Positions 1-64,000 of a stretch of DNA of 64,000 bases are shown here, piece by piece. The stretch is from Antonospora locustae (Eukaryota > Microsporidia), in NCBI GenBank assembly GCA_007674295.1, contig CM017459.1, positions 1 through 64,000 on the forward strand. Direction: 5' to 3'. The translations under genes and the position numbers were made by a program. Position 1 is the stretch's first letter, and each line of letters opens with the position of its first letter. The notes under the pieces are model-generated. The model was not told the DNA's origin, searched no databases, and saw only the letters and a program-made list of their open reading frames with translations.

Positions 1-1339
1 GGCGGGCACATGCATTGTCGCGGGCTGCAGAGGCTGTTGATCTGAAACCTGCTGCAGAGGACGGCAGCATCAGGAGAAACATCATTTTGCTGACGGACGG
101 AGGCGACAGCAATCTGCGGGAAATCACCACCTTGTACAGCGCGAGGCAGCGAAGGGCACGCGGTTTTTTGCGATAGGCATAGGCAATGGTGTGTCGTACG
201 ACACAGTCATGGAGGTTGCGCGTGCGGGCAGGGGCACACATGACTTCATTCGTGATGCATGCGACGTAGGATCGTGTCTCAGCTCGATGCTGGAGAAGAC
301 AGGAGGCACGGAGTCTCTGTACAACTTCGGCGTTCATAACTACGTGCACGAAAGCATAACGCGCTTCGTCCACATGGGATGCCTGGATGTGAAAAACAAG
401 ATTGTGCAGGTGCCATCAAGAAAGCACATGCCAACGCTCTTCACCAACGAAAGGTACGTGATCTACCTTGTCCTGCGGGGAGACATACCAGAGTACTTTG
501 AGTTCATAATCAACGACGAAAGGCACAGAGTCAGCAGAAGAGAGATCGAAGTGAGTAGCATGAAGGATGCAGAGGCCTTCCGAAGGGAGTTTGCACACAG
601 CGTCGACCGGGAGTTCCGCCTCGAGCTGTACGAGGAGTACGACAAGAGAGTCCGGAGTCACACGGACCTGGCGGGAATGCGGGAGACGTGCAGGCTGGGG
701 ATCGGCGACGTGGAGAAGGCGATTGCAAGTGACGACGTCTTCTGGGAGAAGTACAAGAACCAGGTTCACTTCGCAATGAGGCACCGCCTGCTGACACCAG
801 ACACGGCACTGGTGCTTGGAGACAGGCTCGAGGACAGAGACGACTGGGTGCAAAGAGACATCGAGCCGATCATCGAGCAGTACATCAACAACTGCTCTGG
901 AGAGCAGCACTTTGCAACGCGGCGTTTTTGCATGGATGCACTTTGCTGACGGAATTCAAACCGACAGCGTGTCTTCACGCACTGCACAGATAGACTTCTC
1001 AGAAGGCCCAGATGGCGACGACACTGTGTGCGGAAAGGCCCTGCGGGCGAGAGGGAGGCCTGCGGCCTTCTTCCGCGTCTTCTACGCGTCTTTGACGCAA
1101 ACACGAGTAAGAGCCCCAACACGCTTGCGAGCGAGCTTGCAGACTCCTCGCCGCACACGGGTGTTGACAGGCTGCTGGTCGCGGGCATTCTCAGCGGCGT
1201 GCAGGAGAAAATGGCAGGCAGCACGGAGAGGAGCCTGAGGCACGAGATGATGTGCACACTTGTCGAGAGGCTTCTTGGAACGGGCAACAGAATGAACGCA
1301 AGCCTTGTCACGTATGCAAGAGCAGCAGCTGCTGTCTGA
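1..1339 (+). pseudogene. VIT/von Willebrand A-domain protein, 5' cut off by window, frameshifted
   Basis: The reading enters from the left edge. The first part (about 3-140) encodes the end of a vWA fold with an ILLTDGGDSN strand and turn. The frame then changes near 135-150 and continues with FAIGIGNGVSYDTV and ARAGRGT, typical of vWA domains of the VWA5A/inter-alpha-inhibitor (VIT-vWA) group. The following stretch (LFTNERYVIYLVLRG and HRLLTPDTALVLGD) resembles the region after the vWA domain in that group. A second frame change near 930 and a third near 1040 are needed to keep a protein-like reading to the stop at 1337-1339. No ATG is visible. Three frame breaks in 1.3 kb, against none in about 35 kb of core genes, suggest a decaying gene; sequencing indels remain possible. 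The family call is from motif resemblance only. Confidence 0.55.
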
Positions 1340-1450
1340 GCAAATTGAGCACAGAGACGCTCGTGTGTTGGCTGGAGCAGCAGCTTTATTAAAGTTATCC
1401 GACTGGAAAGAATCTAAAACTGTCTCGCGGCTGCGGCTCGCTGCATGCAC

Positions 1451-2590
1451 TCACTCGCCACCGCCGGGCACGGTGAGAGTGTCGCTGTCCAGGTGCAGAA
1501 GCGCGTGTTTTGCATGCACAGAGAGCTGCGCATTCTCGCAGCACACGGCAAGATAGAAGAAGAACCTGTCCTGCGCAGCAAGACACTGCGCGACATGCGC
1601 TGCACCGGGCATGTTGTGGAGATGCTCTACTGCGCAGAAGACCTCCTCCAAGCATCTCTTTGTCAGCGGAAAGTGTTCTGCAGCAAGAGCAATGTGCTTC
1701 ATGCACATGCTCTGAGCAGCCCACAACGTCGCTGAGACATCCAGAGCTGTCTGTCCTCTGTACTCGTCGCCCACCTCCACTCTCTGCTCCCAGTCTTCTG
1801 TTCTGTTCTCTCTTCTCTTTTCTTGCTGTTACTGCGCCTAAGATCTATTGTCTTTCTCTCCCCATCCGCTGTCAAACGCATTCCGTGCTCCTCTGCATAC
1901 AGCCTCAGATGGTGCTGCATGTACAACGAGAAGCTTTCTGGCTTTATGCCCCTCACCTCCACTTTTTCTCTGTGCATTTCTGTGTTTTCTATCGCTCCCT
2001 CTTTGTGGTCTTCCTTTGTCTTTTCTGCCAGCCTGCCACTGCACGCTTCTTTCCACTCCTTTTGTATCTTCAGATGCTCCATCAGACGCAGAATGTCCGC
2101 CATGTCGTCTGCATTCACCTCCTCCTGCTCTCTTCCAACCAGTATGTTGTATGTCTTCTCAAAGATCTCATGGCTCTCCCTCCCCAGTTTGTCATCGTTT
2201 TCATATAGTTACAGACACACAGCATGTCGACTTTCCCTGTGCTCTGGTATGCCATTGCATACAGAATCGCCTTCGCCTTTTCGGCACCAACGTTGCTCTG
2301 CTCTTCTCCAAGCATCTCAACTGCCCTCTCAAACACCTCTCTGTCCCACTGAACCTCCACTCCTCCTCTCGTATCGTGCATGTCTCTGCTCATACTGGCC
2401 ATGGCTCTCAGAATCTTCACTACCTCCTTGGCACTCACGTGGCCCTGCTCCCTTCTAATCATCTCGGATACCCTGCCAAACGCCTTTCTGTCCCACTGAA
2501 CACACACGTCGAATCCGTACGCTTTCTCATTGACAATGTCTCCATTGTTGTCCACAAGAATGCGTCCTGCTGCCCTGTGTGCACAGCCAT
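1451..2590 (-). pseudogene. frameshifted gene encoding ~40-residue helical repeats
   Basis: On the minus strand, two similar units of about 40-45 residues lie in one frame between about 2500 and 2250. Each reads roughly VQWDR-x2-F-x-R-x2-EM-x4-Q-x2-V-x-A-E, then IL-x-AMA. A third unit follows after a frame change near 2205 (GREQEEVNADDMADILRLM). Another frame change near 1790 leads into an Ala/His/Cys-rich tail ending at 1451. No in-frame ATG precedes the first unit, because a stop lies about 13 codons upstream of it. I do not recognise the family; the units look like alpha-alpha hairpins. It is convergent with the vWA pseudogene and shares its decayed state, so it is probably a relic of a lineage-specific family. 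Sequencing error cannot be ruled out. Confidence 0.45.
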
Positions 2591-2591
2591 C

Positions 2592-3241
2592 TCAGCACAT
2601 CCATTCCCACGCAGACCGTCCTCTGCAGATACATGGGCTGCTTCTCTGTCACCTGTAAATGTCGTAAAGCTACTGTTCCTTGGTTTGTGCACACACGTCC
2701 ACAGACTCAACTTTGCAGTGTGTGATGCGAGACTCGGCCAAATGATGGCGCAGAAAGAATCTTTATTTGCTCATCAGCCTGGTGCTGTGCTCGTGTCCGC
2801 GTCGTCCCATACATGCCCCTTTCATCTCTGCATGCCTCCGCTAGACTTTCGCTGTTCGGTGCTCTCCTCTCTGGGCTCATGTACACGGTGTCTCTCTTCT
2901 CCACACTCCTCGTGCTCTTCCTGGTCTCCTCGCCTGCTTCCGTGCCACGTACGACAGCGCGAGCTTTCTGCAGAACACGTCCAGCACGCCCCCACACAGT
3001 GCAGGCCCGCACATGGGCACACACGCCCGTGCACTCTCGGCCTGACCAGCACTGCCCGTGCGAGTCTGTGTCCATTCTCCATCCTCGTTCTGTGTTGCAG
3101 CTAACACCATCATCCCCAAGCTCGCAGCCTCAAACACTTCCTCTACTTCGCTCTCCCGTAAGTCCCACTCCAGTCGTGCTCTCTGTGTTGAGCGTGGCTT
3201 TGTGCCTGTGCTGGGCACCGCCTCCAGACTCCGCCAATGCG
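2592..3241 (-). pseudogene. degenerate gene segment, duplicate copy A
   Basis: This stretch is visibly similar, on the same strand, to 5060-5830. Shared landmarks include a CTGCAGATACAT block (2618 and 5186), CTGTAAATGT-G-TAAAG blocks, a TTTATTTG block followed by GCCTGGTGCTG (2760 and 5378), and a GTGTCTCTCTTCT block (2888 and 5594). On the minus strand TTTATT reads AATAAA, a likely polyadenylation signal, so the ancestral gene probably ran right to left and ended near 2760. Short open frames exist (for example one with FEAASLGMMVLAATQNEDGE near 3090-3150), but none is continuous across the similarity and frames disagree between the copies. It abuts the stop codon of the oxygenase gene. The original function cannot be recognised. 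Confidence 0.4.
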
Positions 3242-4633
3242 CTACATGTCTTTGGCTCTCGGTGACTGCTCCGATTGCATAACACACAATTCATCCTCTT
3301 CCTCTTCGCTCTCCTCAACCTCTTCTAGTGTGATCGCGCGCCTGCTGAACACCAGCACCGTCCTTGCATAGTACATGCCCTTGTCCTCTATCGCCTCGTT
3401 TCCCGTGCTTCCATAGTAGTACTTGTACTCGTACACCACCATTTGTTTTTGCTGCGCGCTATTCACCTCAACCAGCTCGTTAACCCTGCGCAGCCTTTTC
3501 TTGTCGTCGTCTCTTATCGCCTCCTCCATGCACACCTCATCGTCTGCATATTCATCGACGTCAAAGTCTATCTCCGGCCCATACATGTCTACTTCCGGAT
3601 ACATCACTAGTAGCTTCGCACACCACCCGTTCTTCTTTAGCGCCCTGTACACCCGCAGATCCATCCCCTTCAGCACACACTCCAAGCTCTCCTCCACGCA
3701 CTCCTCTTCCCAGCTCCCCGTGCATCCAATTGTGTACTCCTGCGCAGGGTGGTAGGCATATCTTTTTCGGCCGTCCAGCCTCGCCAGCAATCCCCCCAGC
3801 TCTCTTGATGCAAGCGCATCCACTCTCCTGCCTGTCTCCTCCTCCACTCTCTCCTTCTCGTCTTCCCTGCTGCCTTTGTCCAGATACACGTCATACGTCA
3901 GTGTCAGCCTTGTCCCCCTTGTGACCGTCGACACCTCGTGGTCCGTGTCGCAGAAAAAGCATGCCCAGTCCATCTCCTTCTCCCCCGCCTTTCCCCACTC
4001 AAAGTCTATTCGTATTCCCCGCTTGTCCGTCACAGAAAGCACCCCGCCCTCAAAGCGAAACGGAAGACACACCACTAGCGATGCCACCATGCCCTCTCCC
4101 CGCACCGTGTCCTTGTGACTTGCGAAGTGCCCGCCCTCCTCGTATATTCCCAGCTTGTGTAGCTTCACCGTGAAGTCCCTGTCTCCTAGCAGCCTTCTGA
4201 CCTTCCTGTAGAGCTCTGCATTGTTCTGCGGGACATACTGCGTTGCTATCTCACTTCCCCTCAGCTCACGCGCCTTTCGGACGCTCTCGTCATACACCGT
4301 CTCCGGCCCCTTTCCGAAGCACGACTGCGTCGCGCATGCCTTCATCCTCCTTAGATCCGCGTCTGTCCAGCTGTGCAGGTCGATCGTCCCCGGCGCCGAC
4401 TCCTCTCCTGCCCTCCAGTACACCAGTTTTGAGACATCGTCTCCGAGCTTAACTCGCCCTCCCGTGCAGAACTGCTGCGTTCCGCATTTTTCTACTATCC
4501 TCTCAAACTCTGTCTTTGCATCCGCCTCCTGGTGTCCATCCTCGCTCCTCCCGGCCCATGCTCTTTCTGCCACCATGCTCATCTGCACAATCATGCCTGC
4601 ACAAAACGCCACTCGGACTCCGTTTCCAAACAT
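3242..4633 (-). CDS. 2-oxoglutarate/Fe(II)-dependent oxygenase, fungal prolyl-4-hydroxylase-like
   Basis: The 463-residue protein carries the double-stranded beta-helix core of fungal 2OG-Fe(II) oxygenases. The order is KLHKLGIYEEGGHF, then iron ligands H173 and D175 in FASHKD, a LVVCLPFRFEGG strand, the distal iron ligand H232 in DTDHEVSTV, and R242 in GTRLTLTYDVY to bind the 2-oxoglutarate carboxylate. The full iron-binding set is present, so the enzyme is probably active. Its substrate is unknown, and related fungal proteins are mostly uncharacterised. The first 27 residues are hydrophobic enough for a weak signal sequence. The C-terminus is acidic (EEVEESEEEEDE). The ATG is preceded by GAGCCCAT, the CCC signal seen before most genes here. 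It is the only intact gene in the first 6.6 kb, flanked by the two copies of a decayed segment. Confidence 0.8.
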   Translation of the reverse strand: MFGNGVRVAFCAGMIVQMSMVAERAWAGRSEDGHQEADAKTEFERIVEKCGTQQFCTGGRVKLGDDVSKLVYWRAGEESAPGTIDLHSWTDADLRRMKACATQSCFGKGPETVYDESVRKARELRGSEIATQYVPQNNAELYRKVRRLLGDRDFTVKLHKLGIYEEGGHFASHKDTVRGEGMVASLVVCLPFRFEGGVLSVTDKRGIRIDFEWGKAGEKEMDWACFFCDTDHEVSTVTRGTRLTLTYDVYLDKGSREDEKERVEEETGRRVDALASRELGGLLARLDGRKRYAYHPAQEYTIGCTGSWEEECVEESLECVLKGMDLRVYRALKKNGWCAKLLVMYPEVDMYGPEIDFDVDEYADDEVCMEEAIRDDDKKRLRRVNELVEVNSAQQKQMVVYEYKYYYGSTGNEAIEDKGMYYARTVLVFSRRAITLEEVEESEEEEDELCVMQSEQSPRAKDM

Positions 4634-4984
4634 ATGGGCTCCTTCCTTTTTGCTTTAAGCCCTACCCCTTTCTAGCATCGTCTTCTTTGATATCCCAACA
4701 AAACCCCCTGCTCCAATGCACCTCGCCTGTCCGCGCTCGTGCCTCTCCCGGCGCCTCGTTGCCTTTCCCTTCCAACCCGATGTCTCGCCTCCCGTGTCCC
4801 TCTGCCGCTCCGAGCGCGGCGTGTCATGGTCCCCTCTCTTCGTGCCCGTCTGCACCTCTCTCGGAAACTTTCCCGACTTTTTGCGGCTCTGCCTGTTGTA
4901 ACAGACGACTGCGCTGGTGTGAACGCTGCTGGCATGATGCGAGCGGGGCTTGTGCTGGTGCTAAACACACCCTCCGTGTTGCTA

Positions 4985-5138
4985 GTTCTCATACTGAATT
5001 TCGTACTTGCCGGTGAAGTGCACAGTGAGTGCACTCTCGTCTGGACGCATGCTGATGTCCTGTTCTCATACTGAATTTCGTACTTGCCGGTGAAGTGCAC
5101 AGTGAGTGCACTCTCGTCTGGACACATGCTGATGTCCT
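4985..5138. repeat. 77-bp tandem duplication, two copies
   Basis: Two adjacent 77-bp units (4985-5061 and 5062-5138) both start GTTCTCATACTGAATTTCGT. I see a single difference near the end (GACGCATG versus GACACATG). Read on the minus strand, one unit encodes a protein-like stretch (DISMCPDESALTVHF, then TGKYEIQYEN). Because 77 is not a multiple of 3, the second copy puts that reading out of frame. The near identity points to a recent duplication inside an already decaying gene. Confidence 0.9.
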
Positions 5139-5830
5139 GTGTGCCGAGACAACACAGCACATGCATTCCCATGCACTCCATTCTCTGCAGATACATAGGC
5201 TGTTTTTATCGTCTGTAAATGTGGTGAAAGTGCTGTCATTCTGCCGTGTGTACTGTCACTTCATTCGTGCACACATCTCCGCAGACTCGATGATGCACCT
5301 AGCAGTCTGTCTCTCTTTGAACTGAGGTTGACAGTGCGTGTGGATACTCGTGCTAGAATGTGACGGATGTAGAAAGATCCTTTATTTGTTCATTCGCCTG
5401 GTGCTGCTGTTGCACTGTGTCCACGCCTTTTCGAACGTGCTTCTTCTCTGCTGTCCGACGCTGCCTGGTTGCATGACCGTTTAGAGTATTGTGGTAACGT
5501 TTGTGTTAAATCATCTGTTTTCTTCAGGACTTTCCACAAACTCTCTTTTAGTTGTTCTGTGCTTTTCTCGGGTTCTCTGTAGGTTCGTGTGCTCTGTGTC
5601 TCTCTTCTGCATACTCCTCTCGCCCAGCCTTCTCGTGTCCTTGTTGATCTCCTAGGCTGGTTTCCGCATCACGTACAAAGCGTGCACTTTCTGCAGAACT
5701 CGTCCTGCACGCTGTCTCTGCCAGCCCAAATGCACTCTCCACACGTGACGGTGCATGTCGGTGCAAACCGCAATGTCACTGTCAATGTGCACAGGCCACC
5801 CACTGCAGCGCTCTGTGCCGCAAGATGAAG
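5060..5830 (-). pseudogene. degenerate gene segment, duplicate copy B
   Basis: This is the diverged partner of 2592-3241, in the same orientation and carrying the same landmarks in the same order. Those are the CTGCAGATACAT block (5186), a CTGTAAATGTGGTGAAAG block, TTTATTTG followed by GCCTGGTGCTG (5378), and a GTGTCTCTCTTCT block (5594). In one minus-strand frame both copies encode SAES, GDQ, HE and EERHR-x-HEP in the same order, which supports homology. In copy B the frame is broken by stops and by the 77-bp tandem duplication near its left end. The ancestral gene function is not recognised. Confidence 0.45.
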
Positions 5831-6638
5831 ATCAGATTAGTGCTACAGAGACTGTGGCAATGCTATTTATTGATGTCAACTGGTCAACTGCCTCATGAAA
5901 GTCTGGCCAGCACCACATGTTGGGCCACATGCAGCTCAGGACAGTTCAGGCCTCGCTGTGTGCAAGGTGCAGTCCAGAATGGCCTCTGAACAGAGCAAGC
6001 AAGATTCCGGCATGTTTCTGTACTTGATGCTGGCAGCCATCCACCCATGCTCGCGTGACCAGCCGATGGACTCTCAAACGGACTCTAGCGTCTCAGAGAA
6101 TCTTTGAGTGGCCTCTGCACTCGGCCGATCGAGTCTTTGGACAACAGCTGAACGGACTAAGTCCAAGGGGCCTGCTTTATTCATTAGCAAGTGCAGTCTC
6201 GGTTGTCCATGCAGCAATGCTGAACAGCACAGGCACTCCTCAGCTCCGCACAGTCGTGTCCGTGAGCGTTCTGCCCACTCAGCCTGCTTCTTGAAGCTGC
6301 GAACTGGCCAACAGCAGACACTGCTGTCCAAGTTGCAGAATGCAGCATTGAGCAGTCAGTGCATGATGCACTCTGGAGACAGTATCTGCAAAAAACGTGC
6401 AGCACCAAGGACAAAGGCGGAGAGAACAAAAGCGCACATTATCAGACTTTCTGGTGATGATGGCTGCGCGCCGTACAGTGTGGAAGACATCTTTTCGCTA
6501 GCAGCAGTAGCAACATTCAGCACAGACACTTCCTGAGCACAGAGAATGCCGCGATGGAAAGGTGCGCCTTTCTGGCCAGAAGCGAGACACATGCTTGTTG
6601 TGGGTTCTGGACGCAAGGTATCTGTTTCAGACATGATG

Positions 6639-8501
6639 CTATATTGACCATGAAACCCTCGAATATTTGAGTTGCAAGTCATATAGTTCTTTTTCGCTGA
6701 AACCAAGTTCTCTTACTATGTCATCGTATATTCCGGCAGTCTCAAGTTTCTTTTTATTCACCGCTAGTATATGTTTCAATGCCTTGAGGTACACAAGTTT
6801 TTCTACTTCATGCAGAGCAGCGTTGCTTCTTATATTGCTTTGTATTGTTTTGTAGTTTTGAGGGTCTTGCATTGTGAGAGAAACCACCTCATTTGCCATT
6901 TCTATAATTTCGGATACTACTTCTAATACTTTATTTCTGAATGCGTTTCTCTCTCTTATTTCCTCTACGTCTTTCTCATTCAGTTCCAGAAATACCGGCT
7001 TCTGGCACAATTCGTACAGGCACTCGTTGTCAAACTGATCCGACTTTCGCCAGTCCATCAAGCATCTGCTGTGATACACATGTCCGCATGCCAACGCCGT
7101 GTACACAACCTTGCTGCATTCTGCGCGTGTGTCGTAGTTGTTTTCGCACACAGGACACTCCGGCCCTACCGAGTCCTCTTTCACGTGCGGCTTCTCGTCA
7201 ATGAGAGCCCCTCTGCACAGTCCACAGTTGTTGTCGTACAGAACGTTTCTGATAAGTCCGTCGGACTTGCAGTGCCGGCCACAATATTCGTCGTAAACCA
7301 TGCAGAACACGTGTGTGCTCAGTGGAATCTGCTTGTCCTTCCTTTCGAGCTGCCGCGCAACAAGCTCTACTTCTGTCTCGGCCTCCTCCTTGCAAAAGCA
7401 TTCGTGAAGCCTCTCTAGCACGCCTTGCGAAAGCCGTCTGAATTCATCGCGGTCCGTGCGCACCTTCCGCCGAAAAAGAATCTGCTTGTAAACGCTGAGT
7501 ATGTCACCTGCGTCAAGTGCTGAAGTGCTGCTCAGACGCTCTACTACTGCCCTGTCGCTCATGTCTTCTATCGAGTCCATGCTGAGGTCGCATATATCCG
7601 TGTAAGAAAGGCGTCTGCTACTGGCTGATGCACTCTTTCCATTTTCAAGCATAAGTGTGACAAACTCGACGTATCTGGATCTTCTGCTTCTTATGTGCTT
7701 TATAAGAATCTCTCTTAGTCTGCTGTGCTTGTTCTCCATAAACGCAGCTTTCAGCAGTATTTTCCCGTCCTCTGCTGACATAATTCGAAGAAGACATGCG
7801 TTTTCTACTTTCTCAGCTACTCCTTCGCACTCTAAAATGCTTACAACTTTTTCCACAGAAGAGTCCTTCAGAAGTCTGTCTATCTCGTTCTTGTCAACGA
7901 GTAGCCACGAGAGGTGATTCCAGTGTTTGACATCCTCTATGCTCTGCGAGTTGGCGATGTAATCAACAATCCATGCGGAGATGTGTTTTTTTAGCTTGGG
8001 GATGGTCATGATATTGTCCAGTACATCGTCCTTACACTTTAGTAGGCACAACAACACATCACTTGTCATGCATTCCCTCATCATCTTGCTGCTGTCAGAT
8101 ATGATTCTGAGAAGTCGTCTTCTCTCGAATACGATATGCTGCAGAGACGGAGTGCCCAGTATGTATTTGACTACGTTCAAATGCTCGTTATTAATGGCTT
8201 TTTCCACTCCTATTTCGGTTATGGTGTTGGTTATTCTACTGTGCACAGATATCTCTCGAATTACCTCAAGATACCCTTGCTCCATGGCTCTGGAAACATC
8301 GTCTGTACGCACGTACTTTTTGTTCGTCTCTTTTTTGAGAAGCTTATGCAGCTTCTGGTGGTCGTTCTCAAGAATACATCTCTTGACCTCCGTGATGTTT
8401 CCATATGCTCTATTGGCTTGGTATTTTGAAAAAAAAATAAAAAACGCCGCAAGCAATACGCAAATTATTACTGCGATTCTCAATGCTTTTTTCGAAAACA
8501 T
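6639..8501 (-). CDS. membrane-anchored RING-finger protein
   Basis: The 620-residue protein starts with a short cytosolic tail and one hydrophobic anchor (about residues 8-24). A long helical region follows, with segments resembling degenerate ankyrin-type repeats (LKKETNKKYVRTDDVSRAME and EVIREISVHS in the first 120 residues). Near the C-terminus a RING-like zinc module uses C449, C452, C472, H474, H477, C480 and then C494/C499, preceded by another Cys pair at C426/C429. The last pair is spaced C-x4-C instead of the usual C-x2-C, so zinc ligation is slightly unusual. RING modules generally recruit E2 enzymes, so a membrane ubiquitin ligase, perhaps ER-associated, is a reasonable inference. 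The ATG follows CACCCCATA. I recognise no specific orthologue. Confidence 0.75.
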   Translation of the reverse strand: MFSKKALRIAVIICVLLAAFFIFFSKYQANRAYGNITEVKRCILENDHQKLHKLLKKETNKKYVRTDDVSRAMEQGYLEVIREISVHSRITNTITEIGVEKAINNEHLNVVKYILGTPSLQHIVFERRRLLRIISDSSKMMRECMTSDVLLCLLKCKDDVLDNIMTIPKLKKHISAWIVDYIANSQSIEDVKHWNHLSWLLVDKNEIDRLLKDSSVEKVVSILECEGVAEKVENACLLRIMSAEDGKILLKAAFMENKHSRLREILIKHIRSRRSRYVEFVTLMLENGKSASASSRRLSYTDICDLSMDSIEDMSDRAVVERLSSTSALDAGDILSVYKQILFRRKVRTDRDEFRRLSQGVLERLHECFCKEEAETEVELVARQLERKDKQIPLSTHVFCMVYDEYCGRHCKSDGLIRNVLYDNNCGLCRGALIDEKPHVKEDSVGPECPVCENNYDTRAECSKVVYTALACGHVYHSRCLMDWRKSDQFDNECLYELCQKPVFLELNEKDVEEIRERNAFRNKVLEVVSEIIEMANEVVSLTMQDPQNYKTIQSNIRSNAALHEVEKLVYLKALKHILAVNKKKLETAGIYDDIVRELGFSEKELYDLQLKYSRVSWSI

Positions 8502-9006
8502 TATGGGGTGTGTTTTCTCTCTTATAAGTTGTCTTCACAACATATATTTATTCCTTCCATTAAAGGAGAGCGGTTAATGACAATGCTGAGTCTGCCTAAG
8601 AAATATTCAACTGTTGTGCACAAACATCATCAGTTCACATATTTCACTGGTCTTTGGAGATGTAGAATTAAAAGTGCTATTCTATTACGAGAGTCTGCTC
8701 TGAAAAGGATTGCCATGGCAAATGCAATGCACAGTGAAAACTGTCGAGGCAGAGGACATTATGCACACTGCGCCTTGAATGCCCATGCAAGCCTCCTAAC
8801 TGGAATAGTAAAAAAGGTCAAAGCTAAGCTTTTATGCAGCAATATCAGCCTACGGCGTATGCATGGGAGATAGAAGAAAAGAGAGAGATGTAGTAGCCCT
8901 TTTGTGTAAACGTTGGAAGCATTTCATATTTAATTTTCCCATGCTTCTGAAGGTTCAGAACACGGCTTTTGTTTCAAAAGCACTGCACTGGATCGATTCC
9001 GGTCTT
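8502..9006. other. 500-bp intergenic stretch, nothing recognised
   Basis: The stretch between the RING gene start and the small membrane-protein gene contains only short ORFs without family features. It holds the upstream region of the RING gene (CCCC at 8513-8516 on the minus strand). A tRNA-like TPsiC stem-loop near 8986-9003 was examined and rejected. Confidence 0.4.
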
Positions 9007-9156
9007 TTAGGAAGTGTCCGACTTGCCGCTCCCACTTGAGCTACCCTTATCCCCGTTTGAAGCAAACATGAAGGTGAACCCGAGCAGCCAGAGAACAAAG
9101 AACAGAAGTACCAGCGAGCCTACAACGATGAGCGCTATGTTGAGAATGTTGTTCAT
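9007..9156 (-). CDS. small single-pass membrane protein
   Basis: The 49-residue ORF begins at the ATG at 9156. It is almost entirely one hydrophobic helix (NIALIVVGSLVLL, then FFVLWLLGFTFMFA, residues about 5-31) followed by a short Ser/Gly/Lys-rich tail. No CCC run directly precedes the ATG, though ACCGG lies just upstream, so the gene is less certain than its neighbours. It is head-to-head with the signal peptidase gene about 200 bp away. The shape resembles small ER membrane subunits such as those of oligosaccharyltransferase or signal peptidase complexes, but I see no diagnostic motif and assign no function. Confidence 0.5.
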   Translation of the reverse strand: MNNILNIALIVVGSLVLLFFVLWLLGFTFMFASNGDKGSSSGSGKSDTS

Positions 9157-9355
9157 TTCCGGTCTGTGTTCTCTCCCATTTTGTAGTTTTAGGTGACAAA
9201 TGAATGCAGAATTAATGACGTACGGTAGGCCAAATATAAAACACACGTCATACCTACAGACAAGGGCCTATTGCTTGTGCGTTTTCTGATACCTGTCTCA
9301 GCGGTTCTGAGCAGGACACTGTGTAGGGGTAACAGTGCAAACAAAAGAGGCCCCA

Positions 9356-9886
9356 ATGCTGGATCTCTTTCTCTCGCAGAAGACAATGACGTCCATGAAG
9401 AGAATGACGTACAGGCAAATTCTTCTCCAGGGAATAAGTGCAGTATACACGTTCATGGGCACTTACATGCTGTGGAAGTTGATTGGTGTTTTGCTTGACA
9501 ACGACAGCCCGGTCGTTGTTGTTTTGAGCGAAAGCATGTCGCCTGGCTTCAGACGCGGTGACATTCTGTTTTTGACGCCAAGAGCATACACAACGGGTGA
9601 CATGGTGGTGTTTCAGCTGCGAAAAGAGGAAATACCTATCGTGCATCGAGTCATCAGAAAGTATGGGCAGAGGACCCTTACAAAGGGAGACAACAACGAA
9701 AGAGACGACATCATGCTGTACAGAAGGGGACAGTACATGCTGAATCCAGAGGATGTAAAGTCTGCTGTAGTGGGAAACCTGCCATTCTTTGGCATGCTGA
9801 CCATATGGGTGAACTCCTATGCATACTTGAAGTTCCTGGTTGTACTCTTTACTGCGCTCAATGTGTTTTTTGAGCGCGAGGAGTAG
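9356..9886 (+). CDS. SEC11: signal peptidase complex catalytic subunit Sec11
   Basis: This ER membrane serine protease removes signal peptides from secreted and membrane proteins. An N-terminal membrane segment (about residues 26-46) is followed by conserved boxes: SPVVVVLSESM with catalytic Ser60, RRGDILFL, IPIVHRV with His97, and TKGDNN with Asp112. The Ser/His/Asp set is that of eukaryotic (ER-type) signal peptidases rather than the bacterial Ser/Lys enzyme. The last 25 residues form a second hydrophobic segment. The chosen ATG lies right after GGCCCCA, giving 176 residues. An in-frame ATG at 9386 gives 166 residues, closer to yeast Sec11 (167), and is the main alternative. The gene ends 64 bp before the next start. 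Confidence 0.93.
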   Translation: MLDLFLSQKTMTSMKRMTYRQILLQGISAVYTFMGTYMLWKLIGVLLDNDSPVVVVLSESMSPGFRRGDILFLTPRAYTTGDMVVFQLRKEEIPIVHRVIRKYGQRTLTKGDNNERDDIMLYRRGQYMLNPEDVKSAVVGNLPFFGMLTIWVNSYAYLKFLVVLFTALNVFFEREE

Positions 9887-9950
9887 TGTTCTCATAGACG
9901 ACACTTGGGCCCTGTTGGAAACCGCTCCTAATAGAAAAACAGTAGCACCC

Positions 9951-10592
9951 ATGGACTTGGAAGACGCTTTTGAACGTCTGAACAACAGCAGTACACGCAA
10001 CCCTCTTGTTTCCAGACACTTAAGTCAGATGAAGATGCTTGAGAGCAGCAAAAAAAAGGACGTCGATCTCCGCTTTGGGCTTCTCCGCCTTGTTCAGGCG
10101 CACGAATCTCTTCTGTATGTTTTCTACAAAAAGCTGCTGCGCGCATCATCCTTAAGCTTCCACGGCTACAAGCTTCAGGGAGAGACTCTGCTGACATACA
10201 AGGAAATCAAAATTCAAGGAAAAATTCTGGTTCTGTGCCCAGACCATGTGTTTTGCGATATAATTCGCTGCGAAATGGTGGTTCAGAGGCTAGGTGGAAT
10301 AAACACGTTCTTTGATGTCCTCATACACACACCGATGCCCTTTCTGTTTGTGCCAGACGCTGTTTTAAATGATGTCACAGAGCTCACTGAGGCTGTATTC
10401 AACAGTCCCACATCCTCAAGCACATGCATTGGTTATGCAGGTTCGACATCATTTGTACTGCTGGAGCCATTTACGCTGCAGAACATCGGGCTTAGCTTCC
10501 TGTGCAGAGAAGTGATAGAGGACGAGAGAGTGTGCTCGCTTCTCTGCGGCTTTGCATACTGCAGGGCGCAGGGAGACAGGGCTCTTGTTTGA
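9951..10592 (+). CDS. hypothetical protein, 213 residues
   Basis: The ATG at 9951 follows CACCC directly, fixing the start (MDLEDAFERL). The protein has an N-terminal helical, charged part (LSQMKMLESSKKKDV). An alternating hydrophobic/polar part follows that looks like a small alpha/beta or beta domain (KILVLCPDHVFCDIIRCEMV and NIGLSFLCREVIEDERVC). There is no membrane segment and no catalytic motif I recognise. It lies on the same strand 64 bp after SEC11 and is followed by an AT-rich 3' region shared with the convergent transporter gene. Base use matches the neighbours. It is probably real, but its function is unknown. Confidence 0.65.
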   Translation: MDLEDAFERLNNSSTRNPLVSRHLSQMKMLESSKKKDVDLRFGLLRLVQAHESLLYVFYKKLLRASSLSFHGYKLQGETLLTYKEIKIQGKILVLCPDHVFCDIIRCEMVVQRLGGINTFFDVLIHTPMPFLFVPDAVLNDVTELTEAVFNSPTSSSTCIGYAGSTSFVLLEPFTLQNIGLSFLCREVIEDERVCSLLCGFAYCRAQGDRALV

Positions 10593-10682
10593 TCCTGGCA
10601 GTGCAACAGTAAAGTTTTTATTAATGATTAGACCTTTGTAGACTCGTGCCTTGCCCCTGGGTTTTATAGAGATGCACTCATG

Positions 10683-11906
10683 TCAATACACGAAGAACAC
10701 TGCAAGCAGGACAACCAGCGCACTTGCATCCTGAAGCAGAATACCGCGCTCTGCAATCTGAGACCAGAACACAAAGGCCTTGAATAAAAAACTGGAGAGT
10801 TGCGCAAATATCGTGGACACAAGTCCAATTGCAGCAAAGTAGTTGAAGTTGAGAAACGCATTCAGAAGAACTGCAAGAAGAACAAGCAGAAAGTACTGGG
10901 GGCACCAGCATTTTCTGTCCTCGGCAAGCAGCAGAGGCCAGTACAAAATGGCGGTCATTGCACCAGAGAGCGATAGGTAGTAGTATGTTGTGTACAGGCC
11001 GCGCAGATGCTTGGCATGATCTGCATTTCCTGGGTCCTTGAGGATTATTCTCCTCATCCACGGTATGTTTCGTGCAGACAAGCATGGTGTGTGGATGTCT
11101 ATACTTGTACTTTTCCCAGAAGATGTACTTGCTGGTGTTTTTTCTGTCAACCACCTGCCAGCAGCATGCATGTTGTCTCTGGAGTGCGTACGATCTTCTT
11201 TGTCCCTGTCTTGAAAAGGCCTGGCATCAAGGCCCTGTGCTCCATGAAAACTGGTCTGTGAGAGCGGGCTCTTGAGATACACACTCATTCTTCTGCATCT
11301 TTCCATGCTCTCAAGAACCTCATACTTCTGCAGTTGCAGTCTCTCGATTCTGTCATCAAGGGTTACTATCCTCCTTGACATTCTGCGGTAGAGAACACTA
11401 TAGAGACTTGATATGAATGAGGAGAAAAGCAGACACAGACACCCCAGATACTCACCCTCGCCAATGATTGCTGCAGCCATACATGCCAGAATAACCAGCA
11501 CTGCGCAGCGCATCTTTGTGCCCACTGCCTGGTGTCTGCTGAACAGAAAGCGTGTGAAGAGCACGCTTGAGCAGGAGAGTGCCATGGCTGTTGTGTCCGA
11601 GACGCACTGTGAAATCGAGAGACGGAGCAGGGACTTTATGTTTGAGATCATTCCAAGTGCCAGTGTGTACAGAACGAAACTGTGTCTGTGGATGCCTGTG
11701 CGTTTTTCTATCAGGCCCAGAAGATGCCCTCTGTGTCTTGCGATCTCAAGCAGAAACAGCGTGCCGCAGAAAGAGTGCGTTGCATATGTAATGAGGTGGC
11801 CGGACACGTCAAAGTGCCTGTAGAGGTACCTAAAGTTGATAAAAGAAAGCGTCTCTAGAAACAGCCTGAAGAGCACAAGCAGAAACCCTACTTTACTCAT
11901 GTGCAT
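10683..11906 (-). CDS. drug/metabolite-type (DMT) transporter, TPT/SLC35-like
   Basis: The 407-residue polytopic protein consists of two halves of about five hydrophobic helices (residues about 5-175 and 305-407). They are separated by a long hydrophilic, probably cytosolic insert (about 180-305) with a coiled-coil start (DDRIERLQLQKYEVLESMER). The two-times-five arrangement and the C-terminal helices (LLNAFLNFNYFAAIGLVSTI) resemble the DMT superfamily, which includes triose-phosphate/nucleotide-sugar and SLC35F transporters. The substrate cannot be told from the sequence. Two closely spaced ATGs start the ORF, and GGCCCC lies about 30 nt upstream. In several microsporidia a TPT-type transporter borders an HMG-box gene; here the HMG array is about 8 kb away. 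Confidence 0.65.
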   Translation of the reverse strand: MHMSKVGFLLVLFRLFLETLSFINFRYLYRHFDVSGHLITYATHSFCGTLFLLEIARHRGHLLGLIEKRTGIHRHSFVLYTLALGMISNIKSLLRLSISQCVSDTTAMALSCSSVLFTRFLFSRHQAVGTKMRCAVLVILACMAAAIIGEGEYLGCLCLLFSSFISSLYSVLYRRMSRRIVTLDDRIERLQLQKYEVLESMERCRRMSVYLKSPLSQTSFHGAQGLDARPFQDRDKEDRTHSRDNMHAAGRWLTEKTPASTSSGKSTSIDIHTPCLSARNIPWMRRIILKDPGNADHAKHLRGLYTTYYYLSLSGAMTAILYWPLLLAEDRKCWCPQYFLLVLLAVLLNAFLNFNYFAAIGLVSTIFAQLSSFLFKAFVFWSQIAERGILLQDASALVVLLAVFFVY

Positions 11907-11990
11907 TCAGAAAAGCCGCTCTTATGACAATAAAGGGGCCGAATAAAGGGGCTGGCAAGGACACTGCACCAAAAGGAGCACAACGCCTCT

Positions 11991-12641
11991 CTATGCCTGA
12001 GGGGCACTGCTCTCCTGGGGCTTATCTCGCAGAAGGGCTCCACCACCCCACTTCTTCATCGTTATCTCGTAGTTGTCCATGAATATTGCGTTAATCTTGG
12101 CAAGGATGTTCTTGAACTCAACGCTGTCCTTGGGCGCAACGTCACAGAGGCAGATGCAGCTTGTCGACTTAAGATGTACAAGGGTACCAAGCTCCTTTTT
12201 GCCGTTGACAATTGCATAGGGAATGCCCATCTTTCTGCAAAGTGTGGGCAGAAACACAACAACCTCTATGGGGTCCACGTCCGATGCAATTATGACAATC
12301 CGGGCTTCCTTCCTCTCAATGAGGTCTGTTACGTGCTTGAGCCCGAACTTTATGAGAATTGGCTTGCGACCTGCGCGTGGATTCTCGCTCATAAGCCTCT
12401 TTTTCTTCTCAGCTCTTGTCTCTGGAATATAGTTTCTGAATAGCGACAGCACCTGGTCCATATCCTGCTGGTTCAGGAACGTCGAAAACTGGTATACTGC
12501 AGGCGGAATGCGTAGCGCGTTTCTGTACAGATGTACACGCTCTGCAATGAGTGCTTTTCGCTCCTCTCTCTGGTGCTTCTGATCCAGATCACGAGGGTTT
12601 CTGCGACGTTCTATCATTTCTCTCTTCGCTTGAGAAGCCAT
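11991..12641 (-). CDS. RPL8: 60S ribosomal protein eL8 (L7a/L7Ae family)
   Basis: This large-subunit ribosomal protein has an N-terminal basic extension (RIPPAVYQFSTFLNQQ) and then the L7Ae RNA-binding fold: GLKHVTDLIERKEARIVIIA, SDVDPIEVVVFLP, LCRKMGIPYAIVNGK, KELGTLVHLKST. At 216 residues it is shorter than yeast Rpl8 (256), as is usual for microsporidian ribosomal proteins. The ATG at 12641 is directly preceded on its strand by AAATTTGCCC, the combined AAATTT plus CCC promoter signature; a longer GTG-initiated reading is rejected. A 51-bp divergent spacer separates it from the next gene, so promoters probably overlap. Confidence 0.93.
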   Translation of the reverse strand: MASQAKREMIERRRNPRDLDQKHQREERKALIAERVHLYRNALRIPPAVYQFSTFLNQQDMDQVLSLFRNYIPETRAEKKKRLMSENPRAGRKPILIKFGLKHVTDLIERKEARIVIIASDVDPIEVVVFLPTLCRKMGIPYAIVNGKKELGTLVHLKSTSCICLCDVAPKDSVEFKNILAKINAIFMDNYEITMKKWGGGALLRDKPQESSAPQA

Positions 12642-12692
12642 GGGCAAATTTTTTCCACCTGCAAACACAAATCTCGAGTGCAGGCATAGGCC

Positions 12693-13352
12693 ATGGACCC
12701 CCGTCGTCCCTGCCTGCGCATAAACGCCATCTCAGACGTGCACGAGCCGCCAGAATACAACTGGTGGACAAGACTCCGTGTCAGAAAGGAGACAGAAGCT
12801 GTGTGCGAGTTTCCACATAGCGATGCACCTGCAGCAGACGCGTGCATCGAAAGGATGGATGAAAAGCCCATTGGGCTGAGACTTAGTACCTTCCACCGGG
12901 CATTGGGAAAGAACGACGACCCCGCACTTGTTGAAAGGGCCATCCGTGAGCATCTTGAGCAGCAGAGAAGAAAGCACAAGGATACAAACCTAATGAGAAA
13001 GGCGGAGGCCATACTCAGGCGGGAGTACTCGGGGCAAGTGAACTCTCTGGTTGTTTTGCTGAAAAGCACAGCAGGCACACGTATAGCCAGGAGAGGGAGA
13101 ATTGTCAGAGGCAGTGTGGCGCTCGGAATTTTCGAAAGCCCACGCAATCTCTCCTGCATGAGAAGGTTTCTAGAAAAGAGAGGCGCGTTTGTGCTATGGA
13201 GGGGACGCAGTCCTGGGTGCTTTTCCAATTTCAAAGTTGTAAGATACCGTGAGGGCATTGAGAACACAGACGAGCTCTTCTTCTACAAATCAGTGCTGAT
13301 CAAGGCCATGGATTCTTGCATGAATGGCTCCGAGGCACTGTCTGAAAAGTAG
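12693..13352 (+). CDS. hypothetical protein, 219 residues
   Basis: The ORF starts with ATG at 12693 (MDPRRPCLRINAISDV) in the short divergent spacer shared with eL8. The protein is soluble and rich in Arg/Glu, with a helical middle (VERAIREHLEQQRRKHKD). A C-terminal half with GRIVRGSVALGIFES and FLEKRGAFVLWRGR could be a small alpha/beta domain. No zinc site, nucleotide-binding motif or membrane segment is visible, and I do not recognise the family. The ORF stays open throughout and uses codons like its neighbours. It ends 18 bp before the TAF7 start, so the two lie in tandem. Confidence 0.65.
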   Translation: MDPRRPCLRINAISDVHEPPEYNWWTRLRVRKETEAVCEFPHSDAPAADACIERMDEKPIGLRLSTFHRALGKNDDPALVERAIREHLEQQRRKHKDTNLMRKAEAILRREYSGQVNSLVVLLKSTAGTRIARRGRIVRGSVALGIFESPRNLSCMRRFLEKRGAFVLWRGRSPGCFSNFKVVRYREGIENTDELFFYKSVLIKAMDSCMNGSEALSEK

Positions 13353-13370
13353 CACGGTGTGCCCCTGGGA

Positions 13371-14078
13371 ATGGAGGACCATTTCATTCTTCGTCTACCC
13401 AGCAAGCTAAGAGCAGAGGTTGAGGAGGAGATGCAGCGCGCTGCACCGCCAACAAGCGAGGTGGAGGTGAGGAGCGACGGGCTGATATTCTACAAGCACA
13501 GGAACAAGCGCTATGAGACTCAGGTTGTGAAGCTTCCGTGCATCGTTGAGTCGTACAAGACGTTCGACAACAAACAGTTCTGCAAGATTGCAGATATCTC
13601 AACGCTTATTGTAGTGAAGGAAAACGGAGAGCAGCTCGACATGAGAATGCTGCAGAACAGTGGGCTGACGCCACCCATGAAGTACGTGAGGTTCAGACGG
13701 TTTCGAAAGAGAAAGGTTCTGCAGCATACGGTGGAGGATGCAGAGGGAAAGGTTCAGGAGCTTCTGGAGAAGGATGCACGTGCTGTGGAGACGACCATCA
13801 TATACCACGACAGCGAGGCTGAGGAGGAGGTGAAGAATATTGTGGAGGAGATTGAAGCGAGTCTTTTTGCGGAAAGAACACCCGTGGTGGAGAAGCCTGT
13901 CGTAGTGGAATCGCCGCCGCCGAAAGACATCGATGTCCCTGAAGATGAGATGTCTGAGATTGACAAGAAGATAGCAAGGCTTGAGGAGGCGATCAAGATA
14001 GCAGTGAATCCTATACTGAAGAAAAGGTTTGTTGACTCGCTGAATGAGTTAATGGAGAGAAAAAAGGAGAAGAGATGA
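13371..14078 (+). CDS. TAF7: TFIID subunit TAF7 (TAFII55 N-terminal domain)
   Basis: TAF7 is part of TFIID, the factor that recognises RNA polymerase II core promoters, and binds TAF1. The N-terminal 120 residues show the family signature in order: HFILRLPSKLRAEVEE, SDGLIFYKHRNKRYETQVVK, LPCIVESYKTFDN, CKIADISTLIVV, GLTPPMKYVRFRRFRKRK. The remainder is acidic and helical with a C-terminal coiled coil (SEIDKKIARLEEAIKIA), also usual for TAF7. The 235 residues make it somewhat reduced compared with yeast. The start ATG at 13371 follows GCCCCTGGGA. The stop lies about 100 bp before the next gene's start. Confidence 0.9.
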   Translation: MEDHFILRLPSKLRAEVEEEMQRAAPPTSEVEVRSDGLIFYKHRNKRYETQVVKLPCIVESYKTFDNKQFCKIADISTLIVVKENGEQLDMRMLQNSGLTPPMKYVRFRRFRKRKVLQHTVEDAEGKVQELLEKDARAVETTIIYHDSEAEEEVKNIVEEIEASLFAERTPVVEKPVVVESPPPKDIDVPEDEMSEIDKKIARLEEAIKIAVNPILKKRFVDSLNELMERKKEKR

Positions 14079-14179
14079 GAGGTGCTCTCCCGGTGCATTG
14101 GATAATAAACTTAGAGGCTCTTTTGATGTGGTGGCGCTTTTCTGCACAAAGTTGCTTGTTTCGGCAAACAAGCCCCACA

Positions 14180-14950
14180 ATGACCCCGCGTCGTCTACTT
14201 GACTCGGCGGACAAGTACCTCCATAACTGCTGGGACGATGCAACGCCAAGCTGTGACGCATTTGAATCCATTGTCCTGAAGGTCAGCGAGGACCACAAAC
14301 ACACTGCTGAGTACAGCGTGGGTCCATCACCATGGAATATGTTCTACAGAATGCACGCAACCAAGTTCTACAAGGACCGCTCCTGGATCATAAAGGAGAA
14401 TCCATGGTTGTTTGTGCCTGGAATGAGAATTGCTGAGATAGGATGCGGCGTGGGTAATGCACTGGCGCTGTTTAGCGACGAGTGCGACGTGACTGGTTAT
14501 GACTTCTCGCCAAAGGCGGTTGAGCTTGCAAGAGCGCGCTTTCCCAAACTCTGCTTCAAAGTGCGTGATGTTGTCACAGACAAAATAGATGCATGCGACG
14601 CAGCGATGATGATATTCACACTATCAGCGATTGACCCGAATGACCACATTCGAGTGCTTCAGAACATACACAGTGCACTAAGTACTGACGGTAGGCTTGT
14701 ATTTCGAGATTTTGGAAGATACGATTACCGACAAGCGAAGTACAGGCATGAGCAGGCCGTGGCGAGGAACTTCTACAGAAGAGGCGACGGGACATTTGCG
14801 TACTTCTTCAGCGAGGAGGAGTTTAGAGAGCTTGCAGAGAGAGCTGGTTTTCGTGTTACTGAGCTCGAGACATGCAGGTCGCTGACGGTTAACAGAAAGA
14901 CGAAGTTTGAGATGTACAGAGTTATAATCAGGGGCGTTCTGCAGAAGTAA
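14180..14950 (+). CDS. tRNA N3-methylcytidine methyltransferase, METTL2/6/8-Trm140 type
   Basis: This is a SAM-dependent class I methyltransferase. The family-specific N-terminus (WNMFYRMHATKFYKDRSWI, residues about 52-70) precedes motif I (AEIGCGVGNALALF, about 85-98) and the acidic end of strand 2 (GYDFSPKAV, D108). Later come MIFTLSAIDPNDH and GRLVFRDFGRYDY. These are hallmarks of the METTL2/6/8 and Trm140/141 family, which makes m3C at position 32 of tRNA-Thr, -Ser and -Arg. Which tRNAs this single copy modifies cannot be told. The ATG at 14180 follows AAGCCCCACA, giving 256 residues; an upstream extension is rejected because it is non-conserved and lacks the promoter signal. Confidence 0.88.
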   Translation: MTPRRLLDSADKYLHNCWDDATPSCDAFESIVLKVSEDHKHTAEYSVGPSPWNMFYRMHATKFYKDRSWIIKENPWLFVPGMRIAEIGCGVGNALALFSDECDVTGYDFSPKAVELARARFPKLCFKVRDVVTDKIDACDAAMMIFTLSAIDPNDHIRVLQNIHSALSTDGRLVFRDFGRYDYRQAKYRHEQAVARNFYRRGDGTFAYFFSEEEFRELAERAGFRVTELETCRSLTVNRKTKFEMYRVIIRGVLQK

Positions 14951-15047
14951 CATGTGTGCAGTCTGTTGTAGTCCTGTCTCATCTGCTTCAATTGCTGCTT
15001 TAGATGCCGAGGATTGTTTATGTTTACCATTTGCATCGCAGGGCATC

Positions 15048-15710
15048 ATGAACATTCATCTACAAATCGTGTTTGGAATTCTGCTGCTGTCCATCCTGTT
15101 TCTGCAGAAGAGCTTCTGCACGATTGCTAGTGTGCACAAGAACATAGGCAGGCTGTTCTCCAAGGAGATAGAGCCCGGTTCGTTGGAGCTCTCCTTCATT
15201 CTATACATGGTACTCGCTCCCATTTTCTTCAACACTCTGTTGATATGCTCTCTGGGAAAGTACACGCTTGAGACCCGGCGGTCAATGACGAGGTGCTATG
15301 TGTACTCCTCGCTGCTTGCAATTGCAGCGGTTCTTCTTGGCTACCTTGAGTGCTCTATATATGCAAACACATGTGAGGAGAGTCTGATATTCTTCACTGC
15401 GGTAGAGACAAGCACTCTCTTTCTGACGCACTTGTTTTTCACAGGGTTGCTCTTCAGAAGCGAGATCGCAGAGCTGAAAAGAATCAACAAGGTGAAGCGG
15501 CTGGGTATGTGTCTGGTGCATCCCAACATACGGATCTTCATTGCAGCTGGCGGTTATCTTCTGTGGTACACAGGAATTGTTGTGTATCTATGGTACAGAG
15601 TATGGCTTCTGGGGGTGGGCGTCGTGAAAACAGCCCTGGCATCCTCATCCTTTTCTCTGACATCTGCAGCACTCATGAACTACTTGTACAATGTAAAGAC
15701 AAGGCTCTAG
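15048..15710 (+). CDS. multi-pass membrane protein of unknown function
   Basis: The ATG at 15048 (MNIHLQIVFGILL) is preceded by GCAGGGCATC, the GGG form of the start-site signal. The 220-residue protein has five or six hydrophobic segments: about 5-24 (QIVFGILLLSILFLQ), 45-70, 83-105, 110-137, 163-185 and a weaker one near 190-215. Short charged loops lie between them (ETRRSMTR and AELKRINKVKR). No transporter or enzyme motif is recognised. It sits in tandem after the methyltransferase gene and ends about 80 bp before histone H2A. Confidence 0.65.
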   Translation: MNIHLQIVFGILLLSILFLQKSFCTIASVHKNIGRLFSKEIEPGSLELSFILYMVLAPIFFNTLLICSLGKYTLETRRSMTRCYVYSSLLAIAAVLLGYLECSIYANTCEESLIFFTAVETSTLFLTHLFFTGLLFRSEIAELKRINKVKRLGMCLVHPNIRIFIAAGGYLLWYTGIVVYLWYRVWLLGVGVVKTALASSSFSLTSAALMNYLYNVKTRL

Positions 15711-15791
15711 ACTTGCGGAAATGCACTCGCCACTTGCTGCCCTCTCTTTTTCCCGCCAAAACAAGCATTTAAGCAGGTGGGCACAGCCCCT

Positions 15792-16172
15792 ATGGCTCAA
15801 AGCAAAGGTGGAAAGAAGGATCCAATGATGTCAAAACGCGACGAAACAGACACAAGACTGCTCGTCAAGCTGTCTCAGATAAAAAAGGTCATCAAGGCAC
15901 GCACAAAGCACAGGTCGTCAAAGGGTGCGTGCATTGCGCTTTCAGCATGTCTTGTTTACACTATGGGCGAGATTCTTGAGGGCGCAAAGGCCTGTGCAGA
16001 CCACGAGTCTAAGAAGAAGATTCTTCCCAAGCATCTCAACGGCGCAATAAACAAGGACAACGAGATACGTGTGCTTGGTGCAGACTGGCTTCTGAGGGGT
16101 GGCGGTGTTCGTAATGTCATTCCCACCGAGCTGCTTTCAAAAAAGAACAAGCACTCTCAGGACATGATATAG
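15792..16172 (+). CDS. histone H2A, divergent
   Basis: This core histone has 126 residues. The histone fold is recognised from LVYTMGEILEGAK (helix alpha2), KKKILPKHLNGAINKDNEI (equivalent of IIPRHLQLAIRNDEEL) and the C-terminal RGGGVRNVIPTELL (equivalent of QGGVLPNI-x2-VLL). The N-terminus is poorly conserved (ETDTRLLVKLSQIKKV replaces GLQFPVGRVHRLL). Of the acidic-patch positions, the one equivalent to E56 reads Val and the E91 equivalent reads Asn, while E61, E64, D90 and E92 equivalents appear kept, so binding of H4 tails and chromatin factors may be altered. The C-terminus lacks an SQ-E/D H2A.X motif at the very end (it ends HSQDMI). The chosen ATG follows ACAGCCCCT. Confidence 0.85.
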   Translation: MAQSKGGKKDPMMSKRDETDTRLLVKLSQIKKVIKARTKHRSSKGACIALSACLVYTMGEILEGAKACADHESKKKILPKHLNGAINKDNEIRVLGADWLLRGGGVRNVIPTELLSKKNKHSQDMI

Positions 16173-16398
16173 GGCCAAGTCTCAGCAAGGTCCTCTTCAG
16201 TGGTCTTTGTGCAGTTCCCACATTAGTTGAGATGATGAGTACATACGGGCGGTCAGACAATGACGACACGTAAGCTGATCAATGTAGAAAGGAGTGGCAG
16301 GACCGCTTGGAGGATTAATTCTCTAAGCAGCACCAACTAAATAAAGCCTGTGTCTATCATGCAGAAGCATTCAAGGTTTTTACTACACAGAGTGTGTC

Positions 16399-17106
16399 CT
16401 AGCTGTCCGACAGGTAGAACCCCTCAAACGTCCCCTGCATTCTAGACGCCCTCTTCTTTGGAAGAAACTCGTCAACAGTTGCCCACGAGAATCTGACGAT
16501 GCTTGGGTATCCGAACACAGGGTTCTTTGTTCTTTTGAGCCATTCTCTTGTAAGAGGATCTCCGGGGTATCCAGACCCGCACGTCGAGTCAAGAACCCTC
16601 AACAGGTGGTCTCTCAGAACTTTGGCAACGATAGACGCACCAGACACAACCTTGTACCTGGAGTCTGCGTTTGCCTCCACGACAAAACGCGACCGGTACC
16701 GTGTCTCAAGCATCGCCCTGTATTTCGCTGGGTCTCCAACAGTATCAACAAAGACTGTATTCACGTTGTATGCATTGTGGACCTCGTCCAGAATGTCAAA
16801 AACAGTCTTAAAGGATATTATGTTTAGGTTTTCGCCGTAGCACATCATCCTCTCTGTCAGCTGCTGCGGGTGGATGGCCTTGTATGCAAAGCTCATTCCA
16901 GCCTCTATTGTCTCAAACTGCGCCTCTCGCGAGTGTGCGCTCATTGTCTTTGAGTCACTGAAGCATGCAAGTTCAGGACAGCCCTCGCAGGCGACCAGTG
17001 CCCCGTATACCATGTACCCTAGTACAGGTCCCCGCCCGGCCTCGTCAATCCCCACAACGACTTCACCGTCTATCTCTCGAAATCTCTTAAAAAAGATGTT
17101 CTGCAT
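16399..17106 (-). CDS. RNH201: ribonuclease H2 catalytic subunit A (type 2 RNase H)
   Basis: The enzyme nicks RNA of RNA/DNA hybrids and removes single ribonucleotides from DNA in the nucleus. The 235-residue protein has the invariant type 2 RNase H sites: GIDEAGRGPVLG with D21 and E22, a third acid at D121 (VFVDTVGD), and a fourth at D148 (ADSRYKVVSGASIVAKVLRD). The FSDSKTMS motif near residue 50 is also typical. All four catalytic acids are present. It lacks the longer C-terminus of animal RNASEH2A. The ATG at 17106 has GCAGCCCCGG upstream. The gene is head-to-head with uL30, with only 64 bp between them, so the promoters are shared or abutting. Confidence 0.93.
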   Translation of the reverse strand: MQNIFFKRFREIDGEVVVGIDEAGRGPVLGYMVYGALVACEGCPELACFSDSKTMSAHSREAQFETIEAGMSFAYKAIHPQQLTERMMCYGENLNIISFKTVFDILDEVHNAYNVNTVFVDTVGDPAKYRAMLETRYRSRFVVEANADSRYKVVSGASIVAKVLRDHLLRVLDSTCGSGYPGDPLTREWLKRTKNPVFGYPSIVRFSWATVDEFLPKKRASRMQGTFEGFYLSDS

Positions 17107-17153
17107 CGACAGGCGGCCGGGGCTGCGCTGGCTATCCTTTTCGCGATCTGTCT

Positions 17154-17170
17154 AAAATTTTTTAGCCCTG
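17154..17170 (+). promoter_or_regulatory. AAAATTTTTT-AGCCC start-proximal element of uL30
   Basis: Directly before the uL30 ATG at 17171 the sequence reads AAAATTTTTTAGCCCTG. The same arrangement of an AAATTT-type box followed by CCC occurs before eL8 and P1 in this window. In Encephalitozoon, AAATTT-like boxes upstream of ribosomal-protein genes and CCC/GGG boxes near starts have been described as promoter signals. Confidence 0.7.
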
Positions 17171-17935
17171 ATGGACCAGGAGGTGCCGTATTCTTACAGA
17201 CGGAAGATGGAGTATGAGGAGAGGATGGAGGTGCTTAGCAGAAAGATGAATGAGGAGTACCAGGCTCGCCGTGAGGAAAATGCGCGGTACGCCCTCCAGC
17301 GCACAAAGGAGCTGATTGCAGAGTACAAGGAGCACATGAAAAAGGAGGAGGATGCAAGGAGAGAGGCTGAGGCAAGGGGTGCATTCTACGTGCCAAAGGA
17401 GCCTGAGTTCTATGTTGTTGTCCGCATACGTGGCATACACAAGGTGCCACCAAGAGAGCGCAAGATTCTGGAGCTGATTCGGCTAAAAAAACCAAACCAT
17501 GCGGTGTTTGTGAGAAACAATGCTCCGATGCGTGCAATGCTCCACAAAGTCCGTGCATATATTGCATTTGGATTTGCCGACATTCACCTGCTCAGAACGC
17601 TTGTTTACAAGCGCGGCATGGCCAAGGTCAGCAAAAGACCACTTGCAAACAATAGCAGCGTGTTCAAGATTGGTCAGGACATGCGTCTCAATTTGACAAA
17701 CGAGGCCATTGAGGACCACTTTGGCGGCAGGATACGCTGCGTGGAAGAGCTGATATACCAGATATACATGGGAACAGATCTATTCAAGAAGGCAAACAAC
17801 TTTCTGTGGCCCTTTACACTCTGCTCTCCACGAAAGGGCTTTGGCGGAAGAAAGGCGAAGGATATCACGCAGGGAGGTTCCACTGGCTGTCACTACGACA
17901 AGATAGGAAACCTGATCTACAGAATGATCGAATAA
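17171..17935 (+). CDS. RPL7: 60S ribosomal protein uL30 (L7)
   Basis: This large-subunit protein has a long charged N-terminal coiled region (RREENARYALQRTKELIAEY), then the L30 fold: EFYVVVRIRGIHKVPPRERK, LRTLVYKRGMAKVSK and later EELIYQIYMGTDLFKKA. The conserved C-terminal tail follows (NNFLWPFTLCSPRKGFGGRK). At 254 residues it matches eukaryotic L7. The ATG at 17171 has an AAAATTTTTTAGCCC promoter box directly upstream. The TAA stop lies inside AATAAA, so the stop codon overlaps the likely poly(A) signal, a mark of extreme compaction. The N-myristoyltransferase gene starts 52 bp later. Confidence 0.95.
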   Translation: MDQEVPYSYRRKMEYEERMEVLSRKMNEEYQARREENARYALQRTKELIAEYKEHMKKEEDARREAEARGAFYVPKEPEFYVVVRIRGIHKVPPRERKILELIRLKKPNHAVFVRNNAPMRAMLHKVRAYIAFGFADIHLLRTLVYKRGMAKVSKRPLANNSSVFKIGQDMRLNLTNEAIEDHFGGRIRCVEELIYQIYMGTDLFKKANNFLWPFTLCSPRKGFGGRKAKDITQGGSTGCHYDKIGNLIYRMIE

Positions 17936-17987
17936 ACAGACCACTCTTGCAGTGCCTTTATTTTTCTATCGGCATTTCCATCCCCGC

Positions 17988-19088
17988 ATGGAGGATAAAC
18001 ACACGTTCTGGAGAAACGAGCCCGTGGGTCTTGGCAACGAAAACACACAGATATCGTCGCAGATTAGAACAGAAGCAGTGGTACTTCCACTAGGATATCG
18101 GTTCTCCGTTCTTGACACACAGACTGAGCTTCACGTGCTCTACAATCTGATCAAGTACCACTATGTAAGCTCCAAGGAAGACAATGTCGTCCTGTCATAC
18201 AGTGAGGATTTTCTGAGGTGGCAGCTTGAGTGTCCGTTGCACAAGAAGGAGTACGCATGCACACTGAAGTTTGCTGCAAATGCAGACACTCCTGAGGAGA
18301 TTATTGGATTTGTCCTTGCGAAGGAGCAGTGCGTTTCTGTCTGTGGAGCGGTGCTGCGCCTGGTGGGCATCAACTACCTATGTCTGCACACAGAGCACCG
18401 CAACCTTGGCCTCGCCCCCCTGCTCATCAGAGAGATAACCCGGCGTGCGCATGCAGAAGGAATAACCGTTGCTATTTTCACCGGTGGCAGCCCCTTCTTC
18501 TTCAGCTTTGCACGTGTGCAGTACTTTCACAGGCCAATAAACGTGAAGAAGCTTGTCGAGATGAACTTCGTCCCCGCATACATGTGCAGATACGAGAGGT
18601 TCCGCGTGCCCACACCAAGGAGGAAAGTGAGACCGATGCAGGCGGAAGACGTCGACGGCATGATGCTTGTGTACAGAAAGGAGTGCCAGAACTACGAGCT
18701 TTTCGAAGTGTTCAGCCGGGAGGCGTTTTTGCATGCGCTTTTGCCACGAGACGGGGTTGTGTACACCTATGTTGTTGGTGAGGAGGCCCCCGAGGAGTTT
18801 GTCTCCTTCTTCATAGCTAACGCACACTATCCCAAGACGGACATGTGCATTCGAACAGCCTATCTGTACTACTACGCCACCCCCGATGTGGAAGGCCTGG
18901 TGGAGGACTCCATAGGTGCGCTGAAAGCGCTGGGTGTTGATTTGCTGAATGTGCTTGCTCTTGGGAAAAACAGAGAGATCGTTGCAAACTCTGCATACAT
19001 ATGCGGGACCGGGTGGCTGAGCTACAACTTCTACAATTTCAGGACATGCACGGTTGCCCCCGAGAAGTTGTTTTTTGTCATGCACTAG
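17988..19088 (+). CDS. NMT1: glycylpeptide N-tetradecanoyltransferase (N-myristoyltransferase)
   Basis: NMT attaches myristate to N-terminal glycines of proteins such as ARF GTPases. The 366-residue protein shows the two tandem GNAT folds of the family. The N-terminal part has KHTFWRNEPVG and then FVLAKEQCVSV. The acyl-CoA-binding segment reads VGINYLCLHTEHRNLGLAPL, followed by LIREITRRAHAEGITVAIFT. The peptide-binding part includes YFHRPINVKKLVEMNF and TAYLYYYATPDVEG. The C-terminus, which acts as the catalytic carboxylate in yeast NMT and usually ends in Leu, ends FFVMH here, a small deviation. The start is the ATG at 17988 after ATCCCCGC. It converges on the CCCH gene with an 18-bp gap. 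Confidence 0.93.
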   Translation: MEDKHTFWRNEPVGLGNENTQISSQIRTEAVVLPLGYRFSVLDTQTELHVLYNLIKYHYVSSKEDNVVLSYSEDFLRWQLECPLHKKEYACTLKFAANADTPEEIIGFVLAKEQCVSVCGAVLRLVGINYLCLHTEHRNLGLAPLLIREITRRAHAEGITVAIFTGGSPFFFSFARVQYFHRPINVKKLVEMNFVPAYMCRYERFRVPTPRRKVRPMQAEDVDGMMLVYRKECQNYELFEVFSREAFLHALLPRDGVVYTYVVGEEAPEEFVSFFIANAHYPKTDMCIRTAYLYYYATPDVEGLVEDSIGALKALGVDLLNVLALGKNREIVANSAYICGTGWLSYNFYNFRTCTVAPEKLFFVMH

Positions 19089-19106
19089 GTGTCTGTGGAA
19101 GAACAT

Positions 19107-19658
19107 TTATTCACAGGCAGGAAGCACGGGCTCGCCAGGCGCCATGTTCTGTGCGGATCTCTCAAAATACTTTGTGTGTTTTGATTCAATGTAGAACACG
19201 GGGCTCTTTGTCCACACAAGTGCGTGGTTGTCATTCAGATTGCATCCAATGGATGCCCTTTCGCAACCCGGAGAGCCTGCATCGCCTCTGCACTGTTCAC
19301 TGTGCGCCGCAGCGCACACGTGAATGCTGTCGCCGTCCTTTTCCTCGTGCCATATTCCCTGAAACTCAAGGTCCATATCGACCCCTCGCTTTAAACAAGG
19401 ACTTTGCATCCCTTTACTGCTACTTTCCTGTCCATCCTGCGTGTGCTCCACATGCAAAAAGCAGCAGCGCCGTCCATACTTGCAGAACCTGCTGCTCAGA
19501 AAATTCTTGCATATCTCGGTCTTGTACCGTGGATGCCTCTCCACGCTTCTAAGTTCGTGGACGCTGTGTGCAAACTGGCATCTCTCGTTGTACCTGCATA
19601 TTCCATAGACCTCGTAGTTTCTGCAAAGCTCAGTCTTGTACATCTTGTTCTCGTTCAT
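19107..19658 (-). CDS. tandem CCCH zinc-finger RNA-binding protein, TTP/TIS11 (Cth2) type
   Basis: The N-terminus has two C-x8-C-x5-C-x3-H fingers at C12/C21/C27/H31 and C50/C59/C65/H69. Each is led by the YKTE-L/I-C sequence typical of tristetraprolin/TIS11 proteins, with the 18-residue linker of that family. Such proteins bind AU-rich elements in mRNA 3' regions and promote decay. The remaining 110 residues are low in recognisable structure. The ATG at 19658 gives 183 residues. No CCC run precedes it, unlike most neighbours, so another start (Met6) is possible. It lies upstream of the HMG-box array on the same strand. Confidence 0.85.
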
Positions 19659-19810
19659 GCGTGTCTGCAATGTTTTTACAGACAGTGTTATTTTATCATT
19701 TGGCTGACGTAATCAGTCATACATCACGCTCATATCTGCAAAGCTACACGTCACATTGTGCGCTACTCTGAACGGCGCTGTTGCTGCAGTGACTCTAGAA
19801 TGCCATTTTA

Positions 19811-20212
19811 TCAGACCGCTTCGTCGCTGTCCTGTGCATCAGCAGCATCTCGAAACCTTTTCTTGACGTCTTCTGGCTCTGCATCCCACATATCTTGAAG
19901 CCTTTTGCCTGAGACGTTTGGGCACAGCTTCTCTCCGTACAAGCTGATCGGTGTTCTTTTCTTTCTTCTCCTGGAGACTCGAGACTGTCTTCTGATGCCA
20001 CAAAGCTTCTCATGGAAAAGCACCTCGCCCTCCATTATGTCGACGTCCTTTGCCAGTCCGTCGAAAATGTCCGCTACAGAGAGAAACAGAGCAGCTATGC
20101 CTCCGTACACGTGCGCGCCGGTGTATTTCTTGGGAGCATACAGCGGCTCGTATGTGTTGAAGAGAATTCTCAGAATTTCTATGACGTTGTCGAGTTCTGC
20201 GTCGCCTTCCAT
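19811..20212 (-). CDS. small HMG-box protein 1 of 5
   Basis: The 133-residue protein begins at ATG 20212, preceded by GCACCC. The C-terminal part is a short HMG-box (KRTPISLYGEKLCPN, then RLQDMWDAEPEDVKKRF and RDAADAQ) with the characteristic central Trp and following Lys/Phe and Ala positions. The box is the most divergent of the five and lacks a long third helix. The N-terminal part holds VYGGIAALFLSVADIFDGL (residues about 35-53), matching a motif found in all five array members (Y-x2-L/I-A-x2-F-x6-F-x2-L). A basic RRQSRVSRRRKKR stretch joins the parts. HMG boxes bend DNA, so a chromatin or regulatory role is inferred. Confidence 0.7.
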   Translation of the reverse strand: MEGDAELDNVIEILRILFNTYEPLYAPKKYTGAHVYGGIAALFLSVADIFDGLAKDVDIMEGEVLFHEKLCGIRRQSRVSRRRKKRTPISLYGEKLCPNVSGKRLQDMWDAEPEDVKKRFRDAADAQDSDEAV

Positions 20213-20265
20213 GGGTGCTGCAGACTGTGCACAAACCCCTTTTCAGCACTGTATCTACATAACAG

Positions 20266-20610
20266 CTACTTGTCTTTCCTTTGTCTCTTGGCCTCTCTCT
20301 TAAGGGCATAAATGTCAGCTGAGCTCTTCGCAAGAGCCTCGTATCTTGTTTTCGTCTCTGCATCTAGGTCGTACTTCCACATGCGCACAAAGTCAGTGTC
20401 TTTGCCATACTTTGCGCGGTAGTGTCGCCTGAAGAATAAGAAGCCAGGTGATTTATTAATCAGCAACAACATGTCTCCGCCCTTTTTTTTTTTCATGCGG
20501 AGCGGGAGAGAGTGCTTGAGCGTCCTGAATGTCAGCGAAAGTGCGCTGAACAACTTTGCCAGCACGTAGTAGTTCTTGCCGAGGGGCGAGAGTCTCGAAT
20601 ACCTTCTCAT
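20266..20610 (-). CDS. small HMG-box protein 2 of 5
   Basis: The ATG at 20610 (MRRYSRL) follows GCCCCTCC, giving 114 residues; a longer GTG-initiated reading is rejected. The N-terminal motif is YYVLAKLFSALSLTFRTL. The HMG-box spans about residue 52 to the end (KSPGFLFFRRHYRAKYG, FVRMWKYDLDAETKTRY, EALAKSSADIY) and finishes with a basic REAKRQRKDK tail that could act as a nuclear signal. A run of 11 A (minus strand, 20483-20493) encodes the Lys tract between the two parts; this homopolymer is prone to slippage and sequencing error. The stop lies 54 bp before the start of array member 1. Confidence 0.75.
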   Translation of the reverse strand: MRRYSRLSPLGKNYYVLAKLFSALSLTFRTLKHSLPLRMKKKKGGDMLLLINKSPGFLFFRRHYRAKYGKDTDFVRMWKYDLDAETKTRYEALAKSSADIYALKREAKRQRKDK

Positions 20611-20623
20611 GGAGGGGCAGTTA

Positions 20624-21058
20624 TTACTCGCTTCCACGATGCTCGGCAGACTCTGTGCTGCAGCTCTGCTCTGCACGCCTCTTCGTGCTCTCGATCACTC
20701 TTCTTCGGTGCTCGTTCTCCTCTGCTGCCTTTTCCCTACATATCTGCTTAGTCTCCTCACTGGCCCTTTCCCATAGCTTCTTCACTTGTTTGAACATATC
20801 TCCATCTGACTTGCTGACAAGATGATGAAAGTCGCGCAGGAATATTCTGTACGCGTTCATGTTTGCCATGCGTGGTGAAGACACAACCTGTCTAGGCAGA
20901 TTCCTGTAGGCGTTAAGGAGCCTGTCCAGATACACAATGTCATCAAGCCCCAGCTCGTGCGGGGAGTCCAGCTCCTGAAACAGAAATGCAATTGCCCGAA
21001 AAATGTCCGCAAGATAGGCGTACCGAGCCTGTATTGCATTGTTTCTGTTGCTCTTCAT
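20624..21058 (-). CDS. small HMG-box protein 3 of 5
   Basis: This is the best-conserved box of the array. The ATG at 21058 lies after GAACCCCACCGAGC. Residues about 11-30 carry the shared motif (ARYAYLADIFRAIAFLFQEL). The HMG-box at about 66-120 reads MNAYRIFLRDFHHLVSKSD, then KQVKKLWERASEETKQICRE and KAAEENEH, with the Trp and Ala landmarks, and is followed by a basic stretch (RRRVIESTKRR). The 144-residue protein ends only 13 bp before the start of array member 2, on the same strand. No second DNA-binding motif is present. A DNA-bending regulator is inferred from family knowledge. Confidence 0.82.
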   Translation of the reverse strand: MKSNRNNAIQARYAYLADIFRAIAFLFQELDSPHELGLDDIVYLDRLLNAYRNLPRQVVSSPRMANMNAYRIFLRDFHHLVSKSDGDMFKQVKKLWERASEETKQICREKAAEENEHRRRVIESTKRRAEQSCSTESAEHRGSE

Positions 21059-21129
21059 GCTCGGTGGGGTTCTGTGTCAAGCTTTGGCTGGATAGTGGGT
21101 CTGTTTATTGAGTGAGTTGCTACGTTGCT

Positions 21130-21477
21130 CTATCTGTGGCCTCTGTGTCTTGTGTTATAGTGCAGGGCCATCGCTTCGTACTTCTCTCTTGTGCTTGTGT
21201 CCAGCTCGTTGTACCACTTCTTGCATATTTTAGCATAGTGATCAAGAAGACTCTCGCCAACGTATGGCTTCTTGTACATCTCTCTTGCAAATACATCAAA
21301 ACCAGTTATTCTCTGCTCCTGCTTCCTATTAAACGTACGGTCTCCTGGCCATATGTCTTCCAGCCTCAGCGCCAGTGGTGCTTTGTTCTTCAGTCTTCCA
21401 AAGACCTTTCCTACCAGGAGAAATGCTTTTGCGAGGCACATGTACTTCTGCTTTGTAGAACGTGTCTGGCGAGACAT
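21130..21477 (-). CDS. small HMG-box protein 4 of 5
   Basis: I chose the ATG at 21477 (MSRQTRSTKQ) because GAAACCC directly precedes it; another in-frame ATG lies at 21489. The 115-residue protein has the shared N-terminal motif YMCLAKAFLLVGKVFGRL. The HMG-box reads ITGFDVFAREMYKKPYVGES, then YAKICKKWYNELDTSTREKY and EAMALHYNTR. The Trp, Lys-Tyr and Ala positions of the box are in place. The linker contains LRLEDIWPGDRTF; LEDI resembles LDDI at the same place in member 3, extending the similarity between array members beyond the short motif. It ends 71 bp before member 3. Confidence 0.78.
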   Translation of the reverse strand: MSRQTRSTKQKYMCLAKAFLLVGKVFGRLKNKAPLALRLEDIWPGDRTFNRKQEQRITGFDVFAREMYKKPYVGESLLDHYAKICKKWYNELDTSTREKYEAMALHYNTRHRGHR

Positions 21478-21543
21478 GGGTTTCTGCATACCGCTGTGAT
21501 TCACTCACCTTTCATAGGCATACATGTGCCTCTCCAAAAGTGC

Positions 21544-21930
21544 CTAGTCCTGCTCCATGTGCTTTTTCTGCATCTTCTCGAAATGTTCCTCCGCCTTGCG
21601 CCTGTACCATTCCTTTTCTTCCTTGGAGAGACAGGCCCACTCTTCATGCGGAGAGAACTTGAACGGAGAATTCAGAGCATCGTATCTTCTTGCACGAAGC
21701 TCGTCGATTTTGAACAAGTCCAGCCCAGTAGGTCTGTAGAAGCGCCCAAATCTTTCGCATGGAATATTCCTAGCACATTTATGTGTGAATCTTTTTACAT
21801 ATTTCTGTCTCTTCATCATCTTAATGCTTGGAATGAAGGCTTTTGCATATATTCGTTCAAATTCTACTGAAAGACTGTGAAATACTATTGAGAGCGCTTT
21901 TATCTTGCGGTAGAAGTTTCTAGTTATCAT
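21544..21930 (-). CDS. small HMG-box protein 5 of 5
   Basis: The ATG at 21930 follows ACTCCCCA. The 128-residue protein has a very basic first half. The shared motif is a weaker match (FYRKIKALSIVFHSLSVEFERI). The HMG-box at about 68-125 reads RPTGLDLFKIDELRARRYDA, then FSPHEEWACLSKEEKEWYRR and KAEEHFEKMQKK. Its second helix is shifted relative to members 3 and 4, but the Trp and the KEW-YRRKAEEH third helix are typical. It is the first gene of the five in transcription direction and follows the forkhead gene on the same strand with an 86-bp gap. Confidence 0.78.
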   Translation of the reverse strand: MITRNFYRKIKALSIVFHSLSVEFERIYAKAFIPSIKMMKRQKYVKRFTHKCARNIPCERFGRFYRPTGLDLFKIDELRARRYDALNSPFKFSPHEEWACLSKEEKEWYRRKAEEHFEKMQKKHMEQD

Positions 21931-22016
21931 TGGGGAGTTGCGCTTTCAGTGAAATGCTGCTGCACGGATGGGCTTTTATGTGGCTGCATTTCCTCAAAAA
22001 AGCTCCCTGAGGGCTT

Positions 22017-22631
22017 CTACACAGACTCCGACGAGCTCTTGCTGTTCTTGAACGCAAAGCTGTTATAGTAGTACTTGTTATAGTCTGCAGTGTAGTATGT
22101 CTCGGTGTTATGGGGAGGCGGTGCAAGCAGGAAGGGCGGAGTGTGCGACGGTACACCCGTCTCGTAGTAGTCTTCAAGGTAACATGGTGCTCTCTGGAAG
22201 TACTCAGGGTACCCCATGTCAGCATGCATGCTTGCTCCTGTGTAGCTGCTCATTGTGTGCCGTGGAGTGGGCAGTGTCATGTCTGCCATACTGTCCACAA
22301 AGTATCTTCTGGTTCTTGTATATCTTTCCTCTACAAGCTTGTTGTACTCTACAAACTTCCAGTAGTGGAGCTTGGATGCCTTTTCCTTCTTTGTCTTGAC
22401 AAACTCAGGACATTTGCTCAGGAGCTGCCGCACGTTGTTTTTCCACGTGACTGCGTTCAGCGACGTGAAACACTCGGGATGCTTCCTCATCATGTACTCA
22501 AAAATCTGGGCAGAAGTCGCGCGTCCTTCTGCAGATCCCAAAATGGCCTCCCGTATGATGGAAAAGTACGTGAAGTTCTTGTCGATGACATTCTTTCTTG
22601 CCATTTTTATGCTGATGCAAATTGCCTGCAT
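22017..22631 (-). CDS. forkhead (winged-helix) transcription factor
   Basis: The forkhead domain covers about residues 20-93. Helix 1 reads NFTYFSIIREAIL, helix 2 ATSAQIFEYMMRKHPECF, and the recognition helix NAVTWKNNVRQLLS, followed by CPEFVKTKKEKASKLHYWKF. The canonical recognition-helix N-S-I-R-H-N-L-S is changed to N-N-V-R-Q-L-L-S, so the base-contacting His is Gln and target choice may differ. The C-terminal half is rich in Tyr, Pro and Ser without a second fold, like an activation region. Two ATGs are possible: 22631, used here, and 22604 (MARKNV). Neither has a CCC run. It lies between the HMG-box array and the 5S rRNA gene. Confidence 0.85.
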   Translation of the reverse strand: MQAICISIKMARKNVIDKNFTYFSIIREAILGSAEGRATSAQIFEYMMRKHPECFTSLNAVTWKNNVRQLLSKCPEFVKTKKEKASKLHYWKFVEYNKLVEERYTRTRRYFVDSMADMTLPTPRHTMSSYTGASMHADMGYPEYFQRAPCYLEDYYETGVPSHTPPFLLAPPPHNTETYYTADYNKYYYNSFAFKNSKSSSESV

Positions 22632-22719
22632 TTATGAGAAACACGCCACATGGCCACACATACTCGATGCGATCGAGCGATGAGAAGTCCGTCAGCACTG
22701 CGTCAGATTGCAAGCAAAA

Positions 22720-22835
22720 GCTACAGTACCTGCATTTCCCAGGTGGTCGCCCACCCAAGTACTCCACAGGCTCTCACAGGCTTAACTTCAGAGATCTGAC
22801 GGGTTCTGGTGTTCTACTGTGGATATGACCGCAGC
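22720..22835 (-). rRNA. 5S ribosomal RNA
   Basis: The minus strand holds a 116-nt 5S rRNA. The ends pair over 8 bp (GCTGCGGT with the 3' end ACTGTAGC, allowing G-U). Internal landmarks are intact: TCTGAAGTTAAGC in the loop/box A region, GAGTACTTGGGTGGGCGACC, and CCTGGGAAATGCAGGT. The internal control regions for TFIIIA and polymerase III are therefore present. A T run (TTTT, minus strand) immediately after the 3' end is the expected pol III terminator. The gene stands alone, not in an array, between the forkhead and OB-fold-like genes. It is unrelated in position to any large rRNA operon in this window. Confidence 0.93.
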
Positions 22836-22851
22836 TAAATGCTCAGCTAGC

Positions 22852-23286
22852 TCAGTACTTATTTTGCACAAGAGATAGAGACTCTGCTTTGTTGCATGCA
22901 TGCGGTGTTTCAGCGAGAATGCGTATCTTATAGTCCACCGCCTCGCGCCAGAAAAACACCTCCTCGTAGAAACTTGCTCGCCGGTGGCTCGCGTATCTGC
23001 ACTGCACCGTGCGATCATGCACCAAAGAGCATACAACCTTGTATGTGCCGTTCAAGAACGGCCTTCGCGACCATATAAAAGTCACGCCTGCGAAGTCTCG
23101 CATGTAGAACCCACATGCGGTTCTTCTAAACACGTACCCAACCATCTCCACCTGGCATATGCGCCGGCTGTTGAACAAAAATACGCCGCTGTGGTAACAT
23201 ATGCGCGACACATCGGTTGAGAACAGCTTCAGGGGCGGATGTATAGACGCACGCTCATGACCCTCTCTGTTTTCCTTGTATGCCAT
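22852..23286 (-). CDS. OB-fold-like protein, possibly replication protein A-related
   Basis: The ATG at 23286 follows CAACCCATC. The 144-residue protein contains a run of alternating beta strands typical of an OB fold: ICQVEMVGYVFRRTACGFYM, DFAGVTFIWSRRPFL, NGTYKVVCSLV. The spacing recalls RPA32/RPA14-like single-strand DNA-binding proteins (V-x2-VG, then a substituted strand, then G-TY-V-V). That resemblance is only by eye, and similar folds occur in Ten1 and Rmi2. The C-terminal third is not recognised. It is read toward the 5S gene and ends 16 bp before it. Confidence 0.5.
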   Translation of the reverse strand: MAYKENREGHERASIHPPLKLFSTDVSRICYHSGVFLFNSRRICQVEMVGYVFRRTACGFYMRDFAGVTFIWSRRPFLNGTYKVVCSLVHDRTVQCRYASHRRASFYEEVFFWREAVDYKIRILAETPHACNKAESLSLVQNKY

Positions 23287-23357
23287 GATGGGTTGCTGCT
23301 ATAGAACGTTTCTGAATGTATTTATTACGTGGCGCTGTATCTCCACAGCAGGGTGTT

Positions 23358-24941
23358 CTAGCCGCAAACCTCTGCAAAGTATGTAGCAGCAATACTCTCG
23401 AGCTTCTTAAAGTCCTCTGGCTTGAATGGATCCACGCTGACATCTTCAATGAGCAGATACCTGACCGCGGGGCTGAAGTGGCTTGCAAGAAGCGCCTCAA
23501 CATGGGGCAATCGCACGCCGAAAGCTTTCATCAGGACTATCGAACCGCATATAAACTCAGGACTCATGTGGATGGCTGCGTTCATCAGCCGTTCCACAAC
23601 CAGGGGCTTGTTTTCTTTGACAGAGTCATATATCATGTTTAGGTACTCTGCCTGGCTGTCCAGTGACTCTCGGCCAAGAGACCGCATAAGTATCTCCATG
23701 AACGCAGCTCCGGAGACCTTACTTAGAATACTCAGCGATCTGACAGCAATTCTCTTTTTCTTGCAGCATTGAACGAGCTTGGCTACGTCAATCCTGAGAG
23801 GCACCTTGGAGACCCCGTCTTCAGATACTGTGCTACTCTTTTTACCATTTGTTTCGCCAGTTTTGGCGACCACCTGTGCTACTACCTCCACATGCTCATT
23901 ACCGAGCACAAGGAGCTTGTAGATTCCGTTTATGCTACGCTCAACAAGTTTTTCGCTCTGTGTACCTTTTCCGTCCAGATCAAGACCGTTGAACACCTCT
24001 GCAAAAAACTCCAGACATTCCCTACCACATACTGTGTTCAGGAGCTTCATGACGTTGTTCCGCCCACGAAGATCGCTATACTTGTAGTAGAATGTGCGCA
24101 GCTCCTTCAGAACCTGATCTCTGCTTCTATAGTAGATCATCTCCAACTTCTCCATGACATAGCTGCAGTCCTTTGCGCCAAGCCTGTTTATGAATATGTG
24201 GAGAGTGTCGCCCACAAGGACACCTTTCTTGAGAAGCGCATATATCAAACGAATGACCTTGTTCTGTATAAATCTGTTTCGCGCCTGCTCCTCAAGAATT
24301 CTTTTGAACTTCTTCTTGTCAAGCGGAAAAAATCCGTTGAGGATGAGGTCTGTTGCATTTGTCAGAATGTAGAGTACAACGTCATTCCTCTGTCCGCCAC
24401 ACATGTCCAGGAGTCGGGAAAACGCATCGTCATTCTGCGGGTCACGGGCAACAAGCAGTGTCAGTGTGTTGACTTTATCCTTAACTGTGCCTTTTTCAAG
24501 AATGTCTCTCTCGATCTCATCTGCGCCCGCAACGTCGCTTATCTTTATAGAAGAGCGCGCATTGTCTTTGCAGACTACCTCTGAACTTCCTATCTCTGCT
24601 CGCCTTGCTTTGCCGTTTCTCTTAACTGTGCCATGCGAGTATCTTCTTTTGCGTTCAGAAAGTCTCTTGCCAGAATCTCTGTGAGCACCTGGTGCATGCT
24701 GCTTGTGGCGTTTTTCTGCATAAGTATCTTCTCTGCTTATGCGCGTGCTCACTTTTGCATACTCCTCTGTTTCTTTGATTTCTCTGTGTTTGTGACGGCT
24801 TGTGCTATTTTTATGTGTTTGCAAATCACCATCGCCACCTGCTGCATCGCAGTGCCTTTTTGCACAGGGCATACCAGCACGTGCGTGTTCCTTTGCAGAG
24901 CGTTTGCAATTGCTGTTTCCTCTTTTAGACCTGCTCCCCAT
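23358..24941 (-). CDS. MAK21: ribosome biogenesis protein Noc1/Mak21 (CBF/CEBPZ family)
   Basis: Noc1 binds Noc2 and acts in assembly and nuclear export of pre-60S particles. The 527-residue protein starts with a Lys/Arg-rich, disordered N-terminus of about 130 residues. The core helical repeats follow: KGTVKDKVNTLTLLVARDPQ and the NGFFPLDKKKFKRIL segment match the Noc1/Mak21 region with TLLVQ-type and LLP-DRK-type motifs. The CBF-like region comes further down (KKKRIAVRSLSILSKVSGAA, LMRSLGRESLDSQAEYLNMI). It is about half the length of the yeast protein, in line with reduction. The ATG at 24941 (MGSRSKRG) is chosen; a longer GTG reading overlapping the RFC gene is rejected. The start has no clear CCC box. 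Confidence 0.8.
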   Translation of the reverse strand: MGSRSKRGNSNCKRSAKEHARAGMPCAKRHCDAAGGDGDLQTHKNSTSRHKHREIKETEEYAKVSTRISREDTYAEKRHKQHAPGAHRDSGKRLSERKRRYSHGTVKRNGKARRAEIGSSEVVCKDNARSSIKISDVAGADEIERDILEKGTVKDKVNTLTLLVARDPQNDDAFSRLLDMCGGQRNDVVLYILTNATDLILNGFFPLDKKKFKRILEEQARNRFIQNKVIRLIYALLKKGVLVGDTLHIFINRLGAKDCSYVMEKLEMIYYRSRDQVLKELRTFYYKYSDLRGRNNVMKLLNTVCGRECLEFFAEVFNGLDLDGKGTQSEKLVERSINGIYKLLVLGNEHVEVVAQVVAKTGETNGKKSSTVSEDGVSKVPLRIDVAKLVQCCKKKRIAVRSLSILSKVSGAAFMEILMRSLGRESLDSQAEYLNMIYDSVKENKPLVVERLMNAAIHMSPEFICGSIVLMKAFGVRLPHVEALLASHFSPAVRYLLIEDVSVDPFKPEDFKKLESIAATYFAEVCG

Positions 24942-25029
24942 GGATATGAATTCTGCTGAACACAAATCTGAAGACACAGCTGCAAAGAAAACCCCACAAA
25001 TACACTTCTTCTGCACGACACTGGGAGTC

Positions 25030-25911
25030 TCAGCCACTATGGACACTGCCGGTGCCTCTGTATATATCGATCTTGTTGCAGCACAGAAGCCTAACCAGAA
25101 TCTCCTCGTTGCACCCTATCACAGACCTCGCTTCAATCATGGACAAGACCTGTGTGAACTCCGCCTTCTGGTAGTCTGTTCCCTTCAATGAGATGGCAAG
25201 CTGTGATACCAGCTGACCCAGAGAGTAGCTGTTTTGGATAAACGCAGACACAAATCTCTCCAGTGACTGAAACGTGACATTCCAAAAGTCCTGCACAACG
25301 TCCTCCTTGACTATCCCAAGCATCTCCTCAAGGTCATAGTCCTCCAGCGGTGCAATGCCCTGCAACACATTGATTGCTCTCCTGAGATCGTAGCTGCAGT
25401 ACTTGTAGAGTCTGTCAGTTTCACAGAAGCTAACGCCTTCCTCTCTAGTAATTCTTTCCAGAACCTCAGACGTGTCAAATCTGTCGAACTTGAGCTTTAG
25501 AAGCCTACTTCGGAGTGGTGCAATGATCTTGCAGATGTAGTTTGTTATGAAAATGAATCTTGTCTGCGAGTAGTCCTCAATGACTCGCCGGAGACAGTGC
25601 TGGGCATCTGACGTTAGAAGCTCACACTCGTCCAGAATGATTACATTGCTTGACGATATTGACGATGCGTATGTCTTGATCGTGTTTCTGATTGTACCAA
25701 TGCCCCTCTCGTCAGATGCGTTCAGCTCAAGAAACTTATCGCCTGCAAGCAGATGCGCAAACGTTGTTTTTCCCGTGCCAGGCGGCCCATACAGAAGTAG
25801 GTGTGGAAACCCGCTTGCAATGCTGTGCCTTAGAAAGCTCTTTATGTGCGGAGGCGCTGCAAACTTGTCAACGCTCTTTGGCCTGTACTTCTCTGTCCAG
25901 AGCACGCTCAT
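25030..25911 (-). CDS. replication factor C small subunit (RFC2/RFC4-like)
   Basis: This clamp-loader AAA+ subunit loads PCNA at primer ends. The 293-residue protein shows the RFC boxes in order: WTEKYRPKSVDKF, Walker A GPPGTGKT (42-49), ELNASDERGIG, Walker B IILDE (91-95), and the sensor and RSR arginine-finger region at about 134-136. The last reads SRLLKLKF instead of the usual SRC. The C-terminal collar domain is present. I prefer the ATG at 25911 because AAACCCC directly precedes it. The in-frame ATG at 25941 adds ten residues and would leave only 20 bp to the divergent HscB gene. Which of RFC2-5 it is needs alignment; the box pattern suggests RFC2 or RFC4. Confidence 0.9.
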   Translation of the reverse strand: MSVLWTEKYRPKSVDKFAAPPHIKSFLRHSIASGFPHLLLYGPPGTGKTTFAHLLAGDKFLELNASDERGIGTIRNTIKTYASSISSSNVIILDECELLTSDAQHCLRRVIEDYSQTRFIFITNYICKIIAPLRSRLLKLKFDRFDTSEVLERITREEGVSFCETDRLYKYCSYDLRRAINVLQGIAPLEDYDLEEMLGIVKEDVVQDFWNVTFQSLERFVSAFIQNSYSLGQLVSQLAISLKGTDYQKAEFTQVLSMIEARSVIGCNEEILVRLLCCNKIDIYRGTGSVHSG

Positions 25912-25961
25912 GGGGTTTCTGAAAGTGCAGATGCTATTCATTCAGAGACAGACCCCATCAA

Positions 25962-26399
25962 ATGCTCCAAAAGCCAAGTTTCTTTTCGCTCTTTGGCATG
26001 AGCCCGGTTTTCCACATAGACAAGGACGCCCTCAAAAGGACATACCACGTTCTCTGCAGACAACACCACCCAGACGTGACCAAAACAGAATCGCGCCTTG
26101 CAGAGATAAACGAGGCCTACCGCACGCTGGAAAATGACTTGAGAAGAGCAGAGTACATGAATGCGGCGCCTATTCCAAGGCTTGACGAGAAGTTTTTGGT
26201 AGAGATCATGGAGTACGAGGACCAGATTCATGGGCTGGGCAGCGCCAGAGCACTAGAGAAGCTACGTGCAGAGCTTGATAGGCGTGTAAGAGAGTGCTAC
26301 CAAAACTACATGAAGCCGGAATGTCTGGCAAAGTGGAGGTATTTTGAGCGTCTAATTGAGATGTTGAACAAGAAGGAGGAGACTCTTGAGCTGCATTGA
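25962..26399 (+). CDS. JAC1: mitosomal iron-sulfur co-chaperone HscB/Jac1
   Basis: This J-domain protein stimulates mitochondrial Hsp70 to release Fe-S clusters from the scaffold IscU. Microsporidia keep this pathway in their mitosomes. The J-domain is at the N-terminus (FFSLFGMSPVFHIDKDAL, HPD at 36-38, TYHVLCRQHHPDVTK) with no room for a long targeting sequence. The C-terminal HscB domain includes LDEKFLVEIMEYEDQIHGL, equivalent to the F-L-x2-ME-E box contacting the scaffold. The 145 residues are shorter than yeast Jac1 (184). The ATG follows GACCCCATCAA. The gene is head-to-head with the RFC subunit with a 50-bp gap. Confidence 0.9.
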   Translation: MLQKPSFFSLFGMSPVFHIDKDALKRTYHVLCRQHHPDVTKTESRLAEINEAYRTLENDLRRAEYMNAAPIPRLDEKFLVEIMEYEDQIHGLGSARALEKLRAELDRRVRECYQNYMKPECLAKWRYFERLIEMLNKKEETLELH

Positions 26400-26524
26400 G
26401 TGTGGCGCAGAGCAGTTCTTGCGACACAAAGGGCATATTTGCGTGGTGTTTTTGCGTGACAAAGGCACACGAGGAAACATGCAAATTGCAGGTAAACAAA
26501 CATCTAGATATTTATTTCGCAGTT

Positions 26525-27844
26525 CTAAGCCCACAGATCTGTGTCGCTCGCTTCTTCCTGTTCCGGCTCAATCTGAAAGGCGTCAAACTCCTCGATTGAG
26601 CTTTCACGCACCGCCAGGAGTTCTGGAACCTTCTGCCCGCTATCAATGAGCAACTTTCCCAGCTTTCTTTTAAATCCCTCATCGATGTTCTCAATGAAGG
26701 AAACAATCTTTCTGGCATTTTCAGCCCGGAACTTGTACTCCTCAAACGTCTCTGGAAAAACATAATTTATAACAAGGTCAAATTTCCTATTTGCAGGCTT
26801 TTTCGAGCCCTCAGGAATGACCAAGACGTTGTGCAAATCGCGATCTCGCTGCTTCTTGTCAAAAACACTGTACTTGATCCCAAGTGACTTGAGCACACCC
26901 TCTATGCTGCTCATTGTGTGCCGCAGACCGCCATATATTGCCGCCGTGTCCACAGTCTCGCTGTTTCTCCATGTATTTTTCAAGGTCTCAGCCTTCAGAA
27001 CACTCGGAAACTCTTCCCGGATATTCTTCTGCGGAATGATTATGTGCTTGGTTCCTTTTGTTGTCTCCTTCTTGCCTCTTGTCCTCTGTGTGCCATCGAC
27101 AAACTCTCTGCGCTCCTCTGTGCATGCTCTGGCATCACGCCTGCTGTGGCTGCCTTCTGGCGCATCTTTGCCTGTTTTTTCGTGGTATGCATTTGCACTC
27201 CTACCCTCACGCTTTCTGTGCTCAGCGCCCTTCCGCTCTCCCCTTTTTTCGCCCTCATCTCTGCCTCTTTCTGCGTGTCGGCCGTCTTTGAGTGCCTTGA
27301 TTTCTATCAGCTTCGCCACACCTTCTGCAAAGAGCTTCGGAACTGGAATCTTATCGTCGCTCACAAGTACAACTCTGCATGCCCCAGCTCGCTTCACACT
27401 TTCCAGAATCTGTTCCACATTGTGTCTTTCAACATTGTCCACGACAACCAACTGATTTGCAAGGTCAGGAAGCTTGCATCCTGTCCTTACAACTTTCAGG
27501 GCATCTCCTCCATCGAATGTGATCTCCACAGCGCCTTTCAGGCTGGAAAGGCTTCGATGTATGCCCTCTGTGTCCTCCATCAGAAACACAGCCTCCAGCC
27601 CCTTGTCCCTGACGAGCTGCAGAGCAGCGAGGAGACATGCGCTGCTCTTTCCAGAACGCGGAGGGCCGACACAGAACACATTGTTGTTATTTATGACTGT
27701 GGCAATGATGTGATTTTGTATGAAGGTGGTTCTTACAACGTTGAAAACAGGCGACTTGATATTGAGCAGTGTCATGTGCCCCAGCACATGTACGTCTGAT
27801 CGTATTTTTGTGTCTTTTCCTATGTTGGGCGGTACGTAGAACAT
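26525..27844 (-). CDS. degenerate DEAD-box protein (Ded1/Vasa-like, probably without helicase activity)
   Basis: The protein keeps the two-domain outline of a Ded1-type helicase. The N-lobe has a Q-motif-like lead, then a modified Walker A (GPPRSGKSS, 60-68). The C-lobe ends DLVINYVFPETFEEYKFRAE (356-373) and LGKLLIDSGQKVPELL, which align with the Ded1 VINYDLP, EYVHRIGRTGR and VPSWL region. The catalytic boxes are lost: motif II reads VVVDNVE (133-139) where DEAD is expected, no SAT is seen, and HRIGRTGR reads FRAENARK. A Lys/Arg/Glu-rich insert (about 187-265) separates the lobes. The ATG at 27844 follows CTCCCCC exactly; longer starts overlap CAC2. Helicase loss is my inference; the ORF is otherwise intact. 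Confidence 0.65.
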   Translation of the reverse strand: MFYVPPNIGKDTKIRSDVHVLGHMTLLNIKSPVFNVVRTTFIQNHIIATVINNNNVFCVGPPRSGKSSACLLAALQLVRDKGLEAVFLMEDTEGIHRSLSSLKGAVEITFDGGDALKVVRTGCKLPDLANQLVVVDNVERHNVEQILESVKRAGACRVVLVSDDKIPVPKLFAEGVAKLIEIKALKDGRHAERGRDEGEKRGERKGAEHRKREGRSANAYHEKTGKDAPEGSHSRRDARACTEERREFVDGTQRTRGKKETTKGTKHIIIPQKNIREEFPSVLKAETLKNTWRNSETVDTAAIYGGLRHTMSSIEGVLKSLGIKYSVFDKKQRDRDLHNVLVIPEGSKKPANRKFDLVINYVFPETFEEYKFRAENARKIVSFIENIDEGFKRKLGKLLIDSGQKVPELLAVRESSIEEFDAFQIEPEQEEASDTDLWA

Positions 27845-27857
27845 GGGGGAGAGAAAA

Positions 27858-29060
27858 TTATTTATAGTCATTTTGGCTGCAGATGTCCTGCTGGGAGGGC
27901 TCTGCAGCCTCGCTGAGTCTGACAGAGGCCAGAAATCCATCCATCGACGAAACCACAAAGAGACCGCTAGCAACGCATGCATCGGTTATCGGCAAAAACG
28001 TTGCGTTGTTGACAGCAAACACAGTGCGGTATTCGCCCTCGACCTCCTCAACTACATACAGAGACCGTGCCGTGACAACCACAATGTACTCTCCCCATTC
28101 AAGGACTCGCTGCACAGCAGAGTCAAAGGTACCTATGCATGCATACAGGCTTCTGAAAGGATACGCGTACACGAAGACAACGTTATTCCTTTCCTCACGA
28201 CATTGTGTCAAAAACAGAAAGTTCTTTTTGACAAAGGAGAGCCGCTTGAAGAAGGCCTTGCCCGTGCATATTGTGCGCTGATCACCAAACGTCTCGTGTC
28301 TATGCAGCATCGTCAACCGACACGCAAAGTGGAGAACCTTTGCAGTGCGGTCCCTGCTTTGTGTTGCTAGAACACTGTAGAATGGGTTGAACGACAGCCC
28401 CTGGACAATGTCTGAGTGCACCTTCATAGTGTGCACATGCCTCACGCATACTCGTGAAGATGCCTCTATTCTGGTCACCTTTGCTCTCTTAGTTTCTGAG
28501 ACACCGCCGTTTGGATACGAGTTGTTCTCTTTGCATCCCGGTGTGTCTGTGTCTGACGACGTTTTGCAGCCTCCAGTGTCCTCTTTGTCACCACTTTCGT
28601 CCAGAGGCTGCTCCACTTCGTAGACAGCAACGTTTCCGCTTGCAAGCCCTACAAATAAGAACTTGCCGCCCCACGCAACCTCGTAGGCATCGTCTCCGTC
28701 AGGCGCCCTGACTGTGTGCGCAAGACCTCTTCCAAGATCGTGCGCGTCCCACACAAGCACATGTCCCCCGTCACTACACGTTGCGAGATAGTCGCTGCCA
28801 AACCGGACGCAGTTCACAGTGCGCTGGTGAGCACTGAGTGTGTGCATGTAGTGGATCTTGACAGATGATGTGAGTGCGTGTGTGTAGCAGAACTTCTGCT
28901 CCTTGGGCGCGAGCTTCTCCACTTGCCAAATGCGCACGTCTGTGTCGCCACCGCCAGTTGCAATTATTGTGTCCTTGCTGTCGACAGAATATATCGACGC
29001 TTGGTCGTGAAAGTGGAGGTTGTGCGTGGTGACCTCCACGTTGTGCGGACAAGATGTCAT
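27858..29060 (-). CDS. CAC2: chromatin assembly factor 1 subunit CAC2 (CHAF1B/p60), WD40
   Basis: CAC2 is the middle subunit of CAF-1, which deposits H3-H4 behind replication forks. The protein begins NLHFHDQASIYSVDS and TGGGDTDVRIWQV, then HQRTVNCVRFGSDYLATCSD, YEVAWGGKFLFVGLASGNV and HSDIVQGLSFNPFYSVLATQ, SRDRTAKVL, FFKRLSFVKKNFLF and VSSMDGFL. This is the CAC2/CHAF1B repeat pattern, including the diagnostic H-x-D-x-VQG and FFRRLSF-type boxes. An acidic, low-complexity loop (about 155-205) interrupts the propeller. The 400 residues start at ATG 29060, right after CTTACCC. It ends 13 bp before the degenerate helicase start. Confidence 0.88.
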   Translation of the reverse strand: MTSCPHNVEVTTHNLHFHDQASIYSVDSKDTIIATGGGDTDVRIWQVEKLAPKEQKFCYTHALTSSVKIHYMHTLSAHQRTVNCVRFGSDYLATCSDGGHVLVWDAHDLGRGLAHTVRAPDGDDAYEVAWGGKFLFVGLASGNVAVYEVEQPLDESGDKEDTGGCKTSSDTDTPGCKENNSYPNGGVSETKRAKVTRIEASSRVCVRHVHTMKVHSDIVQGLSFNPFYSVLATQSRDRTAKVLHFACRLTMLHRHETFGDQRTICTGKAFFKRLSFVKKNFLFLTQCREERNNVVFVYAYPFRSLYACIGTFDSAVQRVLEWGEYIVVVTARSLYVVEEVEGEYRTVFAVNNATFLPITDACVASGLFVVSSMDGFLASVRLSEAAEPSQQDICSQNDYK

Positions 29061-29107
29061 GGGTAAGAGCAAAACACAGTGGTCGCAGCAGATACACGAA
29101 GTGCTCT

Positions 29108-31402
29108 TTATTTAATGTAGTTTTTCCTGAAAAGATTGTAGAACACCGTTCCTCTGAGCATCTCCGCGCATTTCTCGTAGTTGCCGTCCTCCAGAGCCAT
29201 GAAAAAGCTCAGGTTCGAGTCGCCGATGTTGAATTTGAACTTCCTCTCGAAGTCAATCAGGTAGCAGTTGTAGGCGTCCTTGATTCGGTAAAAGCATTCC
29301 GCCGCCTTGCTGTACATACCCTGTTTCATGAATGCCCTGGCAAGCTTCTGGTACTTGAGCTTGTTGTTCGCGAGTGGCAGCGCCTCGTCCAGGCGGCCCA
29401 GGCTCATCAGAATCTCAAACCTTAGATTGTCATCTGTTGCAAGCTCAAGTGCACGCTCGTGCTCACCGATGATTTGCAGGAACTTGATTGCCTTGTTTGT
29501 GTTCTGTGTCTGTGCAGGCACACCATTCACAACAGATAGCTGCCATGCGATGAACTCGTTGTCCAGCTCCAATACCTGGACATGGCCGTCGTGAAAATAG
29601 AAGAGATTGTTGTCTTTGATGCCGATAATAGTGCCTGGAAGAGACCCAAGTGGATACAAAACGGGGCTGCGGTACCTGCCTCGACCTAGCTCGTCCGCTA
29701 CGAGCAGACAGTACAGCTTTCCGCAGCTTTTTACATACACTGCGTTGTTGCTAGCAACACTCTCATCGACTGGCTTGCTGATCTCGGCCGACGCCTCGGT
29801 GCTTGTTACAACGATCTGTGTATCTGTGCACAGCACCAGGTTCTTCTTCACCATAAAAACAAATCTTGGCTTCAGCCAGGATGTGAAATACACGCGGCCC
29901 CCAAGGTCTACTGCAAGAGAAAACGCTGAGCCGTTTCCAGTGTCACATACAACGAGAATAAGTGGGAGGACAGACGCATCCAAGCTCTCACGTATATTCT
30001 CGTATCGCAATGCAGCACCACAGGGCGCCTTTCCTGACCAAGCTCGACGAGTCTCTTCCTCCAGCACCCTGCTCAAAGCGTCAAAGTCCGCTGAGTCAAA
30101 GTCCTTCTCCGCCTTACTTACCACAAACAGCCCACACGTCCTGAGCCCAATCTCGTACACCATGTCGCTCTTTCTGTAGAAGACGATACTCTCTCCCCTT
30201 GAAATGTACTCGTGGTCGCTTACAAACACGATCTCCTCTGCGGAGCCCGTCATTCTTGACCTGAAGCCCAGTACCGAGTAGACGATGAACGAGGAATTGT
30301 GCGTGAACGCGATCATCTTGCCAGAGGGCGATGTCGCAAGCGACGAGGGGATGTAGTCAAGCCGTATCTCCTTGGATGCGCTCAGTGACGATCTAGTGGC
30401 CACCGACGCGCTCTTTCTGCCCTCCACACTTGTGCTCATGCTCCTATTGGAGGCGAGGGCGCTGTCTTCAAGCAGTGCAACCTCGCTGATTTCACTGATT
30501 GTGTTGATTCTGTGGTAGTGGAGTGTATTGCCAATGGTGTAGTACACTCTGTCTTTGCTGATTCCAACAAGCACCTGCTCGCTCTTGTCCTCAAGTACAA
30601 CAAGCGCCTCGTCGGTGGCCACAAAGAGCTTGCCGCTCTTCTGTGCAACATCCCACACACGGTTTCGTAGGTTGATGCTTCTTTCCAGGACAAAGTTGTG
30701 GTTCCAGAATTTCAAGTAGCCATCCTCTGAGCACGACACGAACTCCCGGTGTAGCCTGACGATTCTGTTGATGTTGTTTGTGTGGGCGCTGATAGTGGTG
30801 ACGGGGTTGGGGTCCCACACCTTGATGGCGAAGTCGTCTGCACCAGTCACGAGCATGTTGGATATTGACACAACACAATTGATGCCCTGCGAATGTGCAG
30901 CATCGATGCTTCTTTTGATCTTTCCGCACTGGGTCCAGAACTTGATCGTGCAGTCGAGGCCCACGGACACTAGGTCTGGCGTCACGTCCATCACAAAGTG
31001 CGTGTGTCCCTCGAACACGTGCAACAGCTTGAACGTCTTGAGACACCACGACTTGAGCGTGCAGTCGTCCGAGCACGAAATAAGCGCGTCAGGGCCTGCG
31101 ACGACCCTCCTCACAAAGTCGCTGTGTGCCTGAAACTTCGAGACTAGGTTTCCACTCATGTCCGTGACAGTGATGCGTCCCTCGTCGTCGCCTGCAATGA
31201 TGTATCCCAGCTGCTCGTGGAATATCGCCGTCCTGCACGGCTTCTTTGAGATGGATATCGTCCGCTTCAGCACAAGCGCTGTTGTGCTCCACACTTGCAC
31301 GTCGCCCGTGTACAGCGACGCGAGGAGAAGCGGCTGTGCTGAGTGCGCACAGAGACTTTTGATGCGCGGAGACACGAAGGACTTGATCTGTCTGATTGTC
31401 AT
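29108..31402 (-). CDS. SEC27: coatomer subunit beta' (COPI, Sec27)
   Basis: This subunit forms the COPI coat for retrograde Golgi-to-ER transport and binds dilysine cargo signals. The N-terminal propeller starts RIKSLCAHSAQPLLLASLYT and continues with GDVQVWSTTALVLKRTI, FQAHSDFVRRVV, VFEGHTHFVMDV, GINCVVSISNMLVTGADDFA and FVSCSEDGYLKFW, the order of beta'-COP repeats. A second propeller-like and a C-terminal helical region (ERALELATDDNLRFEILMSL, then LGRLDEALPLANNKLKYQKL, ARAFMKQGMYSKAAECF) match the alpha-solenoid of Sec27. The 764 residues are slightly shorter than yeast (889). The ATG at 31402 follows AAGCCCTC. Confidence 0.93.
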   Translation of the reverse strand: MTIRQIKSFVSPRIKSLCAHSAQPLLLASLYTGDVQVWSTTALVLKRTISISKKPCRTAIFHEQLGYIIAGDDEGRITVTDMSGNLVSKFQAHSDFVRRVVAGPDALISCSDDCTLKSWCLKTFKLLHVFEGHTHFVMDVTPDLVSVGLDCTIKFWTQCGKIKRSIDAAHSQGINCVVSISNMLVTGADDFAIKVWDPNPVTTISAHTNNINRIVRLHREFVSCSEDGYLKFWNHNFVLERSINLRNRVWDVAQKSGKLFVATDEALVVLEDKSEQVLVGISKDRVYYTIGNTLHYHRINTISEISEVALLEDSALASNRSMSTSVEGRKSASVATRSSLSASKEIRLDYIPSSLATSPSGKMIAFTHNSSFIVYSVLGFRSRMTGSAEEIVFVSDHEYISRGESIVFYRKSDMVYEIGLRTCGLFVVSKAEKDFDSADFDALSRVLEEETRRAWSGKAPCGAALRYENIRESLDASVLPLILVVCDTGNGSAFSLAVDLGGRVYFTSWLKPRFVFMVKKNLVLCTDTQIVVTSTEASAEISKPVDESVASNNAVYVKSCGKLYCLLVADELGRGRYRSPVLYPLGSLPGTIIGIKDNNLFYFHDGHVQVLELDNEFIAWQLSVVNGVPAQTQNTNKAIKFLQIIGEHERALELATDDNLRFEILMSLGRLDEALPLANNKLKYQKLARAFMKQGMYSKAAECFYRIKDAYNCYLIDFERKFKFNIGDSNLSFFMALEDGNYEKCAEMLRGTVFYNLFRKNYIK

Positions 31403-31442
31403 GAGGGCTTGAATTGTCAAAAGTTGTGACCGGCACGCCCCG

Positions 31443-31778
31443 TCATCTCGTGCTTTTTCTGCGGATCTGCTCTTGAAACTCAAGAACAAGATGTCTCTTG
31501 CTCAGGCGATGCTCCAGCGCACTGATCTCCTCGTCAAGGCGTCTCAGTTCGTCCGGACCACAACCACCAAGGAGTTCAGTGATTTTCTTTGCATATTTCT
31601 CTGTCTTTTTTGCAAGTCTTGTCATTCTTCTGCACACGAATCTGCCTTCGCGTGCAGTCTGCTTTGCAGTGCAGTACGCTGCATAAAGGTCTCTGTTAGT
31701 CTCTGCGAGACTCTTGAGCTCCGAAATGAGACGGTGTATGGCGACAGACTTCTGCAGCGTACTGTCCTCTCCTTCCAT
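31443..31778 (-). CDS. small coiled-coil protein
   Basis: The 111-residue ORF starts at ATG 31778 with CCCGCCCG shortly upstream. Most of the protein is predicted helix with heptad-like spacing (QKSVAIHRLISELKSLAETN, RLDEEISALEHRLSKRH). It has a basic middle (RFVCRRMTRLAKKTEKYAKK) and no globular motif. Such shapes occur in kinetochore, spindle-pole and Mediator subunits, but nothing diagnostic is present and I assign no role. It is head-to-head with LSM2, with an 82-bp spacer rich in CCC/GGG. Confidence 0.6.
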   Translation of the reverse strand: MEGEDSTLQKSVAIHRLISELKSLAETNRDLYAAYCTAKQTAREGRFVCRRMTRLAKKTEKYAKKITELLGGCGPDELRRLDEEISALEHRLSKRHLVLEFQEQIRRKSTR

Positions 31779-31860
31779 CGCCAAGGACGGGCGGGACAAA
31801 ATATTAATTGTGGCGGCAGACAGGCGTCCGTTCGAAGAAACGCAATGCACATCGACCCCA

Positions 31861-32121
31861 ATGTTATTCTACACGTTCTTCAAGACACAGCTTGGCAAGG
31901 AGGTGAAAATCAGGCTGAAGAACGACATTATCTTCACAGGTGTGCTCGAGAGTGTTGACATATTTCTGAATCTCAAGGTCAGAGGCGTTTCGGGCACGCA
32001 GGAGCAGCACAGAATGGACACGTGCATCATACGGGGCTCCAGTGTGAAGACGATCAGCATGAGCGACAGAGGAGTGTGTTACAAGCAGCTGCACGATGCA
32101 ACAAGATTCAGATTCGTGTGA
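31861..32121 (+). CDS. LSM2: U6 snRNA-associated Sm-like protein LSm2
   Basis: The protein is a member of the LSm1-7 (mRNA decay) and LSm2-8 (U6 snRNA) rings. The 86-residue ORF begins MLFYTFFKTQLGKEVKIRLK, the exact LSm2-type start. Sm1 follows (NDIIFTGVLESVDIFLNLKV) with the Asp and Asn used for RNA contact, and Sm2 contains CIIRGSSVKTISM, equivalent to the IRG-x2-V box. The length is nearly that of yeast LSm2 (95). The ATG at 31861 follows CGACCCCA. The presence of this gene, with Noc1 and NAT10 nearby, implies retained U6/mRNA decay machinery, although no intron was seen here. Confidence 0.95.
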   Translation: MLFYTFFKTQLGKEVKIRLKNDIIFTGVLESVDIFLNLKVRGVSGTQEQHRMDTCIIRGSSVKTISMSDRGVCYKQLHDATRFRFV

Positions 32122-32154
32122 CACGCGTTTTATTAAGCGGTGCAGAGGCCTGAG

Positions 32155-33417
32155 TCATCTCCTGCGACGTCCCTTCTTGCGCTGCCTTGTTTTTCTCTTC
32201 GCTGCAGCGCACCGCCGCTCCTTCCTTGCAGCCCTCCTTCGAAGAAGATTTGCCTCTCGGCCTTCCGTTGCCCTCTGCAACATTTCCTCCTTGGTGGGTC
32301 TTCTCTTCATGTAGTCGATGTCTCTGGGCTCTACATCCTGCTTCTTGATCACCTTCATAAGCATGCTGTGTGCATAGCGCACGCCCTTGCTCTTTCCAAG
32401 CTTTGGGTCAACTCTTTCCCGAATGTACTCGCCAATGTCAAACTTGGCGGCGAACTCTCTCAGAACATTCAGGCCGTAGATGATGAAGTCTTCGTCCTTG
32501 TGCTCACGGCAGAACGTGTCAAGGATCTTGTCGACAACACCAAGCACCTCGTTCTCGTCCACAGACTCCAAGATGATGCGGAGGACGTCCTTCAGATCCT
32601 CCTTGGTGGGATCTACGAGCCTGAGCAGATGCGATCCGATTTGAATGCCCAAGCCGTAATGGGTTTTTAGCGTGCTGATGACTCGATACTTCTTCATGCG
32701 CATCTCCCGCGGGTCTGCGCGCGAGACGATATTCCTCAGTAACCGGCGGCAGAGCTCCTCGGCGCGTGCAAAGCCGAGCTCTGTGACAATCCGCGACGTG
32801 TCTCTCGTGCAGAAGTCAATCTCGGACAGGAAGTACAACACAGCGATGTTTATCAGCTTGGGTACTGTGAATAGGTTCGAGACGAGTGTCTCGATGCACC
32901 TCTGTTCAGACACATTCTGGCGCGCGCCAGCACACGTTGTGTCGTCCAACACGGAGATGTCTGTTCTTTCGTACAGGTAAGCGACCATGAGCAGGGAAAA
33001 GCTTTTTTGCCTATCGCTGCCTCGTTCCAGATAGTCAAAGAACACGTGCAGAGACTCGGGGCTGCAGTGCTGCGTCGCGATGTTCACTTCAAGCTTGTCC
33101 GCATAGTCCATGTACAACCTGAGGAACTCTGATGGGGCGATGGTTCTCTTCTGGTAGAGTCGGACTACGAGCTTGATAAGCTCTCTTCGAATCTCTACGC
33201 TTGTTGTGGTTTTCAGATGTCTTATTGCTACGGTTGGAAACTCTGTATTGATTTTGAAGACATATTGCGACAGAATATCTATAAGCGGTTTAATACGTGC
33301 AAAGTTCTGGACAGGAAGATCGATCATGCTTTCGTATGCACAGAGCACTCGTCGGTATTCATCTGCATAGTTTTCTGGGTTCTTGTTCAACTGAATGGCA
33401 AGCGCCTCTAAGTCCAT
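32155..33417 (-). CDS. SDA1: ribosome biogenesis/export factor Sda1
   Basis: Sda1 is needed for late pre-60S maturation and nuclear export. The 420-residue protein is mainly alpha-helical repeats: NPENYADEYRRVLCAYESM, RREL-IKLVVRLYQKRTIAPS (the LR-x-LV-ALI-LR-K-LI-type box) and NLFTVPKLINIAVLYFLSEI (the C-FSKV-KI-x2-AL-FFLG-type box). PTKEEMLQRATEGREANLL comes near the end, followed by an extremely basic tail (RRAARKERRCAAAKRKTRQR). The family call rests on this order of boxes. I chose the ATG at 33417 because GCCC directly precedes it; another ATG lies two codons upstream. It is about half the size of yeast Sda1 (767). Confidence 0.78.
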   Translation of the reverse strand: MDLEALAIQLNKNPENYADEYRRVLCAYESMIDLPVQNFARIKPLIDILSQYVFKINTEFPTVAIRHLKTTTSVEIRRELIKLVVRLYQKRTIAPSEFLRLYMDYADKLEVNIATQHCSPESLHVFFDYLERGSDRQKSFSLLMVAYLYERTDISVLDDTTCAGARQNVSEQRCIETLVSNLFTVPKLINIAVLYFLSEIDFCTRDTSRIVTELGFARAEELCRRLLRNIVSRADPREMRMKKYRVISTLKTHYGLGIQIGSHLLRLVDPTKEDLKDVLRIILESVDENEVLGVVDKILDTFCREHKDEDFIIYGLNVLREFAAKFDIGEYIRERVDPKLGKSKGVRYAHSMLMKVIKKQDVEPRDIDYMKRRPTKEEMLQRATEGREANLLRRRAARKERRCAAAKRKTRQRKKGRRRR

Positions 33418-33484
33418 GGGCATGCGAATTCGCTACATTACCTGCTGGCGGCGGTCGAGAAACAAAATTACATACCAGCGCAGC

Positions 33485-34021
33485 CTATGTGATGCTGTCG
33501 TTCTCCTCTTCGATCAGATTCGCATCGACGTAGTGCTCCTCGCCGTTCAGTTTTCTGACAAGAAGCATGCCGTTGCGCTCTCTCAGAACACGCACACTCT
33601 CTGCTTTGTGGAGAATCAGTTTGGAGTTCACAACAACCGGCACTCGGCATCGCCCTGTCTCAAAGTTTGGTGTTGTTTCGTGCGTCTTTGCCTTTTTTCT
33701 GAAGAAAAAGATGAGAAAATCGAGAATCAACGAGAGGATGCAGTGCGGAATCATGAGTGCAGAGTAGATGCAGAAGTAGAACGTGATATGCAGTATGGCA
33801 TCAGCTCCAATCGTCAGCCCAAGCATAATGCCGTATGTTCTCCTTGTGAGCACGTATATGTCGGACTGCAAGGTGTATATCAGCGCGGGTACGTTCACAA
33901 CGACTAATAGAAACGCCAGCCCAATCATCCGAATTGTTATCTGACCGTGCAGAAGCAGGACAGTGTTTGCAAACATGGTGTTCACGATTGTTTTGAAGAA
34001 AAAACAGTGTGCATTGTTCAT
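33485..34021 (-). CDS. multi-pass membrane protein of unknown function
   Basis: The ATG at 34021 lies behind TTTGCCCCTTAAAGA. The 178-residue protein has an N-terminal hydrophobic region and about four membrane segments: about 15-30, 32-52 (MIGLAFLLVVVNVPALIYTL), 66-86 and 88-112 (MIPHCILSLILDFLIFFF). A hydrophilic C-terminal tail of about 60 residues follows (RKKAKTHETTPNFETG, then GEEHYVDANLIEEENDS). The tail looks like a small beta domain, but no family is recognised. Possibly an ER or Golgi membrane protein, given the lack of a signal-cleavage motif. Confidence 0.6.
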   Translation of the reverse strand: MNNAHCFFFKTIVNTMFANTVLLLHGQITIRMIGLAFLLVVVNVPALIYTLQSDIYVLTRRTYGIMLGLTIGADAILHITFYFCIYSALMIPHCILSLILDFLIFFFRKKAKTHETTPNFETGRCRVPVVVNSKLILHKAESVRVLRERNGMLLVRKLNGEEHYVDANLIEEENDSIT

Positions 34022-34073
34022 TCTTTAAGGGGCAAAGCAAATCTTTCCTTGAAGAAAGGGGTGGTTGGTGTCC

Positions 34074-34138
34074 CTATTCTGCGCCTGCGAAGTGCACGGA
34101 TCTTTTTGTGCGGCTGTGATGCGTGGGGCGCAGAATAG
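34074..34138. repeat. 12-bp perfect inverted repeat in a divergent promoter
   Basis: CTATTCTGCGCC (34074-34085) and GGCGCAGAATAG (34127-34138) are perfect reverse complements separated by 41 nt. The loop contains a smaller GCAC/GTGC pairing (34094-34097 with 34108-34111). The element lies between the membrane-protein gene (minus) and stalk protein P1 (plus). It could be a cruciform/operator-like DNA site or a hairpin in a small RNA; sequence alone does not decide. Confidence 0.75.
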
Positions 34139-34161
34139 CGGTGATTCTGCTGGATAAAACG

Positions 34162-34183
34162 AAAAAATTTTTGCTCCCACCCC
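34162..34183 (+). promoter_or_regulatory. AAATTT plus CCC element upstream of P1
   Basis: AAAAAATTTTT at 34162-34172 is followed by GCTCCCACCCC, ending 15 nt before the P1 ATG at 34199. This is the same box pair as before uL30 and eL8, which supports a shared ribosomal-protein promoter type. Confidence 0.65.
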
Positions 34184-34198
34184 AAGAGCGTTAGGAAG

Positions 34199-34528
34199 AT
34201 GATAACAGATGAGAGCAAAACTGCAGAAGTGTATTCAAAGGCCGCGCTGTTTATAAACGCATGCAACATGGAAGTCACTGCAGAGCGCATGCAGAAGGTG
34301 CTTCAGGTACTCGGCTTTCCGTTCCGAGCAAAGCTTGCTGAGATGTTTGAGATTTCCCCGCATATGTTTAACGAGATGATGACGTGCGTGTCGGTAGCGC
34401 CGGCGGCTGTTGCTGCGCAGCCGACTGGCGCGCAGGAAGAGACCACGCAGGACGCTTCCGAGAAGGAGGCAAAGAAGGAGGAGCCCGAGGAGGACGGAGA
34501 AATTGACTTTGGAGAGATGTTTTTCTGA
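34199..34528 (+). CDS. RPP1: 60S acidic ribosomal stalk protein P1
   Basis: This stalk protein recruits GTPase factors to the ribosome. The helical N-domain (SKTAEVYSKAALFINACNME, ERMQKVLQVLGFPFRAKLAE) matches P1 more than P2. It is followed by an Ala/Pro-rich hinge (VAPAAVAAQPTGAQEE) and an acidic C-terminus. The usual conserved end, a phosphorylatable acidic segment finishing in MGFGLFD, is replaced by EEDGEIDFGEMFF. The 109-residue length is normal. The ATG at 34199 follows an AAAAAATTTTT box and CCC runs. Confidence 0.82.
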   Translation: MITDESKTAEVYSKAALFINACNMEVTAERMQKVLQVLGFPFRAKLAEMFEISPHMFNEMMTCVSVAPAAVAAQPTGAQEETTQDASEKEAKKEEPEEDGEIDFGEMFF

Positions 34529-34567
34529 TTAAACGATTCCTAGCTAGGCAAGCTGTTTTCTGCCGCG

Positions 34568-35776
34568 CTAGGCGGCGTTTTTTCGAACGAGGTCAACGCT
34601 CCACATTCTGATTTTTCTGTCGACGCTTGCGGAGACCATCGTGCTTCCGTGCACCTCGACGCCAACAACGGGTCCATCATGTGCACACACACGCATTTCC
34701 CTTCTGTCTGAGCTGAAAAGCCGAATCGTGTAGTCCCGCGACGCGGACACGATGCATTCCGAGCCACCGAAAAACTTCACCGACAGCACCGCGTCCTCGT
34801 GCATGAACGGCTCGTAACGCAACCTGAGCTCGAGGCTCTTTGAGTCGATCTCCATCACGACGACAGTTCTGTCAAGGCTTCCGGAGACGACGAGATGCCT
34901 GCCACCCGTACTTATGCAGTTGAGAGACCTGACGCTCCTGCTGTGGAGCGGAAAGCTGCGCAGGGCGCCGCTTCTGCGGTTGAATAGGAGCAGCTTTCCT
35001 TCAAGTGTGCCCAGTGCGAGCACTTCATCGCTGACAACCGCTACAGCGCTGATGCTCTGCTCATCGATGCCAAGGTCAACCACCTCCTCACCACGCAGGG
35101 CGAAGAGGCCCGCAGAGGTTGCGACGATGAGCCCGTCGCTTGTGAGCTCCCAGGCAGTCACCGGATGCTCGATGGGCATCTTCGTTGAGTTTCTTTCTGC
35201 AAGATCCCACACTCGTATGCACATGTCGCCCATCTCTGTGTAGAGAAAGCCAGAGCACGCGGAGAACGCCATCTTCATGTCGTACTCCCTGAATATGTTT
35301 CCCCGATGCCCTGCTTCCGTCTCCTCCATCAGCTCTGCCTTCGTGTTCAGGCAGTATATTGTGTCCTTCTCAACCGAGTACACATAGACTGCCTGGTTGC
35401 ATGCAGCGCCAAGCCACTGCCCGTCGGGCGACATGATGATCGACGATATCGCGCTTGGAAAGACGACTGTCTTCCTCAGCGATATGTCAGCAATGTAATC
35501 GTTCTCAACGTACCATCCCGCACCCACTTTCAGCTTCATAGAAGGCTGGTGCGAGGACTTGTATATGTTGGGGAAGTCAATCTCGTACCTCTGGCCCTTT
35601 ATCTGCTGCTGAATTGTAAGGACGCAGGACTTCAACGCCTTGATCTCTTTTCGAATGAAGGCTGCTCTCTCCTCATGTTCTTTCACCATTCCGCGAATGG
35701 CTGCATTTTCCTGGCTTAGTATCTCAAACTCCTTCTTCAATGCTTCTATATGCTGCAAAAACGACGGCCTGTACAT
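34568..35776 (-). CDS. Tup1-like WD40 corepressor
   Basis: An N-terminal coiled coil (HIEALKKEFEILSQENAAIR, residues about 9-60) resembles the Tup1 tetramerisation segment. A Tup1-like lead (GWYVENDYIADISLRKTVVF, SAISSIIMSPDGQWLGAACN, QAVYVYSVEKD) comes next. WD40 repeats run to the end: FSACSGFLYTEMGDMCIRVW, RSVRSLNCISTGGRHLVVSG, DAVLSVKFFGGSECIVSASR, GPVVGVEVHGSTMVSASVDR. Tup1 works with Cyc8/Ssn6 to repress transcription. The 402-residue length is short for Tup1, and another coiled-coil WD40 protein such as Prp19 is possible, though no U-box is present. The ATG at 35776 follows CACCCC, with a TATTTATA box 9 bp upstream of it. Confidence 0.65.
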   Translation of the reverse strand: MYRPSFLQHIEALKKEFEILSQENAAIRGMVKEHEERAAFIRKEIKALKSCVLTIQQQIKGQRYEIDFPNIYKSSHQPSMKLKVGAGWYVENDYIADISLRKTVVFPSAISSIIMSPDGQWLGAACNQAVYVYSVEKDTIYCLNTKAELMEETEAGHRGNIFREYDMKMAFSACSGFLYTEMGDMCIRVWDLAERNSTKMPIEHPVTAWELTSDGLIVATSAGLFALRGEEVVDLGIDEQSISAVAVVSDEVLALGTLEGKLLLFNRRSGALRSFPLHSRSVRSLNCISTGGRHLVVSGSLDRTVVVMEIDSKSLELRLRYEPFMHEDAVLSVKFFGGSECIVSASRDYTIRLFSSDRREMRVCAHDGPVVGVEVHGSTMVSASVDRKIRMWSVDLVRKNAA

Positions 35777-35882
35777 GGGGTGTATAAATAGCCGTTGTTT
35801 TTATTTCTTCAACACCCGCTGGCGTTTTTAAATTTACGGTGAGCGAGAGCGGAGCTCCAACGAAACTTTGACTGCGTGCACA

Positions 35883-35902
35883 GGTACCTGAAGGTACCTG
35901 AA
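35883..35902. repeat. 10-bp direct repeat in NAT10 upstream region
   Basis: GGTACCTGAA occurs twice head-to-tail at 35883-35892 and 35893-35902, about 65 bp before the NAT10 start and about 110 bp before the divergent Tup1-like gene. Possibly a protein-binding site; no further copies were noticed nearby. Confidence 0.6.
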
Positions 35903-35966
35903 TGCATGCTGTGTGTCACCGGGCTGTCACTACCCTGTCACCGCGCTGCAGCTGCCACCACCCATC

Positions 35967-38255
35967 ATGGGCGCGTGCACCAATATCGCAGAGCTGCTTA
36001 CGAGGTCACTCGCAGAGAACCACCGCTGCATCATCATCGCGTACGGTGCGCATGCACCGAATGTCGCACGTGTAATTTTGGAGTGCTGCAGCGTGAAAGG
36101 CGAGACAATCTGCGTTCTGGCAAGAAGCCACGAGAGCAGAAGCTGCGTTTTTGCGAAACTGAAAGCATGCGTGGTAACGTGCACGTACAAAAAAAGCATC
36201 ACACTTTTGGGACGCACTTTCAGTGCAATGGCCGTGTGCGACTTTGCCCAAATGACACCCAGCGTGCTACTTCGTGCATTTGAGACGGTTGCCGGCGGAG
36301 GGCCGATAGTACTGCTTTTTGAAGGCGCGAACAGCCGAAGGGATGTGCGAGACACGAATATCGACGCGTGCAAGAAGTACAAAGCAGGATGCGTGAAGAG
36401 CCGCTACTTCAGACGCATACTTCGCCAGCTTCTAAGAAGTGAATTCGTAGCTACGATAAAAAGCAGCATGCATACGGCACAGCGGCTGCAGAGCAGCCTA
36501 AAGAGGGCGAGCGTGCGCACGCTGTGCATCAAGGCGCGAGACAAGTGCTGCGACATCAATGCTGTGATGACTGCCGAGCAGCTTAGCGCATACGAGCATA
36601 TAGCAGCAAAAATGAAAAGCAAAACGTTCAGAGTTATTCTGTATGGCCCCCGAGGAAGAGGAAAGAGCACCGTGCTGGGTGCGCTGGCTGCACATGCAGC
36701 CATAGAGGGTGTGCCGAGGGTTGTTGTGACTGCTCCGTCGCTGTCATGCGCGGAGGCTGTACTTGTGCACTGCGAGCAGGCTTTGGCTGCAGCAACTGTT
36801 CTGAAACGCAGCATTCATAGCGGTGATGAGCGGAAAAAAATCATTGTGGGTGGATGTGTCATTGAGTACGTTGCACCTGAATTTGTTGACACTCAGGACG
36901 TGGATCTTCTGATTGTGGATGAAGCAGCTGCACTGGGCCATCGTGCGCTTGATCGGATGCTTAAAGCAAAGCGAGTTCTTCTAGCGTCGACTATCGGTGG
37001 GTACGAGGGCACTGGACGGTCTATTGCAATGAAGGTGTTAAAGCGAGAGGAAATTTACGCAATCAGCATGGAGCAGCCTGTCAGATATGCGGCAAATGAT
37101 CCTGTGGAGCAATGGCTGCGCGAGATGGTACTTTTTGACGTGGGATGTGCGAGTCTCGGCGAAGACACGAGTCCGGAAAATTGCGTACTGCTTGCTGTGA
37201 ACAAGAGGCGTCTCCTCCGCGACGAAAGGACGCTTGCGGCGTTGTGCTCACTGTTCACGCAGTGCCACTACAGAAGCAGTCCTGACGACTTGATGGCAGT
37301 TGTAGACTGTCCTCGTATGTGTCTCATTGTGTTGTGCACCGGTAGCGAGGACGCCGAAGCTGCCGTTTTTTGTGCAATGCAGATTGCAATTGAGGGACCG
37401 GTGGAGATGGGAACAAAGAAAGACGGAAACCAGATGCCGTGGGCACTTTACGAGTTCCACAACGCCGAGTGCTTTCTGCGAAGGCCGTGTGCACGCATCG
37501 TCAGGATCGCTGTGCACCCCTCACAGAGAAGACAAGGCATTGGCTCACTGTGCTTGGACATGCTGTGCCGTACGTTTTTCAATGAGGGGCGCGGGCAGCG
37601 GTGGCGAGTTCCGTCGTCCTCCGGCGTGTTCGCACCGCTCTCAAGTTGCGAAGTTCCTGCTGTCGACTACATCGGCGCTGGGTTCGGTTTGGAACACAGG
37701 ATGCTGATGTTCTGGCTAAAGAACGGATATCAGCCGCTCTACGTACGGGGCGAAAGAAGTATGCAAACTGGCGAGCACACAATCATTGTAGCAAAAGCGT
37801 TGGCCTCGTCTGTGTCCTACATCGCGGAGTACGAAACCGAGTTTCGAAGGCGGTTCTCCGCCTCGCTGAGACACACGCATGCACAGACAGACCCGCGCCT
37901 ATGTCTCCAAATTTTGGATCCAGGATGCAATGCAGACGATCCTGCGTGGTCCCTTTGTGAGTACGATGCAAGGCGCATGCGAAAGTTCGTCTTGCGCTTC
38001 TCGAGCGTCTACTGTGTTGCAGACCTTCTTCCAGCGATTGCCGAAAGACTTCTGTTTTCGAGGAGACTGTCGGCAACGGCGCTGGAAAAGTGCGTCCTGC
38101 TGATGCTCGGTCTGCAGTGTAGAAGCGTAGATGACGTTCTGCGAGTGCTCGGTCTGGAACACGAGCACCTGAGATATGTTGTATGCGCGATGTTCGAAAG
38201 AATTCTGGCGGGACACTTCCCTGCAGTACAAAGGGCCTTTATTGACACTGTGTGA
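35967..38255 (+). CDS. KRE33: RNA cytidine acetyltransferase, Kre33/NAT10 family
   Basis: The enzyme makes N4-acetylcytidine in 18S rRNA and tRNA using ATP and acetyl-CoA. The order is an N-terminal domain, a helicase-like ATPase module with Walker A GPRGRGKS (227-234) and Walker B DLLIVDEAAALG, then TIGGYEGTGRS. A GNAT acetyltransferase domain follows with ARIVRIAVHPSQRRQGIGSL, the RxxGxG acetyl-CoA loop. The C-terminal tRNA-binding-type region starts near VDYIGAGFGLEHRMLMFWLK. All active-site blocks are present. The 762 residues make it much shorter than yeast Kre33 (1056). The start is the ATG at 35967 after CCACCCATC. Its stop is four bases from the stop of the convergent Mis18 gene. Confidence 0.92.
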   Translation: MGACTNIAELLTRSLAENHRCIIIAYGAHAPNVARVILECCSVKGETICVLARSHESRSCVFAKLKACVVTCTYKKSITLLGRTFSAMAVCDFAQMTPSVLLRAFETVAGGGPIVLLFEGANSRRDVRDTNIDACKKYKAGCVKSRYFRRILRQLLRSEFVATIKSSMHTAQRLQSSLKRASVRTLCIKARDKCCDINAVMTAEQLSAYEHIAAKMKSKTFRVILYGPRGRGKSTVLGALAAHAAIEGVPRVVVTAPSLSCAEAVLVHCEQALAAATVLKRSIHSGDERKKIIVGGCVIEYVAPEFVDTQDVDLLIVDEAAALGHRALDRMLKAKRVLLASTIGGYEGTGRSIAMKVLKREEIYAISMEQPVRYAANDPVEQWLREMVLFDVGCASLGEDTSPENCVLLAVNKRRLLRDERTLAALCSLFTQCHYRSSPDDLMAVVDCPRMCLIVLCTGSEDAEAAVFCAMQIAIEGPVEMGTKKDGNQMPWALYEFHNAECFLRRPCARIVRIAVHPSQRRQGIGSLCLDMLCRTFFNEGRGQRWRVPSSSGVFAPLSSCEVPAVDYIGAGFGLEHRMLMFWLKNGYQPLYVRGERSMQTGEHTIIVAKALASSVSYIAEYETEFRRRFSASLRHTHAQTDPRLCLQILDPGCNADDPAWSLCEYDARRMRKFVLRFSSVYCVADLLPAIAERLLFSRRLSATALEKCVLLMLGLQCRSVDDVLRVLGLEHEHLRYVVCAMFERILAGHFPAVQRAFIDTV

Positions 38256-38259
38256 CTCT

Positions 38260-38679
38260 TCATCGCTCTCGCTGAAGCTTTTTGTAGAGTGAGACGCAGA
38301 ACCGCTGCAACTTCGAAACCTCCTCAGCAAGCGTGGACAGCGAGATGTCTTCCGGAGCCCTTTCCGTGCCTAGCATGAAGGACGTGACCGCCTCTCTGCT
38401 GATGCAGTACTTTCCAATGCACTCCTTCATCGTATCGTTGACTGTCAAGTATTTCCTCCCGACAGGCTTTGAGCACTTGCAGCAGGCGACTACGTAATGG
38501 CATTTCAAGTCGTGGGGCTCTGTGGATTCTATTTTGCACTCTTCTGTGATCACCGACGAGGATACATTCGATAAAACAAGGCAGTTCTGCTGAAACGCCA
38601 TAAGCGAGAATGAGTCTCCGAGTATTCGCCGGCACTCCTTGCATTGAATGACGAAGGGGTTTTGAAGTTCCTCGGACAT
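38260..38679 (-). CDS. MIS18: Mis18 family centromere protein (Yippee-like zinc fold)
   Basis: Mis18 licenses loading of the centromeric H3 variant CENP-A. The 139-residue protein has the family's zinc fold with two Cys pairs: C13/C16 in QCKECRRILGDSFSL and C66/C69 in VACCKCSKPVGRKYL. VSSSVITEECKI lies between them, followed by TVNDTMKECIGKYCISREAV and SFMLG. The arrangement C-x2-C, G-D-S, SS-V, C-x2-C, G-x3-YL, GK-C matches Mis18 alpha and fission-yeast Mis18. A C-terminal helix (LSTLAEEVSKLQRFCVSLYK) provides the usual oligomerisation coil. The ATG at 38679 directly follows CACCCCC. Its presence implies a CENP-A-type centromere in this organism. Confidence 0.82.
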   Translation of the reverse strand: MSEELQNPFVIQCKECRRILGDSFSLMAFQQNCLVLSNVSSSVITEECKIESTEPHDLKCHYVVACCKCSKPVGRKYLTVNDTMKECIGKYCISREAVTSFMLGTERAPEDISLSTLAEEVSKLQRFCVSLYKKLQRER

Positions 38680-38744
38680 GGGGGTGATTTGGATTAAAAC
38701 GAGAAGTCTTGTGCAGGACCAACTGGATGCACAATTTAACCGCT

Positions 38745-40280
38745 TTATTTACTCTCGGTGAGATATTTGATCCATGCATTTCGCTCTGCAGTTGAAAACG
38801 TATTAAAGCAGATGGACGCTCCCCGGCTTGCAATTCCAAACATCGTGTCGCTGAGAATCTCCGGCTTTGTGTTGTCCAAGCAGAAGATTCTGTAGACCAC
38901 CTGTCCCGAGTAGAGCACAAGATTTCTGTTCAAAACCCGCCCCTTCACAACGATCCATTCTTTGTCCTTCACGAGAAGGTGGTCCGTTCGTGCTGCGTAA
39001 TCAGCGGCCACACCGGTGAGAATGAAGAACTGCATCTTGTCGGTGTCACGCGAGAGACTACTGTTCACGTAGATCTCGACGAGCTCCTTCCTCAGGCGAA
39101 TTTTCTCGGGTTCGATAGATTCCATCACATCTCTGCTTATCTTTTTAGTCAGGTCCCGAAGCGCACGCAGATCCTTCACAACAAACCACCGTACGTCGCT
39201 CATCACTTCAAAAATGAACCTCAAACCGTTTTCTGTTATGTGGACTTGTGCGATTCGCAGCCTTGGAAAGACTTTCAGAAGTTGCCCAGGTGCGTAAATT
39301 CTAACGCTTCTCAGTAACTCTTCGTCGTTTGTGGAGATCTTGTCTGCTTTTTCTGCGACTGAAAGCATTTCTGCTGTTTTCAATGGGCTCCTGAGCACAG
39401 CCTCGCTTTTAGACGAGTAGCTGCTGAATGGCGATGACTCATCGATCCTGTTTTTGATTAAGAACGACTGGGAGTGCTCAGCAAACGTCTTTTCCCGCTG
39501 CTTCTCAGACAAATGCGTTGCATCGGATGCATCCTCCACGGAACATACCTTGAATTTGGCAGAGTTGCGATTGCAGTCGTTTTCGGTAGAAAAAGCGTCT
39601 CCCTCCGCCACCGACTGCTCCATACTGCGCGTTTCTCTCTTTCGAAACGTAGAAAGTCCGCCGCTTAGAACCCTGCTTCCAGCTTTCACAACCACGGGCT
39701 TATTGACCGTTTCTGTGACAACAAGCTTTGCAATCCGCGCATTGGACTTTGCGATTTGGGCTTCGCTTCCGGTTCCAGATAACTTTTTGTTGCTCAGGTT
39801 GTCCATGCTCGGATATTGTGCTACCTTATTAATGAGCTCTCTGGATAATTGCTTTGATATCTGTTTCTTCCTTTCTGTATCACTAACTTTACTAACCACT
39901 CCTTCCTTTTTGTTGTCTTCCCGGGTGCAATAAGCAGCCTCTGTCTTTGATGCAAATCCACATTCCTTTTCAAGGTCTCTGAAGAGAACATCGTACGTGC
40001 TCATTGGCTTTTTTTCCATAAAAGAGGGAGGAAGCGCCATCTGGCTACCTGACATCTCAATGCCCGGCGAGTTCAATGTCTCTTTTGACGTGTGCATTGC
40101 ACAGCTTTCCCCGCGCACGCAGCTTTTGTTGCATTTAGACGTTGTCTGCGTCTTTCTTGCACAGGGATCTCCACGGGTATTTGTGGAAGAACTGCTCAGA
40201 AGATCCCAAAAACGTCTCTGAAGCTCTTCCGTATTCGATGTGGACAATTCTGCGACGACTTCCTTCTGATTTCGTTTCAT
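38745..40280 (-). CDS. PX-PH domain membrane-binding protein (Bem3-like architecture without RhoGAP)
   Basis: The first 320 residues are Ser/Lys-rich and disordered. A PX-like domain follows (LRFIFEVMSDVRWFVVKDLR, ALRDLTKKISRDVM), then a PH domain (KEWIVVKGRVLNRNLVLYSG, QVVYRIFCL) ending with the canonical PH helix (TFSTAERNAWIKYLTE, with its Trp). PX plus PH occurs in fungal Bem3-type Cdc42 GAPs, but no RhoGAP domain is present, so only phosphoinositide and membrane binding is supported. The PX assignment is weaker than PH. The 511-residue ORF starts at ATG 40280 after AACCCCCTCC. Confidence 0.65.
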   Translation of the reverse strand: MKRNQKEVVAELSTSNTEELQRRFWDLLSSSSTNTRGDPCARKTQTTSKCNKSCVRGESCAMHTSKETLNSPGIEMSGSQMALPPSFMEKKPMSTYDVLFRDLEKECGFASKTEAAYCTREDNKKEGVVSKVSDTERKKQISKQLSRELINKVAQYPSMDNLSNKKLSGTGSEAQIAKSNARIAKLVVTETVNKPVVVKAGSRVLSGGLSTFRKRETRSMEQSVAEGDAFSTENDCNRNSAKFKVCSVEDASDATHLSEKQREKTFAEHSQSFLIKNRIDESSPFSSYSSKSEAVLRSPLKTAEMLSVAEKADKISTNDEELLRSVRIYAPGQLLKVFPRLRIAQVHITENGLRFIFEVMSDVRWFVVKDLRALRDLTKKISRDVMESIEPEKIRLRKELVEIYVNSSLSRDTDKMQFFILTGVAADYAARTDHLLVKDKEWIVVKGRVLNRNLVLYSGQVVYRIFCLDNTKPEILSDTMFGIASRGASICFNTFSTAERNAWIKYLTESK

Positions 40281-40297
40281 GGAGGGGGTTCTTCATA

Positions 40298-40486
40298 ATG
40301 TTTGTTTATGAGGCGGACGTCTTCTGTCTTCTTTTTCAGGGCGTTGAGAACTTCACTGTGTTGTGTTTTTTCCTTTTCAATATGAATCGGCGCAACTACG
40401 CAAATGCAAGACAAAAACTTCACTCACATTTGATTAGTGAGGAGAGTAGCACAAGTATAGTCACATTAACGATATTCTCGAACTAA
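40298..40486 (+). CDS. possible small protein, 62 residues
   Basis: An ATG at 40298 lies after GGAGGGGGTTCTTCATA, which is the complement side of the CCC box of the divergent PX-PH gene. The ORF has a hydrophobic N-terminus (VFCLLFQGVENFTVLCFFLF) and a basic, Ser/Thr-rich C-terminus (MNRRNYANARQKLHSHLISE). It could be a small tail-anchored-like protein or chance. Nothing is recognised, and the next 170 bp to Rrn3 hold no other ORF. Confidence 0.25.
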   Translation: MFVYEADVFCLLFQGVENFTVLCFFLFNMNRRNYANARQKLHSHLISEESSTSIVTLTIFSN

Positions 40487-40636
40487 CAAAGCGAAGCCAC
40501 TAAAGGAAGCGATCTTAGAGTTTATCTACGTGTTGCGTTTCATAAGATAACTTATTTTCAGAACAACCCTTTAAAACTCGCATGATTTTATAAATTCGGC
40601 CTTCCGTTTTAAATCAGCAAAAGTAACTTCACTGTG

Positions 40637-40654
40637 CCCCCAGTTTTTTAGCCC
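40637..40654 (+). promoter_or_regulatory. CCCC-TTTTTT-AGCCC element before Rrn3
   Basis: CCCCCAGTTTTTTAGCCC ends directly at the ATG of the Rrn3 gene (40655). The TTTTTTAGCCC part is identical to that before uL30, linking an RNA polymerase I factor to the ribosomal-protein promoter type. Confidence 0.55.
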
Positions 40655-41644
40655 ATGCGAGACGCGACAAATCACGGGACACGGCACAGACTTGATACGA
40701 TAAGACGCATCAGAAGCTGCCCTGTTGATATGTCTCACGTCTCTCAGTTTTTAAGCACACATGGAGACACCCTAGTGCGACGTGCATACCTCGAGCGTCT
40801 TCTCAACACACTCGTTGAAAAGGACGTTTACATTTCCGTGATGCACGACTTGATGGAGGAGCGGGATTGGAGACGTCTTTCTGCTGAGTACAGCACACCC
40901 ATCGAAGTTCCTGTACACAGAAAAATGCGGGAGTGTGTTGAGAACTTCGCAGACGCTTTTATTGCATTGTGTGACTGTGCACGAAAGGAAGACTTTCCGT
41001 TTCTTCTGGAACTGGTCGACAAGTACGTGCTTTTTGTTCAAAGCAAAAACATAAAACACGTGCTAATTACGCTAATTGAACTCGACCAGGAAAAGACGTT
41101 GATGCATTTTGTTAGAAAAATCAGGTCCTCGCATACACACCGAGATTATTATTTGATATACTTTGTATCAATGATTGTCAGGTACCGAATACGCGAGAAT
41201 TATTCGAACATAGCTGTGGACTTTGTTCTCAACTTTGTTCAAGGCCTGACGATGAATAAGTTACCGCATTTTATTATTTCCTCTCAACTTCTTCTCTACC
41301 TTTGCTGCTTCAGAGCAGAAGTCGAACAGAAAGCCCGGGGGTTTATAAAACGTTTGTTTGAAACGGAATACGTAAAATACATGAACAAGATGGTGGTTGA
41401 CGTATTCTGTGATATGTTTAATTACAAGCACCCGAGGTTCTTTGACACTCTCGATGCAGACGTTCTCTCTTTCTTTCCGTTAGATCCTCCTGTCATTCCG
41501 CGTATCAAAACCCGGCTTGAGGACAGATACATTCACTGGAAAAGTGGTAAATGCACATACAGCGACAACGTGTGCGTAGTACAAAAGAACATGGAAGAAG
41601 CTACCACTACGATTCTGACGTATACCACACATGATATAAACTGA
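40655..41644 (+). CDS. RRN3: RNA polymerase I initiation factor Rrn3 (TIF-IA)
   Basis: Rrn3 bridges polymerase I to the promoter factors and controls rRNA synthesis. The protein is almost wholly helical HEAT-type repeats. The C-terminal part holds the family box: SQLLLYLCCFRAEVEQKARG, then MVVDVFCDMFNYKHPR, and the diagnostic LDADVLSFFPLDPPVIPR (the equivalent of LDSFFPFDP-Y-L) with IHWKS. At 329 residues it is about half of yeast Rrn3 (627), mostly missing N-terminal repeats and the acidic loop. The ATG at 40655 directly follows TTTTTTAGCCC. G+C begins to fall in this gene toward the AT-rich block. Confidence 0.8.
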   Translation: MRDATNHGTRHRLDTIRRIRSCPVDMSHVSQFLSTHGDTLVRRAYLERLLNTLVEKDVYISVMHDLMEERDWRRLSAEYSTPIEVPVHRKMRECVENFADAFIALCDCARKEDFPFLLELVDKYVLFVQSKNIKHVLITLIELDQEKTLMHFVRKIRSSHTHRDYYLIYFVSMIVRYRIRENYSNIAVDFVLNFVQGLTMNKLPHFIISSQLLLYLCCFRAEVEQKARGFIKRLFETEYVKYMNKMVVDVFCDMFNYKHPRFFDTLDADVLSFFPLDPPVIPRIKTRLEDRYIHWKSGKCTYSDNVCVVQKNMEEATTTILTYTTHDIN

Positions 41645-41731
41645 ATACAAATAATAAAAACAAAATAAAACAAACCCATTTTGATATTTTAATCGGTGAT
41701 GTATAAAAGATATGATGGATTTTACTTGTGC

Positions 41732-42550
41732 TTAGTCGTCATCATATTCAGGTGTTTTCCAATTCAATCCTACATCAAAACGATTTTTCGTATCTCGGAA
41801 CTTTTGTATCATATTTGACGGGTTTCTTCCCATTGCTGCAAATATAAATGGATTGTATTTCTTTTCCTCCTCGAAAGTCAGAAACCTTTTGTCCTCAACT
41901 TCCTCTGGTATCTCGACTTTCGTAACCTTGACACAACAGGTCTTTGTGAATTTTAGGTCTGAAACGTTATAATCGTGTCCGTAGAGAACGATTGCCTCAT
42001 TCGGTACCATTTCAACGATCTTTTTCAGACACTTTGCCATGTGATCACCATTGCCTTCAAAGAAAAGACCGCATCCAAGAAAGAAAATTGTATCTCCTGT
42101 CACTAAGTAATGCTTATTTCCCGTGTTGACTAGAAAGCAGAAGCTGTCCTTTGTATGACACGGAGTGTGTATGCATTTTATTTCAAAATTTCTTTCTTTT
42201 ATCATGTCTCCGTCTTTACACACTTTATTGTTTGAATTGCTGTCTTTGCACCAATCTTCTTCGAACCCCGAGACGAAAACAGTACCTGGCGAAAATTCTG
42301 CCAAGTCTTTGTTTCCACCTGAGTGATCCAAATGGCTATGTGTTGTTAAATTGTACAAAAGTCTTCTTTTCGGACACTTTTCTTCCAGCTTAAGCTCCTC
42401 TATGCATTCATAGTACTCCTGCGTCAAGTCCCTGGAAAGAGCTTCTAATATCACTGAAGAATCAAGAGGATCTATTGAAATTGCTTCCTCATCGTTGTAC
42501 AAGATAAACATGTAGTTATCCTTCAGTGCCTTTATAGCAGCAAAATTCAT
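41732..42550 (-). CDS. glyoxalase II (hydroxyacylglutathione hydrolase)
   Basis: The enzyme hydrolyses S-lactoylglutathione in methylglyoxal detoxification. The metallo-beta-lactamase metal site is complete: H71, H73, D75 and H76 (TTHSHLDHSGG), H132 (TPCHTKDS), D153 (TGDTIFFLGCG) and H192 (LYGHDYNVSDLKF). The 272-residue protein also has the glyoxalase II C-terminal domain (PFIFAAMGRNPSNMIQKFRD). The opening AAIKALKDNYMFILYND is the usual start. Its base composition is much richer in A+T than the core genes, as it borders the AT-rich block, but the ATG at 42550 follows CAACCCTT, the same start signal as elsewhere, so it belongs to this genome. Confidence 0.92.
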   Translation of the reverse strand: MNFAAIKALKDNYMFILYNDEEAISIDPLDSSVILEALSRDLTQEYYECIEELKLEEKCPKRRLLYNLTTHSHLDHSGGNKDLAEFSPGTVFVSGFEEDWCKDSNSNNKVCKDGDMIKERNFEIKCIHTPCHTKDSFCFLVNTGNKHYLVTGDTIFFLGCGLFFEGNGDHMAKCLKKIVEMVPNEAIVLYGHDYNVSDLKFTKTCCVKVTKVEIPEEVEDKRFLTFEEEKKYNPFIFAAMGRNPSNMIQKFRDTKNRFDVGLNWKTPEYDDD

Positions 42551-42736
42551 AAGGGTTGAAATGTATGGGCAGTAAATAAAAGGTCCCCTTTTTGTGTTTT
42601 TTGCATGTCCCTTTCCCTAATTATTAATACCAGTCTATTTCTCGACACTTTACTTGCTATAGGCCAAACCCTTTTCCATAATCTCTCTTGTATTTCTGAC
42701 CACTAATTTCGTTGATAATGAATTGTTTTTCTCAGA

Positions 42737-42863
42737 GGGTTAGGGTAGTTATTATCTTTCTCATTTCATTGAAGATTAGAAGGTACACACTGTCTTTCCA
42801 CAAAATTACCTTATAAATCAAATTTAGATAATATTGATCACAATAATAAATGGGTTAGGGTTA
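42737..42863 (+). repeat. telomere-like GGGTTAGGG motifs at the edge of the AT block
   Basis: GGGTTAGGGT occurs at 42737-42746 and GGGTTAGGGTTA at 42852-42863, in the first 300 bp of the AT-rich block. A related TAGGGTTAG is at 45238-45246, and the complementary TAACCCCTAACCCT is at 61211-61224. These are short interstitial matches to (TTAGGG)n, not telomere arrays. G-rich words of this length are striking in DNA with so little G+C. Confidence 0.6.
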
Positions 42864-43226
42864 TTATAAGAATAATTGTACTTTAAAAGGGTTACGTTAT
42901 ACCTTGAATGTACAGTAATTTAATGTGTCCCATTTTATGCAAAAACATAGTTATATTTGTTTTCCTTTTAATTTCAATTCTTTTCTTTATGTACGTATTT
43001 TTGATCTTAGTAACAGACCTTCCATGCAGTAAGCACGCTTCTTATTTTATAAAGGAAAGAAGAGACGTTTATTCCTATGCTTGTTATTCGTAGAACGTGT
43101 TTACATAAAGGCAGCTATCACAAAACTACTCGAGTTATCACAGTCTTCTACTATTTCTTTAAACGATACGTAAAGATCCCTCGCTAACGGTGAACCCCAA
43201 ATACATTGGCACATTATGGATCACAG

Positions 43227-43270
43227 AAAGTATGTCTGTGTGTTTTTTGAGAAACAAAGTTCTTGTTATA
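43227..43270 (+). repeat. dispersed repeat R1, copy 1
   Basis: It shares GT-x-CGT/TGT-CTGTGTG, a T run, GA-AAACAAAG and a TATA end, in the same order, with 45267-45321. A few insertions separate the two. Both copies follow short telomere-like or G-rich words. Confidence 0.4.
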
Positions 43271-44141
43271 AAAAATTTATATTTAGTAAAAAGCTTGTCT
43301 TATTGTACGACCAAATGTTTCTAAATAACAAAAAAAAATAGATTTCTAGGGACATATGGAATAGAGACCTACTTTTTCTTATTTTATTAATTTAATTAAT
43401 CATTTATAACAACTAATTAAAGGATAAAAGGTTAAATGTATTTATTATGTACTGTTAAGTTATTTTATCATGAATTAAGTGACATAAAGTGTTAAAAATT
43501 AAACTATATATTTATTAACATACCTCTTCTTATCTTGAAAAGTTTGTTTATACAAATATCTTCTGAAGTACTTTCTTGATGAATAATGGTCATGAGGGAA
43601 CATGAATAAAAAAACTGTTTTTATTATTACATACATACTATGTGATATGTTCATTGTCATAAATGCCTATAAATAAACTTAATAACTTATAGTAATATTA
43701 TCAATAAATGTAAATATAATATTATAAGCGGTATAATCATTATATCATGATTATTTGATTATTGTTTAAGTATTGAATATTCAAATTATTTTTTGCTTTT
43801 GATAAACTAATAAACAGCATCTTCAATCCGTAGTTTATGTCACTATTCGTTTTTTACAATTTCAGGAAATTTTAAAGGTTGTTTGTTTCACATGGGTATT
43901 TATGCTTTGGAAGAAGAACTCTTTCTAAGTAAAGCTCTATTATGACACATGTTTGTCATTATTAAAATAATATAGGTAGAACTTTTTAATAAAATAAATT
44001 AGAAAACACTTTAAATATTTTTCACTAATATATTTTTATTATTTTATTTAAAAACCCATTATTAATACAAGAGAAAGATATAAGTGAAATAATATTTACT
44101 AAAAAACTATATGTGATTACAAACATTAGTAGTTTTATTCA

Positions 44142-44332
44142 GAAATGATGTTCTCGTTGCATTCGAGTGTGAAACAATCCACTGAAGACCGTTTCCAGCA
44201 CCACACTCAATAAGCCTCGGCACCCAACCAAATGCAGAAAGTTCTCAATAGTGTCACCATCTGAATCTGGGCCTCCAACATCTCAGATCTCCTTCCGGCA
44301 CTTCTTGTGACACGAAACCGCTCTTTCACAGA
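44142..44332. repeat. GC-richer island, least decayed copy of dispersed repeat R3
   Basis: About 190 bp with near-balanced base composition stand inside AT-rich DNA. The stretch TTTCCAGCACCACACTCAAT at about 44192-44211 matches TTTTCAGAACCAAACTCAAT near 57197-57216, with C replaced by A or T at the differences. A weaker match lies near 50661-50700. No ORF or RNA gene is recognised, so it looks like a fragment of a former repeat element. Confidence 0.45.
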
Positions 44333-45266
44333 AATTTAATATTTATTATCTATATATTAGTAAATTTTTGTTTTATTACAACACTAACATTTATACCAAT
44401 TTATTTAGAATATCAAGTTTTTATTATCTTTGAATATTTTTATGTTTAATATAACTAAGTAATCGTATACACTGGTTTTAATTTTATTACTTTACAACGG
44501 TAAAGTGTGATTTTTGTACATAAAAAGGTATAAATGTTTTTGAATAATAGAAATATTAAATATCATTTATGCGATAAAACTAATAAACAAGTACATATAT
44601 AAACAAATTTATTATATTTTTACACATAGTTTATTCTGTTACTTTATTATTATTTTATGAAATTAATAATCCTAAAATTTATGATACAGGGAATAAATTC
44701 TATTGTATGATTTATTCAAGGTTAAGGAATATTATTATGTAAGCAGTGTTAATATAAGATAATACAAGTAAAATTCAATATTTTAATGTCATGCACAAAA
44801 AATGATTTCAAGTCGGCTGTTTATAATTAACATATTAAACTGTAATTCATATCATTGAGAAGTTTTATATATACAATAGAAAGTTAACCAAAAGCTAATA
44901 TAATTTTGTATTAAAAAAACTCAACTAACAAAAAGTATTTTAACATTTAAGGATCATTTTTGTTGCGAATTTTATAACATATCATTTATGTTTTTGTTTG
45001 TTATCTTATTTGAAAAAGAAACAATATAATACTATATGTATATCATAAACTTCTGAAATTATGATCAATAGATATATGATACTATGATCCGTAGTTTGAG
45101 ATGAAAGATAACTATTATTGTGAAGGAGTATATTCCCTTTTTTAAAATGATTGCAAGATTTTAAGGTTGAAATGTATATCATTATGAGTTTTTGTTTAAT
45201 AAAACAAAATAAGCGTTCATAGAGTGGCCTTGAGAGCTAGGGTTAGTGAGGATGTAAGTTTCTACA

Positions 45267-45321
45267 AAATGTGCGTCTGTGTGTAGTGAACTTTTTTTTT
45301 TGAAAACAAAGAAGGTGTCTT
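45267..45321 (+). repeat. dispersed repeat R1, copy 2
   Basis: It is the partner of 43227-43270: GTGCGTCTGTGTG, a longer T run, then GAAAACAAAG and TCTTATA. It lies about 20 bp after the telomere-like TAGGGTTAG. Confidence 0.4.
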
Positions 45322-48300
45322 ATATATCAATGAATTTTGACATCTTATTCTGTATTTCTTCTATAAGTATTATTATATATTTAAGTACTAATTATTAAAA
45401 ATCGTTTGTCTATACATATAAAGAATTAAGTTATTTTTTGATTTAAATAAAATTAGTAAAAAGTTATCATACAAAATAAATTTTATAAACTAAAATGAGT
45501 TAGAGTTAAAACAACAACCTGTTAACATATATCGATACTGTTAAGTTATATTTTATTATTACAGTTTTTAATTTCATTAAAAGTATTTAAACTAATAAGA
45601 AAAGAAATTTTCTATAAAATTGTGATAAAGAAACTAAAATAATAAAAAGATATATATAAAGATTTTGATAGATGTTTATTTTGTTTTGTAATTATTTGAA
45701 AAAAGATGATATAGATTGATTTATAATATTAACAAACCATTTTTTAAGAGTTTTAATTCTAGCAATACAGTAAATAGGAATATTTATTTACAATAAAATT
45801 ATTATCTTTATACATGCACATAAGTAAACACTGTAAATTTTTATAAATAAAAAACAAGATATTTATAATAGTTTTAAAAAGATTAGCATATATTTTTAGA
45901 TTTATTTAAATCAAGTAGTATTATAAACAAATATTTTTGTAACTATATCCTATTTTTATAAGGCTTAAAGATTATAAATTAAAAAGACCAATATTTATAT
46001 AATATATTTATTAATCAAACCTCATAAAATAAGTTTTTGCGGTCATTAAATTTATTTTTATGTCGAAATATCTATTAAAAGTATTTTTAAATTACTTAAT
46101 TAAATAAAATAAATTGAAAGAATATTTGTTATAATATTTTAGAAGATTTATAATTACTTTTTTGTACTATAGTTTCTATCTATTATTTTAGGCAAAATTA
46201 TATTATGAAACAATGTGCAAAATATAAATAGTAAACCATAACATAATGATTTTTTTCGATATAAGTTTTCTCAAAAGATATTCTTTTGATAACAAAATTG
46301 TTGTTTTAAGAATAAAACATTTTAAACTAAATAATAAATAAGCAAGGAAACTTATTGTTAGAGAAGAAATAGGAATAAAATAATTATAAATATGATTATA
46401 AATATGGAACTTAGGAATAATTTAAAAAACTTTTTACTAACTTGATTAATAGCATTATCTTGTTTTATTACAACCATGTGTTAATAAATGTATAAAGTTT
46501 ATTGCTATAAATATTCATTAATAATAATATAATTTATTAATACCAGAATACATAGATATCATATTCAATATAATATATAAATATAAGAGTATACAAACAA
46601 AAAGTATCCGTAGATACATATTTTGCTTCTTTTATAAAACATCAAATATAACAACATTCTATTATAAATAAACTGATATATTTTAAAACATACACTATGT
46701 TGGTTATATAAATTAGAGATATCTTATTAGTATTTTATGATTAAATATAAAACATATATTTTTCTATTTATTATTTAAATATATCGTTAATTATTTTATT
46801 TAAAATTCTTTTTTTAATATATAGTTACATAAATAGGTAACTTATATTCATATAATCTCTATATTTAACCACATTGTTAGCTAACTAATTTTATTGTGAT
46901 ATTTAAACCATTCAAATGACGGTTTTAGTAACAAAAACCTGTCATGTTGTAGTTTATTTTACTAAAATATCATAACTTATTATAAATTCTCGTGCATATT
47001 TCAGATTCCTGTTTTCAGTTTTAACTTATGATTTAAATTAGTAATATATCAAAAATGTTTGTTTTGTATTTCTCCCTATGTAATGTTTTTTAATTACATT
47101 TATCTTGTTAATAAAATGTTATCTGATTTTTTATGAATGATGATTATATTAATATTTGTATTATACAAAAAAGATATATAAAATTTTATGTAATTTGTAT
47201 TAAAAGTTAATTCATATAAATAAACTAATCAACATTATTTTTTTATTTTATACTATGAATACTCTTTAAATAATATCATTACATTTTAAATATCGTGATA
47301 AGAAATATATACTAATATCTTAAATAACCTTTATTGCTATCATTTTTAATTAAAGAAATATAAAAATTTTAGCAGAATTATTGTGAAGAAAAATAACAAT
47401 ATAATTTTTAGCATCATAATATAATAATGAGAAATAAATATATAACAGATTAAAAAATTGTTTTAAATTTTTATAATAATACGTTTTGCTTTTTTCATCT
47501 ATTCTTTCTTTCAACGTAAAATCTAATCATAGATGTTTAAAGGCTATATGATTTCATCGTATAAAGTTTGTGATATAAAACAGTATTACGTTATAAATAT
47601 TATACACATTTTATTTTATTATATGTCATTAATTATGTAATATGTTCTTCGTAAATAAATAACTATTTAAACAAAAATTTATTGTATTAATAAAAGGCAT
47701 TACTTGTAATTAATTAAAGAAATTACTTTCACATTCATACTTTTATTAGTAATTAGTATTTATTAAAAGTATCTTTTTATTGATTATGTTTTATATGTTT
47801 TTTCTTTTAATATAGTATATATATGTATTTAAAATTTCAGTAACAATTTTTTTACTAATATAAATCAATAAACCCTTTTTTAATAAATTTCAAGAAATTT
47901 AAAAAGCATCTATCGTGTTATTAAATTTAATAACCAATTAGTTTTTATTAAATCTTTTTAATTATAACATACACTAACTAAATTTAAAAGACAATAAAAA
48001 TAGGGTCAAACATTATACTTATATAACTTGATCTTATTCCCCGAGAACAGTTATGTTTTAAAAAATGGCTGCTGTATAAAATGTCACCGCAAAATCAACT
48101 GTAATTGGCACACTTTTGGTCACAACCAACTTTTTTAAATAGAATATGAGGAAAGTTGTTACCTAAAAACATTTTATAAACAGATCAAAAATATTCTTAT
48201 CAAATTTTAATAAATTATTGTATTTTTAGTTTGTATGAAATATCACCACCATATTTATAATACATCAAAGTATCGCAATTGATAATATATTAAACGTCTT

Positions 48301-51300
48301 TATAGACAATAAAATTATTTAAAATTATTTCTAATTTATGCCAATAAATTAATAGATAATTTACAATAACTTGTGTTTTAAACATAAAGATATTTGTTTT
48401 TATATGACAGCATGTTTATTGTTTTTGTTAAATGTATACCAAATAGTATCATAAATTTTTAAAATATATTTTGGTTATGATATCAAAATTTTAAATTATA
48501 AACTATAGATAAACCAAATATTCTGGTTAATTATAACAACTTATGAATAATATTACTTTTAAGAAGTAAAATTAAATTTATTTGTATATATAATATTAAT
48601 TAAGTTCTGACGAGGTTTCTTATTATTTATGTTTCATATATTGCCTGGCCATATAAATTTTCCAATTTCAGATCCTTTTTTCCTATGTTGAATATTTTTA
48701 TGTTTGTCTCGGTAGATACACACCTTATTATCCACACGTATGCGTACAATCGCTTCCTTCATTACATTCGTTCTGCGAATATCTTTAGTATTGTTACTAT
48801 ATTCTAAGAAGATATAACAATGTCTTCTTAATGACCCCTGTACGTACGCTATAATTTGGGGCTTTTGTATAATTTTAAAAAGTATAAAAATACTTAATCA
48901 AGATAATGTCACATCCTCTTATTCACCGAATATAAATTTTATGTATCTGTTTAAACGTGCTTTATTATTTACATAATGAAGCAAGTTAATGCATATGATA
49001 CTTTACTAAAAATTAAGAAGATTATATTACTCTAAAAAGAATTCGATAACGTATGAAGAATTTTGAAATTAAGTACGATGGGTTTTATTTTGTTAGCAAA
49101 TATCAATAAACCTAGCATAAAAATATATAATTAAAAATTATATGAAACTTTTTAAATTTTAATTTTATACACTGCGGAAACACTTATTGATATTTTTTGT
49201 AACAGATTTATTAATATTTCTATGTTGTGAAAGATTCATCATACGTCTTATGATTGAGCCTATCATGTGCCTTTTGCACTCAGATTCACAGCTAGAAAAC
49301 ATTTATCAATAACCTTTATTAAATTTCATAGTATTTATAATGATGATTCTATTTCTTAAATAAAAACGCTACATTCTAATAATTATAAAAAACTTTTGTA
49401 ATTATAACATAGTTTTAAAGAGTATGTATACATTCCTATCCACTAGTAATGTAAATTACATAAATTTACACAAAATTAATTTTTTAAGATCACATTCTTT
49501 ATATAATGAGAAGTGAAGATGCATCAAACAATTTTATTCAATAATATGCATTGTTAATTTTAATTTACAATATAAAAACATACGTTAGGCAAAATAATTA
49601 ACATGTAAACTTAAAATCTATAAAATGTAGATGTTTTATTATGAAATGTATTAGTATGTTTTCATTTAAAATAAATTCGAGTTATATTTACTACTGAAAC
49701 TTATTAAATATTTATAAAAAAGATATTAACTGAGAATAGATAAAATGTTTATTTTTTGCGTATTCATACATTATGTGTTATTTAAAGTAAAATAAACTAT
49801 AAACATCATGATTATGAATGTTTGACACAAATTTATAAAATAAACTTACAAGAATATTAAAATATATAAATTATTAATTTTAAGGTTTATATTAATATTA
49901 ACTTTGAATCAGCAAAATTTCAAAAAATAAATGGCCAAAAATAAAAATTAAATCTATCTCTACACTTTTGTTTCTTTTACAAAAATGTTATAACATATAA
50001 TTTTATGATTAATTGTATTTTATAAAGATAAAAACATTTAACAAATAAATAAAAAATATTGCATATTATAAAATTATAATAATTAATTCTGGAAATAAAA
50101 TTTATAATACGTTGTGGTAGATTCTAATTAGCGAAAGTTCTTTATTGATTTTATAGATTCTGCGAATCAAAACGTGGCAGACAAATAATAGGCCCTAACC
50201 TCTAAATAAAAAGGGATTTTATAGAAACAGCCATTAAATCGATTAATTTACATACATTGATTTATCCGTATATTTTTAATCGATTAAATGTTTTTTTGTA
50301 CTACACATATATAATATGAAGGTGCATATGTTTTTATTATAACTCTATTTAAAATTAATATTATAAAATTAAATTAGCTATAGTATGTAAAAATTTGAAT
50401 ATTATAATACTTGACTTATTAAAAGATGATAACGTTTTATATAAAAAATTCATTTTTTAATACATTAAATATTTACATATAATATTGTCAAATATAATTT
50501 CAATTATAGGATCAATCTTTTAACTTCAATAGATTGATAATATTTGTAATACATACTTAAAAAAAATAGAAAACTAATATGTAAAATAATAATAGTAATA
50601 ATCACAAGTTTTTTGTTTAGAATGAGATTTTTAATCATTCTAATACTTATTGTGAAGCAAGCTTCTGGAGACAGTTCTAATTCCAGATTAAATAAACTTC
50701 GCTGCTCTCATATTAATCTCCTTTTTACTGTAGTCTACTTATACTGACATTATTCCTCTGCTCATTGAGTAATAATTATATATTTATAGTGAAACGTTAA
50801 TTAATTAAAATAAAATACAATTTATATAGACTGAAAATAGTTATAATACAAAAAAATAAAGAACACAGATGATTGAAGCATTTTTTATTCAACTGAGTTT
50901 TATTACTAAGCATATTACTTTAAAAGGAATAGAAGCTTTGCCTAGTTATATTAAATAAAAATTTTTAATAATTAATGTAAAATGTTAGAATAATTAAATA
51001 ATAAATTATTCAAGTCTTTTTAAAAAATTAACCTTTTGCTAAAAGTTAAAAGGTTAAAATATAAAAAACAATATGTCTTATAAAAAAGTAATATATAATT
51101 GTTATATTTAGATAAATTTTTATTAATGAAATCCAAAATGCCAAGTTATTAACCAAATATTATAACAATTAGTGACAACTATGTATTTTTTATTTTAGTT
51201 TCGACCATAGTTATGATATTATAGCGGTATTATGTGTTAAAAATACATTAAGATAATTATAAACATTAAAATATATAAAATAAATAAAATGTTAAGGAAA

Positions 51301-54300
51301 ACACTAAAATAAAATAATACTATGTATTATGTAAAATTAACATATATCAAGCAATAACAAATAACAGGTAATTACTAATAAGATATAAGAATCCTGTCAT
51401 AATTAAACAAATATATAATTTATATGTTTTAAGGAAAACCCCTTCCCTTTCAGTGCTTCCATTTAAAATAGTCCTAGAAGCAGAGAGATTTGACACAATC
51501 CGATATTTACTACACTATCTAAAAATATATTTTGAATAAGCTTAGGGGTTCTGTTCCGTACGGGCCATGATTTTAGTGTACAACTTGAAAATTATACTAT
51601 AAATTCGCTTGATTTAAGTAAAACATCTCTATTATTATTTCTCATAACCATGGTTAGATATATAAAATAGAGTTTGTAAAGTAAAATGTTACTTTTAAAA
51701 AATGTTTGCTAGAATTAACTAGTATATTTAATTTAACTATATTTTAAATTTTTATAAATATTATAACTCTACAATCCTACATTACTTTTTCTTTAATAAC
51801 TTTCATTTAATATAATAATCTATACAGAATTAAGTATACAAAACTATTATTTCTTGTTTAACAAAAACTATAAACAATGCTTTATATTTACTTTTTATAC
51901 ACATTTTAATATTATGAAGTTGAAAAATTCTTCTAGATAACTCAAACAAAAAAACAGTTGTTGCAAACTATTATAAATTACATAAACTCAATTTTTAATT
52001 TTTATTATTAAACATTCAATTTTTATAAAATTCTTCTAGCAATTTCATATTATTTTTAAATAAGGAAGATGGATATTTTAAAGGGCTATCAATATCTAAA
52101 TACTTTACAAACATTTTTAATAAACAAAACTTCAAATAACTCTTATTCCGTAATTAAAAAATTCTTATTTAGTCCTTTAAAAATTTTTACTATTCTAAAA
52201 ACTTTTGAAATTCTGTGTATTTTAAACAAATATTAATAAAAGCATATTTACTGATATATTTTGTTATTTACAAAATAGAATTGTGTATCAAAATACAAAA
52301 TTTATTTTATTAAACGTGATCAGAATGTACAGCTTATATTATAAATGATGAAATATATCATTGTATTTTTTAAGTAGCAGCTTTATTTAAATTTCCTAGT
52401 TGGAAACCTTCTTAAAATATCCTAATCGGTTACAGATTATCATCAACTAGTTGAACTTTAGTTTTTAGACATACATATAGCTACATGTTAAATATTCTTA
52501 TTCATAGTTGATTGTTTGCTGAAAACCAAAATGCATTGTAAGCTTATTAATAAATGTTGGAATATCATCTTATACTTTAAGTATTTTACGTTTGATAGCT
52601 TATAAGTGTTTCATTATAAAAGAAGTCAGTTTTATGTATTATGTATAGTTATTTTTGTTTATATATAAACAATTAAATCTTTAAAATATAATGTTGCTTA
52701 CTTTGTTTATGTTGATAATAAGTGTAGTAATAGATAATCAAATGTTTGTGGATATGTTTTTATAAAGTTTACTAGTTAATATCAAGTTTATGTGAAAATT
52801 TATAACCAACAATTAAATACTTTTAGTTTATCAAAACTCTTTATTTATAAAATGTTTGAGATAATAAAAAACCCTTGTAACTACAACTCACAGTGTATAA
52901 TATTTTAGATGTACAGTTCAAATTTGCATCTACATTAATATTTTATTGCTAACTTATTAATTTTATTTTATAATCAATAAGTTAGACAATTAGAATAATA
53001 TATTAGTTTATAAATAATAATTGTTCATTGATTACTTTATCAAAGAACAATTTTATTATGTTTATCTTACTTTTTTTAGATACAAGAGTTATTGATGTCT
53101 TGTCTTTATTATTTTCCTTATATATAACAAAATAATTTAACTTAAAAAGAATATTATTTTATCTTAAATAAACTATAAATGTTTACTATACCTTAGTATT
53201 GATAAATAACATTTAGGAATATGAAGATTTTGTTTATCTTATGTAAAAATTTTATGCATAATTGTAAATCCAAATGTCGTTATACTATATAAATATAATC
53301 AGTTCCAGAAAATTTTTAATTATTTTTGTTAGTTTAAAATATTTTAATTTTGGAATATTATCTATTTACATAATTTATTAACACGAAACGAAACATCTAA
53401 ATTTAATAAATGAACTATTTTCTAAGTTTTCCTTCTATGTGATATCTAATGTAGGAAACTATAAAAAATATTATTCTATAAGATTTAATACTCATTAATT
53501 TCTCTATAGTATTCTTGGAACCAATTTAAAATTACAGTTTAATTAAATATATTAGGAATATTAAATTTTTTTAAACCATTATTTAATACAATATACGTAA
53601 ATTGAATTAAATTTTAAATTATTTATAACAAAATAGATTGTGAAAACATTTTTACAATTGTATAACTTTTCAATAGTCATGAATTTTATACAACTACTGT
53701 AATATAATTAGTAAACAATATTCTGAAGTAATTCAAATTAGAATATATTCTAAGTGATATACAATATAAATAGTAAAGGAAATGCATTTTAAGTAATTTA
53801 TTTATAAATAGTAAAAGCAATAACATGTTTATTTATTATGTAATATTTTTTTCAATAATACGTTTTTGAATTTTAATACATGTCAAAAATATGAAAGGTT
53901 TAATAATTTAACAGAATTGTAGCATTAAATAATAAGAATAAGTAATGTCATTATAAAACATTAGCAAATGTTGTAATATTTGTTAGCACCATGATATATT
54001 CATAAAGTTTTATCTATAAATCCATGATTAAAATATTATTAAGTTGGTTCTTAAATATTTAAATAATAAATTAGACATTTACTATTGACTATGTTAATTA
54101 AATAATTAAAAAACAAAACAAATAATATTATATAAGATTTGTACATATAATTAATAATAGAGAATTTTTACTATTATTAAACAACAACATTATAAATTAT
54201 CGAAACTTATTCAATTTAATTTTTATCCAGTAAATTTGAATAAAACCTGTCAATAAAAATGAATAAAAAAGAAATTTATTGTTAAGTACAGTTTATAAGC

Positions 54301-57189
54301 AATATTTTAAATTATACAACCAACTATAAATAATGTTATTGAGTGATATAAAACACTACTATAAGTCCGCAAGGTGACGCTAGTAACCACTTTATCTGAA
54401 GACTAAAAGCAGTGCTTAACAGGTCGAGAAACAAATTATTTTGCGAAACAAAATATGAAACAGTGACTAACTGTTATCGATTCTGACTTTAGGGTCTGAA
54501 TTTCCTTTTAAGAATTTTATCAAGAATTTTTTTAAACTCATTCTATATATCATAAATATTATAAATGAATAAAAATAATGCTTTATAAACAAAAATATAG
54601 TAAGATCATATAAAAATTGTTTTTAATATACAATTAAAATTACGAATAGCGCGACTTAAAAATAAATAGAAATGTACAAAAAATAAAACAAAAATATAGG
54701 CAATGTTATTATCGTTTAAATAAATTAAATTCTATTTAATAATTTAAAAAAATTGATAAAAGAATTTCATTTAAAACTTCATAATAAAAATAATAAGTTC
54801 TATAATAGTTGATGACATATGGTGTCAAAAATTATATATTAAATAATAGCTTCGTAAATAGACAATTACAAAAGTAAAAAAATACATTAATTAAAATTTT
54901 TTTGTTTATATAGTAAATTTGAAAATACATATCATATTTAAACAAAAAAAGTTGCTTGAAATAGTTATTGTTTTAAAGAACATAATATTAATATGCAAAT
55001 TTTTTACGAATAGTTAGTTGTATATCTTATTAAATTATTAATTGTTAAAAAACCCATTTTTTTGTTTAACAGACGATTAAAGTATTAGTTTTTTAGTGTA
55101 TAAATATTGTTATTGTGCTTCTATACAATAATTAAATAAAATATAAATTGTTTTTAGTAGAGAAAAACAATATATATGTACTTAATAGCAATATAAATCA
55201 TATTATTTTAGAAAATATACCAAACTGTCCATTTTTTAATTAAATATACTTTGTTCATATAGTGCTTATATAAGTATTCCGTTATTATTACAAATAACTT
55301 AGATTTACTTATCTTTTATCTTGAAGTTTTGACTTGAAAACCTAACTATCGTGTATATTATTCATTACTGTTTTTATTTTTACATTATTTACATAATATA
55401 TAACTTTAATTCTTGCTTTTCTTATAATTTGTTTCGCAGATTGATATATTTATTTTCTTAACTAAATCTTTTGTAAAATCTATTTAATAAATAATCTTTC
55501 ACTATTGTATATCTACACCTCAAATTACAGCGTATGTGCAGACACGTATGTCCTGAAGGGTAGCTTTAAATCATCACTTTGAGCATGAAACATTACTCTA
55601 AGGATACCATCAGTGAATGAGACAATTCAACGCAATATGCAATTAACAAATGTATTTCTGTGGCCACGAGTGCAGATACTTGGTAAGGTGTAAAAGGATC
55701 TGATCCAGAAAACTATTTGGCCAGCTATAATCGAATATTTTATATGTAAATAAATTATTACAATATAGAAGATTAAAAGAAATATTTATTTATATTGTGA
55801 ATTATAGGTTTGTGTATACATCATATTGGTAAAAAGATATAACTTTTCTATGAATAATTCCAACAAACACATAAAGACTTCAGATACTAAATAATTTACT
55901 CAATAAATAATTATTATTTACTATATAAATAACTAAAAGATATATTATATAATTATAAAATATTTTATTATTACACAATTTTACATTAAAAATCATTATG
56001 TAATGAATATGATAGATAATGTAGTGATTAGATTACAAAAATACGCAAACGATTAGAAATTTATATATAAACACAGTTTTAACATTGTTTGGTTTATAAT
56101 AATAACAGAAACATTGTGTAAAAATTTTATAAAATTAGAATTAAATTAACTATAATTCTAATTAAGAATACAATAATTCTTATAAAATATAAAAAATAAA
56201 GCTAAATTATATTAATTATCTTATAACTGATTTACTAATTATAGCATTAAAGGTAATACTTACATAAATAGTAATTGTAGATAAATATTTGTAGATCTCA
56301 ATAAATCTTAATCTAATTTTATAAAGACAAAACTTATAAAATAAGTAATTTTTTAATATGGTGATTATGGATAACATAAAAATAAAAAAGTATCAAATTT
56401 TATAATGTATAAACTTGAATATAATTATTTATTTATAATGTGTATGATTGTTAATAATAAAAGGCAATTGCATGTTATTTACCGCTTTTTGATATTATAA
56501 AGGTATACGTAAAAATAAAGTATGTAAATAACATGGTTTCAATTAAAACCCATAATAACATAATATATATTGATTGGATAAACTATATCAGAAGAAATAA
56601 TATATTCAAGTTTATAGATCTAAATAAAAATAGTAATAAATAAAAATGTCCAATAAAATTGAGATATAATAATGAAAAGTGTTAAAAATATAATAAAACT
56701 AAGCTTATTCTTTTATTAAAAAATTCTATAATTAACGACTTTTTAAAAATATTTAATAATTGTAATAAAAAATTGAATTTGTGTTAGGATGTTGATATAA
56801 AATTTTCTTAAAGTATTTTATAAAATCATACAGTATTAGTTGTTGATTATAAACAAATATTTAATTATCCAGCAAAAGTAAGTGTACAATGAATATATGT
56901 AAAACAAATATATAATGTTGTTTTCTTTCATATTTTTTATAAATAAAAATATAAAAGGTAGTGACTTTATTAAAATTTTTAAGTTAGAAAGTATTAAAAA
57001 CGTTTTGATTAACCATATGCTGTTGCACTTTAATTCATCTAAACTAATTAAAATACATATTATTGTTATATGAACTTTGAAATTTTAGTTTATCTTTTTA
57101 TTTATGTCTATAAAAAACTTTTATAGATTGTAGTTTGTTTACAATAGGCACATTTCATATATCTAAATGGTTATTGTAAAGACTTTCTG

Positions 57190-57223
57190 GAGATTATTTT
57201 CAGAACCAAACTCAATAAATCCT
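57190..57223. repeat. dispersed repeat R3, copy 2 (decayed)
   Basis: GAGATTATTTTCAGAACC, then AAACTCAATAAATCCT, aligns with the 44183-44217 portion of the GC-richer island. Most differences are C or G in the island and A or T here. Confidence 0.4.
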
Positions 57224-60200
57224 AATATCTATATGTTCAGTTCCTCTCTACAAAAAACTTTTATAAATATAAATATATAGAAAATCAAGTAATAAAAGTT
57301 TGGTGTTTTTTTATTTAACCATAATACAAAAAACATATTATTTGTCAATAAATTTATTATACAGGTTAATTGGAATTTTAATTATACAAGTTTATCTATG
57401 CTGTCAATATTATCTCTTCATTTACCTTGGATATTATACATTGTTCCATAACTATTAAATATAATAGAGAGACAGTATGATTTATTTTTGAATACTTTAG
57501 TGAATACATATTTATGTAACTTAAATTATCGTATAATTCGTTTATAGTTTTTAAGTATATGTAAAAGTACTTTTTATATATTATTAATTGTTAATTAAAT
57601 GTTATATTAAAAAACTACAAAATACTTTTTCTAATTTCAGTCATTAGACTTATTATTAATTTTATTTTCTTAAGCTTTAATTATTTTGCCTTTAAACACT
57701 ATTTTGATTCTCTATAATATTATATGTTTAATATAATTTTACAATTTATATATGTTATTGTTTAACTAATTTACAATTAAAATTTACATAACATTGATAA
57801 TAAACTATATACTTTTCAATTTATTGTTAAGTAATAATCATGTATTATTTTCACCTTGCCACAATACTTCTTTCATATTTCTTAATATTGCGCTTAGCGA
57901 TTTCAAATCTCGATTTCATCATTAAGTTGTTATGTATTTATCATATCAATCTTTAGTTTATCTTAATCTGAACTTTAGTCTTGTCAACATAAACCTTCAT
58001 CAACTCTTCACTCATTTAACATCGTGTCTTTATGACCTACATAATCAAACACATTATTGCTTACTATATAAACTGCAGACCTTGTTCTCATGAGAATGTT
58101 ATATTAGCCAACTGCAACAAACTTATCATAGTTACACCAGTTTTTTGTGACATTGGGGTTTATTTTTGTTATAAAACATGATCTGTTGTATTACCATGGT
58201 TATATTTTTCATACAAGGCATTTGCATTCGCTTGTGCTTCTAGGAGGAGTGAAAATGTAACAAGAAGTGTGCTGAAAACATAATGATAGTTATAGCTACA
58301 CATTTCATCTATAGGTAAGCAGGAATGCTCTACCGAGTGACAAACTGGACATATTTGCAAACTTTGATGCACAATTCTCAATAGTTGTACTAGACAGTAA
58401 ATCTTTATTTCCTGAAGTTATAGAACTTGAGATACAAGTGTTTAAAGTGAAAGTTATAAAATACATTTGTTTGTTATCATAAACTGTGAATAAATTCTAT
58501 CATAAAAAATAATTGTTTATCTTATAAAACGTTTTTTATTTAACAATTTCATGCATGTTCGCGTTTATGAAGGCTTCTTAAAGCATCACAGGTCGCAGTC
58601 CACCTCTTGCTCACTGCACTTTGGTTCACGTGTTTTTAATTAACAACTTTATATCTTAAAAATGTTTATTATTATGATATATACAAGATATAGAATAATC
58701 TTAACAAGTCTCTAAATTTTAAAATTTCGTTAATAAAAAGAAATATTCAAATAAAAACAAGTTAGATTTGTAAACAATAAAAATTAAAATTCAAAATGGA
58801 ATATTATTAAATAGAAGTAAACTGAACAAATTTAAAATATTTTTTGTCTAAATCTGTATCAAATTAAGTTTATGTAAACACAAAAAGTTAAATTGTTTTT
58901 AGTATTAATACATAAACAGTAGTTATTTCAATATACTTATTTTTACTTTATTAAAAAAGATTGTTAAGTAACCTACATTCCTATTTTGAGACAACTATTA
59001 TTTACAGTGATAGTTACAATAAATATCGCAATAACTGTTCACTATTAGTTGTTGCCACATCATTTTATATGCGTCAACATTTTTTCACAACTCTATAAGT
59101 TTAACATACACTAAACCTTAGGTGCAAAACTCTTGATATCTACTTATTAATCTACATTAATAGTAGTTTCTCTTTACTTAATAGCTTTTAATATTATTTT
59201 TTTATCTTCTTTAGACAGTATATTTGCCATTTTTTATACTACTTTTATTTAATATTTTTAGTAATGAATACTTGTTCAATATTTTTACGGATTTTGATTA
59301 TTAAAAAACTAAATTTTATTTTATAAATTGCGTTATTCCCATTACACTAGTACTAATAATAAAATAGTTTGTTATAAATATTTATATAGTTTAATAGAAG
59401 GCAACATAAAATCAAAGACTAAGAATTAAGTAAAATATAGTTTTCTAGTTTTTCTTTACAGTACATTTCCAACACAGTACTTTTTGTCAAAAATAATTAA
59501 TTATGGTTAATTTTTTATTTTTATTTTAAATATTATAATGTACAGAAGTAGTATTTACGACTGTTTTAATAAATAAAACAATTGATAAAGAAAAATATAT
59601 ATTTATTGTACTTATGTTATGTTCATTTATGTATACTTTTAAATTTATTTAACACATATTTTGCACTTATTTCATTGAAAATTGTTTTTGTTTTTAATTA
59701 AAATAAGTACTTAGTAATTACCAAGATAAAATAACTTTACTTTAATAATACAGAATTTATAATATAATATTTATAGGTTTCTAAACCTATTTGGACAAAC
59801 TACTATTAAATGTTAAATTTTTTTAATTAATTTTGTAATTTCTATATTTACTTCATTTATCACACTAGCAATCTAATTAATTATTAAGCAATGGTCTTGG
59901 ATTAATTTAAAAGTTATAAATTAAAAATAAAGACAAATTTAATAGTTATAAGTTAGCTATATATTGATATTCTTTAGTTTATCATGAGATATTTATCACA
60001 TAAATTCATGTTTTATTATCTGAATTAAAGAACTTCAGTGAACTAAAAGTAGAACATGTTCATTATATGATATAATCTGTTGGATCTTTTTAATTCTTCA
60101 TAGAATAGTTTTTTATTTAAAAAACTACTTTAAAAAGTATAAAAAAAATTTAAATTCACCAAGTATAGTATAAATATTATAAAGTTTAACTATTTGATTG

Positions 60201-60304
60201 AGGAATGATATATTAAAATATTAGAATGATGAAGAAGTATTTGAGGTATAAAAAGAAATAAGATATAAAATATTGCGTGAATTAAAGTGCAACAGGTACA
60301 CAAT

Positions 60305-60378
60305 GAGCTGCAGTTTCGAGACATTTTATGAACGTTCCTTAATTTAGAAATGTTAAATAAAGTTATGCCTAAAAAGGA
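60305..60378. repeat. dispersed repeat R2, copy 1
   Basis: About 75 bp align with 62277-62348, sharing CTGCA, GAGACATTTTA, GTTCC, TAAT, AAATG and a final AAAAAGG in the same order and orientation, about 2 kb apart. Confidence 0.5.
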
Positions 60379-62276
60379 CATATTAAAGGCATAAAACTTA
60401 ATGTCCTAGGAGAGAGTAAGATACCGCAGAAAGATAGATGCAGAGGTGGATTATAGTGGCAATGGTCCACTTATATTTATTCTGTCATTCGTATATGAGT
60501 AGGAAGCTATGGAGAATAACAAATTAGTACAACCATGAATAAAGATGCAAAACATACAATGAACTGTAAATGTGAGATTTGTTCAAAATTCAGTAATGTG
60601 GGTATTTTGTCAATAAAACTGTTATTACAAAAAGATAACAACTTAATTTATTAATACAAAGTAATGTTTTTAATACATTTATATTCACAATCACATATAT
60701 TATGTTTTTGTGATAAATATAAGGTTATTTATAATATTGTTAAGATATTTTTGTTTAACAGCAAACCCTAAAAATTAGATTATATTCAATATATATTTAA
60801 TCTTCTTTCTTATATTACATTTATATTAATTTAAACTTTTTAATCAAGGTAAAGAACAATAAATAACTTACAATTAATTGTTAAATTTTATTATCACAAA
60901 ACTTTTATTGATCTTTATTCTGCTGTATAAAGACTCGTTTATAAAATACTATACACTATAATCCATTGTATTTGTATTTTGATTAATAAATACAATTATA
61001 ATTATTTTAAAAAATAATAATATAAAACATGAAGTTATTATATTATTTCAAATATTAATTTTTGTGTAATTATACTATATATAAAGTTAACCTATTTTTT
61101 TGTTATTAACTTCATTTTAAAATATGTTTATAGCTTTTTAATTGACTTATATTAAACTGCATTATCCTACTAAACACTATGAAAACTTTGTGTTTTAATT
61201 ATTGTTTCTGTAACCCCTAACCCTGACTACATAAATAAAATCATAACTAACTTAACAATAATCAAAATACTGTTTATTTTTAATAATATATAAAACTTAA
61301 AATTTTTGTTAAAAAATATAAATGGAAAATGAATAGTTTCATTTTTTTAATATTAACAGACACTGATATTATTAATTCGAGAATTCTCTGTGTAATTATG
61401 AATTTATTTTAATAAAAAAGATATTTTAAATTAGTTTTTACTATTTAAATTATGTACTTCGTTTTATAAACTGTGCTTCCTCTTTATAATTTATTTTAAG
61501 TAGTATTGATACTTTTTTTGTAGCAACTTTATTAAAATTTCGATAGATTGGAAAGCTTACTAAAGTCTTTCATAGTTGAGATCCATCATGTTCCTGTTGA
61601 AATTTGCTTCACAAAGGATCTTACGTGATAGCCATTTCTGACAAGCAGCGATGCTTTTGGAAATGGACACACATAAGAAGATGTTGTTTTATTTATGTGT
61701 ACAGCAAGTCGGCTATCCTGTTCTTCTTTTAGTAACACAAAAAGTAAACTAATAATACTTTCATTTAATTTTTAAAAAGAAATCAATATTTACATTTTTG
61801 ATGCTATAATTTTATTAATAAGCTCTCAGTTAGGAAACATTGGTCAAAACGTCTAAATGTTGTGATATATCTGCAGTTTTGTTGGCTGGAAAACTTGTAT
61901 TGATTGTTTTATGTTATAATATATAACTTATCTTATATTTTTAATCATCATAAATACTGAAAGACTATATTTTATAAATAACATTAACCTAATAGACTTT
62001 ATAAAATAAATAAAGAGCTGATAAATATGTATATGTATTATATATTTTATAGAAACGTTGTGCATATAATATTTATAACTTAATGAGTAACTTGAAAATA
62101 TTTAATATAACCTTTCTAACTGTAAATTAGTACATGAAAATATGAGATTATGTATCAATTTTTCATTATTTTTGTTGAATATTCAATATAAATAATTAAA
62201 AATACGATATAAATATATAAAATTTATTTTAAAAGGGCTTGTGTGCACATGAGCTAAAGCTTAAAAGGCATACGAA

Positions 62277-62348
62277 GGACTGCAACTTGAGACATTTTAA
62301 AAATGTTCCCTAATCTGAAAATGCTAATAAAAATGTTACCAAAAAAGG
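62277..62348. repeat. dispersed repeat R2, copy 2
   Basis: It is the partner of 60305-60378, in the same orientation. No coding frame is conserved between the copies, so the unit is more likely a transposon or RNA-gene relic than a gene. Confidence 0.5.
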
Positions 62349-64000
62349 TTTAGATAAAGAGGTTGTATAATACATTATTTATTCATTATAATTGAATCAT
62401 GATTTACAAATTTTCAGATAAAAGTTCTTATTAATTAAAAGATAGTAAAATATTATTACTGGTTTAAATTAATAGTTTGCATTATGCATTTTAATTTTCA
62501 AATAATACTAGACCACTATCTTTTAAGTAACGTTACTCTGTAGATAATATAATTGTAAACAAAAGGAGTAAACTTGTGTTCACCTCAACAGATTCATTTC
62601 TCTCTCTTTATAAAACTTTTAAATAATAAAAAATTTTCCTTGAATCCATCTTTTCAATCAGTCAGATAGATGGTATACTCAAAACTAATACATGACATTT
62701 AACTATTATGAATAATATGTATGCCTTTTTACTAAAAAATTACATATGATAGATGGAAGGTATATTTTTAATCCATTTTTTAGAGAAGATAAATTTAATT
62801 TGTATTCGAATAATTTTAAAAAACTATTTTTTAGTTACTATAATATTAAAAACCTTTATTAGACTACTATTAATATAGACTTATATATTATTTAGTATAA
62901 TAAATCTATGTATAATATTAAATATAAGTTACGCTTGTTTTTAATTTTTTTATCTATTAATAATCGTACTATGTAACCTTTCTTACTTTTTATTTTCTTT
63001 AAATCACAAAATGGCAGAAATGATTGTATATCATTGATAAATATTTAATTTTTTGTAGTAACGGTTTTGTTAACAAAATACATACTTTGGAGATTCTGCA
63101 CAAAATCTCTCAAGTGTGCTTTATTCTTTGCTTCAAGAAGGTATAATTTATTTTATTAATTGGAGTACACTTAACAACTTAAGAATAAGTATATTGATAT
63201 TATATAATATAAAGTAATCTAGATAAGTACAATTTATATTACAGATTGTTTATTTTTTTATAGTATATAATTCTTTCTTAATTTTTAGAAATTTTAGCTT
63301 GAGTAATCCTTAAAAAAAATAAACTAAGTTTTCTATAAACAAAATAAAATTACACATATAAGTTGTAAATAATAAGGATTAGGACAACAGTATATTAATT
63401 GTAAATAATAAGATCGCTCCTTTTTTATATAATAAAAGTTTTAAATCTGCTTAAATATTCTTAATTTAACGAGCTATGAACTAAGTTTTTCTTAAACATT
63501 CTAGTTATTAATAATAAGTAATATAATATTTTCTTCTATCTAGTTTTATTTTTCAGTATCTTAAAAATATATAAACTTTGCCTCCTAGGTAATGTCATTT
63601 TATGTCAACTTCTCTAAAGTGTGCCTGGAGCTACTATATACTATGATTTTCAGCGTCATAAAATTATATTGACAAATGTTATTTTAATAGGATTGCTCGC
63701 TTATAAAGCGTGTTTCTCCCTGTCTCATCTGTAATAACTTTTTACTCAAATACCTTATCTTTATTTCAGTTTATTTACTTATTGTTTATTATAATAACAT
63801 ATCTAATACTAATTTGAGATAGATATTAAAAATAATATAAACAAAATATATTATTTTATTGCGACTGCTTTTAAATTGTAAAATTTATAATTCGCGAAAT
63901 ATCAGGACTATGTATGCTAAAGAAATTAAATAAAAAGTGGCGAAATTAATATAATAAAAATCAAAAAATTTAAATGTATTAAATTAAACGATGTTTATCA

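Follow-up and report, generated by a model that had tools for sequence, protein, structure and literature searches.

A conserved array of five small genes combining a heptad-patterned N-terminal segment with a divergent HMG box in Antonospora locustae

Five consecutive ORFs, M1–M5, are arranged head to tail on the minus strand at positions 19811–21930 of Antonospora locustae contig CM017459.1, and constitute a real, old, and conserved gene family that is built from a known domain, the HMG box, and follows a known design. Positions refer to the window, i.e., the whole analyzed stretch of 64,000 bp. The original prediction of five consecutive small genes on the minus strand was confirmed, the ORF lengths being 128, 115, 144, 114, and 133 aa from M1 to M5.

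M1 (21544..21930), which has three orthologues at 67–77% identity, is composed of a weak heptad helix at residues 10–27 (IKALSIVFHSLSVEFERI), a basic linker, and an HMG-like C-terminus. M2 (21130..21477; its 115 aa are counted from the MSRQ start) has three orthologues at 66–73%, and M3 (20624..21058) has two, P0018 (78%) and P0019 (71%); both proteins combine a heptad helix, at residues 12–29 and 13–30, respectively, with a divergent HMG box. M4 (20266..20610) contains a heptad helix at residues 14–31 and a shortened HMG box. The order of parts in M5 (19811..20212) is an extra N-terminal helix, the heptad helix (residues 36–53) running into FDGLAKDVDIMEGEVLFHEKL, a basic patch, and a shortened HMG box. 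The gaps between the ORFs, counted from M1 to M5, are 66, 71, 13, and 53 bp.

The expectation that start signals are kept across the array was borne out: the CCC triplet is located within 15 bp upstream of the start codon in five genes out of five, compared to 11% of 1536 ATGs in window positions 1–42,000. In M2, the signal belongs not to the first but to the second in-frame ATG (MSRQ), and this start is backed by the orthologue P0010, which begins at that residue. When starts were picked from the ORF list for eight other genes of the window, CCC preceded four of them and GGG one, and the remaining three had neither. In A. locustae and other microsporidia, genes for ribosomal proteins were described to have a CCC motif ahead of the start codon, and A. 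locustae is said to produce multi-gene transcripts often (PMC2803860); given such transcripts, M1–M5 could be co-transcribed.

The N-terminal helix and the C-terminal box

The N-terminal motif is an 18-residue heptad pattern with hydrophobic residues at positions 1, 4, 8, 11, 15, and 18 and Ala or Ser at position 5. The respective segments are located on the minus strand at 21850..21903 (M1), 21391..21444 (M2), 20969..21022 (M3), 20518..20571 (M4), and 20054..20107 (M5). Each of the 19 proteins considered, i.e., M1–M5 and their orthologues, has a hydrophobic or aromatic residue at every one of the six a/d positions. The stricter motif proposed originally occurs four times among the 127,996 residues of the six-frame translation of the window, each time within the array (M2–M5); as the motif was written from the array genes, this count shows specificity, not significance. 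The heptad version of the motif was found in the same translation at six places, which are the five genes and one place elsewhere. The strict pattern is present in nine of 17 proteins and, as read by eye, in both added M3 orthologues. It is broken by a Phe-to-Leu change in each of the three remaining M2 proteins and by Ser at position 5 in P0017, and none of the four M1 proteins fits it.

All 19 proteins were compared with leave-one-gene-out profiles, from which the gene under test was excluded, and with 1000 composition-matched shuffles per protein. For the N-terminal part, no shuffle was as good as any M2, M3, or M4 protein; 0, 3, 4, and 0 shuffles were as good as the four M5 proteins, and 40, 0, 7, and 32 were as good as the four M1 proteins. 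An earlier run with 17 proteins yielded similar results (0/2000 for M2–M4, 0–6 for M5, and 3–122 for M1). Thus, of the claim that a second module is common to all five genes, the part concerning M2–M5 is supported (0–4 per 1000), while M1 is marginal (0–40 per 1000). The N-part profile built from five sequences had four matches in PDB at E < 0.01, all of them short peptides, with ACC-Hex-PheI being the best (E = 0.0022). We take these four peptides to be designed, self-assembling coiled coils, and, as far as sequence can tell, the resemblance is one of pattern, that of a self-associating helix, and not of kinship.

HMG boxes bind and bend DNA. Kinship of the C-terminal part to known boxes is seen with the family profile: at E ≤ 0.01, it has 35 matches in PDB, and every one is an HMG-box protein, with HMGB1 at the top (E = 8.7e-10), a SRY/HMGB1 fusion ranking fifth, and Nhp6A matched at E = 5.8e-5; the tryptophan is present in each of the 19 proteins without exception. 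The canonical HMG gene of this genome, identified with Pfam, encodes a two-box protein of 174 aa and is located on another contig, C17 (L001:1474–1998; G000:C17). Against this protein, the C-part profile scored 26.0 bits, none of 1000 shuffles was as good for the family profile, and M3 had E = 0.0011. The N-part profile does not match this protein, with 366 of 1000 shuffles scoring at least as well; hence, we rejected the possibility that the N-terminal module is a decayed first HMG box, and the C17 protein lacks the module. SOX chains were among the VIA matches of M5, which barely test the N-terminal part.

As noted originally, the boxes have diverged strongly. No single member reaches the Pfam cut-off for the HMG box. 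In the leave-one-out comparison of the C-terminal part, the numbers of shuffles as good per 1000 were 0–1 for M2, 0–4 for M3, 0–8 for M4, 1–56 for M5, and 27–840 for M1. The distance from the first box aromatic to the tryptophan is 26, 26, 24, 20, and 18 residues in M1–M5, respectively, versus 28 in box 2 of the genome's own protein, as counted by eye on alignments, the M5 aromatic also being matched by eye. Hence, the box appears near-canonical in length in M1–M3 and short in M4 and M5, where 8 and 10 residues, respectively, are missing before the tryptophan. In each of the five proteins, the half containing the box carries a net positive charge (+1 to +9).

In the whole-protein leave-one-out comparison, 0 of 1000 shuffles were as good for M2–M4, 0–1 for M5, and 9–952 for M1. 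The HMG assignment of M1 derives from a Pfam HMG_box_2 match at E = 0.057 (among 24,736 models) and from its score versus the genome's own HMG boxes, equalled by 4–17 of 500 shuffles; its orthologue P0014 matched HMG_box_2 at E = 0.51, and P0008 and P0009 had no match. Given these values and the weak leave-one-out counts, M1 is the least secure member of the family.

Conservation in relatives

A homologue search with the five proteins returned 17 proteins at E ≤ 1, namely the five themselves and 12 others, sorted by BLAST as three each to M1, M2, M4, and M5; the two M3 orthologues were added by a search with M3 and a distant M5 orthologue. Several orthologues share longest contigs of equal size: 13,759 (M1, M2, M3), 2,619 (M1, M3, M4), 9,776 (M4, M5), and 1,899 (M1, M2), suggesting that the array genes are linked in relatives as well. 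The homologue searches (5, 17, and 2 query sequences; 1036, 1218, and 89 candidates, respectively) yielded close relatives only; they need shared 5-residue words, and the 17-sequence run left out M2 and M3 proteins that were already known. So far, and within the reach of such word-based searches, the module and the five-gene array appear confined to close relatives.

In the tree of 19 proteins, each orthologous group forms one side of a branch, with ultrafast bootstrap/SH-aLRT support of 100/99 (M1), 99/97 (M3), 97/97 (M4), 93/83 (M5), and 59/72 (M2); the deep joins are long branches and are not reliable. As five orthologue groups are recovered in the relatives, the duplications would most simply predate the split of these relatives, in line with the initial proposal that a two-module family expanded in tandem long ago.

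Pairwise identity between relatives is higher in the N-part than in the C-part for M2 (77/67%), M3 (84/66%), M4 (83/73%), and M5 (69/58%), and hence the module is the more constrained half of these proteins and not a loose tail; in M1 the relation is reversed (66/76%). The 21-residue segment FDGLAKDVDIMEGEVLFHEKL (20002–20064, minus strand), which starts within the last four heptad residues of M5, does not differ among the four M5 proteins, one of which is only 53% identical overall.

Possible function and rival explanations

The proposed working builds on the genes, their orthologues, the helix segment shared by M2–M5, and the HMG relationship of the family profile. From these, we infer self-association of the helix, DNA bending, and a nuclear architectural or regulatory role. 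With about even confidence, we suggest that the array encodes five small DNA-binding proteins that arose by old tandem duplication, the box binding and bending DNA and the helix mediating oligomerization. The divergent C-terminal box would bind and bend DNA with little sequence specificity, the N-terminal heptad helix with its aromatic and aliphatic a/d residues would form homo- or hetero-oligomers, and two or more boxes of the oligomerized proteins would then act on DNA together, as coiled coils bring about in SoxD and as was proposed for Gcf1. The initial suggestion of DNA-bending regulators dimerizing through the helix is plausible, with the putative dimerization element refined to a heptad, coiled-coil-like helix.

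The main rival explanation, which we regard as somewhat unlikely, is that the decayed boxes have given up DNA binding and turned into helical protein-interaction domains, while the helix docks a fixed partner, e.g., a chromatin or transcription complex, rather than the paralogues. The shortened boxes of M4 and M5, the higher conservation of the N-part than of the C-part in four of five groups, the overall acidity of M5, and the strict identity of FDGLAKDVDIMEGEVLFHEKL even in the most diverged M5 protein would all fit such decay, but the net basic box half of all five members and the invariant tryptophan argue against it. The helix could instead fold back on its own box or linker as an intramolecular cap, with no oligomer formed, as a segment of just 18 residues is short for a stable coiled coil, and single-chain models do not discriminate; we consider this distinctly improbable, given the likeness of the N-part profile to presumably self-assembling coiled coils and the linkers that differ between members in both length and sequence.

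A further explanation, that these are five unrelated small helical proteins, alike by chance or composition, seems very improbable to us. While BLAST joins only M2–M4 (E = 2e-6) and M2–M3 (E = 0.009) among ten pairs, and M1 partly fails the whole-protein comparison, the leave-one-out results of M2–M5 against composition-matched shuffles speak against it, as do the order of parts, orientation, and adjacency common to the members and the conservation of these genes in relatives. For M2–M5, the chance explanation is close to refuted.

The combination of an HMG box with a dimerizing coiled coil is a known design. The SoxD proteins are much larger animal proteins with a Sox-type box located C-terminal of the coiled coil. 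In SoxD (SOX5/6/13), the N-terminal coiled coil leads to homo- and heterodimers (PMC6265484, PMC7793875). Its counterpart in the array proteins would be the heptad helix, and no sequence relation between the two was found. Gcf1 is a mitochondrial HMG protein with two boxes that acts on mitochondrial DNA, whereas microsporidia have no mitochondrial DNA, and the 19-protein alignment contains one box per protein; oligomerization through a coiled coil was proposed for Gcf1 of Candida. HMGB1, Nhp6A, and the C17 protein resemble the array proteins in the C-terminal box with its conserved tryptophan; in contrast to HMGB-type proteins, each array protein has a single divergent box scoring below the Pfam cut-offs. 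The HMG gene of the TPT-HMG-helicase locus is likewise microsporidian, but it is single, with one orthologue in T. hominis (PMC3486916), and in some species is located beside a transporter and a helicase, whereas the array comprises five genes between CCCH zinc-finger and forkhead genes. The literature searched on microsporidian HMG-box proteins, transcription factors, and lineage-specific or duplicated gene families, to which the genome paper (PMC7643970) did not belong, showed no description of this family. Within these searches, the family is undescribed, but its general design is known.

Microsporidia are models of genome reduction. Despite this, five duplicated, apparently DNA-binding genes were kept, diverged almost beyond recognition and bearing the same helix, and HMG-box genes in such genomes can drop below Pfam cut-offs. 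The array has been retained as such in a genome that measures about 3 Mb and, it appears, in those of relatives. Tentatively, and with more doubt than belief, one might see here a combinatorial set, in which the five paralogues pair via a purpose-built aromatic heptad helix and distinct heterodimers organize or regulate chromatin; if true, architectural DNA-binding proteins would have undergone a lineage-specific expansion in an organism that gene loss has otherwise shaped. If the proteins do pair, the helix provides a handle on a little-understood regulatory system in a hard-to-manipulate group, for which no genetic manipulation system was available as of 2013 (PMC3749934).

Genomic neighborhood

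The window lies on contig C13, one of the 17 contigs of an assembly that totals 3,170,203 bases. The array is flanked by a CCCH zinc-finger gene (19107–19658) on the M5 side and by a forkhead gene (22017–22604, minus strand) on the M1 side; a full-length match to 5S rRNA (22718–22836, minus strand; Rfam, 102.9 bits) immediately precedes the forkhead gene and the array and shares their strand. An N-myristoyltransferase gene is located beyond the immediate neighbors. The possibility that the array belongs to a sex locus was rejected on the basis of the annotated part of the window ORFs, the immediate neighbors being the CCCH, forkhead, and 5S rRNA genes and not a transporter and a helicase.

With the Pfam HMG_box model (PF00505) at E ≤ 0.001, the C17 gene was the sole hit in the whole genome. 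A paralogue search of the whole genome at E ≤ 10 with five protein queries (three of the array's own and two orthologues from relatives) returned the respective array gene for each query, the C17 gene (with M3), and an opposite-strand overlap within M4; as these searches missed other array members as well, equally divergent paralogues elsewhere would escape them. One weak place on contig C11 (E = 0.011) has an internal stop, and the listed ORFs contain no similar protein there.

Further along the window, GC content drops from roughly 50% to roughly 20%, with 30% at 42–44 kb, and is low throughout positions 42000–64000; the mean GC content of GCA_007674295.1 is 41.6%, and local GC reduction was reported for centromere-like regions of A. 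locustae (PMC13174016). On the opposite side of the array, an ORF of 463 aa (3242–4633, minus strand) contains a 2OG-Fe(II) oxygenase domain (Pfam, E = 1.3e-6).
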